From Desulfarculaceae bacterium (lineage in GTDB: Bacteria; Desulfobacterota; Desulfarculia; Desulfarculales; Desulfarculaceae), in contig JAHLKT010000007.1 in NCBI GenBank assembly GCA_020444545.1, forward strand, positions 77,001-141,000: a DNA stretch of 64,000 bases, written 5' to 3'. Numbering within the stretch: position 1 is the first letter of the stretch; every line of letters starts with the position of its first letter. Of this stretch, positions 1 to 64,000 are shown piece after piece. The notes beneath the pieces are model-generated. The model searched no databases. It was not told the origin of the DNA and saw nothing but the letters and a program-made list of their open reading frames with translations. A program made the translations under genes and the position numbers.

Positions 1-276
1 CAGCGAGGCCATAAACATGAGCCGCCGCCCGGCCCGTCCGGTGCCCGCCCACCATGGGGAGCTTATGGCTTCCATCGCCGCGGCACGAGGCGCAGAATAA
101 TAAATGAGGGTGAAGGTTTGACTTTCGCTCTCGGATGCTTAGGTTAACCCTTAGATGACCGCGCCCGGAAAAAGCCAAATCCGGCGCGGCGAGCCTGAAC
201 AGAGAAAAGACTCCGTGCGGCTGGCAGCCGAAAGCGTTGGACCGCGCGGGGCCCTGTTGGGAAGAGGTGAATTATC
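1..276. other. Intergenic region upstream of the sigma factor gene
   Basis: No convincing gene was found here. A weak promoter-like pair for the sigma factor gene is visible: TTGACT at 118-123 and TAGGTT at 140-145, spaced 16 bases, but the -10 matches consensus at only three positions. The ribosome binding site AGAGGTG lies just before the start at 277. Confidence 0.4.
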
Positions 277-1359
277 ATGGCCGATAGCCGTGAATACAAA
301 GGGTCCGATTTCAGCCTGGACACTCCGGTCACCTATTTTAAGGAGGTCGAGGGACGGGATCTGTTGACCCCGGAGCGCGAACTGGAACTGGGTAAGGCCA
401 TCCAGGATGGGCGCGACGCCATATTGAGCAGAGCCCTGGACATCATCAAAAGCGACAAGGACGCCAGCGACAGCTGCGTGCGCATCGAGGCCTGGTTGGC
501 CGACAGCCACAAGTCGCCCATGTCCGTCGAAGACGTGATGGCCGACACCTTCGAGCTGTTGCAGCGGGCCGCCGCCAAAAAGAAGCCGACCAAGAAGCTG
601 GCCAAGACCCTGGAGGAGATCGAGGACGCCCGCCTGCGGGTGGAGATCGCCGTGCAGGAGATGGTGGAGGCCAACCTGCGTCTGGCCGTGTCCATCGCCA
701 AGAAGTACACCTTCCGTGGCCTGAGCTTCGCCGACCTGATTCAGGAAGGCAACATCGGCCTGATGAAGGCGGTGAACCGCTACGACTACAAGACCGGCTA
801 CCGCTTCAGCACCTTTGCCTCCTGGTGGATCCGCCAGACCATCAGCCGGGCCATCTACGACCAGGCCCGCACCATCCGGATCCCGATCCACCTCCTGGAG
901 CTCCGCTCCAAGTACTTCCGGGTCTACTACGGCCTGCTGAAGGAGCTGGGCCGCGAGCCTTCCCCCAAGGAAGTGGCCGAGAAGGTGGGCATCGACGAGG
1001 GCAAGGTCAAGGAGATCGTGAACCTGACCCTGGACTCCACCAGCCTGGAGACCCCGGTGGGCGAGGACGGCGACGAGCTGGGCGACTTCATCGAGAACAA
1101 GGAGGCCGAGAACGCCTTCGAGAAGGTGGGTGAGGGCGAAATGCACATCCACCTGGGCGAGGCCCTGGAGTCCCTGGACGACCGTGAGAAGCGAATCCTG
1201 GAGATGCGCTTCGGCCTGGGCGACGAGGACGAGCACACCCTGGAGCAGGTGGGCCAGGTCTTTGGCCTGAGCCGCGAGCGGGTGCGCCAGATCGAGAAAA
1301 AGGCCCTGCAGCGCCTGCGTCATCCCCAATGGCGCGCCATCCTGGAGGACCACGTCTAG
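277..1359 (+). CDS. RNA polymerase sigma-70 family factor (group 1/2)
   Basis: This 360-residue protein is a primary-like or RpoS-like sigma factor that directs core RNA polymerase to promoters. Region 1.2 is near residues 14-45, followed by a Lys/Glu-rich spacer of about 80 residues. Region 2 runs around residues 125-200, with NLRLAVSIAKKY, the DLIQEGNIGLMKAV core-binding helix and the RFSTFASWWIRQTI -10 melting motif. Region 3 (SPKEVAEKVGI) is around 230-290, and region 4 at the C-terminus contains the SRERVRQIEKKAL helix-turn-helix. There is no long acidic region 1.1, so it is shorter than a housekeeping RpoD and group 2 is likely. The ATG at 277 has a good AGAGGTG site. A strong terminator follows and no partner gene is co-transcribed. 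The housekeeping role itself cannot be excluded. Confidence 0.95.
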   Translation: MADSREYKGSDFSLDTPVTYFKEVEGRDLLTPERELELGKAIQDGRDAILSRALDIIKSDKDASDSCVRIEAWLADSHKSPMSVEDVMADTFELLQRAAAKKKPTKKLAKTLEEIEDARLRVEIAVQEMVEANLRLAVSIAKKYTFRGLSFADLIQEGNIGLMKAVNRYDYKTGYRFSTFASWWIRQTISRAIYDQARTIRIPIHLLELRSKYFRVYYGLLKELGREPSPKEVAEKVGIDEGKVKEIVNLTLDSTSLETPVGEDGDELGDFIENKEAENAFEKVGEGEMHIHLGEALESLDDREKRILEMRFGLGDEDEHTLEQVGQVFGLSRERVRQIEKKALQRLRHPQWRAILEDHV

Positions 1360-1385
1360 GCCCCAAAGCCTACTCAGCACACCCC

Positions 1386-1415
1386 AAGGCCCCGCCGGAT
1401 TCCGGCGGGGCCTTT
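1386..1415 (+). terminator. Rho-independent terminator after the sigma factor gene
   Basis: A GC-rich perfect stem (GGCCCCGCCGG / CCGGCGGGGCC) with a three-base loop is followed by TTTCTCTT. It sits 27 bases after the sigma factor stop codon. The flanking AA/TT bases make it partly symmetrical, so it may also stop the convergent flavodoxin-TPR transcript. Confidence 0.9.
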
Positions 1416-1437
1416 CTCTTGCCTATGGCGCGGGCCG

Positions 1438-1758
1438 CTAGTGGACCGCGATGCTCCGCGACACCCGGTCCAGGTTCTCGGCCATGACCCGGCCCAGCAC
1501 CGTCTCGCCGCCCAGCTTGCCTTGGATCATCTCCAGGGCGGCCTGGTAATGCTCCCTGGCCTGGGCTGGCTCGCCCTTCATCTCCAGCACGATGCCCAGG
1601 TTGTTCATGATCTTGGCCTGGTAGCATTCCAGGCCGATGGCGCGCACCTCGTCGAGGGCGGTGCGCAGCTTGCCCACCGCGCCCTCCAGGTCGCCAGAGT
1701 TGCAGGCGTCCATGCCGTTGCGGTGCAGATTGATGATTCGTTTTGCCCTGCAAGCCAT
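1438..1758 (-). CDS. Small TPR-like protein downstream of flavodoxin
   Basis: This is a 106-residue cytoplasmic protein with about two TPR-like helical hairpins. One is around residues 14-50 (NGMDACNSGDLEGAVGKL...) and the second around 52-85 (NNLGIVLEMKGEPAQAREHY). It has no signal peptide or enzyme motif, so a scaffold or protein-binding role is the most that can be said. The ATG at 1758 was chosen because AAAGGAGG lies just upstream; the frame stays open further upstream, but that stretch is low-complexity Arg/Gly. It is the second gene of a two-gene operon, 38 bases after the flavodoxin gene, so a role linked to that electron carrier is possible but unproven. Confidence 0.8.
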   Translation of the reverse strand: MACRAKRIINLHRNGMDACNSGDLEGAVGKLRTALDEVRAIGLECYQAKIMNNLGIVLEMKGEPAQAREHYQAALEMIQGKLGGETVLGRVMAENLDRVSRSIAVH

Positions 1759-1796
1759 GCCCTGAATCCTGCCTCCTTTCGCGCCGCGCGGGGCCT

Positions 1797-2309
<513 letters not shown>

Positions 2310-2401
2310 CTAACTAAAGAGATACCCGATTGCGCCCCTAATGCAAATAAAAAATTAATTGTCTCGTTATTTCATCTGGTTGCCCTGGGAAAGGGCAAAT
2401 A

Positions 2402-2430
2402 AAAAGGCGCCCGGGTTTCCCCGGACGCCC
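2402..2430 (-). terminator. Rho-independent terminator for the repeat lipoprotein operon
   Basis: Read on the minus strand, the stem GGCGTCCGGG / CCCGGGCGCC (one G-T pair, GAAA loop) is followed by TTTTTATTTG. It lies about 25 bases after the stop codon of the lipoprotein gene and separates it from the flavodoxin promoter region. Confidence 0.9.
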
Positions 2431-2453
2431 CGATTGTCTCTAGGCCAGGCCGC

Positions 2454-3071
2454 TTACTTGCCCGCGGGCTTGAGCCCCTTCTTGCGGTAGTCGATGGCCT
2501 TGTTCAGGTCGAAGCCGTTCTTCTTCCAGTTGGCCGCCTCGGGCGGGTCGAAGCCCTGGGCCTGCCAGGCCTTGGCCTCGTTGGTGGAGAAGCCCAGGCC
2601 GTTCCATTGCTTGGCGTCCAGGGGCCCGAAACCGGCCTTGTGCCAAGCCTGGGCCAGCTGCGGGTCCGCGAAACCGTTGTCGCTCCACTGCTTGGCCTGG
2701 TGGGCGTTGAAGCCGGTGGCCGCGATCCAGGCCTGGGTCTGTTGCAGGCTGAAGCCGCCCTTTTTCCACACCGCCGCGTCCTGGGGGCTGAAGCGGGCCA
2801 GGCGCCAGTCGCGGGCCTCGCCCGGGCCGAAGCCGGCCTTGTACCAGGCCGCGATGTCCGGGCCGTCGGTGAACCCGGCGTTGGTCCAGGCCTTGGACTG
2901 GGCCGGGCTGATGCCCACCCCGCGCAGGGCGTTAGCGTACTCCGGCGAGGCGCCCACCGCCTGCCAGGCTCCCTTGTCGGTTTCGGAGAAACCATCCCAA
3001 CTGCCGGTGGTGGCGCAGGCGGCCAAAAAGGCCAGGCACAGGGCCGTCACCAGCAACAGGCTTTTATGCAT
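2454..3071 (-). CDS. Lipoprotein built of about eleven 13-residue W/GF repeats
   Basis: This 205-residue protein starts with a lipoprotein signal ending in the lipobox LAAC, so it should be membrane-anchored by about residue 19. Almost all of the mature part is a tandem array of 13-14-residue units of the form GFxxxxAxxWxxx, for example GFGPGEARDWRLA and GFSTNEAKAWQAQ, with about eleven copies. No enzyme signature is visible; short helical repeats with regular Trp and Gly-Phe suggest a superhelical binding surface. The ATG at 3071 has AAGGAGG upstream. It is the second gene of an operon, 38 bases after a secreted protein gene, and ends at a strong terminator. I do not recognise a named family. 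Confidence 0.85.
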   Translation of the reverse strand: MHKSLLLVTALCLAFLAACATTGSWDGFSETDKGAWQAVGASPEYANALRGVGISPAQSKAWTNAGFTDGPDIAAWYKAGFGPGEARDWRLARFSPQDAAVWKKGGFSLQQTQAWIAATGFNAHQAKQWSDNGFADPQLAQAWHKAGFGPLDAKQWNGLGFSTNEAKAWQAQGFDPPEAANWKKNGFDLNKAIDYRKKGLKPAGK

Positions 3072-3109
3072 CCCCAACTTGTCCTCCTTGCTTATGGCTT
3101 TCCGAATTC

Positions 3110-3607
3110 TCAATAGCTGCAAACCAGCTCCACCACGGCCTCCCCGGGCCAGGGCTCGCTCCCGGCTTCCATGATAACCGAAAAGGTGGTGTCGCCGAAG
3201 TAACCGGTATGGAGGGTCATGTCCAGGGGGTCGCCCGCCTTCTGGTTCTTGAACTCCACCTTGCTGCCCTCGCTGGTGGTCACCTTGCCGGAGTACTGGT
3301 TGGCCGGCCCCACCACCCGGGCGGTGCAGTTGAGGGTGTAGCCGAAGCAATAGGCGCTGGCGGTGTCTTTGCCCTTGCCCGCGTTCATGGGCAGGCGGAA
3401 GCGCACCTTCTTTTGCGAGCCCAAGGCCTGTTTGCTCTGCGCCTGGTCCGGGATGCCCTGGGCCTGGCGTTGAGCGTGGATGTCGTCGGCCAGGGCCTTG
3501 GTGGCCTCGTGCAAATGTCCCACCGGTTCGTTGCCGGCGGCCCGGGCCGCGCCGCCCGCCATGAGAGCCAAGGCCAGAATCGCAAGCCAGATAACCCCTC
3601 GTTTCAT
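3110..3607 (-). CDS. Secreted/periplasmic protein of unknown function
   Basis: This 165-residue protein has a classical signal peptide (MKRGVIWLAILALALMAGG) with cleavage likely after ARA near residue 23. The mature part begins with a helical, Gln/Ala-rich stretch and continues as a beta-rich domain with two Cys residues (YCFGYTLNC and a C-terminal VCSY) that could form disulfides. The ATG at 3607 is preceded by AAGGAGGAGGGA; upstream in-frame starts lack such a site. It heads the operon with the 13-residue-repeat lipoprotein, so the two may act together in the envelope. I do not recognise the family. Confidence 0.8.
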   Translation of the reverse strand: MKRGVIWLAILALALMAGGAARAAGNEPVGHLHEATKALADDIHAQRQAQGIPDQAQSKQALGSQKKVRFRLPMNAGKGKDTASAYCFGYTLNCTARVVGPANQYSGKVTTSEGSKVEFKNQKAGDPLDMTLHTGYFGDTTFSVIMEAGSEPWPGEAVVELVCSY

Positions 3608-3756
3608 GCTCCCTCCTCCTTCCATGCCGATAGACCTATTTAATATATCCAATCGGGCCTCCGACACAATCCCCAAGCTAAAGCCGCAAGCCTTTACTAT
3701 CCCCCCCCGCTTGAGTATGCTTGGGGCCACACTGGTTCAATCGGCGAGGAAGATCA
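3608..3756. promoter_or_regulatory. Divergent intergenic region with an 8-bp inverted repeat
   Basis: This gap must contain the promoters of the secreted-protein operon (minus) and of the cysteine synthase fusion (plus). A perfect inverted repeat, CCCCAAGC at 3671-3678 and GCTTGGGG at 3719-3726, flanks an AT-rich segment and could be an operator or a long-loop leader hairpin for the fusion gene. No clear -35/-10 could be assigned. Confidence 0.35.
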
Positions 3757-6078
3757 ATGAGCCCCCGTGTGGATAACATCCTGGAGCTGGTGGGCGGCAC
3801 CCCCCTGGTGCGCATCAACCGGCTCAACCACAACCCCGGCGTGACCGTCTACGCCAAGCTGGAGTTCATGAACCCCGGCGGTTCGGTGAAGGACCGCCCG
3901 GCGCTCAACATGATCGAAGAGGCCGAGCGGCGCGGCGAGCTGACCAAGGACAAGGTCCTTCTGGAGGCCACCAGCGGCAACACCGGCATCGGCCTGGCCA
4001 TGGCCTGCGCGGTCAAGGGCTACAAGATGCTCTTCACCATGGCCGAGTCCGCCTCTTTGGAGCGGCGCAAGATTCTCAAGGCCTACGGCGCGGAGATACT
4101 GCTCACCCCGGCCCACATGTCCACCGACGGGGCCATCGAGGAGGCCTACCGCCTGGCCCGCGAGGAGCCGGAGCGCTACTTCCTGGTGGACCAGTTCAAC
4201 AACGACGACAACTGGCGGGCCCACGCCGCCGAAGGCTCCACGGCCGACGAGATCTACGCCGACACCGAGGGCAAGGTGGACCTGGTGGTTTCCACCCTGG
4301 GCACCTCGGGCACGGTGATGGGCCTCACCCGACGCTTTCATCAGATAGACCCCAAGGTCAAGGTGGTGGCGGTGGAGCCCTACCAGGGCCACAAGATTCA
4401 GGGCCTCAAGAACATGAAGGAGTCCTACGCCCCGGGCATCTTCGCCCCCGGCGAGGTGGACATCCTGGTCAACGTGGACGACGACAGCGCCTACGAGATG
4501 AGCCGCCGCCTGGCCCGCGAGGAAGGCATCTTCGTGGGCATGAGCGCGGGCGCGGCCATGAAAGTGGCCCTGGACCAGGCCGCCACCCTGCCCGACGGCT
4601 CGGTGGTGGTGGCCCTTTTGCCCGACGGCGGCGAGCGCTATTTGTCCACCCCCCTGTTCAGCAGCGAAAAGGTGCCCATCCCGCTGAGGTTCTACAACAC
4701 CCTCAGCCGCGAGGTGGAGGATCTGGTCCCCACCCAGCCCGGCCGGGTGGGCATCTACGCCTGCGGCCCCTCCCTGGACGGCCCGCCGGATTTGGGCCTG
4801 GGCCGCCGCATGATCTTCGCGGACCTGGTGCGCCGCTATCTGGAGTTTAGGGGCTTCGAGGTCAAGCTGGTGATAAACATCGCCGACGTGGACGACCGCA
4901 CCATCAACCAGTGCCTCAAGGAAGGGGCGGACTGGAAACAGTTCACCGCCAAGTGGGAGCGCGTGTTCTTCGAGGACATGGCCGCCCTGGGCATGCGGCC
5001 CGCCCTGGACTACCCCAAGGCCTCCGAGCACATTAGCGAGATGGTGGACACCGCCCGCGACCTGTTGGACAAGGGCCTGGCCTACGAGAAACTCAGAAGC
5101 ATCTACTTCAACATCAGCCGCTTCGAGAAATACGGCAAGCTTTCGGGGGTGGACATCGCGGCCACCCAGTGCGACAAGCACACGGACTACGACTATTACG
5201 AGAAGGACAACCCGCGCGACTTCACCATCTTCAAGCGGGCCTCCCTGGCCGATCTGAAGGCGGGCATCTACTGGCAGACCCCCTGGGGCAACGTGCGCCC
5301 GGGCTGGCATGTGGAGTGCGCCACCATGTCCTCCAAGCACCTGGGCCAGCCCTTTGACATCCACCTGGCCTCCACGGATTTGATCTTCCCCCACGGCGAG
5401 AACGAGATCGCCGTGGCCGAGGGCCTGACCGGCAAGCCCCTGGCCAACCTTTGGATGCACTCCGAGGTGGTCATGGTCGAGGGCAAGAAGGCCTCGCGGG
5501 TGGTGGGCAACGACGTGACCATCCGCGAGATCCTGGACCAGGGCTACAGTCCGGCCGCGGTGCGCTTCTGGCTTTTGGGCCAGCACTACCGCCGCCCGCT
5601 GACCTACGACCAGGAGCAGCTGGACCAGGCGGCCAAGTCGGTGGAGCGTATCAACGACTTCGTGGCGCGGCTGAGCTTCATCAGCCCCTGCTCCCACGCC
5701 CCGGACCTGGACCAGTATCTCTACGAGCTCAAGAGCGGCATCCAGGAGGCCATGGACAATGACCTCAACGTGCCCAAGGCCATGGGACATCTCTTCACCT
5801 TCATCCGGCGCATTAACCGCCTGATGAACAGTCAGCAGATGGACGCCTCCCAGGTGGAGAAGGTGCTGGGCTTTTTGGAGCAGGCCAACCAGGTGCTGGG
5901 CATCATCGACCTGGAGCGCCCGGCCCGCGACCCCGAGATCGACGAGCTGCTCACCCGCCGCCAGGCCGCCCGCGCCTCGGGCGACTTCGCCCTGGCCGAC
6001 CAGCTCCGCGAAGAACTGGCCCAGCGCGGCATACAGGTTATCGATACGCCCAGCGGCTCCCGCTGGTGCCGCATGTAG
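3757..6078 (+). CDS. Cysteine synthase fused to a CysRS-like domain with degenerate ATP motifs
   Basis: This is a 773-residue fusion. Residues 1-305 are an O-acetylserine sulfhydrylase-type PLP enzyme with lysine K45 in GGSVKDRP, the substrate loop TSGNTG (72-77) and the phosphate-binding GTSGT (182-186). Residues 306-773 align end to end with cysteinyl-tRNA synthetase, including the anticodon-binding C-terminus. The four zinc ligands expected from E. coli CysRS (C28, C209, H234, E238) are kept as C336, C521, H546 and E550. However, the HIGH motif reads DLGL (345-348) and KMSKS reads KASRV (578-582), while HHENE reads HGENE. The domain should therefore still bind cysteine but may not activate it with ATP. 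The ATG at 3757 has AGGA six bases upstream. Likely roles (inference) are a cysteine sensor on cysteine synthase or an unusual ligase. The N-terminal activity is secure; the C-terminal one is not. Confidence 0.92.
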   Translation: MSPRVDNILELVGGTPLVRINRLNHNPGVTVYAKLEFMNPGGSVKDRPALNMIEEAERRGELTKDKVLLEATSGNTGIGLAMACAVKGYKMLFTMAESASLERRKILKAYGAEILLTPAHMSTDGAIEEAYRLAREEPERYFLVDQFNNDDNWRAHAAEGSTADEIYADTEGKVDLVVSTLGTSGTVMGLTRRFHQIDPKVKVVAVEPYQGHKIQGLKNMKESYAPGIFAPGEVDILVNVDDDSAYEMSRRLAREEGIFVGMSAGAAMKVALDQAATLPDGSVVVALLPDGGERYLSTPLFSSEKVPIPLRFYNTLSREVEDLVPTQPGRVGIYACGPSLDGPPDLGLGRRMIFADLVRRYLEFRGFEVKLVINIADVDDRTINQCLKEGADWKQFTAKWERVFFEDMAALGMRPALDYPKASEHISEMVDTARDLLDKGLAYEKLRSIYFNISRFEKYGKLSGVDIAATQCDKHTDYDYYEKDNPRDFTIFKRASLADLKAGIYWQTPWGNVRPGWHVECATMSSKHLGQPFDIHLASTDLIFPHGENEIAVAEGLTGKPLANLWMHSEVVMVEGKKASRVVGNDVTIREILDQGYSPAAVRFWLLGQHYRRPLTYDQEQLDQAAKSVERINDFVARLSFISPCSHAPDLDQYLYELKSGIQEAMDNDLNVPKAMGHLFTFIRRINRLMNSQQMDASQVEKVLGFLEQANQVLGIIDLERPARDPEIDELLTRRQAARASGDFALADQLREELAQRGIQVIDTPSGSRWCRM

Positions 6079-6195
6079 CTCGGCGGCCGATTGCTGGCTG
6101 CGGCGCGTGTTTCGCGTTTTGACTCCCTCGACGTATTGACCACATACGCCTCGGCCGCCAAAACGCTGCAACTGCGCGCCTCGCCGACGCACTCA
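6079..6195. repeat. HP1 dispersed hairpin element, copy A
   Basis: This copy follows the fusion gene. Its core at 6127-6154 reads CCTCGACGTATT, a short spacer, then ATACGCCTCGG. Flanking arms such as CGCGTTTTG and CAAAACGC make a longer imperfect hairpin. The same core occurs six more times in this window, always between genes. Confidence 0.75.
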
Positions 6196-6279
6196 ACCGC
6201 CTCGCCTCTTGCAGGCGGGGCTGTCTTGCTCGGGCGTTAATCGGAGCTCCCCAGCGCTCCGGCAGTTCAGTCTTTTTTT

Positions 6280-7260
6280 CTTCCTATCTCTTCTCCCCCA
6301 CCACCCCCCGCCGGGGTCGCCAAGGGGCCGGCATCTCCCCGCCCTGTGCAGGCCTGCTTCCAACCAGCCTCGCTAATATTCCTCGCCCGCAACTCCGCTT
6401 GCCCTACTCAGCGACCACGCCCCGCCAGCGAGCGCCTCTCGTTTTCCCCAGCCCTTATGCCGGCCCCGAGTGACCCCGACAAAAAAACGCTTTTTCCTTT
6501 TCTTTTTCCCTCCTCTTTTCTTCTCGCCCGCCACGCCCCGCCAGCGAGCGCCTCTCGTTTTCCCCAGCTCTTATGCCGGCCCCGCGCGACCCCGGTAAAA
6601 AACGCTTTTTCTTTTTCTTTTCTTCCTCTCTTTTCTTTGCTGCAAGCCGGAGACAACACCAACGAAGATCGCCACGGAGCGGCGGAAGACCTCTCCCTTT
6701 TCTCCCGCCGCCCGTTACCGCCGCTCCTCGCGATGACTTTCTGATTTCTGTAATTAAGAAAGCAAAAATGGAGTTTCGTGTCGGCCCTCCGGCACGCGAG
6801 AGTCTCTCGGGCGGGGATAAACCCCGCCCCTACATCGGCCCGCCTTTGCCCCAGCGGTTCGTTGCTTCTCTTTTCCCCCACCACCCCCCGCCGGGGTCGC
6901 CAAGGGGCCGGCGTCTCCTCGCCCCGCCCCAACGCCCCTCCCGCCGACCCGCCAAAAATAAAAGCAAGCGCAACTCCGCTTGCCTCTCTCCGACCGCGCC
7001 CCGCCAGCGAGCGCTCCTCATTTGCCCCATCCCTTATGCCGGCCCCGAGTGACCCCGACAAAAAAAACGCCTTTTCCTTTTCTTTTTCCCTCCTCTTTTC
7101 TTCTCGCCCTCCGCGCCCCGCCAGCGAGCGCCTCTCGTTTTCCCCAGCCCTTATGCCGGCCCCGAGTGACCCCGACAAAAAACGCTTTTCTTTTTCTTTT
7201 CTTTTCTCTTCTCCTCTTCTCCTCTCCTCTCCCTTCCCCCTTCTTCCCCCTCCCGCCAAA
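6280..7260. repeat. Composite polypyrimidine repeat cluster
   Basis: About 1 kb without a real gene. It contains four direct copies (starting near 6416, 6531, 7001 and 7111) of a unit of roughly 110-120 bases. Each has CGCCCCGCCAGCGAGCG, then TTATGCCGGCCCCGAGTGAC, then a purine-poor tract rich in TTTTC and CCTC. Two copies of a second module (CCGCCGGGGTCGCCAAGGGG) lie near 6305 and 6887. The unit at 6660-6740 also carries GCGATGAC and CGAAGATCGCCACG segments. The same modules appear in opposite orientation at 39960-40830. Open frames across this region are low-complexity and not credible as genes. Confidence 0.8.
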
Positions 7261-7328
7261 CTCCTTGCCTCTTCCCGCCCCACGGGCGAATATAGATCAA
7301 TGCTCCCCTCATGCCCGGAGAGTGCCTC

Positions 7329-7718
7329 ATGGCCGACAAAATAGCGAGACAAGCCTTGCTGCGCGCGGTGGAGGGCCTGGCCCCTTACCCGGCGATGCTC
7401 ATGCCCACCCAGGGCGGCTGGGAGGTGGTCTTTCCCAACCTGGCCCGCCTCACCGCTTGGGGCCCCAACAAGGATATGGCCTGCCACAACGGCGAGGAGG
7501 CCCTCACCCTGACCCTGGGCCAGATGATCGCCGCCGGCGACGAGCCGCCGCGCCCCAGCGACCCCGAGCGCCTGGTGCCCGACGAGGAGGAGCCCCCCGG
7601 CTCCGAGCTGATCATGCTGGAGCCCGACAAGGCGGTGCTGCGCGCCCGCCTGGGCCTCACCCAAAAGGAAAAGGGCAGCCCCCTGGGCAGCACCCTGGGC
7701 CGCCTGGGTCGCAAATAG
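7329..7718 (+). CDS. HicB-like small protein
   Basis: This 129-residue protein resembles the HicB antitoxin fold in its first 75 residues. A YPAMLMPTQGGWEVVFPNL strand pair is followed by an alpha-helical segment (NGEEALTLTLGQMIAAG) and a Pro-rich PPRPSDPERL tail, as in HicB 'partial RNase H' domains. The remaining 50 residues are acidic and then basic with no clear DNA-binding domain. No HicA-type toxin gene lies next to it, so it may be an orphan or act outside toxin-antitoxin pairing. The ATG at 7329 is preceded by GGAGAG; an in-frame ATG at 7311 is less well placed. It directly follows the repeat cluster. Confidence 0.7.
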   Translation: MADKIARQALLRAVEGLAPYPAMLMPTQGGWEVVFPNLARLTAWGPNKDMACHNGEEALTLTLGQMIAAGDEPPRPSDPERLVPDEEEPPGSELIMLEPDKAVLRARLGLTQKEKGSPLGSTLGRLGRK

Positions 7719-7757
7719 GTCCGCGCCCAGGGCCACCCGCGACGAAAAGAGGAAAAC

Positions 7758-8141
7758 ATGAAGGCGTTCAAGTTGCTCACTTTGGCGGTTATGCTGGGCG
7801 CGGCCCTGTGCCTGGCCGCCCCGGCCTCGGCCTACACCGTGTACAACCAGGTGGCCTATCAGGCCTGCATCATCGACGGGGGGCACCCGGAAAATTGCGC
7901 CTTCACCGTGGACCCCAAAGGCAAGTTCAAGGCCTGGGACTCCGCCCCCTTGGTGGTGTGGTTCAACTACAACACCAAGCCCGGGGTCTGCTACCTGAGC
8001 CAGCAGTACGTGCGCTTAATCCGCAGCGGCTCGGCCAAGATGTACGCGGACAGGGTGGAGGTCTACGACAAGGACGGCAAGCTGCGCCAGACGGTGGGCA
8101 TGCGGCTCCAGACCTGCGGCCAACGCACCCCGGGCAAGTAA
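7758..8141 (+). CDS. Small secreted protein of unknown function
   Basis: This 127-residue protein has a clear signal peptide (hydrophobic stretch at residues 5-22, cleavage likely after ASA near residue 25). The mature domain of about 100 residues contains four Cys (ACIIDG, NCAFTV, VCYLSQ, QTCGQR) that could form two disulfides, and it is rich in Tyr and Val, suggesting a beta fold. AAGAGGAAAAC precedes the ATG. It lies 39 bases after the HicB-like gene and may be co-transcribed. I do not recognise the family. Confidence 0.8.
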   Translation: MKAFKLLTLAVMLGAALCLAAPASAYTVYNQVAYQACIIDGGHPENCAFTVDPKGKFKAWDSAPLVVWFNYNTKPGVCYLSQQYVRLIRSGSAKMYADRVEVYDKDGKLRQTVGMRLQTCGQRTPGK

Positions 8142-8281
8142 TTCGCCCAGCATCCATGCGGCCTGCCGGTGGCCACTCATTTCAGCCCGTATTTATGCGG
8201 GATAAAATCAGCAATGATAATGGCCAGTATTTATGCGACCTGCGTAGCAGACCCCCAGCCGCGCGGCCAGATGCTTGAGAG

Positions 8282-8412
8282 CAAGGCAATCTCCGGGGGT
8301 TTTCCATCTTCGGCGAAAAACGAAGTTGCAGGGATTTGGCGAGCGAGGCGTATGCCGCAATACGTCGAGCGAGATAAATCGCGAAACGAGTTTTGCAGCC
8401 AGGATGGGGAGC
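8282..8412. repeat. HP1 dispersed hairpin element, copy F (inverted)
   Basis: This copy has the HP1 core in the opposite orientation at 8343-8371 (GCGAGGCGTAT, spacer, ATACGTCGAGCGAG). It fills the gap between the convergent secreted-protein and Smr genes. The flanking arms are more diverged than in copies B, D and E. Confidence 0.6.
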
Positions 8413-8421
8413 CCTCGCGCC

Positions 8422-9135
8422 TCACCACTTAGTCTGCTTGGGCCCCGACCATTTTCTCAGCAACAGATACATGGCCCCGGTGCCGCCGTCTATCCCTTGC
8501 GCGGTGCAAAAGGCCAGCACCGAGCGCTTGAAGCGCTTGGTCTTGAGCGTCGCGGCCAGGGCTTCCTTCAAGACCGGCACCCCGCCCGGCGAGCCCTTAC
8601 CCTTGCCGTGCACGATGAGTACGTGCCTTAGGCCCCGCGCCACCGCGCCCGCGATGAAGTCGGCGGTCTCGCTCTCGGCCTGCTCCAGGCTCAGGCCGTG
8701 CAGATCGATGTGGTCCTGGATGGGGAAGGCCCCGGCGGCCAGACGCGCCATCAGCTCCGGCCCCACCCCGGCCTGGGCCCCGCGCACGTACTGGTCGCTC
8801 ATGCGCAAATCGAAATCTCCCGCCCCGCTCACCAGCTCGGCCAGGTGGGCCATCACCTCCAGCTCCTCGTCCACCGCCTCGTCGATCAAGGCCGGGTTGG
8901 GCGGTGCGTCCTTGGGCTTGGGGCCGCGCTTCATGCGGTTCACGTCCCGCATGGCGTTGGCGAACATCGCGCCCTCGTCCTCGGCCGGGCGCTTGGGCTC
9001 CGGTTTCGGAGCCGGGGCGGCCTGGGGCTTCGCGCTTTTTTTCAGCACCTTGCCCAGCCCGGCGAAGGGCGCATTAAACCCCGTGTCCTTGGGCTTGGGC
9101 GGGGCCGCGTCCTTGCGTTTTTTCTTTTTGGCCAT
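8422..9135 (-). CDS. Smr/MutS2-type domain protein
   Basis: This 237-residue protein has a Lys/Ala/Pro-rich N-terminus (about 60 residues, probably disordered). The C-terminal Smr domain spans about residues 140-230 and shows the DLHGLSLEQAE motif and the IVHGKGKGSPGG loop. Smr domains are nicking endonucleases or RNA endonucleases; the stand-alone form resembles the E. coli YdaL/SmrA group. The substrate here cannot be told. It is divergently transcribed from the beta-helix repeat protein and stands alone as an operon. The start is the ATG followed by AKKKKRKD, a typical basic N-terminus. Confidence 0.9.
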   Translation of the reverse strand: MAKKKKRKDAAPPKPKDTGFNAPFAGLGKVLKKSAKPQAAPAPKPEPKRPAEDEGAMFANAMRDVNRMKRGPKPKDAPPNPALIDEAVDEELEVMAHLAELVSGAGDFDLRMSDQYVRGAQAGVGPELMARLAAGAFPIQDHIDLHGLSLEQAESETADFIAGAVARGLRHVLIVHGKGKGSPGGVPVLKEALAATLKTKRFKRSVLAFCTAQGIDGGTGAMYLLLRKWSGPKQTKW

Positions 9136-9233
9136 GCCTCAACTATAGAGCCTCCTCGCCCCCAACGCCAAACCGCCCCCGAAGTTGCTATAATGGCCTG
9201 CCTGCTCAGCACTCCTTTGGGGGGAGTTTCGCC

Positions 9234-11420
9234 ATGCATGATATCGCCGGGAAAGACCTGGCCGGCTTGCCGCCGGTAAGCCAAGAGCCCTGGGTGCCCT
9301 TGCCCTCGCACAAGTGGACCGAGCCCGAGCGTTGGGTTTGGGAGCAGGTGCGAACGGGGCGAGAGGCGAATTTCAACCAGCGCTACGGCAAGGAACTTGA
9401 CCCCAAGGATGAGTCGCTTTGGGCTGAGGAGGAAAAAGAACGGAGGACGCTGCGGCCGGATTTCCTGCGCACCATTTTGCTGTGCGAGCCATGGCGGGGA
9501 CTGATCACGCATGTGGGGGTGCGGATTTTCGGGGCGTTTTTTGAGGGCGATATTGACCTGGGCCAGGCCGAAGTTGCTTGCGAGCTTTGGCTGGAGCAGT
9601 CGCGTTTTGAAGGCGGCTTGTCCGGGTGGGCGGCCCGCTTTAAATTCAACTTCAGTTTAGAAGGATCGGCGCTAGCCAAAGAACTGCATATGGATCGGGC
9701 CGTAATCACGGACAATCTCTCCCTTCGCCAGGGCCGCTTCGCCTCCGCCCGCCTCCATGGCGTGCAGGTGGGCGGGCAGCTTTCCATGACCGGCGCAGAG
9801 TTCAGCGGCGAGCTGGCTATGGATGGGGCCGAGATCAATGGCAGCCTTTTCCTGGGCAAAGGCCGCTTCGCCTCCGCTAACCTACGTGGTGTTCAAGTGG
9901 GCGGGTTAGTATCCATGGAGGAAGCGAAGTTTAGCGGCGATTTGGGCATGGACCGCGCTGTAATCAAAGGCGGCCTTTTTCTTCGCCGAGGCCGCTTCTC
10001 CTCAACCCGTTTGCTAGGTGTTCAAGTGGGCGGACAGCTTACCATGATCGGTGCGGAGGTTACTGGCACCCTGGCCATGGATCGCGCTGTAATCAAAGGC
10101 AGCCTTTTCCTGAGCCAAGGCCGGTTCGCCTCTGCCTACCTAATAGGCGTGTCTGTGGGCGGACAAGTCGGAATGGAGGAGGCGAAATTTTTAGGTGAAG
10201 TTAATCTCAAGGAAGCAATATTAGGGAGTTCAATGTATGCAGATGACATAGTTATTAAAGAAGAACTAACAATGGATTCTGCCCACATCAAAGGGGATTT
10301 TGCCTTGCGTAAAGCTCGCCTTACATCCGCCCATTTATTTGGCTTGCGAGTGGACGGAGACCTTAGTGTAAACCACGCTCGTTTTAGTGGTGAACTCGGC
10401 ATGGATGCTTCTGAAATTGGAGACAGTTTTTCACTTCGCAATGGGCGTTTCGATTCTGTACGTCTACCCGGTGTGCGTGTTGGTTTACAAATAGATATGT
10501 CGGGCGCAGGATTCTTGGGGCCGGTTAATTGCGAGGGTTTGCGTGCGGCCTCAAATTTCATTATGCTCAGAGTTCGGTTTTTCGATGAGTTGCACTTGCA
10601 CCTTTGCCGAGTTGGTGGCTCTTTGTCTTTAGCCGGTTGCCACTTGAACAAAGTGAGCCTATCCCAGGCCAAAATAACTAGCGATTTGGTCCTTTCCCAT
10701 CCTGACCAAATGAAGTCGATCTCTTGGTACAACGGCTCTATAGACCTACGGGAAACTTCGGTTGGTTCGGTGCTTGATGGTCAGGAAGATTGGCCAGAAT
10801 CTCTACGTTTAGATGGCTTTCGTTATAATAGCGTGGGTTCGCTAGAAACTATTAAAGAACAAAACGAGCGATCTCGAAATTCACAAAAATTCACCACCGC
10901 CTCCGACCGCTCTGCCTCCTGGTACGTGGGCTGGCTAGGAAAGCAAAAAGACTTTTCCATGGATCCCTACCAGCAATGCGCCAAGTTTTTGCGTGAGTCA
11001 GGACAGCCCGACAAGGCCAACGAGGTCATGTACGCCGGGATGGAGAGGGAGCGACGGCGTATGGACAAGTGGTCCCTGGCACGAGCAGGGCGTAATCTAC
11101 TCAAATGGACCATTGGTTATGGCCTGGGCTATCGATATTTTGCGGCCTTGATCTGGGCGATTCTTTTCCTCGGCATTGGTGCCGTAGTTTGCGGCGCGGC
11201 TGGCGGCGGCCCACATGGGGCGCTGTTCTGCCTTGGCTTCAGCCTGGATAACATGCTGCCTCTCATTGATCTGAGGCCCGAGCATGAAGCAATGAGCAAG
11301 GCACTCGTCGGGTCCGGCAAGTTCTACTTTCTGTTTGTCCAGCAATTGGTGGGCTGGGTGCTGGTGGTTTGTGTCGCCGCCGGCCTGGCTGGCGTGGGCA
11401 AGTTCGGCGGGCGCGACTAG
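9234..11420 (+). CDS. Beta-helix repeat protein with C-terminal membrane segments
   Basis: This 728-residue protein has a soluble N-terminal domain (residues 1-165) and then tandem 43-residue units beginning near residue 167. Each reads roughly GRFASxxLxGVQVGG, then AMDxAxIxGSLFL. Three or four units are nearly identical and two or three are diverged, up to about residue 480. The alternating hydrophobic pattern suggests a right-handed beta-helix like pentapeptide-repeat proteins. After a linker come a DPYQQCAKFLRESG helical region and two or three membrane segments at about 625-650 and 700-722. Such an architecture is seen in putative membrane-bound signalling or channel-like proteins, but I cannot name a function. 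The segment at 10190-10910 is clearly AT-richer than the rest, so the gene looks mosaic. GGGGGGAG precedes the ATG. Confidence 0.85.
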   Translation: MHDIAGKDLAGLPPVSQEPWVPLPSHKWTEPERWVWEQVRTGREANFNQRYGKELDPKDESLWAEEEKERRTLRPDFLRTILLCEPWRGLITHVGVRIFGAFFEGDIDLGQAEVACELWLEQSRFEGGLSGWAARFKFNFSLEGSALAKELHMDRAVITDNLSLRQGRFASARLHGVQVGGQLSMTGAEFSGELAMDGAEINGSLFLGKGRFASANLRGVQVGGLVSMEEAKFSGDLGMDRAVIKGGLFLRRGRFSSTRLLGVQVGGQLTMIGAEVTGTLAMDRAVIKGSLFLSQGRFASAYLIGVSVGGQVGMEEAKFLGEVNLKEAILGSSMYADDIVIKEELTMDSAHIKGDFALRKARLTSAHLFGLRVDGDLSVNHARFSGELGMDASEIGDSFSLRNGRFDSVRLPGVRVGLQIDMSGAGFLGPVNCEGLRAASNFIMLRVRFFDELHLHLCRVGGSLSLAGCHLNKVSLSQAKITSDLVLSHPDQMKSISWYNGSIDLRETSVGSVLDGQEDWPESLRLDGFRYNSVGSLETIKEQNERSRNSQKFTTASDRSASWYVGWLGKQKDFSMDPYQQCAKFLRESGQPDKANEVMYAGMERERRRMDKWSLARAGRNLLKWTIGYGLGYRYFAALIWAILFLGIGAVVCGAAGGGPHGALFCLGFSLDNMLPLIDLRPEHEAMSKALVGSGKFYFLFVQQLVGWVLVVCVAAGLAGVGKFGGRD

Positions 11421-11505
11421 CTTCGGGGCATCCCACCCTCGACATCCCCGCGCGCCTCGGCTACATTGAAGGCCCGAGACTTGAACCACCAGCGAGGAGC
11501 GAGAC

Positions 11506-12135
11506 ATGGCCCGGGTGGACGATTATCAGAAGAGCTTTGACCTGGCCGTTGAGGAGCTGGCCGGCCGCGACTGGAAAGTGGTGGCCGATCTGGCCGGGGC
11601 CGCGCCCGCGGACGACGGCTCATACTTGGAGCTGAACTACTTCGGCCGCCCGGTGCGGGTCACCGCCCCGCCGGTCACCGTGACCGCCCTGGACGAGGGC
11701 CCGGAGATCCCCCTGGCCGAGCAGGCCCTGATCCTGCACTACCTGGTCAACGCGGACGGCACCCCCATCAGCGGCAAGTGGATCACCTACCGCGAGGTGG
11801 AGGCGGGCGAGTTCTACTGGTCGGCCTTCGTCAAGCGCGCCAAAGCCCCGCTGGTGGGCTTCTTCGGCGAGCGCCCCGCCTTCCTCACCGAGCTGGCCCC
11901 CCTGGTGGGCGGCGAGGGCGAGGGCGAGACCGGCGACGTGTCGGTGATCGTGCGGGCCTTCCCCAATGTACCCATCATGCTGGTGCTCTGGGCCGGGGAC
12001 GACGAGTTCCCGCCCGACGGCAACCTGCTCTTCGACGACAGCATCGGTCACTACCTTTCCACCGAGGACATCGCGCTCACCGCCGGGATGCCCATATATA
12101 AGATGATGGCCCTTTCGCGGCCAAAAGGCTCTTAG
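11506..12135 (+). CDS. DUF3786 family protein (stand-alone)
   Basis: This 209-residue cytoplasmic protein belongs to the DUF3786 family. It shares the order LILHYLVNADGTP, WITYREVEAGEFYW, a DVSVIVRAFPNVPIMLVLWAGD strand and a final TEDIALTAGM helix with the two other copies in this window (31017 and 31724). No catalytic motif is obvious, and the family is uncharacterised. In the 31724 copy it is fused to an iron-sulfur domain, which hints at redox or corrinoid metabolism. GAGGAGCGAGAC precedes the ATG. The gene appears monocistronic. Confidence 0.85.
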   Translation: MARVDDYQKSFDLAVEELAGRDWKVVADLAGAAPADDGSYLELNYFGRPVRVTAPPVTVTALDEGPEIPLAEQALILHYLVNADGTPISGKWITYREVEAGEFYWSAFVKRAKAPLVGFFGERPAFLTELAPLVGGEGEGETGDVSVIVRAFPNVPIMLVLWAGDDEFPPDGNLLFDDSIGHYLSTEDIALTAGMPIYKMMALSRPKGS

Positions 12136-12287
12136 CCTTCCCGGCCGGTTTTATGCCATACTCTGGCGCAGGGGTTTAATCTCCCGCCTCACGGAATGGT
12201 CTTCAGCTTGGCGGGTGGCGGGAGGCGCCGCCTGCCCGGCTTCGGCGATAGAGCCAAGCCAGGCTGACTCTTGGCTGCCCGGGGGTC

Positions 12288-14093
12288 ATGACCATTCGCC
12301 TCAAGCTCATGCCTGCCCTTGTCTGGCTGGCGGTCTGCGCCGCCCTGGCCACGGGGGGGCTCTATTACTGGTCCGTGGCCCGCGCCGACCGGGCCGCGCG
12401 CCTGGCCGGGGTGGCAGCCTCCCTGGACCCGGCCCGCCGGGGCCTCCTGCTGCTGGACTCCCGCCGCGATCCCTCCCTGCCCGCCCGCTTGCTTTATGAA
12501 CCCATAGCCCTGGCCCGGGACGGCGGCCTCAAGGCCCACTTCCCTCAACGCGCTTACTTCCGCCTGGCTCTGCTGGGCGGTTTTCTTTTGGACCAACCCC
12601 AAACCCTGTGGCTGGAGGTGGCCTCGGACGACGGCCTCCGGGTGCGCCTCGACGGCCGCCGGGTGTACGACGCCTGGCGCCTGCATACGCTGCTCAAGGA
12701 GCGGGTGCGCCTGGAGCTGGGCGCGGGTCCGCATGTCATCGAGGCCGACTACTTCCAGGCGCGGGGCCCGGCGGCGCTTTCCCTGCGCCTGGTGGGGACG
12801 GACGGCGCGGCCATTGCCCTGCATCCGCCCGCGCCCGGCTGGCGGCCCGCAGCCTGGCAGGCCCTGGCCTTCGCCGAAAAGGAGCAGCGCTTCCGCGCCC
12901 TGGCCCTTTTCGGCCTGGCCCTGCTGTGGCTTTTGGCCGGGGCGGCCTGGGTCTTCACCGGGCCGCTGCCCGCGTGGCTCCGCGCCCTGGCCCCGCCCGA
13001 GCGATCCCGCCCCCCGCCGCCCGCGCCCCAGCCCCGCGACTGGCTCATCCCCGGCGCCGTGTTCGCGGCCTTCGCGCTGATGGTCCTGGCGGCCATGGCC
13101 TGGCAAGGGGCCGAGCTGCCCCGCACCATTCTCTTGGGCAAGTGGGACGAGTCCTGGTACCGCCGCATCATGATGCGCGGCTACTACCTGGACCTGGCCT
13201 TTCCCCTGTACATGAAGGGTTCCATCTCCTGGTTCCCCCTGTTCTCCTGGCTGGCCCGGCCGCTGTTCTGGCTGGGGGTGCATCCCTGGTGGGCCACCCT
13301 GATCACCGCCTGGCTGGCCGCCCTGGCCGCCTTCCATGTGCTCTACCGCCTGGCGCTGCGCCTCTTCGGCCGGGGCGCGGCGGCGTGGTCCCTGGTCTTT
13401 TTGGCCGCCTACCCCTGCTCCTTCTATCTGCTGGTGGGCTATCCCTATGGCGTGGTGCTCTTGGTGGGCGCGGCCTATTTCCGGTGTCTGCTTAGTGGCC
13501 GGACTTGGTGGGCGGTTCTCCTGGGGGTCATGGCCGGGCTCGCCTATCCCCTGGCCGTGGCGGTGGCCATCCTGCCCCTGTTTGTCTACCTTCCCCGCGC
13601 CCTCCGGGCCGACGACCCCTGGCCCGCGCTCCGGGCTCTGATGCTCACCGCGGCCGCGCCCGCGCTGGGGATGGCGCTCTTGTTCGCCCACCATTGGTGG
13701 GCCTTTGGCGATTTCCTGGCCTACTTCGACTCCCAGATCGGCTGGGGCCGCCGGGCGGACTGGCCCTGGGCGCCCATCTACCGCCACCTGGCCGGGGCCT
13801 CCTGGCGCGATCACCTCAATCTGGCCCTGCTCCTCTGGCTGGGCGGGGTGGCCGCCTTCGCCCACCGCTTCGTGCCCGCCCTGTGGGGCCTGCTGGGCGC
13901 GGCGTTCGTGCTCAACCACGCCACGGGCAGCCTGCTCTCCAACTTCCGGCAATACCTGGCCGCCTGGCCCTGGTTTTTGCTCCTGGGCTCCTCGCCCCGC
14001 CCGGCCTGGATCAAGGCCGTTTGGACCCTCGGGATGCTTTGGCTGTTCTGGAGCCAATATCTCCCCGCCTGGCTGGCCCGCCGTCTCATGTAA
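12288..14093 (+). CDS. Integral membrane glycosyltransferase with PA14-like domain
   Basis: This 601-residue protein starts with one membrane segment (residues 6-26). A periplasmic PA14-like beta domain (about 35-185) contains the typical WLEVASDDGLRVRLDG motif. A second membrane segment, a Pro-rich linker and then about ten membrane helices follow from residue 245. The luminal motif GKWDESWY plus FPLYMKGSISWFPLFSWL resembles PIG-V-type and other GT-C mannosyltransferases, which use polyprenyl-phosphate sugars. It probably glycosylates an envelope lipid or protein; donor and acceptor are unknown. The ATG at 12288 has only a weak GGGGG site, and the start could be slightly different. A second GT-C-like protein lies at 37206. 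Confidence 0.85.
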   Translation: MTIRLKLMPALVWLAVCAALATGGLYYWSVARADRAARLAGVAASLDPARRGLLLLDSRRDPSLPARLLYEPIALARDGGLKAHFPQRAYFRLALLGGFLLDQPQTLWLEVASDDGLRVRLDGRRVYDAWRLHTLLKERVRLELGAGPHVIEADYFQARGPAALSLRLVGTDGAAIALHPPAPGWRPAAWQALAFAEKEQRFRALALFGLALLWLLAGAAWVFTGPLPAWLRALAPPERSRPPPPAPQPRDWLIPGAVFAAFALMVLAAMAWQGAELPRTILLGKWDESWYRRIMMRGYYLDLAFPLYMKGSISWFPLFSWLARPLFWLGVHPWWATLITAWLAALAAFHVLYRLALRLFGRGAAAWSLVFLAAYPCSFYLLVGYPYGVVLLVGAAYFRCLLSGRTWWAVLLGVMAGLAYPLAVAVAILPLFVYLPRALRADDPWPALRALMLTAAAPALGMALLFAHHWWAFGDFLAYFDSQIGWGRRADWPWAPIYRHLAGASWRDHLNLALLLWLGGVAAFAHRFVPALWGLLGAAFVLNHATGSLLSNFRQYLAAWPWFLLLGSSPRPAWIKAVWTLGMLWLFWSQYLPAWLARRLM

Positions 14094-14186
14094 ACCCGCG
14101 CCCGGCTTGCAATCGCCGCCAAAGGACCTACATTATTAGATAGCGTCGATTCCGGCGCTGTTTTATGTCTGGACGAGGAGCGCGGC

Positions 14187-14483
14187 ATGACTCATGATCA
14201 CGGCGGCGACGGCTGCTCCTGCGGATGCGGCTGCGGCGAAACCCTCACCGTGGGCCAGGCCGAGGCCCAACGCTGGCGCGAGGCCCCGGACGAGACGGTG
14301 GTCTGCCCCTGCGCCGGGGTGGACAAGGCCGCGGTGCTCAAAGCCATCGCCCAGGGCGGCTACACCGCGCCCCTGGTCAAGGCCATGACCGGCGTGGGCC
14401 GCGAGCCCGGCTGCCGCCAGCGCCGCCAATGCGAAGCCGACCTGGAGATCCTGGTGGCGCTCTACGCCGGGGCCAACTGTTGA
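14187..14483 (+). CDS. BFD-like [2Fe-2S]-binding small protein
   Basis: This is a 98-residue protein. The N-terminus is His/Cys-rich (HDHGGDGCSCGCGCG), which could bind a metal. The rest matches the BFD-like [2Fe-2S] domain: VCPCAGVDKAAVLKAI, then GCRQRRQC, supplying a CxC pair and a Cx5C pair as ligands. BFD-type domains pass electrons to or release iron from partner proteins. The gene lies 30 bases upstream of a CooC-type ATPase and is almost certainly co-transcribed with it, so a role in loading metal into carbon monoxide dehydrogenase/acetyl-CoA synthase is plausible. The ATG is preceded by GAGGAGCG. Confidence 0.85.
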   Translation: MTHDHGGDGCSCGCGCGETLTVGQAEAQRWREAPDETVVCPCAGVDKAAVLKAIAQGGYTAPLVKAMTGVGREPGCRQRRQCEADLEILVALYAGANC

Positions 14484-14513
14484 ACTGATTTTCCACCCGA
14501 ACCGAGGTGACTA

Positions 14514-15290
14514 ATGAAGATAGCGGTAAGCGGTAAAGGCGGGGTGGGCAAGACCACCTTCTCGGCCATGCTGGCCCGGGCCCTGGCGGCCAAGGGCCTC
14601 AACGTTCTGGCCGTGGACGCCGATCCCGACGCCAACCTGGGCCAGGCCCTGGGCTTCCCGGACTACGACAAGCTGGTGCCGGTCAGCGAGATGAAGCAGC
14701 TCATCGCCGAGCGCACCGACAGCGACGGCGAGAACTGGGGCACCTACTTCAAGCTCAACCCCACGGTAACCGACCTGCCCGACAAGCTCTCGGTGGAGCA
14801 CGACGGGGTGCGCCTGATGGTCATGGGCACGGTGAAAAAGGGCGGCGGCGGCTGCATCTGCCCGGCTTCCTCCATGCTCAAGGCGCTCATGGCCCATCTG
14901 GTGCTCTTGCGCAAAGAGGTCCTGATCCTGGACATGGAAGCGGGCCTGGAGCACTTGGGCCGGGGCACCAGCCAAGGGGTGGACTTCTTGGTGGTGGTGG
15001 TGGAGCCTGGCCGCCGCTCGGTGGACACGGCAGAGCACATCCGCCAGCTGGCCGGGGATATCGGCCTGACCAAGGTCCTGATCGTGGGCAACAAGATCCG
15101 CTCGGAAAAGGACGAGGCCTATCTCAAGAAGACCCTCAAGGACTTCGATTTCCTGGGCTTTATGTACTACGACGAGGACATCATCGAGGCGGACATGGAG
15201 GCCAAGTGCCCCACCGATGTGTCGGTGAAGGCCAAGGAGACCATGGCCGGGATGGCCGATAGCCTCTTGGCCCGCTACGAAGCTAAATAG
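14514..15290 (+). CDS. cooC: CooC/AcsF-type nickel-insertion ATPase
   Basis: This 258-residue SIMIBI-class P-loop ATPase has the deviant Walker A GKGGVGKTT at residues 7-15 with the signature lysine (K8). It also has VDADPDANLG (switch I), a metal-binding CxC in GGCICPA near residue 120, and LDMEAGLEHLGRG (Walker B/switch II). This is the CooC/AcsF pattern, an ATP-dependent dimer that carries Ni(II) to CO dehydrogenase or acetyl-CoA synthase for the Wood-Ljungdahl pathway. The target enzyme genes are not in this window. GAGGTGACTA precedes the ATG. It follows a BFD-like protein gene in the same operon and ends just before repeat copy B. Confidence 0.93.
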   Translation: MKIAVSGKGGVGKTTFSAMLARALAAKGLNVLAVDADPDANLGQALGFPDYDKLVPVSEMKQLIAERTDSDGENWGTYFKLNPTVTDLPDKLSVEHDGVRLMVMGTVKKGGGGCICPASSMLKALMAHLVLLRKEVLILDMEAGLEHLGRGTSQGVDFLVVVVEPGRRSVDTAEHIRQLAGDIGLTKVLIVGNKIRSEKDEAYLKKTLKDFDFLGFMYYDEDIIEADMEAKCPTDVSVKAKETMAGMADSLLARYEAK

Positions 15291-15299
15291 TTACGGGCA

Positions 15300-15418
15300 G
15301 GCCGCCCGTGGCTGGCTGCAAGGCGCGCTTCACGATTCGCCGCCCTCGACGTACCAGAAAGTACGCCTCGGTCGCCGAATCGCTCCAGCATCGCCTTTCG
15401 CCGACGCCACGGACGGCC
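15300..15418. repeat. HP1 dispersed hairpin element, copy B
   Basis: This is the best-folded copy. Outer arms GGCCGCCCGTGGC (15300-15312) and GCCACGGACGGCC (15406-15418) pair with one mismatch, inner arms CGATTCG and CGAATCG pair, and the core CTCGACGTAC / GTACGCCTCG lies at 15343-15371. It starts 10 bases after the cooC stop codon and may also act as a transcript end. Confidence 0.8.
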
Positions 15419-15509
15419 TTTGGTTGTTTGCTGCTCCTGCCCGAGCCCTGAAAGGATTCCCCTGCCTATAACTTGTTAGGTGTCCGGCAAAAAATATGGA
15501 GTGGGGGGT

Positions 15510-16379
15510 GTGAAAAAAACGCTTGGATTGGTGTTGGCCGTCCTGGCCGTCGTCTGCTTGCTTCTGATCGTCGGTGCCACGGTAGTAAAGCCGTTGATAT
15601 TTACCTGGGGCTCCTCTGACAAGGAGCTGACCATGCCGATGCCCGGTGACCACCGGGCGCCATTTATCAGTTCAACCCGCGCTATCACCATCAATGCCCC
15701 GATTGCGCGGGTTTGGGAATGGCTGATTCAATTGGGCGCGGATCGAGGCGGTTTTTACAGCTACTGGTTTGTTGAACACTCGTTGGGATACAAATACCGG
15801 GCGCAAGACAGGGTCGAAGCGCAATTCAAGGATATGAAGGTCGGCCGGGTTGTCCCGACATCGTTAAATGAGCCTAACACGGTGATTAAATATAGCTTTC
15901 AAGTCGTGGAGGTGGATCCGGGAAGATATTTTGTCCTGAGTAACTGGGGGTGTTTTTTACTGCGGGAAATAAATCCCCAACAAACCCGGCTGGTGATTAG
16001 GACTCATGGGCGGCCTCTGGCGACTTGGTCGGATAAGCTGCGCTATTTTTTCGAGATGCCCCTGCATTACATCATGGAAAGACGCATGCTGATGGGCATC
16101 AAGGCCCGGGCGGAAGCCGGAGCGGGCGAGCCCTTCTCTTCAACCACGGATATCCTGTGGTTCGTGGGCATCTGTTTGTCGCCGATCGGCATTCTCGTAA
16201 TGCTGCTGGTCAGCACGCGCCTGAGCGTCAGATTATTCGCCGGGTTATACAGTCTTGTCTGGTTGTGGGTCTTTTTCATCCTCGATCCGATTCCGATCTA
16301 CGGTTGGCTCCTGTGCCTGATAATAGCCATCCACCTTGCCTGGCTGTTTAAAACACGTGCTCGGAGCGCGCCAAGGTAA
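15510..16379 (+). CDS. SRPBCC-domain membrane protein
   Basis: This is a 289-residue protein with an N-terminal membrane helix (about residues 5-27). An SRPBCC/START-like domain follows (about 55-185; it begins STRAITINAPIARVWEWLIQLG, the usual entry of this fold). Three membrane helices lie at the C-terminus (about 215-285). SRPBCC domains bind hydrophobic ligands; the ligand is unknown. The GTG at 15510 was chosen because GGAG lies nine bases upstream, whereas a GTG at 15480 has no ribosome site. Its base composition is lower in GC than the neighbours, so it may have been acquired. A terminator follows. Confidence 0.75.
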   Translation: MKKTLGLVLAVLAVVCLLLIVGATVVKPLIFTWGSSDKELTMPMPGDHRAPFISSTRAITINAPIARVWEWLIQLGADRGGFYSYWFVEHSLGYKYRAQDRVEAQFKDMKVGRVVPTSLNEPNTVIKYSFQVVEVDPGRYFVLSNWGCFLLREINPQQTRLVIRTHGRPLATWSDKLRYFFEMPLHYIMERRMLMGIKARAEAGAGEPFSSTTDILWFVGICLSPIGILVMLLVSTRLSVRLFAGLYSLVWLWVFFILDPIPIYGWLLCLIIAIHLAWLFKTRARSAPR

Positions 16380-16399
16380 GCCTGCATTTTTTTAGGATG

Positions 16400-16432
16400 G
16401 CCCTCCGCCCCTTGACGGGGGGCTGGTTTTTT
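16400..16432 (+). terminator. Rho-independent terminator after the SRPBCC gene
   Basis: The stem GCCCTCCG (16400-16407) and CGGGGGGC (16416-16423), with one G-T pair, is followed by TGGTTTTTT. It lies 20 bases after the SRPBCC stop codon. Confidence 0.75.
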
Positions 16433-16499
16433 GGGGCGGCCTGGGCTATAAATACAAATATAACCGCCGGTTACTCTACAAAATTGTAGGCTGCGAGCC

Positions 16500-16943
16500 A
16501 TGCCCGATACCGAGTACATCTTCGTCTACGGCACCCTGATGCGCCCCTTCCCGGCCCAGGCCCGCCTGGGGGTGGAGCATATGCTCGAATATATCGGCCC
16601 GGACGCGGTGTCCGGCCTGCTCTACGACCTGGGGGCCTACCCCGGCCTCAAGCCCGGCCCGGGCCTGGTGCAGGGCCAGGTGTTTCGCATCCTCAACACG
16701 CAAGTGGTCGATATTCTGGACGGCTTCGAGGTGTGCCTCCCCGGGTGCCCCAGCGAGTCGGAGTATTTACGCGAACTTTATCCCCTGGCCGGGGGCGGGG
16801 GGCAAGCCTGGGTCTACGTGTTCAACCGCCCGGTGGACGGCCTGACCCTGATCCCCGGCGGCGACTGGGCCGCCCATCAGGCCCGGAAAGGCGCCGACCC
16901 CACCCCTTGGGATGACTTTTTCACCTCCCGCGAAGTACAATAG
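16500..16943 (+). CDS. AIG2/GGCT-like gamma-glutamylcyclotransferase fold protein
   Basis: This 147-residue protein belongs to the GGCT/AIG2 fold. The N-terminal FVYGTLM motif (residues 8-14) forms the substrate-binding loop, and GLLYDLGAYPGLKPG and VFRILN..VVDILDGFE follow in the usual order. Family members cleave gamma-glutamyl or epsilon-(gamma-glutamyl)lysine bonds to release 5-oxoproline. The catalytic acid of the family probably corresponds to E75 in DGFEV. The exact substrate is not deducible. The site before the ATG is weak (GCGAG). It is followed by an AsmA-like gene after 25 bases, perhaps in the same transcript. Confidence 0.85.
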   Translation: MPDTEYIFVYGTLMRPFPAQARLGVEHMLEYIGPDAVSGLLYDLGAYPGLKPGPGLVQGQVFRILNTQVVDILDGFEVCLPGCPSESEYLRELYPLAGGGGQAWVYVFNRPVDGLTLIPGGDWAAHQARKGADPTPWDDFFTSREVQ

Positions 16944-16968
16944 GGCCTCATCGTTCCCCGAGGCTCGC

Positions 16969-18480
16969 ATGATCAAAAAAATCTTGCTCTCATTGCTGGC
17001 GTTGGTGTTGGCCCTGGCCCTGACCTGGGCTGTGTTGGGCTGGCTTAATGTGTCCGTGCCCGCCGGTTTCCTGCGCGCCATGGTGGAAGAGGACCTAAAC
17101 CAGGACCTGGCCCCCTACCGCATCGCCTTCAAGGGCCCCCTCACCATAACCCCCGCCTGGGGCCTGGACCTCCAGGCCGAGGACATCGAGCTGAGCGACC
17201 CCCGCGTGAGCGGCGGCCACGTGCTCACCCGGGTAAAGCGCCTGGACCTCTACCTGAAGCTGGGCCCATTGATCCACGGCGATGTGGACCTGGAGCGCAT
17301 CCGGGCCCACCAGCTCAGGCTGTCGGTGGCCCCCGGCGGCCGGGGGCTCACCTTCCCCCTGGTGGAGGGGCACATACTCATCAGCCAAAGGCGCTACCGC
17401 CTAAACGACATGCTCATCGAGCTGGGCGAGAGCCGCCTCACCGGCTCGGCCAGCCTCACCGACGGCAAGCCGCCCCGCCTGGAGGTGTTCCTGGATTCGC
17501 CCCGCACCGACCTGGAGGACGTGTACATGGTGGCCGGCCTGGGGCGGCCCACCGGGGCGGTGGCCGTGGCCCACTCCCGGGGCCAGCTCCTGGAAGGCAT
17601 CGACCGGGGGGTGCGCGCCGCTTTCGGGGCCATCGAGGGCAAGCTGGTGATCAAGGCGCGGGAGCTGCGCCTCCGGGGGGCCAACCTGGGCCGGGCCCAT
17701 GTGGAGCTGAAGCTGGAGGGCAATCGCCTCACCTTGGACCCGGTGCTCATCGAGATGCCCAAGGGCAGCATCCGGCTCAGCGACGAGGTGGTGATGCGCG
17801 GCTCGGACCTGGCCTCGGAGCTCAACCTGACGGTGCGCAACCTCAACTATGCCATGCTGGCCCGCCATGCCGGCGGCCCGGCGGCCAAGGGCGGCCGCCT
17901 CTCGCTGCGCATCTCGCTCTCAGCCGCCGCGCCCACCATGCGCCAGTTCATGGCCCACGCCGAGGGCCTGGTGCAGGTGGGCATCTGGCCCGACGACCTG
18001 CAAGAGGACGCCACCTCCCTGTGGGCGGCCAACCTGGTCTTTTCGCTCTTGCGCTCGTTGGTCATGAAGTACGAGTCCAAGGTCAACTGCGCCATCGCCG
18101 ACATGGTAATGCGCAAAGGGGTGCTCACCCAGCGCAAGCTGATCATCGACACCAGCAAGGTCCGGGTCAGCGGCGAGGCCAAGATAAACTTCGTCAACCG
18201 CACCGTCGACCTGGACCTGAGCCCCCGGGCCAAGACCCCCCAGTTCTTCAGCCTGGAGACGCCCATCAGGATTCAGGGCACCTTCGAGGACTTCTCGGCC
18301 GGGGTGGCCCCGGGCGGGCTGGTGGGCTCGGTGATCCAGTTCGCCACCAGCCCCATCTTCGCCCCGCTGCGGCGGCTGTTCGGCGACACCCTGCCCGAGG
18401 AGGGCAAGGACGTTTGCCTGACCCCCGAGACCTGGCCGCCCCCCATCGTCGAGCAGGGCCGGGGCGAGAGCAAGAAGTGA
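16969..18480 (+). CDS. AsmA-family protein
   Basis: This 503-residue protein begins with one membrane helix (MIKKILLSLLALVLALALTW) and then a long periplasmic region rich in beta strands. AsmA-like features include the membrane-proximal YRIAFKGPLTITPAWGLDLQAEDIELSDP segment (about 45-80), the repeated GxLxLRxxxL strands and a C-terminal RTVDLDLSPRAKTPQFF segment. AsmA-family proteins bridge inner and outer membranes and are thought to move phospholipids. The ATG at 16969 was preferred over one at 16912 because it begins the membrane helix and follows the previous stop codon. The terminal tail (LPEEGKDVCLTPE) is less conserved. No partner gene is adjacent except the cyclotransferase-like gene upstream. 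Confidence 0.8.
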   Translation: MIKKILLSLLALVLALALTWAVLGWLNVSVPAGFLRAMVEEDLNQDLAPYRIAFKGPLTITPAWGLDLQAEDIELSDPRVSGGHVLTRVKRLDLYLKLGPLIHGDVDLERIRAHQLRLSVAPGGRGLTFPLVEGHILISQRRYRLNDMLIELGESRLTGSASLTDGKPPRLEVFLDSPRTDLEDVYMVAGLGRPTGAVAVAHSRGQLLEGIDRGVRAAFGAIEGKLVIKARELRLRGANLGRAHVELKLEGNRLTLDPVLIEMPKGSIRLSDEVVMRGSDLASELNLTVRNLNYAMLARHAGGPAAKGGRLSLRISLSAAAPTMRQFMAHAEGLVQVGIWPDDLQEDATSLWAANLVFSLLRSLVMKYESKVNCAIADMVMRKGVLTQRKLIIDTSKVRVSGEAKINFVNRTVDLDLSPRAKTPQFFSLETPIRIQGTFEDFSAGVAPGGLVGSVIQFATSPIFAPLRRLFGDTLPEEGKDVCLTPETWPPPIVEQGRGESKK

Positions 18481-18614
18481 GGAATGAGCCGTCCCATGGA
18501 CCCGCGTAATTATTCGGGATGGAACTTGCTGACAATTCCTGAGATGTCAGCGCGGTTCGCCGTGCGCCTGCCCCGCCGCCGGGTCCCTTTCCCGCGGTGG
18601 ACCGAGTTGTTGCC

Positions 18615-19931
18615 ATGAAGCTGATATTCGACGTTCCCACCCTTTTCGCCGCCCACACCCTGGTGACCGCCTGCCTAGCCGGCGCCCTGACCTTCACCGC
18701 CCTGACCCAGAAGACCTACCCCGGCTTCAAGCAGTGGACCCTCAGCGCCCTGGCCCTGGCCCTGGCCTATTTGCTGCTCCTGGCCCGGGTGGCGATGCCC
18801 GAAGCGGTGTCGGTCCTGGCAGGCAACACCTGCCTGGCAGCCTGCGGGGCCCTGGCCTTCGCGGGCACCCGCCGCTTCTTGGGGCTGGGGCCCATGCCCC
18901 GCTACCAGCTCATCGTGCCACTGGTCACCATGGCGGGGCTGGTGTGGTTTTCTTTGGGACAAAACTGGTTCGCCATGCGGGCCCTGGCCATCAGCTTAGG
19001 GCTGGCGGCCCTGCTGCTGCCCACGGGCTGGTGGCTGTTCAGGTACGCCCCGCGCGGCCAGCGCCCGCTCTACGGCGGCACCGGGGTAATGCTCCTGTTG
19101 TTCTGCCTGGCCATGCTGGGGAGACTGGCCGACACCCTGCTGGGGGGGGCGGACCGCGGCATGTTCTCCAGCTCCCTGATCCAGGGGGGATACTTCCTTG
19201 TCGGCATCCCGTTACAGACCCTTTGGATGGTGGGGCTGTTGATCATCAACCAGACCCGCCTGAGCGAGGAGCTGAGCCTCTCCAGGGCGGAGCTGGCCAT
19301 CACCGCAGACAACCTGGAGCGCATCCTGGACTTTTTGCCCGACCCCACCTGGGTCATCGACCAAGAGGGGCGGGTGCTGTTCTGGAACCAAGCGGTGGAG
19401 GAGCTTAGCGGGGTGAAGGCCCGGGACATGCTGGGCAAGGGCGATTACGAGCACTCCCTACCTTTTTACGGCGAGCGGCGGCCCATCCTCATCGATCTGG
19501 TCTTGCGCCGCGACCCGGAGCGGGAGGCGGAATACGGCGACCTGGTGGAACGCGGGGGCGCGTTGGTCTCGGCCAAGACCTTCCACCCCGGCCTGGGGCC
19601 CGAGGGCACCTACCTGGCCGGCATCGCCGCCGTGCTCTATGACGAAAAGGGCAACCCCATCGGGGCCATCGAGACGGTGCGCGATACCAGCCGGTCGGAG
19701 CTGGACCGCCAGGAGCGCGAGGCGCTCATCGATCAGCTCCAGGAGGCCCTGGCCAACGTCAAGACCCTGAGCGGACTCATCCCCATCTGCTCCCACTGCA
19801 AGAGCATCCGCACCGACGAGGGCTATTGGGAAAAGGTGGAGGCCTTCATCAGCGCCCACTCCGGCGCGGAGTTCAGCCACGGCATCTGCCCGGAGTGCCG
19901 GGAAAAGTACTACAGCGACATCCTCAAATAA
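18615..19931 (+). CDS. Membrane PAS sensor with C-terminal CxxC/CxxC domain
   Basis: This is a 438-residue protein. The first 225 residues form about seven membrane helices (a 7TM-like sensory module). A short coiled linker leads to a PAS domain (about residues 233-355, with VIDQEGRVLFWNQAVEELSG and the PAC stretch AVLYDEKGNPIGAIETVRD). A second coiled helix then precedes a roughly 45-residue C-terminal domain beginning IPICSHCKSIR and ending GICPECREKYY, with two CxxC pairs. No kinase, GGDEF or HTH output domain is present. The same short Cys domain is familiar at the ends of PAS/GAF or receiver proteins in Desulfobacterota, but its function is not known to me. The ATG at 18615 is preferred; a GTG at 18597 is possible. 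Confidence 0.85.
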   Translation: MKLIFDVPTLFAAHTLVTACLAGALTFTALTQKTYPGFKQWTLSALALALAYLLLLARVAMPEAVSVLAGNTCLAACGALAFAGTRRFLGLGPMPRYQLIVPLVTMAGLVWFSLGQNWFAMRALAISLGLAALLLPTGWWLFRYAPRGQRPLYGGTGVMLLLFCLAMLGRLADTLLGGADRGMFSSSLIQGGYFLVGIPLQTLWMVGLLIINQTRLSEELSLSRAELAITADNLERILDFLPDPTWVIDQEGRVLFWNQAVEELSGVKARDMLGKGDYEHSLPFYGERRPILIDLVLRRDPEREAEYGDLVERGGALVSAKTFHPGLGPEGTYLAGIAAVLYDEKGNPIGAIETVRDTSRSELDRQEREALIDQLQEALANVKTLSGLIPICSHCKSIRTDEGYWEKVEAFISAHSGAEFSHGICPECREKYYSDILK

Positions 19932-19935
19932 TTAA

Positions 19936-19977
19936 CGGCCGGCCCCACGGGGTGCTGGCCCCGCGGCGTGCCGGCCG
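19936..19977. other. Hairpin between convergent genes
   Basis: CGGCCGGC (19936-19943) and GCCGGCCG (19970-19977) are perfect arms of a hairpin lying between the convergent PAS sensor and entericidin-like genes. There is no T-run on either strand, so it may not be an efficient intrinsic terminator. Confidence 0.45.
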
Positions 19978-19994
19978 CCTGGTCCGCTACGGGC

Positions 19995-20156
19995 CTAGTT
20001 GCTCTTCTTGCCGTCCTCGTATCCCTTTTGCAGATCCTTGGCGCCGTCTTGCACGCCCTTGACCGTGTCGCCGGCCACCTTGCCGGTGGTGTAGCAGCCG
20101 GTGGTCATGGCGGCCGAGAGCATGAGCAACAGCGCCAGCGCGATGGCTTTTTTCAT
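19995..20156 (-). CDS. Entericidin-like small lipoprotein
   Basis: This gene encodes only 53 residues. A Lys-Lys start and hydrophobic stretch (MKKAIALALLLMLSAAM) lead to the lipobox TTGC with Cys at residue 21. The mature part, CYTTGKVAGDTVKGVQDGAK followed by a charged tail, resembles entericidin A/B, which in enterobacteria are small membrane-anchored lipopeptides linked to stress and autolysis. AAGGGG lies seven bases before the ATG. It is convergent with the PAS sensor and appears monocistronic. The family match rests on size, lipobox and the CxTTxGxxxD pattern only. Confidence 0.75.
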   Translation of the reverse strand: MKKAIALALLLMLSAAMTTGCYTTGKVAGDTVKGVQDGAKDLQKGYEDGKKSN

Positions 20157-20396
20157 GATTGCCCCTTCAGGTGTGTCGGGTTGAGCTTGCCCGGAGCGGC
20201 CCCATGCCGCCCCCGCCCTAAATCAAACACAAAGCAGGCATCCTGGCAAGCCCCGCCGGGCACACCCCGCATCCCCCCTGGCCGTCCATCGCCAGGCGCG
20301 GCGGGCCAAGAGGGCAGGGAAGGGAAAAGGCGGCCCCCCGCCGCGAGCTGGTCTGTCCTTGTCACTTCGGCCTTAGTCCGCTCTTTTTCCGGGTGG

Positions 20397-20419
20397 CCCC
20401 GACGGCTCGCCTGTCGGGG
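20397..20419. repeat. REP-like hairpin, isolated copy
   Basis: CCCCGACGG and CCTGTCGGGG form a hairpin of the same CCCCGAC...GTCGGGG type as the REP units that flank the RAYT gene at 34383. It is followed by CTGCGTAGCG instead of the usual GGCAACAAGAT tail, so it is a diverged or partial copy. Confidence 0.5.
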
Positions 20420-20459
20420 CTGCGTAGCGCTGGCGGAGCAGCAAGAGGTTCGGTACTGA

Positions 20460-20648
20460 GCTACGATACAAGACCGCGCGCCGGTCCCGGCCTTCATGCC
20501 CCGCATCACCCCCATCCAAAAAAGCTGCCACCGGTTCGAGGCCAATCAGGCCAGGCTCCTCATGGGTGTAAGCGTCTACAATTTCCTCCGCCTATTCCGA
20601 TCCTTCTATCTCAAATTGGATGACAATCTTTGGGTGTCGAACGGTTGA
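20460..20648 (+). pseudogene. Probable C-terminal remnant of an IS1380-type transposase
   Basis: A short open stretch encodes SCHRFEANQARL followed by LLMGVSVYNFLRLFRSF and a stop. This resembles the conserved C-terminus of IS1380-family DDE transposases (a CHRF..N..RL..L..YN...LR pattern), but the catalytic part is absent. No terminal inverted repeats or target duplication could be found around it, so it is a decayed fragment. It marks the left edge of the AT-rich patch that follows. The family assignment is from memory of the motif. Confidence 0.5.
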
Positions 20649-20903
20649 CCAAATATCAAATGGTGAGTTATGCTCAAAATCGGTCGATTTGCATGTATTG
20701 TGACCCGGAAGCATTAGAACCAGTCGATTTTCATCAGAGTTAAAGTCCTGGCACTGGTTTCAAACCGTGATAACGGTAAGAATGGCCGGTCGGTGGATTT
20801 ATAATGAGTGTGCGGGGGACAATTCAGGATAAATATTTTATTGTCCGCGATGCAGGCAATAAAATCACGAGTTCAATTCTCAAGCCATAAAAAGGATAGA
20901 AAA

Positions 20904-21752
20904 ATGAAATTAGCGAAATTATTTTTGTTTGCACTCGTAGTAGCTGTGACTCTTCTTCCCTCATTTGTTTTAGCAGAAACTAAGGGAGTTAAAATTCTTG
21001 CTGTAAATGCTTCACGCGCCGACTCAAAGATGGCTCTTGGGACCCTTGTCAAAGATGGATACTCAGGTCTTTTAGTCCATGAAGGCCCAAATGGTTGGGT
21101 CGAGTGGAAAGTAAATCTTCAAGGGGGACAATATTATATTAACGTCAATTTTGCAGCTGGAAGTTCTCGACCACTCAAATTAAAAATCAATGGTATAGAT
21201 CAAGGACGCATACTCTCTGAATCAACAGGCGGCTGGAAAAGTAACAGTCTCAAATGGGTAAAGAATGGTCCTTATACTTTTAAGCAAGGCCTTAATGTCA
21301 TAAGAATGGAATCTACTGGACTTTTCCCTCATTTAAAAATGCTTTCATTTACCCGAATGGCCCAACATAGAGCGGTAGTTAAAATTCTTGCTATAAATGC
21401 TTCTAGGGCTGATTCCAAAATGGCTTTGGGAACTCTTGTCAAAGATGGATACTCAGGTCTTTTAGTCCATGAAGGCCCCAATGGTTGGGTCGAATGGAAA
21501 ATAAATCTTCAAGGGGGACAATATTATATTAACGTCAATTTTGCAGCCGGAAGCTCTCGCCCACTAAAATTAATAATCAATGGTGTCGATCAGGGACGCA
21601 TACTGTCTGAATCAACAGGCGGCTGGAAAAGTGACAGTCTCAAATGGGTGAAGTATGGCCCTTATGCTTTTAAGCGTGGTCTTAATGTCATAAGAATGGA
21701 ATCTAAGGGACTTTTCCCTCATTTAAAGATGCTTTCGTTCTCACCGAAGTAA
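20904..21752 (+). CDS. Secreted protein with two near-identical carbohydrate-binding-like repeats
   Basis: This 282-residue protein has a signal peptide (hydrophobic residues 5-20, cleavage likely after VLA near residue 24). Two copies of a module of about 125 residues follow. Each begins VKILAxNASRADSKMALGTL, passes through GWVEWKxNLQGGQYYINVNF and SSRPLKLxINGxDQGRILSE, and ends with GLNVIRMES. Such a jelly-roll pattern is typical of CBM6/CBM35-like carbohydrate-binding modules. No catalytic domain is present. The two copies are nearly identical in DNA, indicating recent duplication. The gene is AT-rich (strikingly unlike its neighbours) and lies beside a transposase remnant, pointing to horizontal transfer. 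AAGGATAG precedes the ATG at 20904. Confidence 0.85.
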   Translation: MKLAKLFLFALVVAVTLLPSFVLAETKGVKILAVNASRADSKMALGTLVKDGYSGLLVHEGPNGWVEWKVNLQGGQYYINVNFAAGSSRPLKLKINGIDQGRILSESTGGWKSNSLKWVKNGPYTFKQGLNVIRMESTGLFPHLKMLSFTRMAQHRAVVKILAINASRADSKMALGTLVKDGYSGLLVHEGPNGWVEWKINLQGGQYYINVNFAAGSSRPLKLIINGVDQGRILSESTGGWKSDSLKWVKYGPYAFKRGLNVIRMESKGLFPHLKMLSFSPK

Positions 21753-22365
21753 TTAATACTCTATTACCCTTATGTCGTCATAGCGTTTGGGACAAGATTC
21801 GGTTTTTGCTAACGGACACATTCCCTGTAGACCTCGGGCCTGATCACCTCTCCGTTTAGGGGCCGCAGCCCCAGATTATGGCGCTTGCTGCGCCGCATGG
21901 TTTGCTCTTTGACCAGATTCCTGGCCGTCACGATTTCTCTGGCCCGGCCGTGGCAATCTTCCATTTCCTTTGCCATGCCTGCGGAACGGCCCCGGCCAAG
22001 TCTAGCCAACAGTGTAGGTTGGGCAGAGCGAAGCGAAACCCAACAAATCCAACTCCCCCTCTCTTTTCCCCCACCACCCCCCGCCGGGGGGAAAGCGAAG
22101 ATCACCACGTCGCATCTTTTCCAAGATGCTCCTCGTGATGACGGCTATGGCTGGGTTGAGATCAAGAGCCGCGTGGGGCGGGACTTCACTTTCCAGCAAC
22201 AGCCGTCATTGCGAGGCGCGGCGGGTCAAGAGGGTTGGGAATGAAAAAGGCAGCTCCCCCACCGCGCCGTGGCAATCTTCCCTGGTTTCGTCATAGGCCC
22301 GGAACGGAACCGACTGCAATTGAATTGTTGGGTTATGGGGCTGTCGCCCCTAACCCAACCTAACA
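21753..22365. other. Intergenic repeat-rich region
   Basis: About 600 bases hold several repeat fragments. These include a GGTTGGGCAGAGCGAAGCGA / AACCCAAC segment (22018-22050, echoed near 39920), CCACCACCCCCCGCCGGGG (22069-22088) from the composite repeat, and two copies of GCCGTGGCAATCTTCC (near 21946 and 22265). A frame of 56 codons on the minus strand (21809-21979) has no ribosome binding site and begins inside repeat DNA, so I do not call it a gene. Confidence 0.5.
22327..22359 (-). terminator. Hairpin after the HEAT-like protein gene
   Basis: GTTGGGTTA (22327-22335) plus GGGGC and GCCCC plus TAACCCAAC (22351-22359) form an almost perfect hairpin with one bulged base. It lies directly after the stop of the minus-strand gene at 22366 and may end its transcript, although only short T-runs follow. 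Confidence 0.55.
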
Positions 22366-22866
22366 CTACTCAGGCAAATGCTTTTTTAGGTCAGCTAAGA
22401 TTTCTTCCAGTTTTTCCCGACGGTGTTTTTCTTCCCAGCGAAGACCCATAATGTCCAATAAACAGTCTTTATCTTTTGCCCAGACATTTGTCTCACGCGC
22501 ATCAAGCAAATACATTCCAAAAATTCGTTCCCATTCATCCTGGTCTAAATGCTTACTGAGCAATTCTGCCGCAGCAATTCTTACGGCACGTTCGTCAGAT
22601 TTCATTTTTTCTTTAAGCATTGATACGATATCAATGTCGTCGGAGATGGCAGACTCAAGAGTCCTGATGGCCTCTGCCTTTAGTTCGTCCGGGTATTGTT
22701 CACTAATTGGTGCAGCTATATAAAAAATGGTTTCAAGCACTCTCGCGTCGTCGAGATGTTCGCCTAGAAGGCGGATTGCTTTTTTCCTAACCTCCAAATC
22801 AGATGCTTCGTCCTTTATGATGCTTTCAAATGCCTTCCCTAGCATATTTAATATTTGGTAGCTCAT
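22366..22866 (-). CDS. Helical (HEAT-like) protein of unknown function
   Basis: This 166-residue acidic protein is almost entirely helical. Pairs of helices such as DLEVRKKAIRLLGEHLDD, DELKAEAIRTLESAISDD and DERAVRIAAAELLSKHLD look like three or four HEAT-type repeats. The tail (EEKHRREKLEEILADLKKHL) is a charged helix. It has no signal peptide, membrane helix or enzyme motif, so a protein-binding scaffold is the best guess. Its GC content is visibly lower than that of clpB next to it, which fits the accessory patch to its left. GAGGGGG lies before the ATG. Confidence 0.7.
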   Translation of the reverse strand: MSYQILNMLGKAFESIIKDEASDLEVRKKAIRLLGEHLDDARVLETIFYIAAPISEQYPDELKAEAIRTLESAISDDIDIVSMLKEKMKSDERAVRIAAAELLSKHLDQDEWERIFGMYLLDARETNVWAKDKDCLLDIMGLRWEEKHRREKLEEILADLKKHLPE

Positions 22867-22930
22867 ACGTCCCCCTCTCTCGTCAAAGGATTTGTTGGCT
22901 AGGTGCTGTTGGCAACAGCCTAGTGTTTAC

Positions 22931-22961
22931 ACCGCCCGGCCCCTCGCGGAGCCGGGCGGCT
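22931..22961. terminator. Hairpin downstream of clpB
   Basis: CCGCCCGGC and GCCGGGCGG form a strong nine-pair stem about 30 bases beyond the clpB stop. The T-run (CTTGTCTTTT) is on the plus strand rather than the clpB strand, so its use as a clpB terminator is uncertain. A second small hairpin (CTAGGTGCTGTT / AACAGCCTAG) lies at 22899-22924. Confidence 0.45.
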
Positions 22962-22992
22962 TGTCTTTTAGCCTATCGCTGTCTCTAGACCC

Positions 22993-25569
22993 TTACCTCT
23001 TATCAAACACCACCTTGTCGCCCTCGACATCGGCCACGATGGTGTCGCCGTCGCCGAAGCTGCCGTCGAGCATCTTCACGGCCAGCGGGTCCATGACCTG
23101 GCTCTGGATGGCCCGCTTCAGCGGCCGCGCGCCGAACACCGGGTCGAAGCCCACCTCGGCCAGATGCCCCTGGGCCGCGTCCGTAATCTCCAGGCTGATG
23201 CCCCGCTGGGTCAAGAGCTTGTTGATGCGCTGGGCCTGGATGCCCACGATGCTCTTGATCTGCTCCAGGGTCAGCGCGTGGAAGATCACCACGTTGTCCA
23301 CCCGGTTGAGGAACTCGGGCTTGAAGGCCGAGCGCAACGCGCCCATCACCGCCTCTTCCATCTGCTCGCGCTGGCTATCGCCGCTCAGGTCCTGGATGTA
23401 CTGCGAGCCGATGTTGGAGGTCATGATGATGATGCTGTTGGTGAAGTCCACCGTGCGCCCCTGCCCGTCGGTCAGGCGGCCGTCGTCCAGGATTTGCAGC
23501 AGCGCGTTGAACACGTCGGGGTGGGCCTTCTCGATCTCGTCGAAGAGCACCACGCTGTAGGGCCGGCGGCGCACCGCCTCGGTGAGGTAGCCGCCCTCTT
23601 CATAACCCACGTAGCCCGGAGGCGCCCCGATCAGGCGGCTCACCGCGTGCTTTTCCATGAACTCGCTCATGTCCAGGCGCACCATGGCCTGCTCGTCGTC
23701 GAACAGGAACTCGGCCAACGCCCGGGCCAGCTCGGTCTTGCCCACTCCGGTGGGGCCCATGAAGATGAAGCTGCCGATGGGCCGGTTGGGGTCTTGCAGG
23801 CCCGAGCGGCTGCGGCGCACCGCGTTGGATACCGCCACGATGGCCTCGGTCTGGCCCACCACCCGCTGGGCGATGCGGTCTTCCATGCTCAGTAGCTTCT
23901 CGCGCTCGCCCTCCAAGAGCTTGCTCACCGGGATGTTGGTCCAGCGGGCCACCACCTCGGCCACGTCCTCGGCGTCGACCTCCTCCTTGACCATGGCGCC
24001 CTCGCCCTCCAGGGCCTCCTGGCGCTCGGTGAGCATTTCCTCCATCTGCGGAAGCTGGCCGTAGCGGATCTCGGCCACCCGGTTCAGGTCGCCGGCGCGC
24101 TCTGCCCGGGCCATCTCGGCGGTCAGCTCGTCGATCTGCTCCTTGGCCTTGCGCACGCCCTCGATGCGGTCCTTGTCCGCCTGCCACTGGGTGCGCAGGC
24201 CGTCGCGCTCGGCCGAGAGGTCGGATATCTCGCTCTTGACCGCCTCCAGACGGCGCTTGCTGGCGTCGTCCTTTTCCTTCTTGAGCGCCTCGGCCTCCAC
24301 GCTCAGCTGGACGAGCCGCCGCTCCAGCACGTCCAGCTCCTCGGGCAGGGAGTCGATGTCAATGCGCAGCTTACTGGCCGACTCGTCGATCAGGTCGATG
24401 GCCTTGTCCGGCAAGAAGCGGTCGGTGATGTAGCGGTCGCTCAGGGTGGCGGCGGCCACGATGGCGCTGTCCTTGATGCGCACCCCGTGGTGAACCTCGT
24501 ACTTCTCCTTGAGCCCGCGCAAGATGGCGATGGTGTCCTCCACGCTGGGCTCGCCCACCTGCACCGGAGCAAAGCGCCGCTCCAGGGCCGCGTCCTTCTC
24601 GATGTTCTGGCGATACTCCTTGATAGTGGTGGCGCCCACGCAGCGGAGCTCGCCGCGGGCCAGGGCGGGCTTGAGCATGTTGCCCGCGTCCATGGCGCCC
24701 TCGGCCTTGCCCGCGCCCACCAGGGTGTGCATCTCGTCGATGAACAGGATGATGGTCCCGGCCGCTTCCTCCACGGCCTTTAGCACCGCCTTGAGCCGGT
24801 CCTCGAACTCGCCGCGATACTTGGCCCCGGCGATGAGGGAGCCCATGTCCAGGCTCACGATCTTCTTGTCCTTGAGCCCCTCGGGCACGTCGCCGGCCAC
24901 GATGCGCTGGGCCAGGCCCTCCACGATGGCGGTCTTGCCCACGCCGGGCTCGCCGATCAAGACCGGGTTGTTCTTGGTGCGGCGGCTCAGTATCTGGATG
25001 ATGCGGCGCACCTCCTCGTCGCGGCCGATCACCGGGTCCAGCTTGCCCTTGGCGGCCAGCTCGGTCAGGTCGCGCGAGAAGCGCTTGAGGGCCTCGTACT
25101 TGTCCTCGGGGTTCTGGTCGGTGACGCTCTGGGTGCCCCGGATGTCCTTGAGCACGCTCATGATGCCGTCAACCGTCACCCCTTGGCCGCGCAGGATGTT
25201 GCCCGCCGGCGCGTCGCACTCGGCCAGGGCGATGAGCAGATGCTCCACCGAGACATACTCGTCGTGCATGTTCTCGGCGATCTCCTGGGCCTTGTTGAGC
25301 ACCTGGGTGGAGGCGGCCGAAAGGTGGGCCTGGGCCGTGGCCCCGGAGGCCTGGGGCAGCTTGTTTATGGCCTCGGTCACCTCGGCCAAAATGGCGTTGG
25401 CATTGGCCCCCACCTTGCCCAAGACCGGGCGGGCGATCTCCTCGGAGACCTCCAGCAGCGTGGCCAGCAGGTGCACCGGCTCGATCTGGGGGTTGCCCCG
25501 CTTGTCGGCGAGGGCCATGGCCCCTTGCAGGATTTCCTGGCTTTTCAACGTGAACTTATCGAATCGCAT
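22993..25569 (-). CDS. clpB: ATP-dependent disaggregase ClpB
   Basis: This 858-residue Hsp100 protein rescues aggregated proteins with DnaK. The N-terminal Clp-N domain covers about residues 1-145. The first AAA+ domain has Walker A GEPGVGKT and Walker [16 protein letters not shown]. The coiled-coil middle domain (about 410-520) distinguishes ClpB from ClpA/ClpC, and the second AAA+ domain has [17 protein letters not shown] and [15 protein letters not shown]. Length and domain order are normal for the family. The ATG is preceded by GAGG at a spacing of nine. It is monocistronic, with a plausible promoter at 25618-25645. No co-transcribed heat-shock gene is seen. Confidence 0.98.
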
Positions 25570-25617
25570 ATATCTTAAACCTCGACTTAAAGGAGTAATT
25601 TCGTAAATACCTACACT

Positions 25618-25645
25618 AACGTAAGCATTCCCAAGGCCATGTCAA
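25618..25645 (-). promoter_or_regulatory. Possible clpB promoter
   Basis: On the minus strand a perfect TTGACA (plus-strand 25640-25645) is followed after 16 bases by TACGTT (25618-25623), about 50 bases upstream of the clpB start. The -35 is strong and the -10 weak. I saw no CIRCE element and no good sigma-32 consensus. Confidence 0.5.
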
Positions 25646-26113
25646 CCCCCCGGCCAGCCTTACGATTAACAAAATTTGATTTTTTCCGAGGCAGGCCGGG
25701 GAGAGGCCCCGCTCCCCCCCTAAAAATTGCGAGGGAGGGGAGAGGGGTGGGGCATGAAAGGATTTATGAGAAACCGGAGAAAAAAACGACAGCAACACGG
25801 ACAAAAGATTTAGAGGAAATACGGCAATCAGAATGTGGTGTTGAAAATTGAAACAGAGTTTGGCGCAATCTATAAAATAAAAACAGCACCGTTAAAGGTA
25901 AAGTCAAGAAAATTTGTTGACATTTTTAATTCGGGACTATAAATATCAATCAACCAAAGTGGGTGTATATTATTTTGAGGTGGGGGCCTCTACAGCTGGC
26001 AAGCGACACAAACCAAACAACAAAAGCTGTATAACAGACCTAACAAGCCTGTAGCCTGCCTTATCAAACGACAATAAACGCCCGATTATGTCGTCAAACT
26101 GAGGCGTTGCCGT
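25646..26113. other. Left margin of the AT-rich island
   Basis: This stretch begins with a GC-rich, purine-rich repeat-like segment (25685-25755, with GCGAGGGAGGGGAGAGGGG) and switches near 25790 to strongly AT-rich DNA that continues to 28240. It contains the promoter-like pair described at 25917. No open frame with a ribosome binding site was found. Confidence 0.5.
25917..25943 (+). promoter_or_regulatory. Promoter-like sequence upstream of the AT-rich two-gene cassette
   Basis: TTGACA (25917-25922) is separated by 15 bases from TATAAA (25938-25943). It lies 170 bases upstream of the first gene of the cassette and reads in the right direction. AT-rich DNA yields such matches by chance, so support is moderate. 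Confidence 0.45.
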
Positions 26114-26737
26114 ATGTGTATAGATGCTTGTCAAAAACCGAAAAGTATCCAAAATGAAAAATTATTTTATCTGTATAGTCTGATCCCTAATTGGGTCCAA
26201 ATCAACGCCTTGCTTTCTGGTCTAGTTGGCAAGGCATTTTTTGTAATTAGTTTGTCAGTGCCAATAGCATGGGCACTAAAAATCGGCATAAACGTGTCTA
26301 GCTTTAGATTGGTTTTATTGGGTGCAGTGATTTGTTCGTTTTGTTACTTCATCTCGGTGACTTTGAGTCCTCCTTTGGTAAAAAAATTTAGCGTTGATGT
26401 GGAGTACGCAAGGGTAATATTGGAAATGTACAATGCTAGATGCTTAAATGTATATTCGCATTTTAATCAGTTCGATTTGTATTTGGAAGCTAACTCAAAG
26501 ATTATAAAATACCACCTCGCATATTTGTTAGATATTTTGCCGGTAGAAAATGCAATGTCGCTACCAAATGTTGAGAAATTTATCCACATGGCTGCCGTTA
26601 CACAGTTCAATATAGAAAACAACAAATTCTGGTTTCTTAGACTTATATTAATTATATTATTTGTTTCTGGGATATTGCTGATTAACTACAATGTGCTAGA
26701 AGGCTGCGTGGGGATTTTGTTTAAAAGCGCTGCATAG
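26114..26737 (+). CDS. Membrane protein of the AT-rich island (possible sensor/effector)
   Basis: This 207-residue protein has two adjacent membrane helices (about residues 40-60 and 65-88). A soluble segment of about 85 residues follows that is rich in aromatic and helical residues (KKFSVDVEYARVILEMYNAR and onward), then one C-terminal membrane helix (about 178-197). I do not recognise a family. GAGGCG lies about nine bases before the ATG. The gene lies 34 bases upstream of a P-loop ATPase gene in the same orientation, and both have the same low GC, so they were probably acquired together and work together. Membrane-protein plus ATPase pairs are common in anti-phage systems, where the membrane protein is often the toxic effector, but nothing here proves that role. 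Confidence 0.75.
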   Translation: MCIDACQKPKSIQNEKLFYLYSLIPNWVQINALLSGLVGKAFFVISLSVPIAWALKIGINVSSFRLVLLGAVICSFCYFISVTLSPPLVKKFSVDVEYARVILEMYNARCLNVYSHFNQFDLYLEANSKIIKYHLAYLLDILPVENAMSLPNVEKFIHMAAVTQFNIENNKFWFLRLILIILFVSGILLINYNVLEGCVGILFKSAA

Positions 26738-26771
26738 GCATATATACTAACTTTGCAAGTGGGGGTGATGT

Positions 26772-28208
26772 GTGGGCGATCAGCAAGAAACTGGCCAGAT
26801 TTTGCGTGCTGAAAATACGCTGATTACTGATTGGTATCCAATCCTAAATTGGACTAAGCAGCCAAATTATGGTGATTTAGATGAAATTGAATCATGTGAA
26901 GATTTTATGAAAAACTATTATTATTCAAATAAAATAAAAATTTTTGAAGGTAATCTGCTAGAAACATTGACAGGCGGAAGACACGCTATACCTAACATTA
27001 GAATCATGGGCTGTCCCGGCGCTGGAAAGACATCTTTTTTACATTTTTTAGAACGAAAGGCAGCAAACGGTCATGCGCCGGAATTGAATGACTTTTTGTT
27101 TCATATATGCGTGGGGAACAGAGCTGCCTTTACCTCCTATGAAGAAGTTGAGCGGAGTATTTTAATAGATATTATTGGTGCCTGGAAACGGTTTTTCGGC
27201 TTATGCAAAAGAGAAAAAATATATCAGTATATCAACCCGCAAAATAAAAGCACAATCGGGGTTGCAAGCGAATTGATTCGGTACTACAAAAACCACAAAA
27301 AAGAATTTGCTAGTAAGACTTTAATTTTTATGGTTGACCAAGCAGACCTCATTGATGATGATCAGGTGACTTGGTTGACTAGGTGCCTAATGATGCACCT
27401 TGGAGATAGATCAATAAAAAAATGGATAGCTTTGCGCGACGAAACATTTAAAGAATATAGTCCAGAAACAAAAAATTTTATCCGCGGTTTCTTTGCCGCA
27501 AAAAGAGAATTTCCTTACGTTAGCCTTGAGAATGTCATTAATCACCGAATTAAGTATACAACTCTATCTCCCGATCCTAAAAAACCATACAGCCAAAGGT
27601 TATGCAGTGAAATTATCAAGTTGTGTGACCATGATTATAGGCGGGGGTTAAATCTGCTTTCAAGTATTCTTACATATTGCAACCCTGGAGAACTCAACTC
27701 CTCTGCGAATGAAAAGTTTATACAAAGATTGATTGCTCGGTCTGCTGTTGCTGCATTTGTCAGGAAAAACCATCTTCCAAACCTGTATGAGGAAAAATTT
27801 AGAGTAGGAAGTCAAACTTTCGTTGTTGACGCTTTTCTGGCAAGTCCCTACGCCTTGAATAAGGATTTCTTGTTCCCTTTGGTAAACACCGCCATGGGTG
27901 TTCGCCTTAAGGAGGTGGGGATAGTTAGCAAAGAAGAGGAATTTTTAATGAAAAAAGGCGAACTAAATTCGGCTATTAATTATTTAAAAAACGCAGAACT
28001 TATTATAGTCGGGCGTAACAATGAAATAGAATTGACTCAAAAGGGGAGTTTGCTTCATATTTATATGACAAGGGAACCATACTTCGAGCTATTTAAAAAT
28101 ATTTGTGGCTCGAGCCAAGATGATTCTGAATTTTGGGCTATCATGGGTGTGCAGGTTGATCATCAGAAAATTTTTAGAGATTTCCATATCTGGCGACACC
28201 AGCAATAG
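26772..28208 (+). CDS. P-loop ATPase of the AT-rich island, C-terminal winged-helix-like region
   Basis: This is a 478-residue cytoplasmic protein. Walker A is GCPGAGKT (residues 80-87), Walker B is TLIFMVDQADL (183-193) and a sensor-like IALRDETFKEYS follows at 219-230. This is the AAA+/STAND layout, but the acidic residue after the Walker B Asp is replaced by Gln (DQAD). Residues 240-350 are helical, as in a lid, and the C-terminal 100 residues (with a LKEVGIVSKEEEFLMKKGEL-type helix pair and ELTQKGSLLHIYM) look like a winged helix. No nuclease or protease domain is fused. The GTG start at 26772 follows GGGGGTG. The base composition is far below the flanking genes. It is most likely the NTPase subunit of a two-gene accessory system with the upstream membrane protein. 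Confidence 0.8.
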   Translation: MGDQQETGQILRAENTLITDWYPILNWTKQPNYGDLDEIESCEDFMKNYYYSNKIKIFEGNLLETLTGGRHAIPNIRIMGCPGAGKTSFLHFLERKAANGHAPELNDFLFHICVGNRAAFTSYEEVERSILIDIIGAWKRFFGLCKREKIYQYINPQNKSTIGVASELIRYYKNHKKEFASKTLIFMVDQADLIDDDQVTWLTRCLMMHLGDRSIKKWIALRDETFKEYSPETKNFIRGFFAAKREFPYVSLENVINHRIKYTTLSPDPKKPYSQRLCSEIIKLCDHDYRRGLNLLSSILTYCNPGELNSSANEKFIQRLIARSAVAAFVRKNHLPNLYEEKFRVGSQTFVVDAFLASPYALNKDFLFPLVNTAMGVRLKEVGIVSKEEEFLMKKGELNSAINYLKNAELIIVGRNNEIELTQKGSLLHIYMTREPYFELFKNICGSSQDDSEFWAIMGVQVDHQKIFRDFHIWRHQQ

Positions 28209-28244
28209 ACTAATCTAAGTAAATATTATTCGTCCGCTTCGCGG

Positions 28245-28350
28245 TGTTTCCGACCTATGAAGGCGACACTGACTGCATCAAGGTGAAGGTCACAAGGCCG
28301 GCGGCTGGCTGGACGCGCACAAGGAAGGCCACAACTTCCGCCGCACCGCT
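28245..28350 (+). pseudogene. Possible coding remnant at the right edge of the island
   Basis: Where GC content jumps back up, a short stretch translates to GGWLDAHKEGHNFRRTAH in one frame, with no start or conserved partner. It looks like the tail of a gene cut when the AT-rich cassette was inserted, but it is too short to identify and may be chance. Confidence 0.2.
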
Positions 28351-28384
28351 CACTGCCGGGCCCCCCGCCCCCCCAAAGCAAAGC

Positions 28385-28427
28385 GCCCGCCCAGCCTCCT
28401 CGGCCGGACGGGCGCTCGCGTTTTCTC
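28385..28427 (-). terminator. Terminator-like hairpin after the SLC13 gene
   Basis: AGCGCCCG and CGGGCGCT form an eight-pair stem with a 17-19-base GC-rich loop. On the minus strand it is followed by TTGCTTTG, downstream of the transporter stop codon. Confidence 0.6.
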
Positions 28428-28440
28428 GTGCCTTGCTGGC

Positions 28441-30843
28441 CTACAGATAAAAGAAGTAGGTCATCAGCACCAGCACGGCCATGTAGATGATGGTCAGGCC
28501 CCCGCCGATGCTGATGTAGTCCTTGGTGCGGTACTCTCCCGGCCCCATGTACAGGGCGTTCACCTGGTGGGTGGGCAAGAGGAAGCTGTTTGACACCCCC
28601 AGGCCCACCACGATGGCGCACACCCGGGGGTCCATGTGGATCTGGTGCGCGATGGATATGCCCAGCGGCACCAACAGCGTCGCCGCGCCCACGTTGGATA
28701 TGACCAAGGTAAAGGCCCCGGCCAACACCGCCAGCACCGCCAGCAGCAGCAGCGGCGACATCAACCCGCCCAGCCCGGCCACGATGCCCTTGGCGATCCA
28801 GTTGGCCGTGCCGGTCTGGTCCACGGCCATGCCCAGGGGAATCAAGCCGCCCAAGAGGAACACGGTGCGCCAGTCCACCGCGTGGTAGGCCTCGCTGATG
28901 GTGATGACCTTGGTGAGCACCATGGCCACCGCCCCCACCATCAGGCACACGGACAAGGGGATGGGGTTGTAGGGCAGGTTCTGGAAGTAGAAGCTCGACA
29001 CCACCATCATGGCCAAGGCGCCCAGGAAGCACAGGGCGGCCCACTTGGCCTTTTCCGGCTTGTGGAACTCCTCCTCAAAGGGCGTGATGATGATGAAGTT
29101 CTGGTGCATCTCCTGCAACGCCTGGAAGCGCTCCCAGGTGCCGTGCAGCAGGAGCGTGTCGCCCGACTGCAAGGGCAGGTCGGCCAGCTCCTGGTAATAG
29201 GTGCGCCCGTCCTGGTGCACCGCCAGGGGGTTCACCCCAAAGGTCTCCCGGAAGCGGATCTCCTTGATGGTCTGGCCGATGAGGCTGGAGCGCGGCGAGA
29301 CCACGCCCTCCACGATGCCCGCCAGGGAGGGGTTGAACATGGTGTCCTTGAACACCACCGGCCGCTCGCGCACCTGAAGGCCGTAGTGCTGGGCAAAGGC
29401 GTTGACGTCCTTGTCCGGCCCATAGGCGCACAGGCACATGCCCGGCTGCAAGGTGGTGCTGGGTAGGGGCGAGTAGTCGCGCGCCCCGCCGTTTTTCACC
29501 ACCGCCACCACGTTCACCAGATAGCGCCGCCGGATCTCCACCAACTCCTGGGGGCCGTCGCCGGGGTGGTAGTCCTCGGGCACCGCGACCTCGAAAGGCC
29601 CCTTGATCTCGGGGTAGGAGGCCAGGAAGCCCTCCTGCTTGTCGTTGTCCCCGCTCTGATACTGCGACTGCCGGGCCGATATCTTGGCCAGCATCTTCAT
29701 GCCCAGGGTGCTCAGATAGAAGATGCCCGCGATGGAGATGGCCGCCCCGATGGGGGTCAGCTCCAAGAAGCCGAACTTGGGCATCCCCGGCGGCAGGATG
29801 TCGTTCAACAGGATCAGGGGGCTGGTGCCGATCATGGTCAGGGTGCCGCCCAGGATGGCCGCCATGCCGATGGGCATGAGCACCCGCGAGATGGGCACCT
29901 TGAGCTTCTGGAAGGTCACCGAGCGCACCGCGGGCAAGAACAGCACCGCCGCCCCGGTGTTCTGCATCACCCCGGAGATGGCCGCGATGAGGCCGGAGAA
30001 GGTGACCACCAGGCGGTTGGGGCTCTTGCTCACGAAGCCCAATATGGGCTGGATAATGCGGTGCACTATCCCGGCCCGGTTCAGGCCGTAGCTGATGATC
30101 ATCACCCCGATGATGGCCACCACCGCGTTGGAGCTCAGGCCCCGGAAGGTGTCCGCGGAGTTGAGCAGCCCCAGCTCGGGCAAGAGCACCATCATCACGA
30201 TGGCCACCACGTCCACCCGCACCCACTCCACGATGAACAAAAACACCGCCGCCGCCACCACCGCCAGCATCAAGAGCTTGGTGCGCAGATGGGTGTCCAC
30301 CTCAAAGGGCAGGCGCAGGGCCCCGGTGTCGTGAACCTGGTTGCCGTCCGCGCCTTTCAGCTCGCCGAAGATGTCCATCCAGAAGGTGTGCTTGCCCGCC
30401 TTGGTGCGGCTGTTTACGGTGTACTCCACCTGGGTGCTCAGGGGCTCGGCGTGGTTGGCGGCCGGGCGCTCGAAGCGCACCAGGATGTGATGGCGGGGGC
30501 GTTGGGGATGGGCGTGGTCGATAAAGGCGATGCCGCTCTGGGCGGGAGTGGCCAGCCACAGGGTCACCGGCTCCTTCACCGTGGGGTCCCAGGCCAGGCC
30601 CTTGCCCTGGGGCAGCCAGGCGTCCAGCTTCAGGACGCCGCGCTCCCCGGCCACCAGGGCCTCGCCGGGATGCTCCAGGCGCACCTGCACGTACTGCGGG
30701 GCGCGGGATTGCTTCACCAAGGGCGGGGAGTCGCCGGGGGCGGGTGGCGGAGCGGCGGGCCCGGCGCACAGGGCGCTGGCCCCCAGCAGCAGAATCAGGC
30801 AGCTCAGGACGATACACAGGCAGACGCGCGCGGCTGGTTTCAT
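28441..30843 (-). CDS. SLC13-type anion permease with RCK_C domains and N-terminal periplasmic domain
   Basis: This is an 800-residue inner-membrane transporter. A signal/anchor helix (residues 7-27) precedes a periplasmic domain of about 165 residues (QVRLEHPGEALVAGERGVL...). Next come six or so membrane helices (about 195-385, including VMIISYGLNRAG and GTSPLILLNDILPP). A cytoplasmic part follows with two RCK/TrkA-C-like domains (about 410-590; the second contains GQTIKEIRFRETFGVNPLAV). The remaining helices end in the duplicated SLC13 signature ISNVGAATLLVPLG and THQVNALYMGPG. The architecture is that of DASS/ArsB-superfamily sulfate or dicarboxylate carriers regulated through TrkA_C domains. 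The N-terminal periplasmic domain is not usual. GAGGTG precedes the ATG. It is monocistronic. Confidence 0.9.
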   Translation of the reverse strand: MKPAARVCLCIVLSCLILLLGASALCAGPAAPPPAPGDSPPLVKQSRAPQYVQVRLEHPGEALVAGERGVLKLDAWLPQGKGLAWDPTVKEPVTLWLATPAQSGIAFIDHAHPQRPRHHILVRFERPAANHAEPLSTQVEYTVNSRTKAGKHTFWMDIFGELKGADGNQVHDTGALRLPFEVDTHLRTKLLMLAVVAAAVFLFIVEWVRVDVVAIVMMVLLPELGLLNSADTFRGLSSNAVVAIIGVMIISYGLNRAGIVHRIIQPILGFVSKSPNRLVVTFSGLIAAISGVMQNTGAAVLFLPAVRSVTFQKLKVPISRVLMPIGMAAILGGTLTMIGTSPLILLNDILPPGMPKFGFLELTPIGAAISIAGIFYLSTLGMKMLAKISARQSQYQSGDNDKQEGFLASYPEIKGPFEVAVPEDYHPGDGPQELVEIRRRYLVNVVAVVKNGGARDYSPLPSTTLQPGMCLCAYGPDKDVNAFAQHYGLQVRERPVVFKDTMFNPSLAGIVEGVVSPRSSLIGQTIKEIRFRETFGVNPLAVHQDGRTYYQELADLPLQSGDTLLLHGTWERFQALQEMHQNFIIITPFEEEFHKPEKAKWAALCFLGALAMMVVSSFYFQNLPYNPIPLSVCLMVGAVAMVLTKVITISEAYHAVDWRTVFLLGGLIPLGMAVDQTGTANWIAKGIVAGLGGLMSPLLLLAVLAVLAGAFTLVISNVGAATLLVPLGISIAHQIHMDPRVCAIVVGLGVSNSFLLPTHQVNALYMGPGEYRTKDYISIGGGLTIIYMAVLVLMTYFFYL

Positions 30844-30942
30844 GGCAACGGCACCTCAAGGCGGGAGTGGGCAACTATCACTGGTGCGTGCTCTGGCGGG
30901 GGCATTTTCAGGGTACGCCTGAGCCCGCCATCCGTCAAATGA

Positions 30943-30964
30943 CCATCCCCCGGCCGGGGGATGG
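30943..30964. repeat. Perfect palindrome upstream of a DUF3786 gene
   Basis: CCATCCCCCGG CCGGGGGATGG is a perfect 22-base palindrome located 53 bases before the DUF3786 start. A near-identical hairpin lies right after the same gene (31642-31661). Confidence 0.7.
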
Positions 30965-31016
30965 CTCGAGAGGCCGGATGCGTTACCCTTATATAAACCG
31001 CACGGGAGACGCGACG

Positions 31017-31637
31017 ATGAGTGAGCTGCGGCCGGTTTTCGGCGAGATAATGGAAGACTACCAGCGCCAGATGGGCGAGCGCTGGGACGAGATAGACACC
31101 GGGGCCCTGGGGGTGGAGCGCGAAGGCCACGAGATCGTGGTGCCGCTGTTCGGCCGCCAGTGCCGGGTGAGCCCCCAGGGCATCGAATGCGGCGAGGATG
31201 GCCTCTTGGGCCACTCCATCGGGGTGCTGCTCAGCCGCTACCTTTTGGGCCCCTACGGCCCGCCGGGCCAGGCGGACGCGGCCTGGGTCTCCTTCCGCGA
31301 CTTCCCGGGCTCGGCCCCCTTTCAGCAGGGATTTGTGAACACCGTGGAGCGGCGCATCGCGGCCAAGCGCTCCGGCGACCTGGAAGGCCTGCGCCAAGTG
31401 GTGGAGCCTCTAGGCGCGGCCCCGGCGGGCGGCGGTTTTTCCTACGACCTGGCCCTGGAGCTGTCCGGCCTGCCCCGGGTGCCCCTGCTTCTGTTGTTCA
31501 ACGACGCGGAAGAAGGCTTCCCGGCCACCAGCACCGTGCTGTTCAAGCCGGACGCGGTGTCCTATCTGGACATGGAGTGCATCGCCATCGTGGGCATGGT
31601 GTTGGCCGCCCTGGCCGACCCTCAAAGGGGATGGTGA
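31017..31637 (+). CDS. DUF3786 family protein (second copy)
   Basis: This 206-residue cytoplasmic protein belongs to DUF3786. It shares with the other two copies the LSRYLLGPYGPPGQADAAWV strand-loop, the WVSFRDFPGSAPFQQGF region, the LPRVPLLLLFNDAEEGFPAT strand and a final helical MECIAIVGMVLAAL. No catalytic residue is evident. The ATG at 31017 has GGGAG before it. It is followed, 86 bases downstream, by a third DUF3786 protein that carries an iron-sulfur domain, so the two may be expressed together. Hairpins made of CCATCCCCC flank this gene on both sides. Confidence 0.85.
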   Translation: MSELRPVFGEIMEDYQRQMGERWDEIDTGALGVEREGHEIVVPLFGRQCRVSPQGIECGEDGLLGHSIGVLLSRYLLGPYGPPGQADAAWVSFRDFPGSAPFQQGFVNTVERRIAAKRSGDLEGLRQVVEPLGAAPAGGGFSYDLALELSGLPRVPLLLLFNDAEEGFPATSTVLFKPDAVSYLDMECIAIVGMVLAALADPQRGW

Positions 31638-31641
31638 TCGT

Positions 31642-31661
31642 CATCCCCCAGCCGGGGGATG
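31642..31661. repeat. Hairpin after the DUF3786 gene
   Basis: CATCCCCC, AGCC, GGGGGATG forms an eight-pair hairpin five bases after the stop codon. It matches the palindrome at 30943-30964 and could be an mRNA-protecting or terminating structure, though no T-run follows. Confidence 0.6.
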
Positions 31662-31723
31662 CCCGCCCCCGAGTCGCCTGTTAGGCTTGGGGGCATGAAC
31701 CGATAATCTTTGGAGCCGACGCC

Positions 31724-32527
31724 ATGCCCGAGCTGAAGACCCCCCTGGACATCCTCAAGGTTCTGCCCCAGACCAATTGCCGCGACTGCGGCGCGCCCAC
31801 CTGCATGGTCTTCGCGGTGGCGGTGAGCCAGGGCAAGCGCCCCTTGGACGACTGCCCCCATCTGGACCCCGAGGTGGCCGCCTCGGCCTCGGTGGCCTCC
31901 AAGGAGGCCCCCAAGATGATGGACGACATCATGGCCGCCCTGGGGCCCCTGCGCGAGAAGATCAAGACCCTGGACCTGGAGCCCCTGGCCAGGCCCCTGG
32001 GCGCGCGCTACAAGGACGGCAAGCTATTCATCAACTGCCTGGGCCGCGACTTCTCGGTGGATCAGGAGGGCCAGGTCTACTCAGGCTGCCACATCAACGG
32101 CTGGGTGGCTCCGCCGGTGCTCAACTACGTGATCAACGGCGGCGGCCCGGACCCCAAGGGCCAGTGGGTTCCTTTGCGCGATCTGCCCGGGGGCAAGGAC
32201 TGGGGCCGCTTCTTCGAGCACCAGTGCGAGAAGCGGCTCTGGAAGATAATCGACGACTACACCGAGCTGATGGAGGACCTGGTGGACGTCTTCGGCGGCA
32301 AGCCCGCCCCGGAGATGTTCGACTCGGACATCGCGGTGGTCATCTACCCCCTGCCCAAGCTGCCCATGCTCCTGTGCTACTGGAAGCCCGAGGACGGCAT
32401 GGCCTCCTCGCTCAACGTGTTCTTCGACGTCACCGCCGAGGACAACCTGCCCATCGGCTCCATCTACAGCCTGGCCACCGGCCTGGCGGTGATGTTCGAG
32501 AAGGTCTCCCAGACCCACGGCAAGTAG
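31724..32527 (+). CDS. 4Fe-4S domain fused to DUF3786
   Basis: This 267-residue protein has an N-terminal iron-sulfur domain with TNCRDCGAPTCMVFA and DDCPHL. These supply a Cx2Cx4C...C set for one 4Fe-4S cluster of the type also seen in the corrinoid iron-sulfur protein large subunit and in RnfB-like proteins. The DUF3786 domain follows (about residues 80-265), with YSGCHINGWVAPPVLNYV, WVPLRDLPGGKDWGRFF and PKLPMLLCYWKPEDGM. The fusion suggests a redox or corrinoid-reactivation role for DUF3786, but no experiment that I know of settles this. GGAGCCGACGCC precedes the ATG. Confidence 0.9.
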   Translation: MPELKTPLDILKVLPQTNCRDCGAPTCMVFAVAVSQGKRPLDDCPHLDPEVAASASVASKEAPKMMDDIMAALGPLREKIKTLDLEPLARPLGARYKDGKLFINCLGRDFSVDQEGQVYSGCHINGWVAPPVLNYVINGGGPDPKGQWVPLRDLPGGKDWGRFFEHQCEKRLWKIIDDYTELMEDLVDVFGGKPAPEMFDSDIAVVIYPLPKLPMLLCYWKPEDGMASSLNVFFDVTAEDNLPIGSIYSLATGLAVMFEKVSQTHGK

Positions 32528-32577
32528 GCCAGGGCCGCAGCCTGGGCTAGAGCTGCCGGGGCTCGTTTCTGGCGGTT

Positions 32578-33033
32578 TTATTTGTATTGTTTGAGTTCTT
32601 GTTTTTGAAGATCAGTTAGAATCAATAAAAATTTAACATCGTCTTTGGCTTTGGATAATGCCTGAGAAATCCGCTGATTTTCCTTCTTAAGGTGCAATAT
32701 TTCACTGCCTTGATCCATGTTCTCTTGTCTAACTTTGTCGCATTCTTTTGCGCGAGAATCGGCGGCTTTTTTCTCCGCTGCGGCTTCTTTCTCCGCTTTG
32801 GAGAGGGTGTAGACCTGATTTCTCAGGAGTTTATTTTTTTCTTGCAGGGATTTGTTGTTCTTTCTGGCTTCGTTTAACTCCGAAGATGTGATGGATAGCT
32901 TTTCGCTGAGTTGTTCAATTTTTTGGTTTTGGTACGGCGTGATGAAAGTTGTGTACACAAAGGCCGTAGCTGCTACCCCAGCTGCGGCAGTAACAACCCA
33001 CCAAGGGAAATTTCGCTGCTCGTTGCCAGGCAC
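32578..33033 (-). CDS. Membrane-anchored coiled-coil protein
   Basis: This 151-residue protein has one membrane helix near the N-terminus (WWVVTAAAGVAATAFVYTTF). A long coiled coil of about 115 residues follows (starting QNQKIEQLSEKLSITSSEL, rich in Glu/Lys/Gln heptads). No catalytic domain is present. GTG at 33033 was chosen because GGAG lies six bases upstream; a TTG at 33048 has no such site. The gene is AT-rich compared with its neighbours, suggesting recent acquisition. It ends 50 bases from the convergent DUF3786 gene. The function is unknown; it may be a structural or tethering protein. Confidence 0.7.
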   Translation of the reverse strand: MPGNEQRNFPWWVVTAAAGVAATAFVYTTFITPYQNQKIEQLSEKLSITSSELNEARKNNKSLQEKNKLLRNQVYTLSKAEKEAAAEKKAADSRAKECDKVRQENMDQGSEILHLKKENQRISQALSKAKDDVKFLLILTDLQKQELKQYK

Positions 33034-33116
33034 TAAGTCTCCATCCAAATTTAAGTTAATAATAACTTACAGAACATTATATCTTTGTTTAATTTAAATA
33101 GGAGTTACGGTTTCAT

Positions 33117-34034
33117 CTAGGGCTTGTGCCGCTCCAGGAATTCCTTGGCCGCGGCCTGGGCCTTGGGGGAGTTGGGGCACAGCCAGAAGCCCAAATGCGA
33201 GCCTTCCTCGATCCAGAAGCGCTCCGAGCCCTCGATGTGCTCGTGCACATAGACCCCGTCATATAACTTCACGTCCGCGTCGTGGGTGCCGTGCACCACC
33301 AGGGTGGGGCAGGTGATGCCCTCCACCGGCAGGTGGGTCAGCTTGCGGTAGATCACCATGTCGTTGTCCGTGCCCGGCTTGCGCGGGTTGTAGGGGTTCA
33401 TGGTGTTCATGAAGGCCCGCATGAATTCCACCGCCTCGGGCGAGCCCAGGGCATAGGCGATGTGCGCCTTGATCTGATCCTTGGTGAAGTAGGCCTCGGC
33501 CGAGAAAATCTCCTGCAAGAACCACTCGGGCTTTTTTTCGCCTATCTTCTTTAGAAGCTTCTGGCCCCACTCCGAGGTGAAGATGGCCTGGGCGATGGGG
33601 CCGGCGGTCTCGGGGATCTCGTAGAAGCCGCTCACGCTGTCGATGGGGATCAGCGCCCAGAGCCGGTCGGGGTGGCGTAGGGCAAAGGTGTAGGCCGGCG
33701 GCCCCCCGGCCGAGACCGAGATCATGGCCACCTTGTCCACGCCCAGCTCGTCCAGGAGCGCGGCGAACAGATCGGCCTGCTCGTCCATGCTGGGGCCGCT
33801 GGAGAGCGGAGTGCCCAAGTAGCCGGGCCGCGAGGGGCAGATGAGGCGGTACTGTTTGGGGTCCAGCCAGGAGACCACGCAGCGGGCCTGGTCCACCCCG
33901 CCGATGCCGCCGTGGCTTACCAACACCGCAGGCAGGTCGCCCCCGGTGTCGTCCACCTCGATGGGTCCCCGCGCGGTCTCAATGATTTTAGGCTCGATGA
34001 ACACCCCGGGCATGAGCTCTTGCTTGTCGGCCAT
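33117..34034 (-). CDS. Alpha/beta hydrolase
   Basis: This 305-residue protein has the alpha/beta-hydrolase fold. The oxyanion loop is SHGGIGG (residues 40-46), the nucleophile elbow SVSAG has Ser108, the acid is in VVHGTHDADV and the catalytic His in EGSHLGFW. A cap domain rich in helices (about 135-215) separates strands 6 and 7. Family members include esterases, epoxide hydrolases and haloperoxidase-like enzymes; the substrate cannot be told. GAGAGGGGATC precedes the ATG. It is monocistronic and its upstream region runs into REP repeats. Confidence 0.88.
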   Translation of the reverse strand: MADKQELMPGVFIEPKIIETARGPIEVDDTGGDLPAVLVSHGGIGGVDQARCVVSWLDPKQYRLICPSRPGYLGTPLSSGPSMDEQADLFAALLDELGVDKVAMISVSAGGPPAYTFALRHPDRLWALIPIDSVSGFYEIPETAGPIAQAIFTSEWGQKLLKKIGEKKPEWFLQEIFSAEAYFTKDQIKAHIAYALGSPEAVEFMRAFMNTMNPYNPRKPGTDNDMVIYRKLTHLPVEGITCPTLVVHGTHDADVKLYDGVYVHEHIEGSERFWIEEGSHLGFWLCPNSPKAQAAAKEFLERHKP

Positions 34035-34179
34035 GATCCCCTCTCCACGGCAGGGCCGCCGGACAGACCTCCGGCGGCGGTTCGGTTTGGCGCAGGCAGG
34101 CGTCAGTCAGCAGGCTTCACCATAATACAAACAGCCAGCCGTGCTCAACACGCCCTTACCGTTGGCAGTCAGATCGTCT

Positions 34180-34381
34180 CTGCTGGCCCCGATAGCTCTG
34201 CTATCGGGGTGCCGAAGGCACAAGAAATTCTTTTGCGCGACAATCTCGAAGATTTCTTGCCGCTCCGCTTCGCTACGCGGCCCCGACAGACGAGCTGTCG
34301 GGGGCAACAAGATTATAACTTAGTGGTTTTTCTGTTGGCCCCGATAACTTTGCTATCGGGGTGCCGAAGGCACAAGAAATC
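34180..34381. repeat. REP/BIME cluster downstream of the RAYT gene
   Basis: Three REP hairpins lie here. Type a (CCCCGATAGC...GCTATCGGGG, then GTGCCGAAGGCACAAGAAAT) occurs at about 34187-34208 and 34339-34361, and type b (CCCCGACAG...CTGTCGGGG, then GGCAACAAGAT) at about 34280-34303. Units a and b are in opposite orientation around GATTTCTTGCCGCT, forming a BIME-like pair. This is the DNA that RAYT transposases mobilise. Confidence 0.85.
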
Positions 34382-34382
34382 T

Positions 34383-34895
34383 TCAGCCGGGCCAGTTGAT
34401 GGGCACCCCGGCATTCTCAGCCAACAGATAAAACCGCGCCGAGCCAAACTCCCATTCCTCGGCCCGAGTGACTAGGCCCGCCCTGACCGGGTTCTGGTGC
34501 ATGTAATCGATTTTCTCCTCGGCCTTTTTTTCGTTCACCACAGGGAAGCAGTAGTAGCGGTGCTTCCAAATGGGGTCGTCGCGGATCTGGGAGGGGAAGT
34601 AATCAGGGGCCGCTTCTATCAGATGCTTTTTAATGCGAAAGGAACTCAGGCGTTTCCAGCGCTGCATGAGGGAGGCGAGCTGTTCCTGGTGGGTAAGGTG
34701 CAGCAGGGTATGCACATGATCAGGCATCACCACGAATCCTAGACAGGCTGCCGAATATTTGGCCACTGCCGCGCCCAGTTCATTCATGACGATTTGCTTG
34801 CAGTTTTCCCGGTTGAGCAGCCGGCGGTTTTTGTAACAGGAAAAGGTGATGAAAAAGGCTTGTCCCAAAAAGGGTAGGCTGGTGTTTAGCTTCAC
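34383..34895 (-). CDS. REP-associated tyrosine transposase (RAYT, TnpA_REP)
   Basis: This 170-residue Y1 HUH transposase belongs to the IS200-like RAYT group. The HUH motif is HVH at residues 60-62 in VVMPDHVHTLLHL, the catalytic tyrosine is probably Y131 in KIDYMHQNPVRAGLV, and the typical WEFGSARFY follows. RAYTs bind and cut REP hairpins and are domesticated genes rather than free transposons. Here the gene is flanked on both sides by REP units (34180-34381 and 34915-35050), with more copies at 44465-44690 and one at 20397, which fits a resident REPtron. The GTG start at 34895 has only a weak AAGGG nearby, so the N-terminus is less certain. Confidence 0.93.
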   Translation of the reverse strand: MKLNTSLPFLGQAFFITFSCYKNRRLLNRENCKQIVMNELGAAVAKYSAACLGFVVMPDHVHTLLHLTHQEQLASLMQRWKRLSSFRIKKHLIEAAPDYFPSQIRDDPIWKHRYYCFPVVNEKKAEEKIDYMHQNPVRAGLVTRAEEWEFGSARFYLLAENAGVPINWPG

Positions 34896-34914
34896 GCCCT
34901 TGTTCCACCCACAG

Positions 34915-35050
34915 GAAGATTTCTTGCCGCTTCGCTTCGCTACGCGGCCCCGACAGACAAGCTGTCGGGGGCAACAGAAATGTTTTGTTGTCTACTCTCC
35001 TTGTTGGCCCCGATAGCTTTGCTATCGGGGTGCCGAAGGCACAAGAAATC
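34915..35050. repeat. REP/BIME cluster upstream of the RAYT gene
   Basis: A type b hairpin (CCCCGACAG...CTGTCGGGG) lies at about 34949-34970 after GATTTCTTGCCGCTTCGC. A type a hairpin (CCCCGATAGC...GCTATCGGGG) lies at 35009-35030 followed by TGCCGAAGGCACAAGAAATC. Together with the downstream cluster they bracket the RAYT gene. Confidence 0.85.
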
Positions 35051-35067
35051 TTAAAACTAAACTGTTC

Positions 35068-35829
35068 TTATTTATTCTTGTCTTTCTTCTGAATCTGCCC
35101 GGCGGCCCAGAGCATCTGGCGGGCGATGCCCCGCATGGCGCGCACCTCGCGGGACGAGGGGCGGCCGCGCTCGATGACGTTCTTGATGGGGCGGTAGAAG
35201 TGCTCGGGGTTGTCTTCCTTCAGGGTCCCGATGGCCACCAGGCCGTCGACCAGGTGGCGGTGCAGGCCCATCATCTCGCCGTGGCTGGCCGGGCTGGGTC
35301 CGGCGGCCGGGGTGGCCCCCGCTTCCAGGGCCGCCTGCCTCAGCTCATAGGCCATCACCATCACCGCCTGGGCCAGGTTGAGGCTGGAGGCCTGGGCGGT
35401 GGGGATGCACACCGAGAGCTGGCAGCGGTCCAGCTGGCTGGTGGACAGCCCCCGGTCCTCGGGGCCGAAGACCATGGCCGCCTTGCCGCCCGCGGCCCAG
35501 GCCAAAAGCTCCGGGGCCGCCCGGCGGGGGTTGATCAGCTCGCCGCGCTTGTAGCCCACCCGGGCCGTGGTGGCCGCCGCGCCCACCGTGTCGGCCAGGG
35601 CCTCGCGCAGGCTGCCGTAGGTCTCCATCTTGGCCAGCACCTTGCGGCCGCAGGTGGAGGCCAGGCGCTGCATGGGCTCTTCCCAGGGGCGCTCCGGCTC
35701 CACCACGCGCAGGCCGCCCAGGCCCATGTTGGCCACCACCCGGGCGGCGGCCCCGATGTTCTCCGGGAAGCGCGGGCGCACCAACACCACCACCAAAGGC
35801 GTGAGGTCTATTTTGTCCGGGCGCGGCAT
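35068..35829 (-). CDS. TrmJ/SpoU-type tRNA (Cm32/Um32) methyltransferase
   Basis: This 253-residue SPOUT protein uses AdoMet in a trefoil-knot fold. The N-terminal motif 1 is VLVRPRFPENIGAAARVVANMGL (N and R typical of TrmJ). Motif 2 is MVFGPEDRGLS and motif 3 is SVCIPTAQASSLNLAQAVMVMAYEL. A helical C-terminus of about 80 residues is as in TrmJ, which 2'-O-methylates position 32 of several tRNAs. The start is uncertain: ATG at 35829 or 35841 are both possible and neither has a strong Shine-Dalgarno site. The upstream region is shared with the divergent PNPOx-like gene. Confidence 0.85.
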   Translation of the reverse strand: MPRPDKIDLTPLVVVLVRPRFPENIGAAARVVANMGLGGLRVVEPERPWEEPMQRLASTCGRKVLAKMETYGSLREALADTVGAAATTARVGYKRGELINPRRAAPELLAWAAGGKAAMVFGPEDRGLSTSQLDRCQLSVCIPTAQASSLNLAQAVMVMAYELRQAALEAGATPAAGPSPASHGEMMGLHRHLVDGLVAIGTLKEDNPEHFYRPIKNVIERGRPSSREVRAMRGIARQMLWAAGQIQKKDKNK

Positions 35830-35967
35830 GGGCCCCAGCATAGCAGAGCAAAGCCCGCCCTCCAACACCCCTGTAGCCATGGCTACAGCGCGGGGCCTTG
35901 AGATATGGCACCATATAAACACAACCCGAACTCAAGCGGGCTTCGGCCCCGAAACAGGAGAAGAATC

Positions 35968-36375
35968 ATGGCCAATTTTGACGAAGATTTTGTCGCGACT
36001 ATCAACCTGCCCGGCCGCGTGGGCGTGCTGGCCACGGCCAGCCCCGACGGCAAGCCCAACGCCGCCTACTTCGGCAGCCCCCGTCTGGACGTGGAGGGCA
36101 AGCTGGTCATGGGCATGATGGAAAACCGCAGCCTCAAGAACCTGGAGGCCAACCCCTACGCGGTGTTCTTCACCGTGAAGGAGGCCCCGGTGGGCTTCGC
36201 CACTCCGGGCTGGCGGCTCTACCTGGAGTGCAAGCAGATCGACCGCGAGGGCGAGGTGCTGGAGCAGGTGAAGAGCGCCATCGCCGCCGCGGCGGGCGAG
36301 CAGGCGGCCGCGGGCATCAAGGCCGGGGTGGTGTTTGAGGTCACCGAGGTGCGGCCCCTGGTGGACATGGGCTAG
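35968..36375 (+). CDS. Pyridoxamine 5'-phosphate oxidase-like FMN-binding protein
   Basis: This 135-residue protein adopts the PNPOx-like split-barrel fold. It starts with a helical FDEDFVATIN segment and continues with GVLATASPDGKPNAAYFGSPR, VMGMMENRSLKNLEANPYAV and FATPGWRLYLECKQIDREGE, the usual strand order. Such small single-domain members bind FMN (or F420 or heme) and have diverse reductase roles; the true substrate is unknown. AGGAGAAGAATC precedes the ATG at 35968. It is divergent from the methyltransferase gene. Confidence 0.85.
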   Translation: MANFDEDFVATINLPGRVGVLATASPDGKPNAAYFGSPRLDVEGKLVMGMMENRSLKNLEANPYAVFFTVKEAPVGFATPGWRLYLECKQIDREGEVLEQVKSAIAAAAGEQAAAGIKAGVVFEVTEVRPLVDMG

Positions 36376-36384
36376 CAGGACGGC

Positions 36385-36482
36385 TTCGCCAGCCACCGGC
36401 ATACGGTGTTGCTGGCGGCGCTCGGGCCTCGACGTAGTTTCAGCTACGCCTGCGGCCCTCGCTCGCCAGCGTGCCGCTGGGG
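36385..36482. repeat. HP1 dispersed hairpin element, copy C
   Basis: The core at 36426-36456 reads GCCTCGACGTAG, a short spacer, CTACGCCTGCGGC. Flanking GCTGGCG and CGCCAGC arms pair. It lies just after the PNPOx-like gene. Confidence 0.75.
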
Positions 36483-36606
36483 CCAGGGCGGGTCGAGAAA
36501 GTTGGTGGCCTAGCGGAAATCCCGAGGCTCCCGCCGCAACCCTTTGGTAGCCCAAGCCTTGGGCCGCCTTGTCTGCCGGCGGCTGGCTGTGCCGTCTGAA
36601 ATGTTG

Positions 36607-36642
36607 AAAGGGGCTCCGCCGTCGGCGGGGCCCCTCTTTTTG
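36607..36642 (+). terminator. Rho-independent terminator
   Basis: The stem GGGGCTCCGCC / GGCGGGGCCCC has one G-T pair and a three-base loop. It is followed by TCTTTTT and preceded by AAA, so it could also serve the convergent secreted-protein gene on the minus strand. Confidence 0.85.
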
Positions 36643-36662
36643 CGCCAAAAATTTGCCCTGGC

Positions 36663-37067
36663 CTAGGGCGTGCCCAACAAGCCCGGCTTGAGGGGCCGGT
36701 AGTTGGGGTCCAAGGTGCGGCCTTCCACGATGTTGATCACCAGGTTCAGCCTCTTGTTTTCGCCCGGCCCCAGCTTGGTCTTCTGGACGGCCAGGTCGGC
36801 CTTTTTGCTGCCGATGCTGGCCTCGACCTTGTAGTCGCCGGGCGAGAGGTTGTTGATCACGTAGGTCCCCTGGCCGTCGGCGATGGACTCCACCACGAAG
36901 CCCTCTTGCAGGTGCTCCACGCGCACCGTGGCTCCGCGCAGGGGTTCGCCGTAGCGGTTGACCACCGCGCCGGACAGGGAGCCCTGGGCGCTCCCGGCCT
37001 GGGCCGGTGGGGCGGGGAGGCAGAGCAAGGCGGCCAGCAGGGCCAGCAAAACAGCAGGGCGGAACAA
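36663..37067 (-). CDS. Secreted carboxypeptidase-regulatory-like (CarboxypepD_reg) domain protein
   Basis: This 134-residue protein has a signal peptide (hydrophobic residues 4-20, cleavage likely after AQA near residue 24). One beta-sandwich of the carboxypeptidase regulatory-like type follows: GSLSGAVVNRYGEPLRGATV, then GTYVINNLSPGDYKVEAS. Such domains bind or position other envelope components and are not catalytic. The TTG start at 37067 follows AAAGGAGAGACGCC, which fixes the start. It is divergent from the large membrane protein gene at 37206. Confidence 0.85.
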   Translation of the reverse strand: MFRPAVLLALLAALLCLPAPPAQAGSAQGSLSGAVVNRYGEPLRGATVRVEHLQEGFVVESIADGQGTYVINNLSPGDYKVEASIGSKKADLAVQKTKLGPGENKRLNLVINIVEGRTLDPNYRPLKPGLLGTP

Positions 37068-37205
37068 GGCGTCTCTCCTTTGAAGGCGGGCTCAGTCAGG
37101 CCAATTTACCAAAAGCCGCGCCCCGGGGCCAGGCCTTCCCTCGGCCTCTATCCAGGTGGGGGCGGGTTGGGGCATAATGAATGGCGTTCATGGGGAGGTA
37201 TCCGC

Positions 37206-39338
37206 TTGGACCACCGCCCTTGCCATAGCCCGGCCGCCTTGTGGGGGCAGGCCCTGGCCGTGTTCGCGGCCTATGCCCTATTGGCCCTTTGGTGGCTCAG
37301 CCCCCTGAGCCTCCACGCGGCGACCCATCTCTACGACCCCGGCGACAGCCTGCTCAACACCTGGGCCCTGGCCTGGGACTGGCGCGCCCTGGGCCGCGCC
37401 CCCCTGGCCCTGTTCGATGCCAACGCCTTTTACCCGGCGCGCAACTCCCTGGCCTTCAGCGAGCATCTGCTGGTGCCCGCCCTCCTGGCCGGGCCCGCCC
37501 TGTCCCTGGGCGCGGGGCCCATCCTGGCCCACAACCTGGCCCTGCTACTAACCTTCCCCCTGAGCGGCCTGGGGACGTACCTCTTGGCGCGGCGGCTCAG
37601 CGGCTCCTTATGGGCGGCGGCCCTGGCCGGGCTGTTCTTCGCCTTTTGCCCCTACCGCACCCTGCAAATCACCCGCCTGCAAACCGAGGCGGTGATGTTC
37701 GCGCCCTTTGCCCTGTGGTTTTTGCACCGCTGGCTGGCCTCCGGGACCTGGCGCGATCTGGGGGGCTTTCTCCTGGCCTATGTGCTGCTGGCCTTGTGCA
37801 GCGCCTACTGGGCCCTGTACGGCGGCCTGGCCCTGCTGTTGGCCCTGGCCTGGGGCATGGCCGCTCAGCGCCGCTGGGCCTCGGGCCGCCGCTGGCTCCA
37901 GCTCGGGCTGGGCGGTCTGGCCGGGGCGGCGGCGCTGGCGCCTTTCGCCGCGCCCTATCTGGCCGCGCGCGCGGCCATGGGCATGAGCCGGGGCCTGGAG
38001 GCGGTGCGCCTGTATGCGGCCGAGCCCGCCTCCTGGCTGGCCGCCCCGCCGGGCCTGCTCCTGTGGGGGCCGCTGCTCTCGCCCCTGGGCTTTCGGGAGG
38101 CCTACCTCTTCCCCGGCCTGGCGGCCCTGCTCCTGGCCGGGGCCGGGGTGGCCCTGTTTCGCGGCGGGGGCAAGCCCGCGCCCCGCTGGCTATACCTGGC
38201 CCTGGCCCTGTTCAGCCTGCTCATGTCCCTGGGCCCGGAAATCCGCCTGGCCGGGTTGGAGTTGAACGGGCCCTACCGCTTGTTCTACGAGCACTTCCCC
38301 GGTTTCGCCGGGCTGCGCACCGCGGCCCGCTGGGGCATGATCTCCCAGCTCTCCCTGGCGGTGCTGGCCGGGCTGGGCCTGGCCGCGCTGCTGGCCCGCA
38401 TAGGCCGCGCCGGGTGGCGCGCCGCCCTGGTGGGCCTCGCGGCCCTGGCGCTGGCGGCCGAGCTGTTGCCCGGCCCCATCCCCATGGCCGGGCCCTTCCC
38501 CTTGCGGCCGCCGCCGCCCATCGCCTGGCTGGCCGAGCAGAGCGGCCCCGGCGCGGTGCTGCATCTGCCCATGGACTCGCCCCGCCAGGACTTCTTTTTC
38601 CGTTACCTCTCCACCTTTCACTGGCGGCCCCTGGTCAACGGCCACTGCGACCTGGCCAGCCGGGGGCACCTGGCCCTGAGCCAGCTCTTGCAAGACCCCA
38701 CCCCGGAGCTGCTCGCCGGCCTGGCCCGGGGCGGGGTGCGCTTTGTCCTGCTGCACCGCCAAAAGATGCTCCCCGCCCAGTCCCGTGGTTTGGAGGCCCT
38801 GCTGGCCGTCCATCCCGGCCTGGCCCGCCGGGCCGGAGCCTGGCCCTGGCAAGACACCGTGGCCTGGGAGCTGATCCCCCCGCCCGGCCCCGCCCCCCTG
38901 CCGCCGCCCGCCTCGGCCCCGCCGCCGGGCAAGGCCACGGCGAGCGCCTGGCCCCAGGACCTGCCCCGCGCCCTGGACCGCGACCCGGCCACCTTCTGGG
39001 GCACCGGACGGCCCCAGCAAACCGTCGACTGGTTCGCGTTGGTCTGGCAGCGGCCCCTGGAGCTGGCCGGGGTGGAGCTGAACCTGGGCTACCAGCCCCA
39101 CATGCTGCCCCGGGGCCTTCGCCTGGAGCTGTTGGACCCTGCCGGACGCTGGCAAGAGGCGGCCTTCTCGGCCCGCCTGGCGCCACTGATGGCCGTGCTA
39201 GCCCGCCCCGCCCAGACCCCGGCCCGCTACCTGCTCACCCTCGAGCGGCCCCGCCCGGCCAAAGGCCTGCGCCTCGTCCTGACCCGTCCGGGCCGCGAGC
39301 CTTGGGTCATTGCCGAGCTGGGCCTGAATACCCCATAA
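37206..39338 (+). CDS. GT-C-like multi-spanning membrane protein with discoidin-like C-terminus
   Basis: This 710-residue protein has about 11-12 membrane helices in the first 450 residues. A periplasmic loop after the first helix contains DPGDSLLNTWALAWD, typical of YfhO/GT39-like glycosyltransferases, where the Asp pair is catalytic. The soluble C-terminus (about 455-710) ends with an F5/8 type C (discoidin)-like sandwich: ALDRDPATFWGTG, then LELAGVELNLGYQP. Such proteins move sugars from lipid carriers in the periplasm, and the discoidin part may hold the acceptor glycan. Donor and acceptor are unknown. TTG at 37206 was chosen because GGGGAGGT lies six bases upstream. It is the second GT-C-like gene in the window after 12288. 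Confidence 0.85.
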   Translation: MDHRPCHSPAALWGQALAVFAAYALLALWWLSPLSLHAATHLYDPGDSLLNTWALAWDWRALGRAPLALFDANAFYPARNSLAFSEHLLVPALLAGPALSLGAGPILAHNLALLLTFPLSGLGTYLLARRLSGSLWAAALAGLFFAFCPYRTLQITRLQTEAVMFAPFALWFLHRWLASGTWRDLGGFLLAYVLLALCSAYWALYGGLALLLALAWGMAAQRRWASGRRWLQLGLGGLAGAAALAPFAAPYLAARAAMGMSRGLEAVRLYAAEPASWLAAPPGLLLWGPLLSPLGFREAYLFPGLAALLLAGAGVALFRGGGKPAPRWLYLALALFSLLMSLGPEIRLAGLELNGPYRLFYEHFPGFAGLRTAARWGMISQLSLAVLAGLGLAALLARIGRAGWRAALVGLAALALAAELLPGPIPMAGPFPLRPPPPIAWLAEQSGPGAVLHLPMDSPRQDFFFRYLSTFHWRPLVNGHCDLASRGHLALSQLLQDPTPELLAGLARGGVRFVLLHRQKMLPAQSRGLEALLAVHPGLARRAGAWPWQDTVAWELIPPPGPAPLPPPASAPPPGKATASAWPQDLPRALDRDPATFWGTGRPQQTVDWFALVWQRPLELAGVELNLGYQPHMLPRGLRLELLDPAGRWQEAAFSARLAPLMAVLARPAQTPARYLLTLERPRPAKGLRLVLTRPGREPWVIAELGLNTP

Positions 39339-39414
39339 TCAGGGGGGAGATGCCTAGGGGGTCCGCCCCGGGTCCCTGCCCGGTTTTGCCGCGCACCGCT
39401 CGGAGGATCGAACC

Positions 39415-39909
39415 ATGCTCAGACTCGTCCGCCTGTTGGCCCTGCTCTGCGTTCTGTGTCTCGCGCTCCCCGCCTTGGCCGCGCCGCCCACGGCTTGCCG
39501 CCTGCTCACCCCGGCCGAGGTGGGCAAGGCCCTGGGCCTGGCCATGGAGCCGGGCAAGCCCACCGGCCCCAACCCCATGGGCCAGACCCTGTGCTTTTTC
39601 GCGGTAAAGGAATCGCGGGTGGACCGCTACGCCCAGATCACCCTGACCCTGCCCCCGCCCAAGCTGAGGAAGGCCCTGCCCGCCTCCAAGCTCTTCGCCG
39701 ACGCCAAGGCGCGCACCGCCGGGGCCAAGGCCATAAGCGGTCTGGGCGATCAGGCCTTCTGGGGGGGCGTCGGCAATAAGATGGGAGCCGGGCTGCACGT
39801 GCTCCGGGGCGACTACTACTTGATCGTGGATACGGCCACCGGCGACAAGGACAAGGACTTGGCCTCGGCCAAGGAGCTGGCCGCGCTAATGCTCAAGCGA
39901 TTGAAGTAA
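39415..39909 (+). CDS. Small secreted protein of unknown function
   Basis: This 164-residue protein has a signal peptide (hydrophobic residues 4-20, cleavage likely after ALA near residue 22). The mature domain starts PPTACRLLTPAEVGKALGLA, a pattern shared by many small secreted proteins with a Cys near the start. It continues as alternating strands with a second Cys (TLCFFAV) that may pair with it. No active site is recognisable. GGAGGATCGAACC precedes the ATG. It follows the GT-C-like gene by 76 bases and could share its transcript. Confidence 0.8.
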   Translation: MLRLVRLLALLCVLCLALPALAAPPTACRLLTPAEVGKALGLAMEPGKPTGPNPMGQTLCFFAVKESRVDRYAQITLTLPPPKLRKALPASKLFADAKARTAGAKAISGLGDQAFWGGVGNKMGAGLHVLRGDYYLIVDTATGDKDKDLASAKELAALMLKRLK

Positions 39910-39959
39910 GGGGGCAGTATAGGCTGGGCGCAGCCAAGCGAAACCCAGCAGTACCTACC

Positions 39960-40440
39960 GTTCTTTTTTGATCCAGAAACAGTGTGTCATCGCGAGCAGC
40001 GGCGGCCCCAAACGGTTGCTGAAAAGGGAAGGTCCTCCCGCCGCGAGGTGGCGATCTTCCTTGGTGCTGTCTCCGGCTTCGTGGTGGGATGAAGAGAGAG
40101 AAGAGGGAAGAAAAAGAAAAAAGAAAAAGCTTTTTTTGTCGGGGTCACTCGGGGCCGGCATAATAGCTGGGGTAAATGAGAAAAGCCCGCTGGCGGGGCG
40201 GCCTCGCAAAGTAGGGCAAGCGGACACAGGTCCGCTTTTGTTTTGGTGGGTCGGCGGGAGAGGCGCTTCGGTTGGGCGCGGAGATGCCGGCCCCTTGGCG
40301 ACCCCGGCGGGGGGGTGGGGGAGAAGAAAAACGGGGAAGAAAAATAAATAAGTGCTGGTATGGCAGGCAGGCCAATGTAGGGGCGGGGTTTATTCCCACC
40401 CGAGAGACTCCCGCGCCTTAGCAGTCGGGCGTAAATTACG
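39960..40440. repeat. Composite repeat unit 1 (inverted relative to 6280-7260)
   Basis: About 480 bases made of the modules seen at 6280-7260, in the opposite orientation. In order they are GTCATCGCGAG, AGGTGGCGATCTTCCTTGGT, a purine-rich tract, GTCGGGGTCACTCGGGGCCG, GCGGACACAGGTCCGC (a short palindrome), and GGCGACCCCGGCGGGG. No gene is credible here. Confidence 0.8.
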
Positions 40441-40449
40441 AACGCCTAT

Positions 40450-40830
40450 TTTGATCTAGAAAACAGAAAGTCATCGCGAGGAGCGGCGGCCACGGGCGGT
40501 GGCAGAAAGGGGAAGCCCTTCCGCCGCGAGGTGGCGATCTTCCTTGGTGTTGTCTCCGGTTTGGGACAAAGAGAAGAGAGGGGGAAAAGAAAGAAGAAGC
40601 GTTTTTTTGTCGAGGTCACTCGGGGCCGGCATAACAGCAGGGGCAAACGAGAGAGGCCCGCTGGCTGGGCGGCTTTGCGGAGTAGGGCAAGCGGACACAG
40701 GTCCGCTTTTGTTTTGGTGGGGTCGGCGGGAGAGGCGCTTCGGTTGGGCGCGGAGATGCCGGCCCCTTGGCGACCCCGGCGAGGGGGGTGGTGGGGGGAG
40801 AAGAAAAGAAAGAAGAGAAGCGATAAGAGC
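40450..40830. repeat. Composite repeat unit 2 (direct copy of unit 1)
   Basis: This unit repeats the modules of 39960-40440 in the same order and orientation, with close to identical DNA over long blocks, for example AAGCGGACACAGGTCCGC and GAGATGCCGGCCCCTTGGCG. It is shorter at its right end. The pair looks like a tandem duplication of one large element. Confidence 0.8.
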
Positions 40831-40842
40831 GGAACGGGCCGC

Positions 40843-41682
40843 TCAGACCAGCTCCATCTTTTCCACCTCCAGCCGGATGTAGGCGTAATCGCCCTCGGGC
40901 GGCAGCCAGGAGGCCTGGCCCCAGGTGGGCACCAGGCAGCCCTCCATGCGCCGCCAGCGCCCGAAGCGCGCCTGCCAGGGCGTGGCCGCGAAGCTCTTGT
41001 CCGCCCGCTGTTGCCAGCGGGCCGGGGTGTAGAAGCTCAGCGGCAGGCCGCGCCGCGAAAAGCGGAACACGCCCTCGGCCTCCACCCCGCCCAAACGGAC
41101 CACCGCCCGCGCCGAGGTCTCGTTGATCTCTTCCCAGCTGAGATGCTCGCCGGGCAGCAGGGCCAGGGGGAAGAAGGGTGCCTCGGCCAGCCAGCGTTGC
41201 AGCGAGCCCTGGTCCAGCTCCGGCGCGTCCTCGGCCCGGGCCAGGGTCAGCCAGCCCCACAGGCTCACCAAGAGCTTGCCCCGCCCCAGCTCCAGGGCGT
41301 CGCGGGCGAAGACCACCATCAGGCGCGACATCCTGAGGCGCGCGTTCCACACCATGCCCGGCGGGTTCAGCGACCAGGCCTGGCTGCCCTGCCAAGGCTG
41401 CCAGGGCCGGGCCGCGCTCAGGCGCATTTGGCCGCGCACCGTGGCCCGCGCCAGGCGGGGCTCTCCGCCCGCCGGGGGCAGGGCCTGCTCCAGATAGCGC
41501 CGCACCGGCGCGGGAAGGCCTTCCAGCTCGCCGGGACGGCGGGCCACCGGCTCGGACTGGGCCATGAGGCTCCGCGCCACTTCCTCGCCCCGGCGGGCGA
41601 AGCGCTGCCCGCCCCACCAGGCCAGGCCGATGATCGCGGCGGCCGTGGCCACCAACAACGAGAGAAAAATGCTTAGGAACAT
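40843..41682 (-). CDS. DUF6544-like membrane-anchored protein
   Basis: This 279-residue protein has an N-terminal membrane helix (MFLSIFLSLLVATAAAIIGL). A domain resembling DUF6544/DUF6920 follows: LPAPVRRYLEQALPP, VRGQMRLSAARPWQPW, then WNARLRMSRLMVVFARDALE and a final RMEGCLVPTWGQASW. The function is unknown; the N-terminus suggests a periplasmic orientation. Its ATG at 41682 overlaps the end of the upstream isochorismatase-like gene by ten bases, so translation is probably coupled. It ends inside the composite repeat region. Confidence 0.75.
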   Translation of the reverse strand: MFLSIFLSLLVATAAAIIGLAWWGGQRFARRGEEVARSLMAQSEPVARRPGELEGLPAPVRRYLEQALPPAGGEPRLARATVRGQMRLSAARPWQPWQGSQAWSLNPPGMVWNARLRMSRLMVVFARDALELGRGKLLVSLWGWLTLARAEDAPELDQGSLQRWLAEAPFFPLALLPGEHLSWEEINETSARAVVRLGGVEAEGVFRFSRRGLPLSFYTPARWQQRADKSFAATPWQARFGRWRRMEGCLVPTWGQASWLPPEGDYAYIRLEVEKMELV

Positions 41683-42248
41683 TTGGAGCAGTCGCGTCCT
41701 TTGCCGTCCAGGGTGTCGATCCATTGCGCGGTGGTAAGGACCCGCGAAAAACGCATGGCCTGGGTGACCAGCACCGCGCGGTGCAGCTCCTCGGCCGTGA
41801 CCTTGCCCGCCTGGTTGGCAATGTCCAGGGTGCCGGTGGCGTCGTAGAGGAACTCCACGTCCAGGCCCCGGTGAAAGGCCTGGCGGGCGGTGGTGTCGCA
41901 GCACATCTGGGTCATGTAGCCGCAGATGGCCACCGTGTCCGCGCCGATGGACTCCAGCCACGGCCCCAGCTCGGTGCCGGTGAAGGAGCCGGGCAGCTGC
42001 TTTGCGATGAGCACCTCGCGGGGGCGCGCGGCCACCTCGGGCATCAGCTCCCAGCCCGGCGAGTTCAGGCGAAAGGCCGGGGCCTGGGGGTCGGGCGAAC
42101 CGTGCTGGATCACGGCCACGGGCACGCCGTGGCGCGTCGCCGCGTCCATGGCCTCCAGCACCTTGGCCAGGCTGTTCGGCGGGTGGCTAATCGGCAGGGC
42201 GCCGGTGAAGTATTCCTTCTGCACGTCTATGACCAACAGGGCCCGCAT
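41673..42248 (-). CDS. Isochorismatase-family cysteine hydrolase
   Basis: This 191-residue protein has the isochorismatase-like fold. The catalytic triad is D8 (LLVIDVQKEYF), K83 (IAKQLPGSF) and C116 (GYMTQMCCDTTAR), followed by the helix AFHRGLDVEFLYDATGT. Members hydrolyse amides such as nicotinamide, carbamoylsarcosine or biuret; the substrate cannot be told. GGAGG lies before the ATG. It overlaps the DUF6544-like gene, with which it forms an operon. Confidence 0.9.
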   Translation of the reverse strand: MRALLVIDVQKEYFTGALPISHPPNSLAKVLEAMDAATRHGVPVAVIQHGSPDPQAPAFRLNSPGWELMPEVAARPREVLIAKQLPGSFTGTELGPWLESIGADTVAICGYMTQMCCDTTARQAFHRGLDVEFLYDATGTLDIANQAGKVTAEELHRAVLVTQAMRFSRVLTTAQWIDTLDGKGRDCSKCS

Positions 42249-42388
42249 GGTTCGCGCCTCCGTGAGGGTGTTGGGCCAAGATTAACACACCCCGGGCAGG
42301 GCCGCGCTTGGTGCGGCGGGCACATTGGACTACAATTAACCGGAGATTATCGCCGCGCCCGACCAGCGGCCCTAGGGAGGACCAAGCC

Positions 42389-43231
42389 ATGAAAAAGCCG
42401 CTCACCCGGATAGAGCCCCACGGCTCAGGCCATCACCACGCCTGCTGCGGCGGGCCGCCCACCCCGCGCCCCGCCCTGGCCGGGCTCCCCCGCGAACAGC
42501 GCCTGTTGGCCGCGCTCCTGGCCGAGCAGGGGCCCGTGCCGCTCACCGTGGAGCGCCTGGCCCTGGGCCGCCGCTTTTTGGCCGTGCAGGCGGATGGGGT
42601 GGTGGGACTGTCTTCGACTCTTGGGGCCGCCCCCGCGCCGGGCGAGGCCGAGAAGGCCCGGGGCTTGGCCGGAGCTCCCCTGGGCGAGGTGGCCGGACTG
42701 GTGATGAACGACTCGCCCTGGCTGGCCAGCCTGGGCCTGGCCGCGCTCAACGCCGCGCGGCCCGCGCCCCCGGAGGCCCGCCCCGCCGGGGCCGACGAGC
42801 TGCTGTGCGAGCTGGCTCCGGGCAAGCGCGTGGTGGTGGTGGGCGACTTCCCCTTCACCGCCGCCCTGGGCGAGATCGCGGCCGAGCTCGATTTGCTGGA
42901 GCTGCGCCCCGGCGCGGAGACCCCGCCCACCGAGGAGTGGGAGGCCGTGCTGGGCCGCTCTCAGGTGGCGGCGATCACCTCCACCACCCTGCTCACCCGC
43001 GCCCTGGCCTGGGCCCTGGAGGCCGCGCCCCAGGCGGTGCGGGTGCTGGTGGGCCCCAGCACGCCCTGGTCGCCGGTGCTGTTCAGCCATGGGGCGGACG
43101 TGCTGGCCGGCTCGCGGGTGGATGACCCCGAGGCGGTGATGGAGGCGGTGGCCCAAGACCTGGGCTTCCGGGCCATCAAGAAGCGCGGCGTGGCCTCGTT
43201 AGTTTGGGCCAAGCCGGGCAGCGGGCTCTAG
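42389..43231 (+). CDS. DUF364/DUF4213 Rossmann-like protein with His/Cys-rich N-terminus
   Basis: This is a 280-residue protein. The first 75 residues include PHGSGHHHACCGG (a possible metal-binding tail) and a DUF4213-like EQGPVPLTVERLALGRRFLA region. The C-terminal half (about 145-275) is the DUF364 domain: KRVVVVGDFPF, then VAAITSTTLLTRAL, QAVRVLVGPSTPWSPVLFSHG and ADVLAGSRVDDP. The family is described as a putative heavy-metal chelation domain and is often found near molybdenum, nickel or iron-siderophore genes. GGGAGGA precedes the ATG at 42389. It is convergent with the Cys-rich secreted protein gene, only seven bases apart. Confidence 0.88.
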   Translation: MKKPLTRIEPHGSGHHHACCGGPPTPRPALAGLPREQRLLAALLAEQGPVPLTVERLALGRRFLAVQADGVVGLSSTLGAAPAPGEAEKARGLAGAPLGEVAGLVMNDSPWLASLGLAALNAARPAPPEARPAGADELLCELAPGKRVVVVGDFPFTAALGEIAAELDLLELRPGAETPPTEEWEAVLGRSQVAAITSTTLLTRALAWALEAAPQAVRVLVGPSTPWSPVLFSHGADVLAGSRVDDPEAVMEAVAQDLGFRAIKKRGVASLVWAKPGSGL

Positions 43232-43237
43232 CCGTCC

Positions 43238-43678
43238 CTACTTCTTGCAGCCGTGGTGATAGTAGTGGTCGCAGTCGTGGTTCTTGAGGATGCACTTGCA
43301 CACCCAGGTGCGGCACTCGCTCACCGCCCCGCAGAAGCCGTGCTTGACCATACAGTCCTCGCAGGCGGTTTTCTTGAACTCGATGCAGGGCGGGACGCAG
43401 TGGCGAATCAGGTCCCAGGCCAGCTCGTAGCCGCATAGCTTGGGCAGCTCGTACAGGCATTTGAAGCTGAGACCATCGATGCCCAGTTCCCGGGCCTTTT
43501 GGCAGTTTTGCAGGCACTGATTCATGGCCTCGGGGCCGGTGAGCCCCTCTTGGGCCAGGAAGTCCTGGCACCCCTGCTTGCAGTCGGTTTGCTGGGCCCC
43601 GGCCCCGACCGGGACCAGAAGCAGCAGTGCGGCTACCAGCAGTGCGAACCATGGACGGGCGGAACGCGGACCAGGCAT
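43238..43678 (-). CDS. Cysteine-rich secreted protein
   Basis: This 146-residue protein has a signal peptide (hydrophobic residues 11-27, cleavage likely after GAGA). The mature part has about 16-17 Cys residues in pairs such as CKQGC, CLQNC, CVPPC, CEDC and CKC, plus a C-terminal HDCDHYYHHGCKK. The pattern could form many disulfides or bind a metal; the C-terminal His/Asp cluster also looks metal-binding. The ATG at 43678 follows GAGGAGGAGGG. I do not recognise a family. It is convergent with a DUF364 protein that also has a metal-binding-like tail. Confidence 0.8.
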   Translation of the reverse strand: MPGPRSARPWFALLVAALLLLVPVGAGAQQTDCKQGCQDFLAQEGLTGPEAMNQCLQNCQKARELGIDGLSFKCLYELPKLCGYELAWDLIRHCVPPCIEFKKTACEDCMVKHGFCGAVSECRTWVCKCILKNHDCDHYYHHGCKK

Positions 43679-43896
43679 GGCCCTCCTCCTCGTAATAGGG
43701 TTGGCAGGGGCGGGAGGTGGCGGCCACCGTGGCCCGGACAGGCTGAACGGGCAAATCCCCTGACGACGGCCTATCTTAATACGCCGGCCGCGCGAGGTCA
43801 AAGGGCTCCTTTTTGCGGTGCCTCGCAGCCTGACACGGTTTATAGTAGGCCCCAACCCGCCGGAATCTCCCGGCCCCCATCCCGCGAGGAGACGCC

Positions 43897-44277
43897 ATGA
43901 ACCTGAGCCTGGACCACGTGCACATGCGCTGCCAAGACATGCAGGCCACCGAGGACTTCTACCTAAACATGTTCGGCGGCGAGGTGGTGGCCCGCCTCCA
44001 GGTGCGGGGCAACACCCTGGTGCGGGTCAAGGTGGGGGACATCTTCCTGGCCCTGTCGCCCAAGCGCGGCGACGAGCCCGAGCCCCAAGAGGCCGATCCC
44101 CGCTGGGGGGCCTATGAGCTGGGCTTCATCGTGGACGACGTGCAAAAGGTCTACGAGGAGCTCAGCGCCAAGGGGGTGGAGTTCATCATCCCGCCCATGG
44201 AGCCGCGCCCCGGCGTGCAGGCCGCTTTCCTCAAGGCCCCCGACGGCATGAAGATCGAGATACTGCACAGGGATTAG
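43897..44277 (+). CDS. VOC/glyoxalase-like metalloprotein
   Basis: This 126-residue protein is a single VOC (vicinal oxygen chelate) unit pair. It opens LDHVHMRCQDMQATEDFYLNM, with His7 as the likely first metal ligand, and continues with LGFIVDDVQKVYEELSAKGVEF and FLKAPDGMKIEILHRD, where Glu near the end is the usual last ligand. The family includes lactoylglutathione lyases, methylmalonyl-CoA epimerases and dioxygenases; this copy could be any of them. GAGGAGACGCC precedes the ATG. Confidence 0.88.
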   Translation: MNLSLDHVHMRCQDMQATEDFYLNMFGGEVVARLQVRGNTLVRVKVGDIFLALSPKRGDEPEPQEADPRWGAYELGFIVDDVQKVYEELSAKGVEFIIPPMEPRPGVQAAFLKAPDGMKIEILHRD

Positions 44278-44295
44278 CGGCTAAAGAACGAGGGG

Positions 44296-44410
44296 GCTGC
44301 GCCACGCCTCCGCATACGGCGTTGCGGGCTTCGCTCCAATCTCGACGTATTGACCAATACGCCTCCGATTGTCGCTCGCCCGCGCCTTGTCTGCGAAGCA
44401 GTGGCTGTGC
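44296..44410. repeat. HP1 dispersed hairpin element, copy D
   Basis: The core at 44340-44368 reads TCTCGACGTATTGACCAAT then ACGCCTCCGA. Arms CCAATC / GATTG and GCGGGC / GCCCGC pair exactly. It lies 20 bases after the VOC gene. Confidence 0.8.
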
Positions 44411-44464
44411 CTGGGTTGGGGGCGGCCTTTGCTGGCCGGAAAGCTTTACGAGTTAAGTTGTTCT

Positions 44465-44690
44465 CTGCTGGCCCCGATAGCTCTGCTATCGGGGCTGCCG
44501 CCCCTGGGGCGGCGGCAAGAAATCTTTGCACAGGCCCACGCGGCCCCTAAGATTTCTTGCCGCTGCGCTGCGCTGCGCGGCCCCGACAGACAAGCTGTCG
44601 GGGGCAACAAGATCATCTCTTAATAAACCTTCTGCTGCCCCCGATAGCTCTGCTATCGGGGCGCCGAAGGCGCAAGAAATCCTTGCGCCG
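44465..44690. repeat. REP/BIME cluster next to ilvD
   Basis: Three REP hairpins are found: type a at about 44472-44494 and 44640-44661, type b at about 44581-44602. The tails match those around the RAYT gene (GGCAACAAGAT, GCCGAAGGCGCAAGAAATC). One tail carries an extra GC-rich insertion. The cluster lies between the VOC gene and the end of ilvD, about 10 kb from the RAYT gene. Confidence 0.85.
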
Positions 44691-44698
44691 CTTCTTGC

Positions 44699-46378
44699 CT
44701 AGTCTTCCTCGTAGCGGCTGGGTATGATCGCGCCCTGGGCGGCCGAGGCGGTGAGCCGGGAGTAGAGGGCCAGGTACCCGCTGGTGATGCGCGGCTTGGG
44801 CCGCTGCCAACCCTCGAGGCGCTCGGCGATCTCCGCCTCGCTCAGGTCCACGTCCACCCGCCGGTTGGCGATGTCCACGGTGATGCGGTCGCCGTCCCTG
44901 ACCGCCGCCAGCGGCCCGCCCTCGGCGGCCTCGGGCGAGATGTGCCCCACGAAGCAGCCGTTGTTGGTGCCCGAAAAACGCCCGTCGGTGACCAGGGCGG
45001 TCTGCTTGGCCAGCCCCTGGCCGTAGAGCATCTTCATGGCCAGGGCCATCTCGGGCATCCCCGGCCCGCCCTTGGGCCCCTCGTAGCGGATCACCACCAC
45101 GTCGCCCGGCTTGATCTTCTGGGCCAAGATGGCCTGGTTGGCGTCCTCCTCGCAGTTGAAGACACGGGCCGTGCCGGTGAACAGATGCATGGCCGGGTCG
45201 ATGGCCGCCGGCTTGGTCACCGCCGAGTCCGGGGCCAGGTTGCCCCTGAGCACCGCCAGGCCGCCCTGGGCGGACCATGGGTCGTCCATGCTACGGATGA
45301 TCTCGCTGCCGTTCTTCTTGGCGTTTTGCACGTTCTCGCGCACCGTCTTGCCGCTCACCGTGGGGTTGTCCGCGTTGAGTAGCGGCAGCAGCTCGCGCAT
45401 CACCGCCGGCACCCCGCCCGCGGCGTGGAAGTCGGGCACGTTGGGCGGCGCGGAGGGATAGATCTTGGCCAGGTGCGGCGTGGTCTTGGAGAACTCCTCG
45501 AACACCTCGACGCCCATCTCCACCCCGGCCTCGTAGGCCACGGCCAGCATATGCAACACCATGTTGGTGGAGCCGCCCATGGCCAGGCCCAGGCGCACCG
45601 CGTTCTCCAGGCCCGCCCGGTTGATGATCTCGCGGGCGGTGGGGCCTTCGTCCACCATGGCCACGATGCGCCGCCCCGCCGCCTGGGCCGACGCCAGGCG
45701 GGCCGAGTACACCGCCGGGATGGTGGCGCTGCCCGGCAGGCTCATGCCCAGCCCCTCGGCCGCGCAGCACATGCTGTTGGCCGTGCCCAAAAAGCTGCAC
45801 GAGCCGCAGGTGGGCATCACGCTGTTCTCCAGCTCGTCGAACTCCTCCTGGGTCATGCGCCCGGCGGTGAGCATGCCCACCCCCTCGGGCAGGGCGGTGA
45901 TGTCCGCCGGGCGGCCGTCGAACTGGCAGCCGCCCAGGGAGGGCCCGCCGTTGACCAGAATAGTGGGCAGGTCCAGGCGCGCGGCGGCCATCAAAAGGCC
46001 GGGCACGATCTTGTCGCAGGAGCCCAAGAGCACCAGGGCGTCGAAGCGGTGGGCTTGGGCCACCACCTCCACCGAGTTGGCGATCACCTCGCGCGAGGGC
46101 AGGATGTAGCGGATGCCCATATGGCCGTTGCCCACCCCGTCGCAGCAGCCGATCACCCCGAACTCCATGGGGGTGCCTCCGGCCTGGAAGATGCCTTGCT
46201 TCACCGAGGCCGACACCTGGCCCAGGTTGAAGTGGCCGGGCACGATGTTGCTCTCGGTGTTGGCGATCCCGATGATGGGGCGCTCCAGGTCGTAGTCGCT
46301 GTGGCCCATGGACTTCATCAGAGCCCGGACCTTGGACCAGCGGGGACCGTTGAGGATATCTTTGGCGCGGCGCGGCAT
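44699..46378 (-). CDS. ilvD: Dihydroxy-acid dehydratase IlvD
   Basis: This 559-residue Fe-S enzyme removes water from 2,3-dihydroxy-isovalerate and -methylvalerate in valine and isoleucine synthesis. The N-terminus PRWSKVRALMKSMG is typical. Cluster-ligand cysteines are in IGCCDGVG, LLGSCDK and MPTCGSC, and the C-terminal TDGRFSGTNNGCFVGHISPEA motif is complete. Length matches bacterial IlvD (about 555-560). GGAG lies before the ATG at 46378. It stands alone, with REP hairpins at its 3' end that may protect or end the mRNA. Confidence 0.97.
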   Translation of the reverse strand: MPRRAKDILNGPRWSKVRALMKSMGHSDYDLERPIIGIANTESNIVPGHFNLGQVSASVKQGIFQAGGTPMEFGVIGCCDGVGNGHMGIRYILPSREVIANSVEVVAQAHRFDALVLLGSCDKIVPGLLMAAARLDLPTILVNGGPSLGGCQFDGRPADITALPEGVGMLTAGRMTQEEFDELENSVMPTCGSCSFLGTANSMCCAAEGLGMSLPGSATIPAVYSARLASAQAAGRRIVAMVDEGPTAREIINRAGLENAVRLGLAMGGSTNMVLHMLAVAYEAGVEMGVEVFEEFSKTTPHLAKIYPSAPPNVPDFHAAGGVPAVMRELLPLLNADNPTVSGKTVRENVQNAKKNGSEIIRSMDDPWSAQGGLAVLRGNLAPDSAVTKPAAIDPAMHLFTGTARVFNCEEDANQAILAQKIKPGDVVVIRYEGPKGGPGMPEMALAMKMLYGQGLAKQTALVTDGRFSGTNNGCFVGHISPEAAEGGPLAAVRDGDRITVDIANRRVDVDLSEAEIAERLEGWQRPKPRITSGYLALYSRLTASAAQGAIIPSRYEED

Positions 46379-46516
46379 GGGTGTCTCCGGTGTTGGGGTT
46401 ATGCCCTTGTATATGCCCCCGCCCCGTATCTTGTCCAGCGCCCCGGCGGGGTTTGACCCGGCCCGTGGGGGGATAATATTATGAAAGCGGCTCACGTACG
46501 CCGGGAGGGGGTAGCC

Positions 46517-46951
46517 ATGAAAGGGATCACGCAGAGGCTGATCAGCCGGGTGGAGCGCTATACCATCGTCGCCCTGCTGCTGATGATGGTGGTGGTGATC
46601 CTGCTCTCCACCGCGGAGCTGGGCATCATGCTGGTCACTGACCTGATCAACCCGCCCTTCATGCTCTTCAAGATCAGCGAGCTTTTGGAGATCTTCGGCT
46701 TTTTCTTCATGATCCTCATCGGCCTGGAGCTGATCGAGACCATCCGCATGTATCTGGACGAGTCCAAGATTCACGTGGAGGTGGTGTTCCTGGTGGCTAT
46801 GATCGCGGTGGCCCGCAAGGTGATCATCCTGGACGCCAAGACCCAGGAGCCCATGACCCTCATCGCCGTGGCCGCGGTGATCGTGGCCCTGTCGCTGGGC
46901 TACTACCTGGTCAAACGCTCGCACGGCAAGAAAGAAAAGAAAGAATCCTAG
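46517..46951 (+). CDS. PsiE-family membrane protein
   Basis: This 144-residue protein has four membrane helices (about residues 15-35, 48-70, 80-102 and 112-135). The conserved ELLEIFGFFFMILIGLELIET and HVEVVFLVAMIAVARKVI segments match the phosphate-starvation-inducible PsiE family, whose function is unknown. The ATG at 46517 with GGGAGGGGG is better than an in-frame ATG at 46481. It is divergent from ilvD and convergent with the porin gene. Confidence 0.8.
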   Translation: MKGITQRLISRVERYTIVALLLMMVVVILLSTAELGIMLVTDLINPPFMLFKISELLEIFGFFFMILIGLELIETIRMYLDESKIHVEVVFLVAMIAVARKVIILDAKTQEPMTLIAVAAVIVALSLGYYLVKRSHGKKEKKES

Positions 46952-46989
46952 CCGCTCTCCGGCGGCCGGCTCCATCGCTATCGCCAGGC

Positions 46990-47025
46990 AAAAAGATGGG
47001 GGCCCGGCTTGGCGGCCGGGCCCCC
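46990..47025 (-). terminator. Rho-independent terminator for the porin gene
   Basis: On the minus strand GGGGGCCCGGC and GCCGGGCCCCC form an eleven-pair perfect stem with a six-base loop, followed by ATCTTTTTG. It lies about 50 bases after the porin stop codon. Confidence 0.9.
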
Positions 47026-47078
47026 GTGGGGTGATTTAGAAAAGGTCTAATGAACGCTTTTCTAAACTCTACGCACTC

Positions 47079-48230
47079 CTAGAAGACGAAACGGAACTGC
47101 ACGCCGAGCAGCCACTCGTCGCCGATGCTGTTGCCCGTGGTCGGGCTGTCGCCGTGGCTGAAGTAGGAAAACTCGGGGTGGATGCCGAAGTTCTTGGTGA
47201 ACTGGTAAGGCACGGCGATGAAGTAGCCCATGCGGACGTTCTCGTCCTTGGAGAAGCCGTTCTTGCCGGACCAGGCGTCGTTGGAGAAGTTCTCGTAGCC
47301 CACGCCACCGGTGATCATGATCTTGCCGATCTTGTACTCGCCGGCCAGGATACCACCGTAGATGGTGGTGTCGTCGATACCGCCGGTGGTGATGCCGTTG
47401 CGGTAAGGCTGGGTAAGGGCGACGGGGTAGAAGGGATACTCAGTCGCGAAGTTCACGCCGTAGTGGCCCTGGAACTTTAGGGTGAAGGCGCCGACAGTGT
47501 ACTTGATCGGGAGCACGAAGGCCCAGGTGTTGTAGCTGTCGTCAAAGGCGCCGGTGTTGCCGGACTCATACTTGTGCTGCACGAAGTTGAAGCCGGGGTG
47601 AGTCATGAAGCCACCGTACTTGAGCATGAAGGTCAAGCTGGCGCGGGGGAACACGAAGGTGCTGTCGGTGCCGGCACCGAAGTAGTTGTTCTTCTGGCGC
47701 GGCTCTTCCAGCGCGAACTGGACGCCCCACTTGGCGGTGTTGTAGGTGAACTGCACCTGGGGTACACGGTGAGGCCACAGCAGACCCCAGCCGAACAGCA
47801 GCAGGTGGGCGTTTTCGTTCAGGCCCACATACTGACGGGGATGGTAGGCCAGGGAGCCGAACCAGTTGTCGGTCTGACCGGCCAGGATGCGGCAGTTGCC
47901 CACGCGCCAATAGGCGTAGGCGTAACGCAGGCTGACATCGGCAGTGGGCTGGAGGCTCCTCAGGCCCAGCTCGATACGGCCGCCCACGTTTTTGTCCACG
48001 CTGTAGAAGCGCCCCCGCAGGTAGCTGTGCCCGGGCATGTTCAGGAACCAGGTGCCCACGTCGGCGCCGCTGGTGGTGAGCTCGGAGCTCTTATTCCACC
48101 AACCGATGTCGGTCAGCATACGAGCGCCCATCTGGAAGGTGTAGGTCGAAGGCGACACGTCCGCCATCGCCGGCACCGACATGGCCAACAGGGCCATCAT
48201 AGTGATGGCCACAATCAACAGTTTCTTCAT
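47079..48230 (-). CDS. Outer-membrane beta-barrel porin-like protein
   Basis: This 383-residue protein has a signal peptide (MKKLLIVAITMMALLAMSV, cleavage likely after AMA near residue 23). The mature sequence has many amphipathic strands rich in Tyr, Trp and Gly (for example VQFTYNTAKWGVQFALEE), acidic loops, and ends in FRFVF, the C-terminal Phe recognised by the BAM machinery. This is the pattern of a 16-18-strand porin; homologues occur in sulfate reducers. Specificity is unknown. GGAGGAAAGGCTG precedes the ATG at 48230. A terminator follows and the leader contains a small hairpin (48364-48381). Confidence 0.85.
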   Translation of the reverse strand: MKKLLIVAITMMALLAMSVPAMADVSPSTYTFQMGARMLTDIGWWNKSSELTTSGADVGTWFLNMPGHSYLRGRFYSVDKNVGGRIELGLRSLQPTADVSLRYAYAYWRVGNCRILAGQTDNWFGSLAYHPRQYVGLNENAHLLLFGWGLLWPHRVPQVQFTYNTAKWGVQFALEEPRQKNNYFGAGTDSTFVFPRASLTFMLKYGGFMTHPGFNFVQHKYESGNTGAFDDSYNTWAFVLPIKYTVGAFTLKFQGHYGVNFATEYPFYPVALTQPYRNGITTGGIDDTTIYGGILAGEYKIGKIMITGGVGYENFSNDAWSGKNGFSKDENVRMGYFIAVPYQFTKNFGIHPEFSYFSHGDSPTTGNSIGDEWLLGVQFRFVF

Positions 48231-48363
48231 CAGCCTTTCCTCCTTGCCAAAACATGGAAAAGCGGCCCGGCCCACTTGGACCGGAGCCATTCCCCGGATC
48301 CTAGCCAGATCAGGGGGACCAACTAGCCATCCAATGTTTACAATTAGTTACAAGGGCGGGGGA

Positions 48364-48381
48364 ATGGTGCAAACGCACCAT
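48364..48381. other. Hairpin between the response regulator and porin genes
   Basis: ATGGTGC (48364-48370) and GCACCAT (48375-48381) form a perfect seven-pair hairpin with an AAAC loop. It lies downstream of the regulator gene and upstream of the porin start (both minus), so it may be a weak terminator or a leader structure. Confidence 0.45.
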
Positions 48382-48437
48382 TTTCCGTGGCAAATATTGT
48401 TATTTTAGATGAGGGGATTTGTTCAGGCGAAGGCGGC

Positions 48438-49133
48438 CTAGTTGTTTTCGAAGGCGCGCCCGTCCAGCCGGACCACCCGGGCCTCGATGGCGAACTTCAC
48501 GATGTCGGCCACGCTCTTGAGGTTGAGCTTGTCCATCAGGCTGGCCCGGTGGCGGTTCACCGTGTTGGGGCTGATGCAGAGCTGGTCGGCGATCTGGGTG
48601 TAGGTGAGGCCCTCGGCGATGAGCTGCATGACCTCGCGCTCGCGGGGAGTGAGGCTGGCGAACTCGCCGCGCTTGCCCCGGTTGGGCCGGCCCATCCAGC
48701 TGCCGAAGCGGCCCAGCACCTGGGCGGACAGGGCGGGGGGGAGGTAGGTCTTGCCCTCGGCGGCGGCCTTCACCGCCGCGACCAGGTCGCGGTAGCCGCA
48801 GCTTTTGTCCAACACCGCGGCCACCCCGGCCTCCAGGGCCAAAAAGACGCTGCTCTCGCGCAAGGCGTAGGTGGAAAACAGGATGACTCTGGGGGAGGAT
48901 TTCTTGTCGGCCAGGCGGGCGGCCACCTCCAGACCGCCGAGCCCGGGCAGGTAATAATCGATCAGGGCCACGTCCGGGGCCGCTCCCTCGATCTGCTTGA
49001 TCACCTCTTGCCCGCTGCTCAGCTCGGAGACCACCTGGACTCCCTGGCAGTCGCCTAGCATCCGGGCCATGCCCCGGCGCAGGATTATGTTGTCCGTGGC
49101 GATCAGGGCTTGGATGGCGTTGCCTGGTCTCAT
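48438..49133 (-). CDS. NarL/LuxR-type response regulator
   Basis: This 231-residue regulator has an N-terminal receiver domain (about 5-125). The phosphoacceptor is probably D59 in VALIDYYLPG, Thr/Ser in ILFSTY is switch-like, and Lys109 is in VLDKSCG. The C-terminal GerE/LuxR helix-turn-helix (about 160-225) contains LTPREREVMQLIAEGLTYTQIA and SPNTVNRHRASLM. No histidine kinase is next to it, so its partner must lie elsewhere. The start has only a weak GAG site. It is followed by the porin gene on the same strand, a possible but unproven target. Confidence 0.93.
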   Translation of the reverse strand: MRPGNAIQALIATDNIILRRGMARMLGDCQGVQVVSELSSGQEVIKQIEGAAPDVALIDYYLPGLGGLEVAARLADKKSSPRVILFSTYALRESSVFLALEAGVAAVLDKSCGYRDLVAAVKAAAEGKTYLPPALSAQVLGRFGSWMGRPNRGKRGEFASLTPREREVMQLIAEGLTYTQIADQLCISPNTVNRHRASLMDKLNLKSVADIVKFAIEARVVRLDGRAFENN

Positions 49134-49497
49134 AATTATTAACTCGATGGAAATAATTACTTAATAGGGCAATGGCATCTCCGCTGTCCCCCCCAAAGTT
49201 GACTCATGCGCGTGGTGATACCGAGCTAGGCGATTGCTCTTGGTCAGACCAATCTACCGGCGATTGGGTTTCCCATTCTATGATGGCGGTTATGTTTTGT
49301 CCAGTGAACTTTCCCTCCAACCCGGGTCCTTTCGTGTGAATCCAGGGGGCGGGGCCGGGAAAGCGCCGTTGGCTGGCCCGGTTGCATCCACTTGTCCCCT
49401 AAGGTGCCGGTTTGGTTACAGGAGACCCGCCCGGAGGCGGGGGCCGGGGGCCGAAGATAGCACACCAGGGTGAACGGCCCGCTTCTTCACATTTTCC
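49134..49497. other. Intergenic region upstream of the trp leader
   Basis: About 360 bases without a credible gene. The left end holds the promoter region of the response regulator; the middle is GC-rich with no repeat family seen elsewhere in the window. I looked for riboswitch-like conserved boxes and found none. Confidence 0.4.
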
Positions 49498-49545
49498 TTG
49501 ACAATATCGGCGCGCCGCTGGTATACCGTATACAGTATCCAAAAG
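49498..49545 (+). promoter_or_regulatory. Promoter and possible operator of the trp leader
   Basis: TTGACA (49498-49503) is followed after 17 bases by GTATAC (49521-49526). The -10 region is part of GGTATACC followed by GTATAC, two overlapping palindromic hexamers one base apart, and then CAGTATCC. This symmetrical arrangement may be a repressor site overlapping the promoter. It is not the E. coli TrpR operator. Confidence 0.65.
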
Positions 49546-49553
49546 GAGTGCTG

Positions 49554-49634
49554 ATGAGCAAGCAAAATCCTAGCCGTGAAAAGCATCTCTGGTGGCGCTG
49601 GCAGCCGCCCGGCCGGGGTCCGTCCGCGCTCTGA
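49554..49634 (+). CDS. trpL: Tryptophan-rich leader peptide (TrpL-like)
   Basis: This is a 26-residue open frame with three Trp codons in a row of four (WWRW at residues 13-16, codons at 49590-49601). GGAG lies just before its ATG and the stop codon is at 49632. It directly precedes an attenuator terminator and the trpB2 gene. Leader peptides of this type make the ribosome stall when charged tRNA-Trp is scarce. The gene is too short for normal gene finding but its position, ribosome site and Trp run make the call strong. Confidence 0.85.
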   Translation: MSKQNPSREKHLWWRWQPPGRGPSAL

Positions 49635-49686
49635 AGCAACTCAGCTAGCAGCCGCGCCGCGGGCCCCAGGGCCCGCGGCTGTTTTT
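49591..49686 (+). promoter_or_regulatory. Transcription attenuator of trpB2
   Basis: The terminator stem GCCGCGGGCCC (49656-49666) and GGGCCCGCGGC (49669-49679) is followed by TGTTTTT. An alternative pairing, GGGGTCCGT (49615-49623) with GCGGGCCCC (49659-49667), uses two G-T pairs and occupies the 5' terminator arm, so it is an antiterminator. Upstream, GGTGGC over the Trp codons (49591-49596) can pair with GCCGCC (49604-49609). This is the 1:2, 2:3, 3:4 layout of classic trp attenuation: stalling at the Trp codons frees segment 2 to block the terminator. Confidence 0.8.
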
Positions 49687-49736
49687 AGGCCCTGTTTTCA
49701 GTTGAAACGATTCGTCAGGAGTACAAGGAGAGAGTC

Positions 49737-51101
49737 ATGGAGCAGGTAAAGGTCTTACTCGACGAGCAGGAGATGCCCAAGCGCTGGTACAACGTGCAGG
49801 CCGACCTGCCCACCCCGCTGGCCCCGCCCTTCCATCCGGCCACCATGGAGATCGCCACCCCGGAGCAGATGAACGTCATCTTCCCCATGGCCCTGTTGGA
49901 GCAGGAGATGAGCCCGGCGCCCTTCTTCGACATCCCCGAAGAGGTGATGCAGGTCTTGGCCCTGTGGCGGCCCACTCCCCTGATGCGCGCCCGCAACCTG
50001 GAAAAGGCCCTGGACACCCCGGCCAAGATCTATTTCAAGAACGAGTCGGTCTCCCCGGCGGGCTCCCACAAGCCCAACACCGCGGTGCCCCAGGCCTACT
50101 ACAACAAAAAAGAGGGCATCAAGCGCATCGCCACCGAGACCGGCGCCGGCCAGTGGGGCAGCGCCATGAGCCTGGCCTGCCAGATGTTCGGCCTGGACTG
50201 CCGGGTGTACATGGTTCGGGTCAGCTACAACCAGAAGCCCTACCGCAAGTCCATGATCAACACCTGGGGCGCCGAGATCTTCGCCAGCCCCAGCGACCAG
50301 ACCGAGTCGGGCCGCGCGGCCCTGGCCCAAAACCCGGATCACCCCGGCTCCCTGGGCCTGGCCATCTCCGAGGCGGTGGAAGACGCGGTGAGCCACGACG
50401 ACACCAACTACTCCCTGGGCTCGGTGCTCAACCACGTGTGCCTGCACCAGACGGTGATCGGCGAAGAGGCCATCAGGCAGATGAAAAAGATCGGCGAGAA
50501 GCCCGACGTGGTCATCGGCTGCATCGGCGGCGGCTCCAACTTCGCGGGCCTGGCCTTCCCCTACGTGCGCGAGAAGATCGGCGGCATGGACGTGCGCATC
50601 CTGGCGGTGGAGCCCGCCTCCTGCCCCACGGTGACCAAGGGCATCTATGCCTATGACTACGGCGACATGGCCCACCTGGCCCCCATCGTGATGATGCACA
50701 CCCTGGGCCACACCTTCGTGCCCCCGGGTATCCACGCCGGCGGCCTGCGCTATCACGGCATGAGCCCCCTGGTCAGCCGCCTGAAGGAAGACGAGCTCAT
50801 CGAGGCCATCGCGGTGCCTCAGCTGGAGTGCTTCGAGGCCGGGCTCATGTTCGCCCGCTCCGAGGGCATCATCCCGGCGCCCGAGTCCACCCACGCCATC
50901 CGGGCCGCGGTGATCGAGGCGCTCCAGGCCAAGGAAGAGGGCAAGGAAAAGACCATCCTGTTCAACCTCTCGGGCCACGGCCACTTCGACATGAGCGCCT
51001 ACGACGCCTTCCTGGCCGGCCAGCTGAGCAACTACGAGTATCCCCAGAAGATGGTGGACGAGGCCCTGAGTAAGCTGCCTCACATAACCCTGCCCGCCTA
51101 A
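49737..51101 (+). CDS. trpB: Tryptophan synthase beta chain, TrpB2 type
   Basis: This 454-residue PLP enzyme condenses indole with serine to make tryptophan. The PLP lysine is K112 in [11 protein letters not shown]. The Glu-containing loop ETGAGQWG, the phosphate loop [10 protein letters not shown] and the C-terminal [10 protein letters not shown] are intact. The longer N-terminus ([17 protein letters not shown]) and overall length mark it as TrpB2 rather than canonical TrpB1. TrpB2 is often found without trpA and may scavenge indole; no other trp gene is next to it. AAGGAG precedes the ATG. Expression is probably set by the leader-peptide attenuator just upstream. Confidence 0.95.
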
Positions 51102-51176
51102 AACGTCACCCCGCCCCCGGCGCGCTTACAACCCGGCGCGCCGGAGGGCATGACCCATATCCCTATCCCTAGCGCC

Positions 51177-51215
51177 GCCCGGCCCCGGTTCTCCCACCGG
51201 GGCCGGGCTTTTCTT
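51177..51215 (+). terminator. Rho-independent terminator after trpB2
   Basis: The stem GCCCGGCCCCGG (51177-51188) and CCGGGGCCGGGC (51197-51208) is perfect, with an eight-base loop, followed by TTTTCTT. Confidence 0.92.
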
Positions 51216-51362
51216 GGGGAAATCACGATATCTCCCCAGGCGAAACCGGTCATGCTATAATGCGCGGCGGTTTCAATCGGATATCCGAATAACCGGCGCA
51301 GGCCTGGCGGGGCGCAGCAGGGGAGAGGCATCGGCTTGTTGACCAATCCGCAGGGGAAACGA

Positions 51363-52277
51363 ATGGTTACCACTAATGAGTTCGTGGAGAGGCTGATCAG
51401 CTCTTGTCCGGATGGCATCATCGGGGTCAACCGCGGAGGCACGGTGGTCATCTTCAACCAGGGCGCGGAAAAGCTGACCGGCCTGCCCGCCTCCCGAGTG
51501 CTGGGCAAGCTGTCCATCACCCAGGTCTACGAGCCGCCCGAGTTGGCCCGCAAGGTGAAAAAGGCCTTATACGGTAGCGAGTTCGGTGGGGTAGGCGTCT
51601 TGGACGGCATGGAGGTGGAGGTGTCTGGCGCGGGGGGCCGCAAGGTCCCCATCCGGCTTTCGGCCACCCTGCTCCTCGAAGACGGACAAGAGATCGGCTC
51701 GGTGGGTTTTTTCCACGACATGAGCGCCCGCAAGGAGCTGGAGACGGAGCTGCGCCGCCACTCCATCACCGACAGCCTCACCAGTCTGTACAATCGCCGC
51801 CACTTCCACGTCACCCTGGGCCTGGAGGTGGATCGCACCATCCGCTACGGCCGTCCCCTTACCCTGGCCTTTTTCGATCTGGACTCCTTCAAGCCCTTCA
51901 ACGACACCTACGGCCATCAGGAGGGCGACCACATCCTGCGCCTGGTGGGGCAGGTCATGAAACAGGCGCTGCGCAACCTGGACCAGGCTTTTCGCCTGGG
52001 AGGCGACGAGTTCGCCTTCATCATGGTGGAGACCAACGTCGACCAGGGCCGGTTGGCCATGGAGCGCTTCACCCGCTCCTTCCGGGAGCAGTGGGCCGCC
52101 AAAATGGCCTACCTGGGCGATGAGCTGCCCCCGGTGACCATGAGCATCGGCCTGGCCCAGTTGGCCCCGGGCGAAAAGGGCGACCAGCTGGTGCGGCGGG
52201 CCGACGTGGCCATGTATGAGGCCAAGAAGGACGGCGGGGACCGGGTGGTCAAGGCGCGCATGGAGATAAAGGAATAG
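51363..52277 (+). CDS. PAS-GGDEF diguanylate cyclase
   Basis: This is a 304-residue cytoplasmic protein. A PAS domain (about residues 4-125, with SCPDGIIGVNRGGTVVIFNQGAEKLTG) is followed by a GGDEF domain (about 135-300). The active-site loop is RLGGDEFAF, and an inhibitory I-site RNLD lies five residues before it, so the enzyme should make c-di-GMP from GTP and be product-inhibited. The EAL domain is absent. The signal sensed by PAS is unknown. CAGGGGAAACGA precedes the ATG at 51363. It is monocistronic, ending at a hairpin (52282-52306). Confidence 0.95.
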   Translation: MVTTNEFVERLISSCPDGIIGVNRGGTVVIFNQGAEKLTGLPASRVLGKLSITQVYEPPELARKVKKALYGSEFGGVGVLDGMEVEVSGAGGRKVPIRLSATLLLEDGQEIGSVGFFHDMSARKELETELRRHSITDSLTSLYNRRHFHVTLGLEVDRTIRYGRPLTLAFFDLDSFKPFNDTYGHQEGDHILRLVGQVMKQALRNLDQAFRLGGDEFAFIMVETNVDQGRLAMERFTRSFREQWAAKMAYLGDELPPVTMSIGLAQLAPGEKGDQLVRRADVAMYEAKKDGGDRVVKARMEIKE

Positions 52278-52281
52278 GGGC

Positions 52282-52317
52282 GGCCTGGGCCCGGCCGGGT
52301 AAGGCCCTCTTTATTTT
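52282..52317 (+). terminator. Terminator after the diguanylate cyclase gene
   Basis: GGCCT (52282-52286) and AGGCC (52302-52306) close a GC-rich hairpin (GGGCCCGGCC inside), followed by CTCTTTATTTT. It lies five bases after the stop codon. Confidence 0.6.
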
Positions 52318-52605
52318 CCCACGGTTCGTATGCTACTAATTTAATTAACAACCAAATACGGTCATCCGGCGGGCCGGGAACCGTCCTGCCCGCCGGGGAC
52401 GCGGTATTCGCCTGTTGCCGTTCCCTGGGCTGATCGCGCGCCGCTTGCTGTCCGCCTTTCTTGTCCGCATCCTCCGTTGAACGACACCGCCCCCACCCGC
52501 CGCGGCGGGAGGCCCCGCCAGCCTCCCAAGCTTCCCAGTTTTACGCCCCCTTTGCGTCTCCGGGCCCGCCGCCGGCGGCCGCCAACCCGCCAAGGAGGTG
52601 CGATC
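52318..52605. other. Intergenic region with a stable hairpin
   Basis: This region holds a strong stem, CCGGCGGGC and GCCCGCCGG around 52365-52396, nested inside AATAC and GTATT (52355-52408). An unstructured GC-rich stretch follows, leading to the strong AAGGAGGTG site of the next gene. The stem may be a leader RNA structure; no known riboswitch consensus was recognised. Confidence 0.4.
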
Positions 52606-52941
52606 ATGCGGGACACCCAGGCCCAACCGGGCAAGAAGCTGAAGTTGCAGATTCACCAGGACGACGCCCCGGCCCTGCAAAGCCAGGGACAGGAGTTTTG
52701 GAGCGCCATCAAGGGGCGCACCATCAGCCCCGACGACCGGGTGGCCTTCCGGGGGATGCTCCTGGAGGTGAAGGGCACCAAGCCCAAGGGGGCCATCCAG
52801 GTGGGGGAGCGCACCGCCATCAAGATGGAGGTCGCTACCTCGCCGGTGACCCTGGCCTGCGCCGGCTGCGGCCACCAGCACCAGGCTCCCCAAGAGAGCT
52901 GCGCGTCCTGCGGCCAGGACCTGCCCCTGGTCTCCCTGTAG
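52606..52941 (+). CDS. Small protein with C-terminal zinc ribbon
   Basis: This 111-residue protein has a charged N-terminal half with strands such as RVAFRGMLLEVKGTKPKG. A zinc-ribbon-like C-terminus contains CAGCGHQHQAPQESCASCG, two CxxC pairs spaced about 11 residues apart. This may bind zinc and contact nucleic acid or protein. The ATG at 52606 has AAGGAGGTG before it. No operon partner is evident; the hybrid kinase gene starts about 120 bases downstream. I do not recognise the family. Confidence 0.8.
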   Translation: MRDTQAQPGKKLKLQIHQDDAPALQSQGQEFWSAIKGRTISPDDRVAFRGMLLEVKGTKPKGAIQVGERTAIKMEVATSPVTLACAGCGHQHQAPQESCASCGQDLPLVSL

Positions 52942-53058
52942 GGGAGAACCAAACTGTTGGGTAATTAGAATGGTTTAAATCGCCAGGTTAAAATAATGGC
53001 CGTTGTTTGCTTGCGGGCCTTGTGCCAAAATTAAGTAATATAAGTCCGATTTGGGCTT

Positions 53059-56997
<3,939 letters not shown>

Positions 56998-57034
56998 GCC
57001 CCACCTACGAGGCGCAACGCGGCTTGGGGGCCTT

Positions 57035-58315
57035 TCAGGCTTGCGCCTTGGCTGCTTGCTTCCCGCCTTGGCCCCGCTGCTTCCAGAGCAAGCCCGCCAA
57101 CAGGGCCAGCCCGGCGATGGTCAGGGCGCTGGCCCCGATCATCACCACCCCATAGCCCCAGGCGTCCGAGAGCCAGCCCGCGGCCAGGGCCCCCAGCACC
57201 GAGCCCACCGCGGTGGAGGAGTTGTACACCCCCAGGGCGTTGCCCTCGGGCATGGTGGCCAGCTGGGCGGCGTAGGCGGTGCCGGCCACGATCAAGGGCG
57301 ACCAGGCCACGGGCATGAACACAAACGCCGCCTGGCTCAGCAGCCAGTTGTCCCCGGTGTGCACGTAGGCCAGGAAAGACATGCCCAGCATGGAGACCAG
57401 GGTCATGAGGATGCCGATGACCAGCACCGGCCCGTCGCCGATCTTTTCGGCCAGGATTCCGGAAGGGGCGTAGGCGAAGATGCCCAGGGTGGCGGCGATG
57501 GCGTAGGACAGGGAGCTCATGCCCGCGTCCACCCCGTAGAGGTCCTTCATCAGCAGGGGATAGAGGTTGTAGACCATCCAGGTGCCTAGCATGGTCAGCA
57601 CCCAGCTCAGGATGAACAGACCGAAGGGGCCGTCCCATTCCCGGACCAGGCCCTTGATGCCCCGCAGGGACAGACCCAGGCTGTGGTGCAGTGGGTTGTA
57701 GGCATGGCGGGGGGTGCGCAGGACGTGGGTCTGGAAAGAGGCGGTGGCGACCTTGCGGCGATCCTTCTCCGGAGGAAGGCCCATGCGCCCCAGGATGTAG
57801 CCCGGCACCATCAGGGCGGCGGCCAGGCCCATGCCCCACAGGGGCGCGGCCTGCAAGGCGGCGGCCAGGCCCAGGCCCAGGGCCTGCCCGGTGCCGTAGA
57901 AGGTCTGCAACCATCCGATGCGCGGGTCCCATTGCTCCTTGGGCTTGAACTCCACGATGAACATGGCGGCCACGGTGTTGGTGGCCGCCGCGCCGGCCCC
58001 CTGCACAAAGGCCAGCACCAGCCAGAAGGCCAGGTTGTGGGTGAGGGCGAAGGCCCCCAGCCCCAGGGCCAAAAGCACGTAGCCCAGGGAGTAGACCAGA
58101 CGGTGCCAGCCGCCGCGGTCGGTGATCCAACCCCACAGGGGGGCGGTGAGCTGGCCCAGATAGAAGGCGGCCACCACCTCGCCGGCGGCGGAGTTGCTGC
58201 CCAGCTTGGCCACGATGAGCGGGATGAGAATGGGGGCCACACCCAGCACGGCCGCCCCCTGGAAGGCGTAGCCGCCGTACCAGCGGTCGCTGTAGGTCTT
58301 GATTCCCGAAAGCAA
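57035..58315 (-). CDS. MFS transporter
   Basis: This 426-residue protein has twelve membrane helices in two halves of six. A central cytoplasmic loop is near residues 180-230 (LPPEKDRRKVATASFQTHVLR...). The MFS signature between helices 2 and 3 reads GWITDRGGWHRLV, and helix 5 carries GLGLAAALQAAPLWG. The substrate is unknown; a drug or metabolite exporter is possible. The TTG start at 58315 follows AAGGAAGTG, which supports it. It is divergent from the yjbQ gene and convergent with the hybrid kinase gene, from which it is separated by only 37 bases. Confidence 0.9.
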   Translation of the reverse strand: MLSGIKTYSDRWYGGYAFQGAAVLGVAPILIPLIVAKLGSNSAAGEVVAAFYLGQLTAPLWGWITDRGGWHRLVYSLGYVLLALGLGAFALTHNLAFWLVLAFVQGAGAAATNTVAAMFIVEFKPKEQWDPRIGWLQTFYGTGQALGLGLAAALQAAPLWGMGLAAALMVPGYILGRMGLPPEKDRRKVATASFQTHVLRTPRHAYNPLHHSLGLSLRGIKGLVREWDGPFGLFILSWVLTMLGTWMVYNLYPLLMKDLYGVDAGMSSLSYAIAATLGIFAYAPSGILAEKIGDGPVLVIGILMTLVSMLGMSFLAYVHTGDNWLLSQAAFVFMPVAWSPLIVAGTAYAAQLATMPEGNALGVYNSSTAVGSVLGALAAGWLSDAWGYGVVMIGASALTIAGLALLAGLLWKQRGQGGKQAAKAQA

Positions 58316-58506
58316 AAGACACTTCCTTGGCCGTGGGGGATAAATGCGGCGGCACGGCCCCCCGAAGGGAACCGTGCCTGCTTGAGAACCCAGGCTGCCA
58401 CGTATGCGGCCGCGGAGGCAAGGGCCGATTTTTTTGGCGAGCGGCCCGCCTGGCCGGAGAGCGCGCCCATTGGCTACAATGAATCAATTCAACCCGGGAG
58501 AGAAAC

Positions 58507-58896
58507 ATGGAGCGCATTAGCGTAAAGACCCAGGACCATGCCGAGGGCGTGGACATCACCCGCCAGGTGCAAAAGATCGTGGCCGCCTCCGGAGTGCGCC
58601 GGGGATGGTGCGAGGTTTTCGTGCCCCACACCACCGCCGCGGTGATGGTAAACGAGGCGGCGGACCCGGCGGTGCTTAGCGACATCATAGCCACCCTGGA
58701 CAAGCTAATTCCCTGGCGCGGCGATTACCGCCACATGGAAGGCAACTCGGCGGCGCATCTGAAGAGCGTGTTGCTGGGGGCCACGGTGCGCCTGCCGGTG
58801 GAAGATGGCCGCCTGTCCCTGGGCACCTGGCAGGGCATTTTCTTCATGGAGTTCGACGGCCCGCGCACCCGCAAGGCGTGGGTGGACGTGGCTTGA
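58507..58896 (+). CDS. YjbQ/UPF0047 family protein
   Basis: This 129-residue protein matches the YjbQ/UPF0047 family: EGVDITRQVQKIVAASGVRRGWCEVFVPHTTAAVMVNE at the start, PWRGDYRHMEGNSAAHLKSVL in the middle and LGTWQGIFFMEFDGPR at the end. The conserved His and Glu residues may bind a metal. Members were reported to have weak thiamine-phosphate synthase activity, but the true role is unclear. GGGAGAGAAAC precedes the ATG. Confidence 0.93.
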   Translation: MERISVKTQDHAEGVDITRQVQKIVAASGVRRGWCEVFVPHTTAAVMVNEAADPAVLSDIIATLDKLIPWRGDYRHMEGNSAAHLKSVLLGATVRLPVEDGRLSLGTWQGIFFMEFDGPRTRKAWVDVA

Positions 58897-59358
58897 ACGG
58901 GTCGCTTCGTCTCGCGGGGTAACGCGAAATGCCCCCTTGGCCCGGCCTCGCCTTTATGAGCTGTTATTCACCAAATCATCTGGTAATTGTAGGGATCATT
59001 ATCGAGTGCGAATGGTTTATAATTAAAATCAATATGATACGCCTGCAAATATCGTAAACGCCGTGGTTTTGTTGCAAAAATGGAACGCCGGGCGGCGGCA
59101 AAAATGCGCCGAAATACATATAAATGATAGTCTTTTCCACTGGGGCAGTGGCTTGGGCGGGATGGGTTGTAAAAAAACAACTAAACACACATATCGCCAA
59201 AATAAAACAATTGATACCCTCAAAAATCTGCCGGGGTAAAAGTTAATATCTAGGATTTTTCTTGTTGCTCTATTGCCTATAAGCCTGGTTTTGAATATAC
59301 TGCAAATATATTTGTCGGTTCGCAATTTAAACCTGCCCCTTCAATAAAGGAGAGAAAA
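58897..59358. other. AT-rich intergenic region
   Basis: About 460 bases, AT-richer than the surroundings. Several short minus-strand frames (up to 98 codons at 59029-59325) lack ribosome binding sites and show no domain pattern. I see no repeat family or terminator that stands out. Confidence 0.4.
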
Positions 59359-59712
59359 TTGGCCAGGAAATCGAAATGGAGTCCGGAGGATAGAAAAAAG
59401 CTGCTGAAGATGGTGGGCGACGGCGTCTCCGAGCAGGAGATCCGCGAAAAGCTGGCTTATAAAAATAAAGCCATGACTTCGGTGGAGTTCGCCCAGCAAC
59501 TGAAGATGGCCATGGTGGAATCCGGCAAGATCAAGCAGGAAACCGCCCCCGCCAAGCAGGCCGCCAAGCCCGAGGTGTACAAGGTCACCTCCACCGGCCG
59601 CCTCACCGTGACCGACTTCAGCGACAAAACCGGCGCCAAGGCCGGCAGCAAGTTCAGCCTGGAAAAACCGCGCGGCCGCTCCAACGCTTGGAGACTGGTG
59701 CCGGTAGACTAA
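59359..59712 (+). CDS. Small basic protein, possibly DNA-binding
   Basis: This is a 117-residue basic protein. The N-terminal half (WSPEDRKKLLKMVGDGVSEQEIREKLAYKNKAMTSVEF) looks like a helix-turn-helix with a Myb/SANT-like start. The C-terminal half is a small beta domain with KVTSTGRLTVTDF and a GRSNAWRLVPVD end. This could be a nucleoid-associated or regulatory protein, but no family name is secure. The TTG start is supported by AAAGGAGAGAAAA directly before it. It is monocistronic, preceded by an AT-rich region. Confidence 0.7.
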   Translation: MARKSKWSPEDRKKLLKMVGDGVSEQEIREKLAYKNKAMTSVEFAQQLKMAMVESGKIKQETAPAKQAAKPEVYKVTSTGRLTVTDFSDKTGAKAGSKFSLEKPRGRSNAWRLVPVD

Positions 59713-59877
59713 GCTTCCGCAACTCCGTATCCGCATCGCCTCCACCTGCTTCCCGCCCCATGACCCGGGCGGGACAGGTGGTTTTCGTTTGCGCGGCGAG
59801 GGACCCGGAAGACAAGCCCGGGCCGACCTATTATAATTGAAAGCCAAACGCTTACACCCACCCCGCAAGGAGGCCCC

Positions 59878-60327
59878 ATGACCGCCTTTCGCCGCCTGAG
59901 CTCCCTGTTGATCCCGCTGTTGCTCCTGGGCCTGTGCCTGGCCGCGCCCTCATTGGCCGGCGGCAAGGAAGAGATCGTGGCCGGCAACCGCGCCGCGTCC
60001 AAGGGCCAGTTCAAGACCGCGGTAAAGCACTATGGCAAGGCCATCAAGGCCGGCGACCTGAGCCCGGCCAACCTGGCCGTGGCCTACAACAACCGGGGCA
60101 GCGCCAACGACGACCTGGGACGCCGCAAGGCCGCCCTGGCCGACTTTGCCTCGGCCCTGAAGCTCAAGCCCGACTACGCCGAGGCCTACTACAACCGCTC
60201 CTTTGCCTACGAGAAGATGGGCAAGCTGAAGGCCGCCCTGGCCGACGCCAAGAAGGCGGCCAAGCTACAGCCCAAGGACGAAACTTATTTGCAGCGGGAG
60301 TATTACCTGGCCACCAAACAAAAGTAG
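59878..60327 (+). CDS. Secreted TPR protein
   Basis: This 149-residue protein has a signal peptide (hydrophobic residues 10-22, cleavage likely after LAG near 27). Three TPR units follow: GNRAASKGQFKTAVKHYGKAIKAG, AYNNRGSANDDLGRRKAALADFASALKLKP and AYYNRSFAYEKMGKLKAALADAKKAAKLQP. It is probably a periplasmic scaffold. AAGGAGGCCCC precedes the ATG. Its stop is followed by repeat copy E and a strong terminator. Confidence 0.88.
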   Translation: MTAFRRLSSLLIPLLLLGLCLAAPSLAGGKEEIVAGNRAASKGQFKTAVKHYGKAIKAGDLSPANLAVAYNNRGSANDDLGRRKAALADFASALKLKPDYAEAYYNRSFAYEKMGKLKAALADAKKAAKLQPKDETYLQREYYLATKQK

Positions 60328-60348
60328 GTGGTAGCGAGCGGGCTTCGT

Positions 60349-60449
60349 CAGCCACTGGAATACTGCGTTATTGGCTGCGCTTCAGCCTCGACGTATTAAT
60401 CAATACGCCTCGGCTGCTGCTCGCCAGACGCCTTGTCTTCCAGCGGCTG
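60349..60449. repeat. HP1 dispersed hairpin element, copy E
   Basis: Outer arms CAGCCACTGGAA (60349-60360) and TTCCAGCGGCTG (60438-60449) pair with one mismatch. The core GCCTCGACGTATTAATC then AATACGCCTCGGC lies at 60386-60413. Confidence 0.85.
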
Positions 60450-60477
60450 ACTGTGCCCTTGGCCTTTAGAGAAAAAG

Positions 60478-60513
60478 AAAGCAGGCTACCCATGCGCGGG
60501 AAGCCTGCTTTTT
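60478..60513 (+). terminator. Rho-independent terminator
   Basis: AAAGCAGGCT (60478-60487) and AGCCTGCTTT (60502-60511) form a ten-pair stem followed by TTGTTTTG. It ends the TPR gene transcript downstream of repeat copy E. Confidence 0.88.
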
Positions 60514-60559
60514 GTTTTGCGATTAATCTAGGTCGTCACCGGCACAGCCAGGGAGGGTT

Positions 60560-60650
60560 AGACCAGGCGCGGCCAAGCGAGTTCCGCAGGCGTATATGTC
60601 AATACGCCGAGGAAACGAGCGCGGGCCGCGACGCCGTATAGCACTGCCTG
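60560..60650. repeat. HP1 dispersed hairpin element, copy G (inverted, diverged)
   Basis: The core at 60586-60612 reads GCAGGCGTATATGTCAATACG then CCGAGG, the reverse orientation of the usual form with one base change (CGTCGAGG becomes CGCCGAGG). It lies between a terminator and the end of the gamma-glutamyltransferase gene. Confidence 0.6.
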
Positions 60651-60687
60651 GCGAAGCCGGCGGTTGAATTGTCTGGCGAAGCCGGCG

Positions 60688-62310
60688 CTAATAACCCAGA
60701 GCCATGCCGTCCTTGCGGCGGTCACTGGCCCCCAGCCAAACACCCTGCTCCTGGTCGCGCCACACGATCTGGCCGCCGCCCACCTGGTTGATGGTGTAGT
60801 CGGTCCAGTCCAGCAGATGCCCCCGGCGCTCCAGCTCGGCGGCCACCTCGGGCGCGAAGCCCTCCTCCAGATACACCCCTTTGCGGTCCATGCAGCGCAG
60901 GCGGGGCGCGTCCAGGGCCTGCTGCAAATTCAGGCCGTGGTCGATGAGATTCACCAAAAGCTGGGCGTGGCCCTGGGGCTGCATGTCTCCGCCCATGACC
61001 CCGAAGGCGGCGGCCAAACGGCCCTGGTCCAGGAGCATGCCCGGGATGATGGTGTGCAGAGGCCGCTTGCCCGGTTCCAGGCAATTGGCGTGGGCCTGGT
61101 CCAGGGCAAAGGAGATGCCCCGGCAGTGCAGGAGGATGCCGGTGTCAACCGGCACCAGGCCGCTGCCGAAGGGCGTGAAGATGCTGCTGATGAAGCTGAC
61201 CGCGTTGCCCGCCTCGTCCCCGGCGCAGAGGTAGACCGTGTCGCTGCCCAGGGGAGGGGCCGCGCCCTCCAGGGGCAGGGCTCGCTCCGGGTCGATGCGC
61301 GCCCGGCACTGCTCGGCGTATTGCGGGGAGAGTAGCTGCTCCACCGGCGCGCGCGCGAAGGCCGGGTCGGTGACGTAGCGGTTGCGGTCCTCAAAGGCGA
61401 TCTTGATGGCCTCGGCCATGAGGTGGGCCTTGTCCGCGCCCGAGGGCTCCAGGGCGGCCAGCTCGTATCCCTCCAGGATGCTCAGGATCTCCAGGGCGGT
61501 GATCCCCTGCCCGTTGGGCGGCAGCTCCAGGACGGTCCAGCCCCGGTAGCCCAGCATGATCGGCTCCACCCACTCGGAGCGGTGGGCGGCCAGGTCCTCC
61601 ACGCCGAGCCAGCCTCCGGCCTTTTGCACGCAGGCGCTCATGGCCTCGGCCAGCTCGCCTTGATAAAAGACCTCGGGGCCTTGCTCGGCGATGAGCTTGA
61701 GGGTGCGGGCCAGGCCGGGGTTGACGAACATCTGCCCCGCCTGAGGCGGATGGCCCTCGACCAGGTAGGCGGCGGCCGAGTCGGGATCGGCGGCCAGGTG
61801 GTCGCGGAAGGCGGCCCATTCTCCGGCGATGACCTCGCTCACCGGGAAGCCTTGCGCCGCGTAGCCGATGGCCGGGGCCAAGAGGGTGTCCAGGCCCATG
61901 GTGCCGTGGGCGGCCACCAGATCGGCCCACCCGGCCAGGGCGCCGGGCGTGGTCACCGCGGCGCCGTGGCGGGTGGGGATTTTATGGTGTCCTTGGGAGA
62001 GGATCTGGCCGGGATCGGCCCCGGCCGCCGAGCGGCCCGAGCCGTTGAGCCCCACGATGCGGCTGCCCCCGTCCAGGGCGCACAGGGCGAAGCAGTCGCC
62101 CCCGATGCCCACCGAGTAGGGCTCCACCACGCTGAGCACCGCCACCATGGCCACGGCGGCGTCCACCGCGTTGCCCCCGTTTTCCAAAACCCGCACCCCG
62201 GCCCGGGTGGCCAGGGGCTGGCTGGAGGCGGCCATGCCCCGGGGGGCCATGACCACCGAGCGCTGGGCCGGGGTGGCCCAGGGCCTCATGCCGGGGTAGC
62301 GAAAGCGCAT
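60688..62310 (-). CDS. Gamma-glutamyltransferase family protein
   Basis: This 540-residue Ntn hydrolase of the GGT family self-cleaves to give two subunits. The new N-terminus is probably T358 in GSDTVYLC. The N-terminal half contains GGNAVDAAVAMVAVL and VGIGGDCFAL, and the C-terminal half PFGSGLVPVDTGILLH and PGKRPLHTIIPGMLLD, with GVMGGDMQPQG as the glutamyl-binding loop. There is no signal peptide, so it may act in the cytoplasm on acyl-amino acids or gamma-glutamyl amides, unlike the periplasmic enzyme. AAGGAGGGCCCC precedes the ATG. It is the last gene of an operon after an aminotransferase and a DHDPS-like aldolase. Confidence 0.92.
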   Translation of the reverse strand: MRFRYPGMRPWATPAQRSVVMAPRGMAASSQPLATRAGVRVLENGGNAVDAAVAMVAVLSVVEPYSVGIGGDCFALCALDGGSRIVGLNGSGRSAAGADPGQILSQGHHKIPTRHGAAVTTPGALAGWADLVAAHGTMGLDTLLAPAIGYAAQGFPVSEVIAGEWAAFRDHLAADPDSAAAYLVEGHPPQAGQMFVNPGLARTLKLIAEQGPEVFYQGELAEAMSACVQKAGGWLGVEDLAAHRSEWVEPIMLGYRGWTVLELPPNGQGITALEILSILEGYELAALEPSGADKAHLMAEAIKIAFEDRNRYVTDPAFARAPVEQLLSPQYAEQCRARIDPERALPLEGAAPPLGSDTVYLCAGDEAGNAVSFISSIFTPFGSGLVPVDTGILLHCRGISFALDQAHANCLEPGKRPLHTIIPGMLLDQGRLAAAFGVMGGDMQPQGHAQLLVNLIDHGLNLQQALDAPRLRCMDRKGVYLEEGFAPEVAAELERRGHLLDWTDYTINQVGGGQIVWRDQEQGVWLGASDRRKDGMALGY

Positions 62311-62326
62311 GGGGCCCTCCTTTTTT

Positions 62327-63220
62327 TTAGTCGGCGGAGGCGAAGGCCAGCTCGGCCCGTAGCTCCTCGATCACCGACTCGCCGGGCAGGGCCAGGGGCA
62401 TGCGCACCGCGCCGCCGGCGTAGCCCGCCATCTCCATGGTGACCTTGAGCCCGCCCACGCCGTAGACCCGCGTCACCAGGGCCGCCAGCTTGGCGATGCG
62501 CCATTGCAAATGCTTGGCCCGGGCGTGGTCGCCCTTCTTGGCCGCCTCGAACAGCTCCACGCAGCGCGCGGGCATCACGTTGCTCACCGCCAGGATGGCG
62601 CCGTCGGCCCCCAGGCTGGCCGCGGAGTAGACCACCTCGGCGTTGCCCACGAAGATCTTGAAGTCCTCGCCCTGGGTCTGGCGGATGATCTCGCTGAGCT
62701 GGGCGATGTTGCCCGAGGAGTCCTTGATGCCCGCGATGTTGGGGTGGCCGGCCATGGCCGCCACGGTCTCGGGCTCCATGTTCACGCCCGTGGCCTGAGG
62801 CACGTTATAGAGCAGCACCGGGATGGTCGCCGCTTCGGCCACGCGCAGATAGTGGGCGCTCAGGTTGGCGGGCTTCATCTGGCCCTTGAAGTAGCAGGGC
62901 GTCACCACCAGGGCGCAGTGGGCCCCCATCTCGGCCGCCCGCGCCGTGGCCTTGATGGTTTCGCGGGTGGACTCGCGGCCGGTGCCCGCCATGACCAGCT
63001 TGTCCTCGGCGGCGGCTTCGGCCGTGGCCGCCACAACCTGGTCCTGCTCGTCCTGGCTCATGAACACCGACTCGCCGTTAGAGCCCACCGCCAGATAGCC
63101 GCCCAGGCCGGTGCTGTTCCAGGCGCTTACGTTGGCCTTGAGCGCGGCCAGGTCCAGCTCCTCGTCCTTGGTGAAGGGCGTGGCCATGGGGGGAATGATG
63201 CCTTGCAACTGAGGGGCCAT
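62327..63220 (-). CDS. DapA/N-acetylneuraminate lyase family aldolase
   Basis: This 297-residue (beta/alpha)8 enzyme of the DHDPS/NAL family uses the Schiff-base lysine K166 (IAGIKDSSGN) and Tyr138 (LLYNVPQATGV). The carboxylate-binding loop reads VGSNGES instead of the TTGE of true DapA. This makes 4-hydroxy-2-oxoglutarate aldolase or another sub-family more likely than dihydrodipicolinate synthase. GAGG lies before the ATG at 63220. It sits 14 bases after an aminotransferase gene and 16 before a gamma-glutamyltransferase gene, so the three act together, perhaps on an amino acid degradation route. Confidence 0.9.
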   Translation of the reverse strand: MAPQLQGIIPPMATPFTKDEELDLAALKANVSAWNSTGLGGYLAVGSNGESVFMSQDEQDQVVAATAEAAAEDKLVMAGTGRESTRETIKATARAAEMGAHCALVVTPCYFKGQMKPANLSAHYLRVAEAATIPVLLYNVPQATGVNMEPETVAAMAGHPNIAGIKDSSGNIAQLSEIIRQTQGEDFKIFVGNAEVVYSAASLGADGAILAVSNVMPARCVELFEAAKKGDHARAKHLQWRIAKLAALVTRVYGVGGLKVTMEMAGYAGGAVRMPLALPGESVIEELRAELAFASAD

Positions 63221-63234
63221 GTCTCGATTACCTC

Positions 63235-64000
63235 CTAGGCGAAGTCGGCCAGGGCGCGGAGAAGCACCGCGACCTTTTGCACACAGGCGTTCTCGCCCAT
63301 CAGGCCGATACGCCAGATCTTGCCGGCCACCGGCCCCAGGCCGCCGCCCAGCTCGATGTCGTAGTCCGCCAGCAGCTGCTTGCGGATGCCTTCAACGTCC
63401 CAGCCATCGGGCGGGAACACGCTGGTCAGGGGCGGCAGGCGATAGCCCTCGGCCGCCCAGAAGCTGAAGCCCATCTCGGCCAGGCCCTTGCGCAGGTGCT
63501 CGGCCGCGGCGGCGTGGCGCTCGATGCGGTTTTGCAGGCCCTCTTCCTGGATGATCCTGAGGCCCTCGCGCAGGCCGTAGATCATGGTGATGGGCGCGGT
63601 GTGATGGTAGAGCCGCTCGGAGCCCCAGTACTTCATGAGCATGGTCAGGTCCAGATACCAGCTCTGCACCTTGCTCTTGCGAGACTTCAAGACCTCCAGG
63701 GCCTTGGGCCCGAAGCTCACCGGGGCCAGCCCGGGAGGCACGGCCAGGCACTTCTGGGTGCCGCTGTAGCAGGCGTCGATGCCCCACTCGTCGAGCTTGA
63801 GCTCAACCCCGCCCAGGGCGGTCACCGCGTCCACCAGGAACAGGGTGTCCTTGTCCTTGAGGTAGGCGCCGATCTCCTGGATGGGCTGGAGCACGCCGGT
63901 GGAGGTCTCGGCGTAGACGATGGCGCAGAGCTTGGCCTCGGGATGGGCCTTGAGGGTGTCGATGATCGCGGCCTGGTCCAGGGGCCCGCCCCACTCGGCC
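63235..64000 (-). CDS. Class V aminotransferase (alanine/serine-glyoxylate type), truncated by the window edge
   Basis: The visible part (about 255 codons) is the C-terminal two-thirds of a PLP class V aminotransferase. The PLP lysine is in SGTQKCLAVPPG, the upstream AETSTGVLQP and VDAVTALGGVELKLDEWGID segments match alanine-glyoxylate or serine-pyruvate aminotransferases, and a GLGPVAGKIWRIGLMGENA motif closes the C-terminal domain. The N-terminus is beyond position 64000. It leads the operon with a DHDPS-like aldolase and a gamma-glutamyltransferase. A function in glyoxylate or pyruvate amino exchange is inferred. Confidence 0.93.
   Translation of the reverse strand, partial: AEWGGPLDQAAIIDTLKAHPEAKLCAIVYAETSTGVLQPIQEIGAYLKDKDTLFLVDAVTALGGVELKLDEWGIDACYSGTQKCLAVPPGLAPVSFGPKALEVLKSRKSKVQSWYLDLTMLMKYWGSERLYHHTAPITMIYGLREGLRIIQEEGLQNRIERHAAAAEHLRKGLAEMGFSFWAAEGYRLPPLTSVFPPDGWDVEGIRKQLLADYDIELGGGLGPVAGKIWRIGLMGENACVQKVAVLLRALADFA

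Follow-up and report, generated by a model that had tools for sequence, protein, structure and literature searches.

Results

The window analyzed here is a 64,000-nucleotide stretch of a Desulfarculaceae bacterium genome (contig JAHLKT010000007.1, positions 77,001 to 141,000). On its plus strand, a gene at 3757..6078 encodes a protein of 773 amino acids, with an ATG at 3757, a stop at 6078, no internal stops, and a Shine-Dalgarno-like GAGGAAG (3746..3752) located 4 nt ahead of the ATG. This confirmed the original prediction of an intact fusion between a synthase domain and a full-length CysRS homologue, and 84 further distinct homologous sequences were found. Pfam matches in the protein comprise PALP (residues 9 to 290; 1.2e-69), tRNA-synt_1e (residues 324 to 626; 4.9e-85), DALR_2, and CysS_C (1.5e-8). 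Residues 1 to 302 (3757..4662) make up a pyridoxal phosphate (PLP)-dependent cysteine synthase domain that scored 345.8 bits against TIGR01136, above the cut-off. It is followed by a short linker (4663..4683), which measures 8 to 16 residues between the anchor columns on either side in each of the 85 members, and then by a CysRS-like domain (residues 310 to 772; 4684..6072) holding the full set of catalytic, DALR, and anticodon-binding domains, the last at residues 722 to 770 (5920..6066). The predicted structure of the fusion (pLDDT 80.5, pTM 0.55) matched the CysRS-tRNA-Cys complex 1u0b with a Z score of 46.6 (rmsd 6.8 over 438 residues), a further CysRS of bacterial origin (8qhp) with 47.8 (rmsd 2.2 over 400 residues), MshC with 42.3, and cysteine synthase B with 37.8; at a pTM of 0.55, the spatial arrangement of the synthase relative to the CysRS-like domain is uncertain.

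The neighboring genes are housekeeping ones (tmk, surE, murJ, and rlmB/gmk-type, named by eye) and gave no functional or regulatory link. Rfam elements were absent from the window, the loci of ten relatives showed tRNAs only, and a tRNA-Cys gene lay beside the fusion at 0 of 60 loci. At 11 loci (L139:8321-9298, L144, L145, and 8 more), a conserved protein of ~330 amino acids and unknown function adjoins the fusion on the same strand. Elsewhere in the window, GKKRFFFFF and SGSLGAGIRAGENERRSLAGRG recur in several frames at 6350-7340, probably as an intergenic repeat; a minus-strand open reading frame at 2454-3350 with repeated W..AGF.P..A..W units apparently encodes a repeat lipoprotein; and a 728-amino-acid protein at 9234-11420 has a hydrophobic C terminus and numerous repeats (GVQVGGQLSM) that resemble pentapeptide or bactofilin repeats.

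Full-length or nearly full-length fusions were present in 156 of 395 Desulfobacterota genomes sampled evenly across the phylum and in 3 of the 193 genomes sampled from Myxococcota, the phylum to which L070 belongs; at E 1e-110, the search gave no fusion among 77 genomes of Nitrospinota and 251 of Chloroflexota, two phyla that offered no positive control. The genomes surveyed were draft or complete, and the reach of the related-locus scan is limited to close relatives. This is an ancient fusion with a wide distribution among sulfur bacteria. No published description of it was found in the open-access literature, and the CysRS row in the paralogue table of a review names CysRS* and MshC without this fusion (PMC9437257). 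An ordinary cysS was sought elsewhere in the window's genome, and a canonical copy with both the HIGH and KMSKS motifs was found, together with a cysK-cysE pair. TIGR00435 matches a second protein in most fusion genomes, which is what a canonical cysS in addition to the fusion would produce; incomplete assemblies and divergent fusions are among the few genomes with a single match.

The unfused CysRS paralogues examined were all of other types, with no unfused form of this pseudo-CysRS among them. Some CysRS paralogues (G415:C1:2100534-2101781, G322:C6:115358-116590, and others like them) are short, at ~400 amino acids, and lack the C-terminal anticodon domain; they may be MshC-like or correspond to the CysRS* that has been reported from Desulfobacterales. 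At L223 (G115:C27) and L225 (G078:C1), the reading frame of a CysRS-like protein (motifs HIGN/HLGN and ITDVGHM) continues into what looks, by eye, like a family 2 glycosyltransferase domain.

The catalytic motifs of the synthase half are conserved in the fusions, namely, the PLP lysine, TSGNTG, GT.GT.MG, and S.GAA. The PLP lysine of the window protein, K45, lies in PGGSVKDR (residues 40 to 47; 3874..3897), and PGGS.KDR is at least 95 percent conserved in 85 sequences. The synthase half lacks the SGG.PGPHKIQGIGAGF loop of CysE-linked CysK (SGG.PGPHKIQG) and has GLKNM there instead (residues 216 to 220; 4402..4416), a signature common to CysO-linked CysM enzymes (GLKNM/GLKHM). When placed in a tree alongside 88 other cysteine synthases, the synthase half grouped with standalone CysM with moderate support (83/85), and it appears, at that level of support, to be of the CysM type, next to CysO-linked CysM. 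The CysK partner of serine acetyltransferase was rejected as its identity, the loop and clade being different and the enzyme also occurring in genomes without CysE; hence, of the predicted fusion of CysK to a CysRS-like domain, the fusion stands and the assignment to CysK does not. At the loci of GLKHM CysM from Desulfobacterota, Nitrospinota, and Chloroflexota, ThiS (CysO-like) and ThiF were present in 18 of 18 cases and JAB in 14 of 18, whereas fusion loci contained no CysO/ThiS, ThiF, or JAB genes. The CysM of Mycobacterium tuberculosis uses O-phosphoserine and CysO (PMC12910592).

Among the 22 good fusion genomes tested, 11, of which 9 are single-contig, gave no CysK/CysM match besides the fusion (E 1e-50), and none of the 11 gave a match to cysE (TIGR01172, E 1e-15). 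Altogether, cysE was absent from 12 of the 22 genomes, and the other 10 have a separate CysK. One genome without cysE, G183, carries a CysO-linked CysM in addition to the fusion. The absence of cysE is defined by a single profile, which detected cysE in all ten fusion genomes with CysE-linked CysK, and every tested genome with a CysK of that type also has a cysE match. Given that there is neither another synthase nor a cysE match, most cysteine synthase activity in those bacteria probably comes from the fusion, which cannot depend there on acetylserine from a recognizable CysE. We infer that O-phosphoserine is the most likely substrate of the fusion synthase.

Residues of the CysRS-like half were mapped on the E. 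coli CysRS of the MG1655 record. On this alignment, DLGL (residues 345 to 348; 4789..4800) stands at the HIGH position, KASRV (residues 578 to 582; 5488..5502) stands at the KMSKS position, and RTIN (residues 381 to 384) replaces the KIIK lysines, all as originally predicted. Both His residues of HIGH are present in 48 of 48 canonical CysRS. Among the 85 aligned fusions, HxGH occurs in only two (HLGH, both with RTSKA at the KMSKS position), exact KMSKS in none, and no member has HIGH and KMSKS intact together; the H40 position is taken by L, E, T, V, Q, or N. As judged from the alignment, motif loss is fixed in the fusion family, with replacement letters that vary among members, so that homologous fusions and a shared loss were found, but not a shared replacement. 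A sequencing error as the cause of the lost motifs is contradicted by the lack of KMSKS in all 85 fusions and by a loss fixed across species. The window protein scored 204.3 bits against the MshC profile (cut-off, 485.1), and its class I ATP-ligation motifs are lost; with no ATP site left, the MshC-like ligase that had also been suggested is unlikely. Against the NCBIfam cysteine-tRNA ligase equivalog TIGR00435, it reached 366.8 bits (cut-off, 340); therefore, automatic annotation would name it an active synthetase, very probably wrongly.

The fusions also carry fixed residues of their own, from which canonical CysRS mostly differ: R351 (81/85), T382 (76/85), R494 (85/85), and K501 (84/85). 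R351 is the second Arg of an RR pair (residues 350 and 351; 4804..4809) and occurs in 0 of 48 canonical CysRS. In the CysRS tree, all 85 fusion halves lay together on the same side of a branch (SH-aLRT, 99), with a long branch to the 48 canonical sequences. For nine close pairs, dN/dS was 0.07 to 0.27 in the CysRS-like half, somewhat higher than in the synthase half (0.04 to 0.21). These values indicate purifying selection on the CysRS-like half and argue against decay.

The four predicted zinc/cysteine residues were borne out by the alignment: C336 (E. coli C28; 4762..4764), C521 (C209; 5317..5319), H546 (H234; 5392..5394), and E550 (E238; 5404..5406) are conserved in 73, 76, 85, and 55 of the 85 fusions, respectively. 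Thus, the zinc site is retained and the ATP motifs are lost, as had been noted. The C-C-H triad is complete in 73 of 85 members, and C-C-H-E is complete in 53, including the window protein. In the pocket, W205 is kept in 83 of 85 and H224, with which H536 aligns as predicted, in 75 of 85. A cysteine-sensor role for this domain is possible; since the triad is incomplete in 12 of 85, cysteine sensing would not be universal. Both zinc-less fusion genomes tested for CysE have it, in a small sample (n = 2).

The E. coli anticodon contacts R423, R427, D436, and D451, the last of which we take to be a contact in the 1u0b complex, are conserved in all 83 complete members, with Lys for R427 in two. In the window protein, they correspond to R735, R739, D748, and D763, and the two relatives differ at R739. 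Seven positions of the 62-residue C-terminal domain are at least 97 percent conserved in the fusions, four of which are the anticodon contacts (hypergeometric P = 6e-5). R423, R427, and D436 are reported to contact G34 of tRNA-Cys (PMC12684709). Because canonical CysRS conserve the same residues, this conservation points to retention of tRNA-Cys reading. Moreover, the 12 triad-less members still carry the anticodon residues, which are kept more strictly (83 of 83 complete members) than the zinc triad (73 of 85); therefore, tRNA-Cys binding needs explaining besides cysteine binding. Taken together, these residues indicate that the fusions have lost the ATP site, that the tRNA site is fixed among them, and that most of them, though not all, have the cysteine site. 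The original prediction was thus partly supported, having missed the tRNA-Cys anticodon residues and the non-CysE-type synthase.

Discussion

We propose that the fusion is an acetylserine-independent, probably O-phosphoserine-using cysteine synthase joined to a pseudo-CysRS regulator that senses tRNA-Cys and, in most members, cysteine, a reading to which we give a probability of roughly 0.45. It draws on the fusion, ATP-motif loss, anticodon and zinc residues, purifying selection, and the lack of CysE in half of the fusion genomes tested, all read from sequence; tRNA binding and allosteric control are what we infer. The CysM-type PLP domain would combine sulfide, or sulfur from another donor, with an activated serine to make cysteine; this serine would not be O-acetylserine and is most likely O-phosphoserine. 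The CysRS-like domain would not activate cysteine with ATP and would still recognize tRNA-Cys via the anticodon, and in most members its Zn site could hold the thiol of cysteine. The activity of the fused synthase would then change when tRNA-Cys (in either charged or uncharged form) and cysteine bind, by which cysteine supply would be matched to translation. Such control would replace the serine acetyltransferase feedback that is missing from this route. Since the ATP site is lost and the tRNA-reading residues are kept, tRNA-Cys may directly control cysteine synthesis. HisZ offers a precedent for a dead synthetase as regulator: this HisRS paralogue lacks adenylation and controls histidine synthesis, as outlined in a review (PMC9437257). 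The fusion domain resembles HisZ, as described there, in being a synthetase paralogue without adenylation tied to the synthesis of its own amino acid; it differs in being class I, covalently joined, and in possession of an anticodon domain, and its regulatory role is a proposed one.

The HisZ precedent, together with the prevalence of the C-C-H triad, W205, and H224, could also be taken to mean that free cysteine in the Zn pocket inhibits the synthase and that the tRNA-binding part is a leftover scaffold. We consider this unlikely: a leftover part would be expected to diverge more quickly than the sensor site, whereas the anticodon contacts are stricter than the zinc ligands, even in triad-less members. 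Less likely again is a hand-off complex, in which tRNA-Cys and newly made cysteine are held beside the normal CysRS and channeled without allosteric control. Retention of the tRNA and cysteine sites, loss of the ATP site, and a short linker in all members would suit it; however, the fusion and the normal CysRS share no operon.

It is improbable that the synthase is fed with sulfide or persulfide from the zinc site, a role that the CysO thiocarboxylate plays for its relatives. The CysO/ThiF/JAB genes that adjoin GLKHM relatives and are missing at fusion loci speak for this idea, as does the reported CysRS-linked persulfide formation (PMC5660078), but the zinc triad is lost in 12 of 85 members, KIIK is not retained, and the anticodon residues would be left unexplained. 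With respect to the M. tuberculosis-type CysM, the fusion shares the CysO-linked grouping, the GLK[NH]M loop, and occurrence in CysE-less genomes; unlike it, the fusion has no nearby CysO, JAB, or ThiF and is joined to a pseudo-CysRS.

Marginally less credible is tRNA-dependent synthesis in the manner of SepRS/SepCysS, with the CysM domain turning an activated seryl-tRNA-Cys held on the pseudo-CysRS into Cys-tRNA-Cys. The joining of a tRNA-Cys site to a beta-replacement enzyme in CysE-less genomes fits this scheme, which, if true, would be a second, independent RNA-dependent route to cysteine. However, most fusion genomes show a normal CysRS, and in this family, fold-type II enzymes bind the carboxylate in its free form. 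SepRS/SepCysS likewise ties tRNA-Cys to cysteine synthesis (PMC5424206), whereas its enzymes are different ones, and for the fusion, conversion on the tRNA is hypothetical.

That the fusion is an active, unusual CysRS has a smaller chance still: its full domain set with an anticodon domain, its score above the TIGR00435 cut-off, and the two HLGH members are outweighed by HIGH and KMSKS never both being intact, the replacement of H40, and the presence of a normal cysS. The fusion has the fold, zinc site, DALR and anticodon domains, and anticodon contacts of CysS, but it has lost HIGH/KMSKS, is joined to a synthase, and coexists with a normal cysS. MshC and CysRS* are also CysRS homologues found alongside a normal CysRS. 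By contrast, MshC uses ATP, and CysRS*, in the review's account of it, lacks the anticodon domain and charges SelC* (PMC9437257); both occur without a cysteine synthase fusion. Finally, the functionless, decaying synthetase kept in view by the original prediction can practically be discarded, since the differing motif letters that might favor it are countered by the low dN/dS, a motif loss fixed across species, frames open across the phylum, and many family-specific fixed residues.

If regulation of an acetylserine-independent synthase by tRNA-Cys and cysteine is true, it would constitute a protein-level tie between tRNA-Cys and cysteine production, with a logic like that of HisZ or T-box control. 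The host phylum is rich in sulfide-producing bacteria, and the finding suggests how bacteria lacking serine acetyltransferase may make and control cysteine.

Follow-up and report, generated by a model that had tools for sequence, protein, structure and literature searches.

A predicted trpL-like attenuator in front of a lone trpB2 gene in a Desulfarculaceae bacterium and related leaders across the Desulfobacterota

The window analysed here, to which all positions refer, is a 64-kb stretch of contig JAHLKT010000007.1 from a Desulfarculaceae bacterium (assembly GCA_020444545.1). On its + strand, positions 49737–51101 encode TrpB2, a TrpB-like PLP enzyme of 454 amino acids that matches the NCBIfam models NF009057 (736.6 bits; cut-off 366) and TIGR01415 (636.7 bits; cut-off 518.85); structures of relatives named tryptophan synthase beta chain 2 have been solved (4qys and 6hte). 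Its closest named relative among the best 80 of 528 matches comes from a Desulfarculaceae MAG and is 94% identical. The neighbouring genes encode a response regulator and a PAS-GGDEF protein, and no trp gene is found among the immediate neighbours, in agreement with the original prediction, which had described trpB2 as standing alone. The gene is probably a single-gene unit, since a terminator-like hairpin comes after it at 51177–51208 (+ strand).

The region upstream of trpB2 carries the parts of an attenuator, all on the + strand. A −35 element, TTGACA, lies at 49498–49503 and occupies the same place in the trpB2 promoters of relatives; it is followed, after an 18-nt spacer, by a probable −10 element, TATACC, at 49522–49527. 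A strict promoter scan returned no sigma-70 site on the + strand at the trpB2 leader. The ribosome-binding site AGGAG (49544–49548) precedes a leader ORF of 26 codons (49554–49634) that starts with ATG at 49554, encodes MSKQNPSREKHLWWRWQPPGRGPSAL and ends with TGA at 49632–49634. Codons 13, 14 and 16 (49590–49595 and 49599–49601) specify Trp in the motif WWRW, a clustering of Trp codons in a short frame that is typical of trpL-like attenuators. The 26-codon leader with WWRW, its ribosome site and its stop at 49632 had been claimed before, and each is present in the sequence and in the list of ORFs.

Between the leader and the structural gene, again as in trpL-like systems, lies an intrinsic terminator (49656–49687, + strand; −24.8 kcal/mol) that is conserved in the order. 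Its stem of ten G-C pairs (49656–49665 with 49670–49679) closes a CCAG loop and is followed by a T tract with the tail TGTTTTTA. An antiterminator can form from segment 2 (49615–49623), which lies within the leader ORF, downstream of the Trp codons and ahead of the stop codon, and segment 3 (49659–49667), which is common to the antiterminator and the terminator (both segments on the + strand). The two segments form nine pairs, two of which are G-U, and this pairing is predicted when the transcript is folded up to 49668, at which point segment 3 has been made and segment 4 has not. In these predicted structures the antiterminator excludes the terminator, and segment 2 comes before the end of the leader ORF. 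A perfect terminator and the alternative pairing were both part of the original prediction and are borne out.

The same prediction had completed the picture to a classic 1:2/2:3/3:4 system by pairing the Trp-codon region with 49604–49609. The hairpin does occur in the predicted fold (49591–49596 with 49604–49609; 49591–49609, + strand), but it stands together with the antiterminator in one fold and is therefore no alternative to it; as a competitor of the 2:3 pairing it was rejected. When the leader is folded only as far as segment 2, a different candidate for segment 1 is predicted at 49567–49576 (+ strand). This protector strand would pair with 49610–49619, through 49567–49571 with 49615–49619 and 49573–49576 with 49610–49613, and would thereby enclose the Trp-codon hairpin. 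When the region before the Trp codons was shuffled, 14% of the shuffles scored as high as the window leader and 1% as high as that of one relative, G006, with a mean z of 0.48 over 13 leaders. By this modelling the candidate protector is convincing only in G006, and a competing 1:2 stem in the window leader is uncertain.

The arrangement suggests how trpB2 would be controlled. A stalled ribosome covers about 12–14 nt downstream, so that a ribosome held on 49590–49601 would leave segment 2 free and one at 49632 would cover it, with read-through expected when charged tRNA-Trp is short. With ample tryptophan, the leader ribosome would pass WWRW and cover segment 2 as it moves towards the stop codon, leaving the 3:4 terminator to form. 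With tryptophan in short supply, the ribosome would stall on the Trp codons; the free segment 2 would pair with segment 3, the terminator would be blocked and trpB2 would be transcribed. The modelled probability of the terminator in the window leader follows this scheme, with 0.00 for a ribosome on the first Trp codons, 1.00 for a ribosome on the stop codon and 0.33 without a ribosome. With a stalled ribosome and a shuffled segment 2 it is 0.99 on average; shuffling segment 2 alone thus destroys the modelled switch. We infer from these features that the ribosome stalls on the leader and that trpB2 responds to tryptophan. A Trp attenuator in front of the lone trpB2 (49498–49737) is confirmed as an observation, and we are confident in the explanation as a whole, namely that a ribosome-mediated, trpL-like attenuator opens a single-gene trpB2 unit when charged tRNA-Trp is short.

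Conservation within the order was examined in 21 trpB2 loci, 20 of which have upstream DNA (one locus of the genus, G007, is cut by a contig end). Thirteen of the 20 usable upstream regions have a Trp-rich leader, including all seven intact loci of the genus. In the alignment of these 13 sequences, the terminator columns pair in 93.1% of cells, a value that 1 of 500 shuffles reached, and three pairs are changed on both sides. The antiterminator columns pair in 86.3% of cells (35 of 500 shuffles as high); here one pair has changes on both sides, from G-C to A-U in three sequences, and 33 of 500 shuffles of the order alignment reached the covariation score. Sliding the partners by 1 to 3 columns gave pairing of at most 56.1% for the antiterminator and 50.0% for the terminator. 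On the covariation check suggested earlier, judged from the aligned sequences, the antiterminator and terminator pairings are well kept in relatives, yet antiterminator covariation within the order is thin. Apart from the Trp codons and the stretch encoding segment 2, the leader peptides vary a great deal.

Outside the order, we turned to trpB2 loci elsewhere in the phylum. The 104 loci are the best-scoring matches listed and not a random sample; three were lost for want of a gene start (L151, L154 and L158), which leaves 101 regions, one of them with 29 nt of upstream sequence (L146). A leader, defined by at least three Trp in six codons, is present in 28 of these 101 regions from the best-scoring matches listed, and 15 have a terminator behind it. 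The corresponding counts were 1 and 0 for the reverse complements and on average 1.8 and 0.0 over five rounds of dinucleotide shuffling. We accept 23 of the 28 as credible. Nine sampled families other than that of the window are represented among them (codes f10, f12, f19, f29, f38, f53, f66, f68 and f70), and five with long or atypical ORFs were set aside as doubtful (L163, L169, L179, L209 and L243). Trp codons and the terminator/antiterminator pairing are thus retained in relatives, as the original prediction required. GTDB contigs supplied 75 further loci outside the order (the best 80 of 528 matches minus five of the order), and 7 of these show a leader frame in which at least three Trp fall within five codons. 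Six of the seven look credible, namely two from Spirochaetes (L037 and L039), L057, L069, one from Zixibacterium (L073) and one from Caldithrix (L075), and all six have terminator-like hairpins behind the Trp-rich leader.

A number of trpB2 leaders from other Desulfobacterota (L187, L214, L218, L224, L228, L183, L193, L204, L206, L230 and L237) have a design of their own: the peptides often contain WWWQ or WWWR, some end in CP, and two tandem hairpins follow, the second of the GCCATGGG type with a T tract. These leaders with tandem hairpins are possibly a describable RNA family. At two of the loci, tRNA genes lie close to trpB2 and its leader (L183, 392–476; L228, 13–97). The Trp leader of Rfam is RF00513 (PMC3766115, in the passage that names it), and the window leader is the same kind of element. 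A scan of the window returned no Rfam family at the gathering threshold, so that neither RF00513 nor a T-box was recorded, and RF00513 was absent from the matches at E values up to 10. The best match below threshold, BcKCsr2 (17.9 bits, E 0.076, gathering threshold 40), was not accepted as family membership. Across 19 loci scanned, the only Rfam leader family was a T-box (108.3 bits) at 4516–4844 of L041, where it precedes trpB2 in a Tepidanaerobacteraceae contig. The recurrence of the leaders suggests that Trp attenuation is common in the phylum, although no Trp-rich leader sampled had a match in Rfam.

A second layer of control, absent from the original prediction, is suggested at the promoter. 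A perfect 13-bp palindrome, GTATACCGTATAC, covers the −10 element at 49521–49533 and is predicted from its sequence and order-wide conservation to be a repressor operator, and the palindrome GTATACNGTATAC is common to trpB2, trpD and liv-type operons. A third near-copy, GTATACAGTATCC, follows at 49528–49540. The exact palindrome has this sole copy in the window's genome and 17 copies in 15 of the 21 genomes of the order, against none for a reversed-pattern control. Eight of the copies precede trpB2 (G000, G004, G005, G006, G008, G009, G010 and G016), five precede a trpD operon (G001, G012, G013, G016 and G017) and two precede liv-type transporter operons (G014 and G016); the remaining two, in G003 and G019, fall outside these assignments. 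With up to one mismatch the palindrome is found in 14 of 20 trpB2 upstream regions of the order, where the control motif had at best four mismatches. In the window's genome (G000), a one-mismatch copy lies before an apparent livHMGF-paaK-SBP-iorA operon (L279, 4868–12975, on G000:C3); its IorA alpha scores 612.6 bits, short of the cut-off of 650.9, and its PaaK-like ligase is also under the respective cut-off. A further one-mismatch copy is flanked by a second liv-type cluster and a regulator-like gene (L280).

The protein that would bind this site is not TrpR, which was ruled out by the lack of any PF01371 match in the window's genome; the control genomes of E. coli and B. subtilis gave a signal. 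A possible lead, from sequence, is an FCD-type GntR protein (G000:C2:579068, L253; matches to PF07729 and PF00392) that has GTATACGAGATAC upstream of its gene. Orthologues in eight other genomes (L249–L252 and L254–L257) have similar sites with two mismatches, or one in L256. Sites with two mismatches number 20 genome-wide and 28 for the control, per strand, and being no commoner than the control they carry weight only through position and conservation. In G001, what we take to be a TetR-like ORF lies beside the palindrome site. Together these observations point to a regulator, so far uncharacterised, that would act on aromatic amino-acid genes at the DNA level where TrpR is lacking, and we infer that a repressor, possibly the FCD-type GntR protein, would act at 49521–49533 as a second control at the level of the promoter.

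Such a repressor at GTATACNGTATAC might even exert most of the control over trpB2, and the attenuator would then be of minor importance or in decay. The position of the palindrome over the −10 element speaks for this, as do its presence in regions where no trpB2 leader was detected (G001, G012, G013 and G017, all among the 14 of 20) and the occurrence of the same site before trpD operons in five genomes and liv-type operons in two. However, three loci (G002, G003 and G011) have kept the leader and are without the palindrome, and outside the order none of the 101 trpB2 regions (best-scoring matches listed) has the palindrome within two mismatches, although leaders are present in 28 of them. The two layers are independent and may operate side by side, in the way that E. 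coli combines TrpR with attenuation. We regard a predominant repressor as unlikely, and prefer the attenuator as the device that would read charged tRNA-Trp, with the operator beside it.

A further question is whether leaders of this kind might arise by chance, so that the hairpin would be an ordinary intrinsic terminator of an upstream transcript next to a fortuitous Trp-rich frame and tryptophan would play no regulatory part. Compared with dinucleotide shuffles, the complete leader has an ordinary folding energy (z about −1.0), which is explained by the very high G+C content of the region, and G+C-rich DNA yields hairpins easily; whole-leader folding energy was accordingly dropped as evidence. 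The failure of the strict scan to find a sigma-70 site at the leader also fits an accidental frame. What lifts the leader above chance is conservation, recurrence in the phylum and the effect of shuffling segment 2 alone: leader, Trp codons and terminator recur before trpB2 across the order, 28 of the 101 phylum regions drawn from the best-scoring matches have a leader against 1.8 in shuffles, and the modelled switch is abolished when segment 2 is scrambled. We consider an accidental origin highly improbable.

The pairing and model tests were given 42 leaders, of which 40 were used, two (L171 and L222) being dropped because no terminator was found. Segment 2 fits the terminator arm of its own leader better than those of other leaders: none of 20000 permutations equalled the true match, whether the set comprised all 40 leaders, the 21 from the phylum or 18 representatives; for the 13 trpB2 leaders of the order alone the test is not significant, with 2177 of 20000 permutations as good. 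In the equilibrium model, ribosome stalling removes the terminator in 8 of 13 trpB2 leaders of the order, in none of six trpD leaders and in 6 of 21 phylum leaders. A measure taken on an earlier intermediate, in which the 5´ arm is sequestered while the 3´ arm has yet to be made, lies above the mean of the shuffles in 12 of 13, 6 of 6 and 9 of 21, respectively. The weak figures for the phylum result in part from the simple terminator finder, which in several phylum leaders chose the second of two tandem hairpins. An action of the leader peptide or the short terminated RNA in trans, with cis control of trpB2 secondary, is also very improbable: trans action is reported for the trp leader peptide peTrpL of Sinorhizobium (PMC7298713), but the divergence of the peptides outside the Trp codons and the segment 2 stretch fits a constraint on RNA better than one on peptide.

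The same genome carries trpD, trpC, a trpF-like ORF, trpB1 and trpA together as trpDCFBA. TrpB1 (G000:C4), surrounded by trpD, trpC and trpA, is 34% identical to TrpB2. Upstream of the cluster are a separate Trp leader, MFATCWRYWWWYEDRSGPPASVR, a terminator whose stem has 16 pairs, and a GTATACAATTTTT half-site. In a related genome (L131, on the reverse strand of G017:C111), tandem Trp-rich leaders are found before trpD, MYFTTSWRYWRWQATLGRPLPLEV with a terminator and then a PWWWRG frame. The original prediction had called TrpB2 a working, tryptophan-supplying enzyme. This is reasonable and incomplete, since a genome that has trpDCFBA with TrpB1 and its own Trp leader makes TrpB2 an additional supplier. 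In vivo TrpB2 most likely joins indole and serine, and its likeliest role is indole salvage or a boost to the last step under tryptophan starvation; the switch would add such capacity beside the separately controlled trpDCFBA. TrpB2 is present in 171 of 247 genomes of the phylum searched at E ≤ 1e-100, and no viral copies were found when looked for. Six of the matches (G066, G131, G035, G118, G089 and G028) contain one internal TAA, which may reflect an alignment running upstream of the start codon.

The cellular role of TrpB2 is disputed, with serine deaminase, indole scavenger and other functions proposed in passages of PMC1854888 and PMC2700814. A passage of the former defines the class trpB2_o as TrpB2 whose gene lies apart from the trp operon where trpB1 is present as well, and a passage of the latter calls stand-alone TrpB2 indole-scavenging. 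The window's TrpB2 belongs with trpB2_o as there defined, its gene lying outside the trp operon with an operon-borne trpB1 also present, and differs from that of Geobacter, where the same passage of PMC2700814 places the TrpB2 gene inside a predicted trp operon. In Bacteroides, according to PMC11535334, the TrpB2 homologue BT_RS23500 aided a trpA mutant of E. coli only under cross-feeding by the wild type, and the authors suggest there that it converts indole to tryptophan. The passages of PMC1854888 and PMC2700814 on trpB2_o and indole-scavenging TrpB2 make no mention of an attenuator. In Corynebacterium diphtheriae, candidate Trp attenuators are described before trpB1EDGC and trpB2A (a passage of PMC1262725). 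The likeness lies in a candidate Trp attenuator that precedes a gene of the name trpB2; there the gene forms an operon with trpA, whereas the window has a lone TIGR01415/NF009057 gene in another phylum. Within the open-access literature searched, including passages of PMC1262725, PMC1854888, PMC2700814, PMC3766115, PMC5343134, PMC11535334 and PMC1173090, no attenuator before a lone trpB2 is described; the mechanism is known, and a lone trpB2 as its target is apparently unreported there.

The mechanism itself is best known from trpL of E. coli, in which a short ORF with Trp codons, a shared segment 3, a ribosome that masks segment 2 and a repressor site at the promoter are combined. The window leader has the same clustered Trp codons in a short ORF, a segment 3 common to terminator and antiterminator, a stop codon that would let the ribosome mask segment 2 and, over the −10 element, a site of the repressor type. 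It differs in that it precedes a single trpB2 instead of trpEDCBA, in that segment 2 lies inside the leader ORF and the competing 1:2 stem is uncertain, and in that the promoter site is not one for TrpR, given the lack of a PF01371 match.

In conclusion, TrpB2 is probably a separately promoted, extra last-step enzyme under parallel control beside trpDCFBA, and probably salvages indole. A device that should read charged tRNA-Trp before a lone trpB2, in nine sampled families besides that of the window, is genomic evidence that the cell counts TrpB2 as part of its tryptophan supply, and an attenuator in this position hints at the purpose of a poorly understood enzyme family. More tentatively, the stand-alone TrpB2 of Desulfobacterota could be a dedicated tryptophan-starvation enzyme under several attenuator designs, with an FCD-GntR-type repressor at GTATACNGTATAC as an added tie in the window's family; this joint proposal is possible but speculative. 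If true, the tie would link TrpB2 to the uptake and breakdown of aromatic amino acids through the liv-type transporter, the PaaK-like ligase and the indolepyruvate oxidoreductase, and the cell would re-capture indole or halt the making of tryptophan according to its supply of aromatic amino acids.
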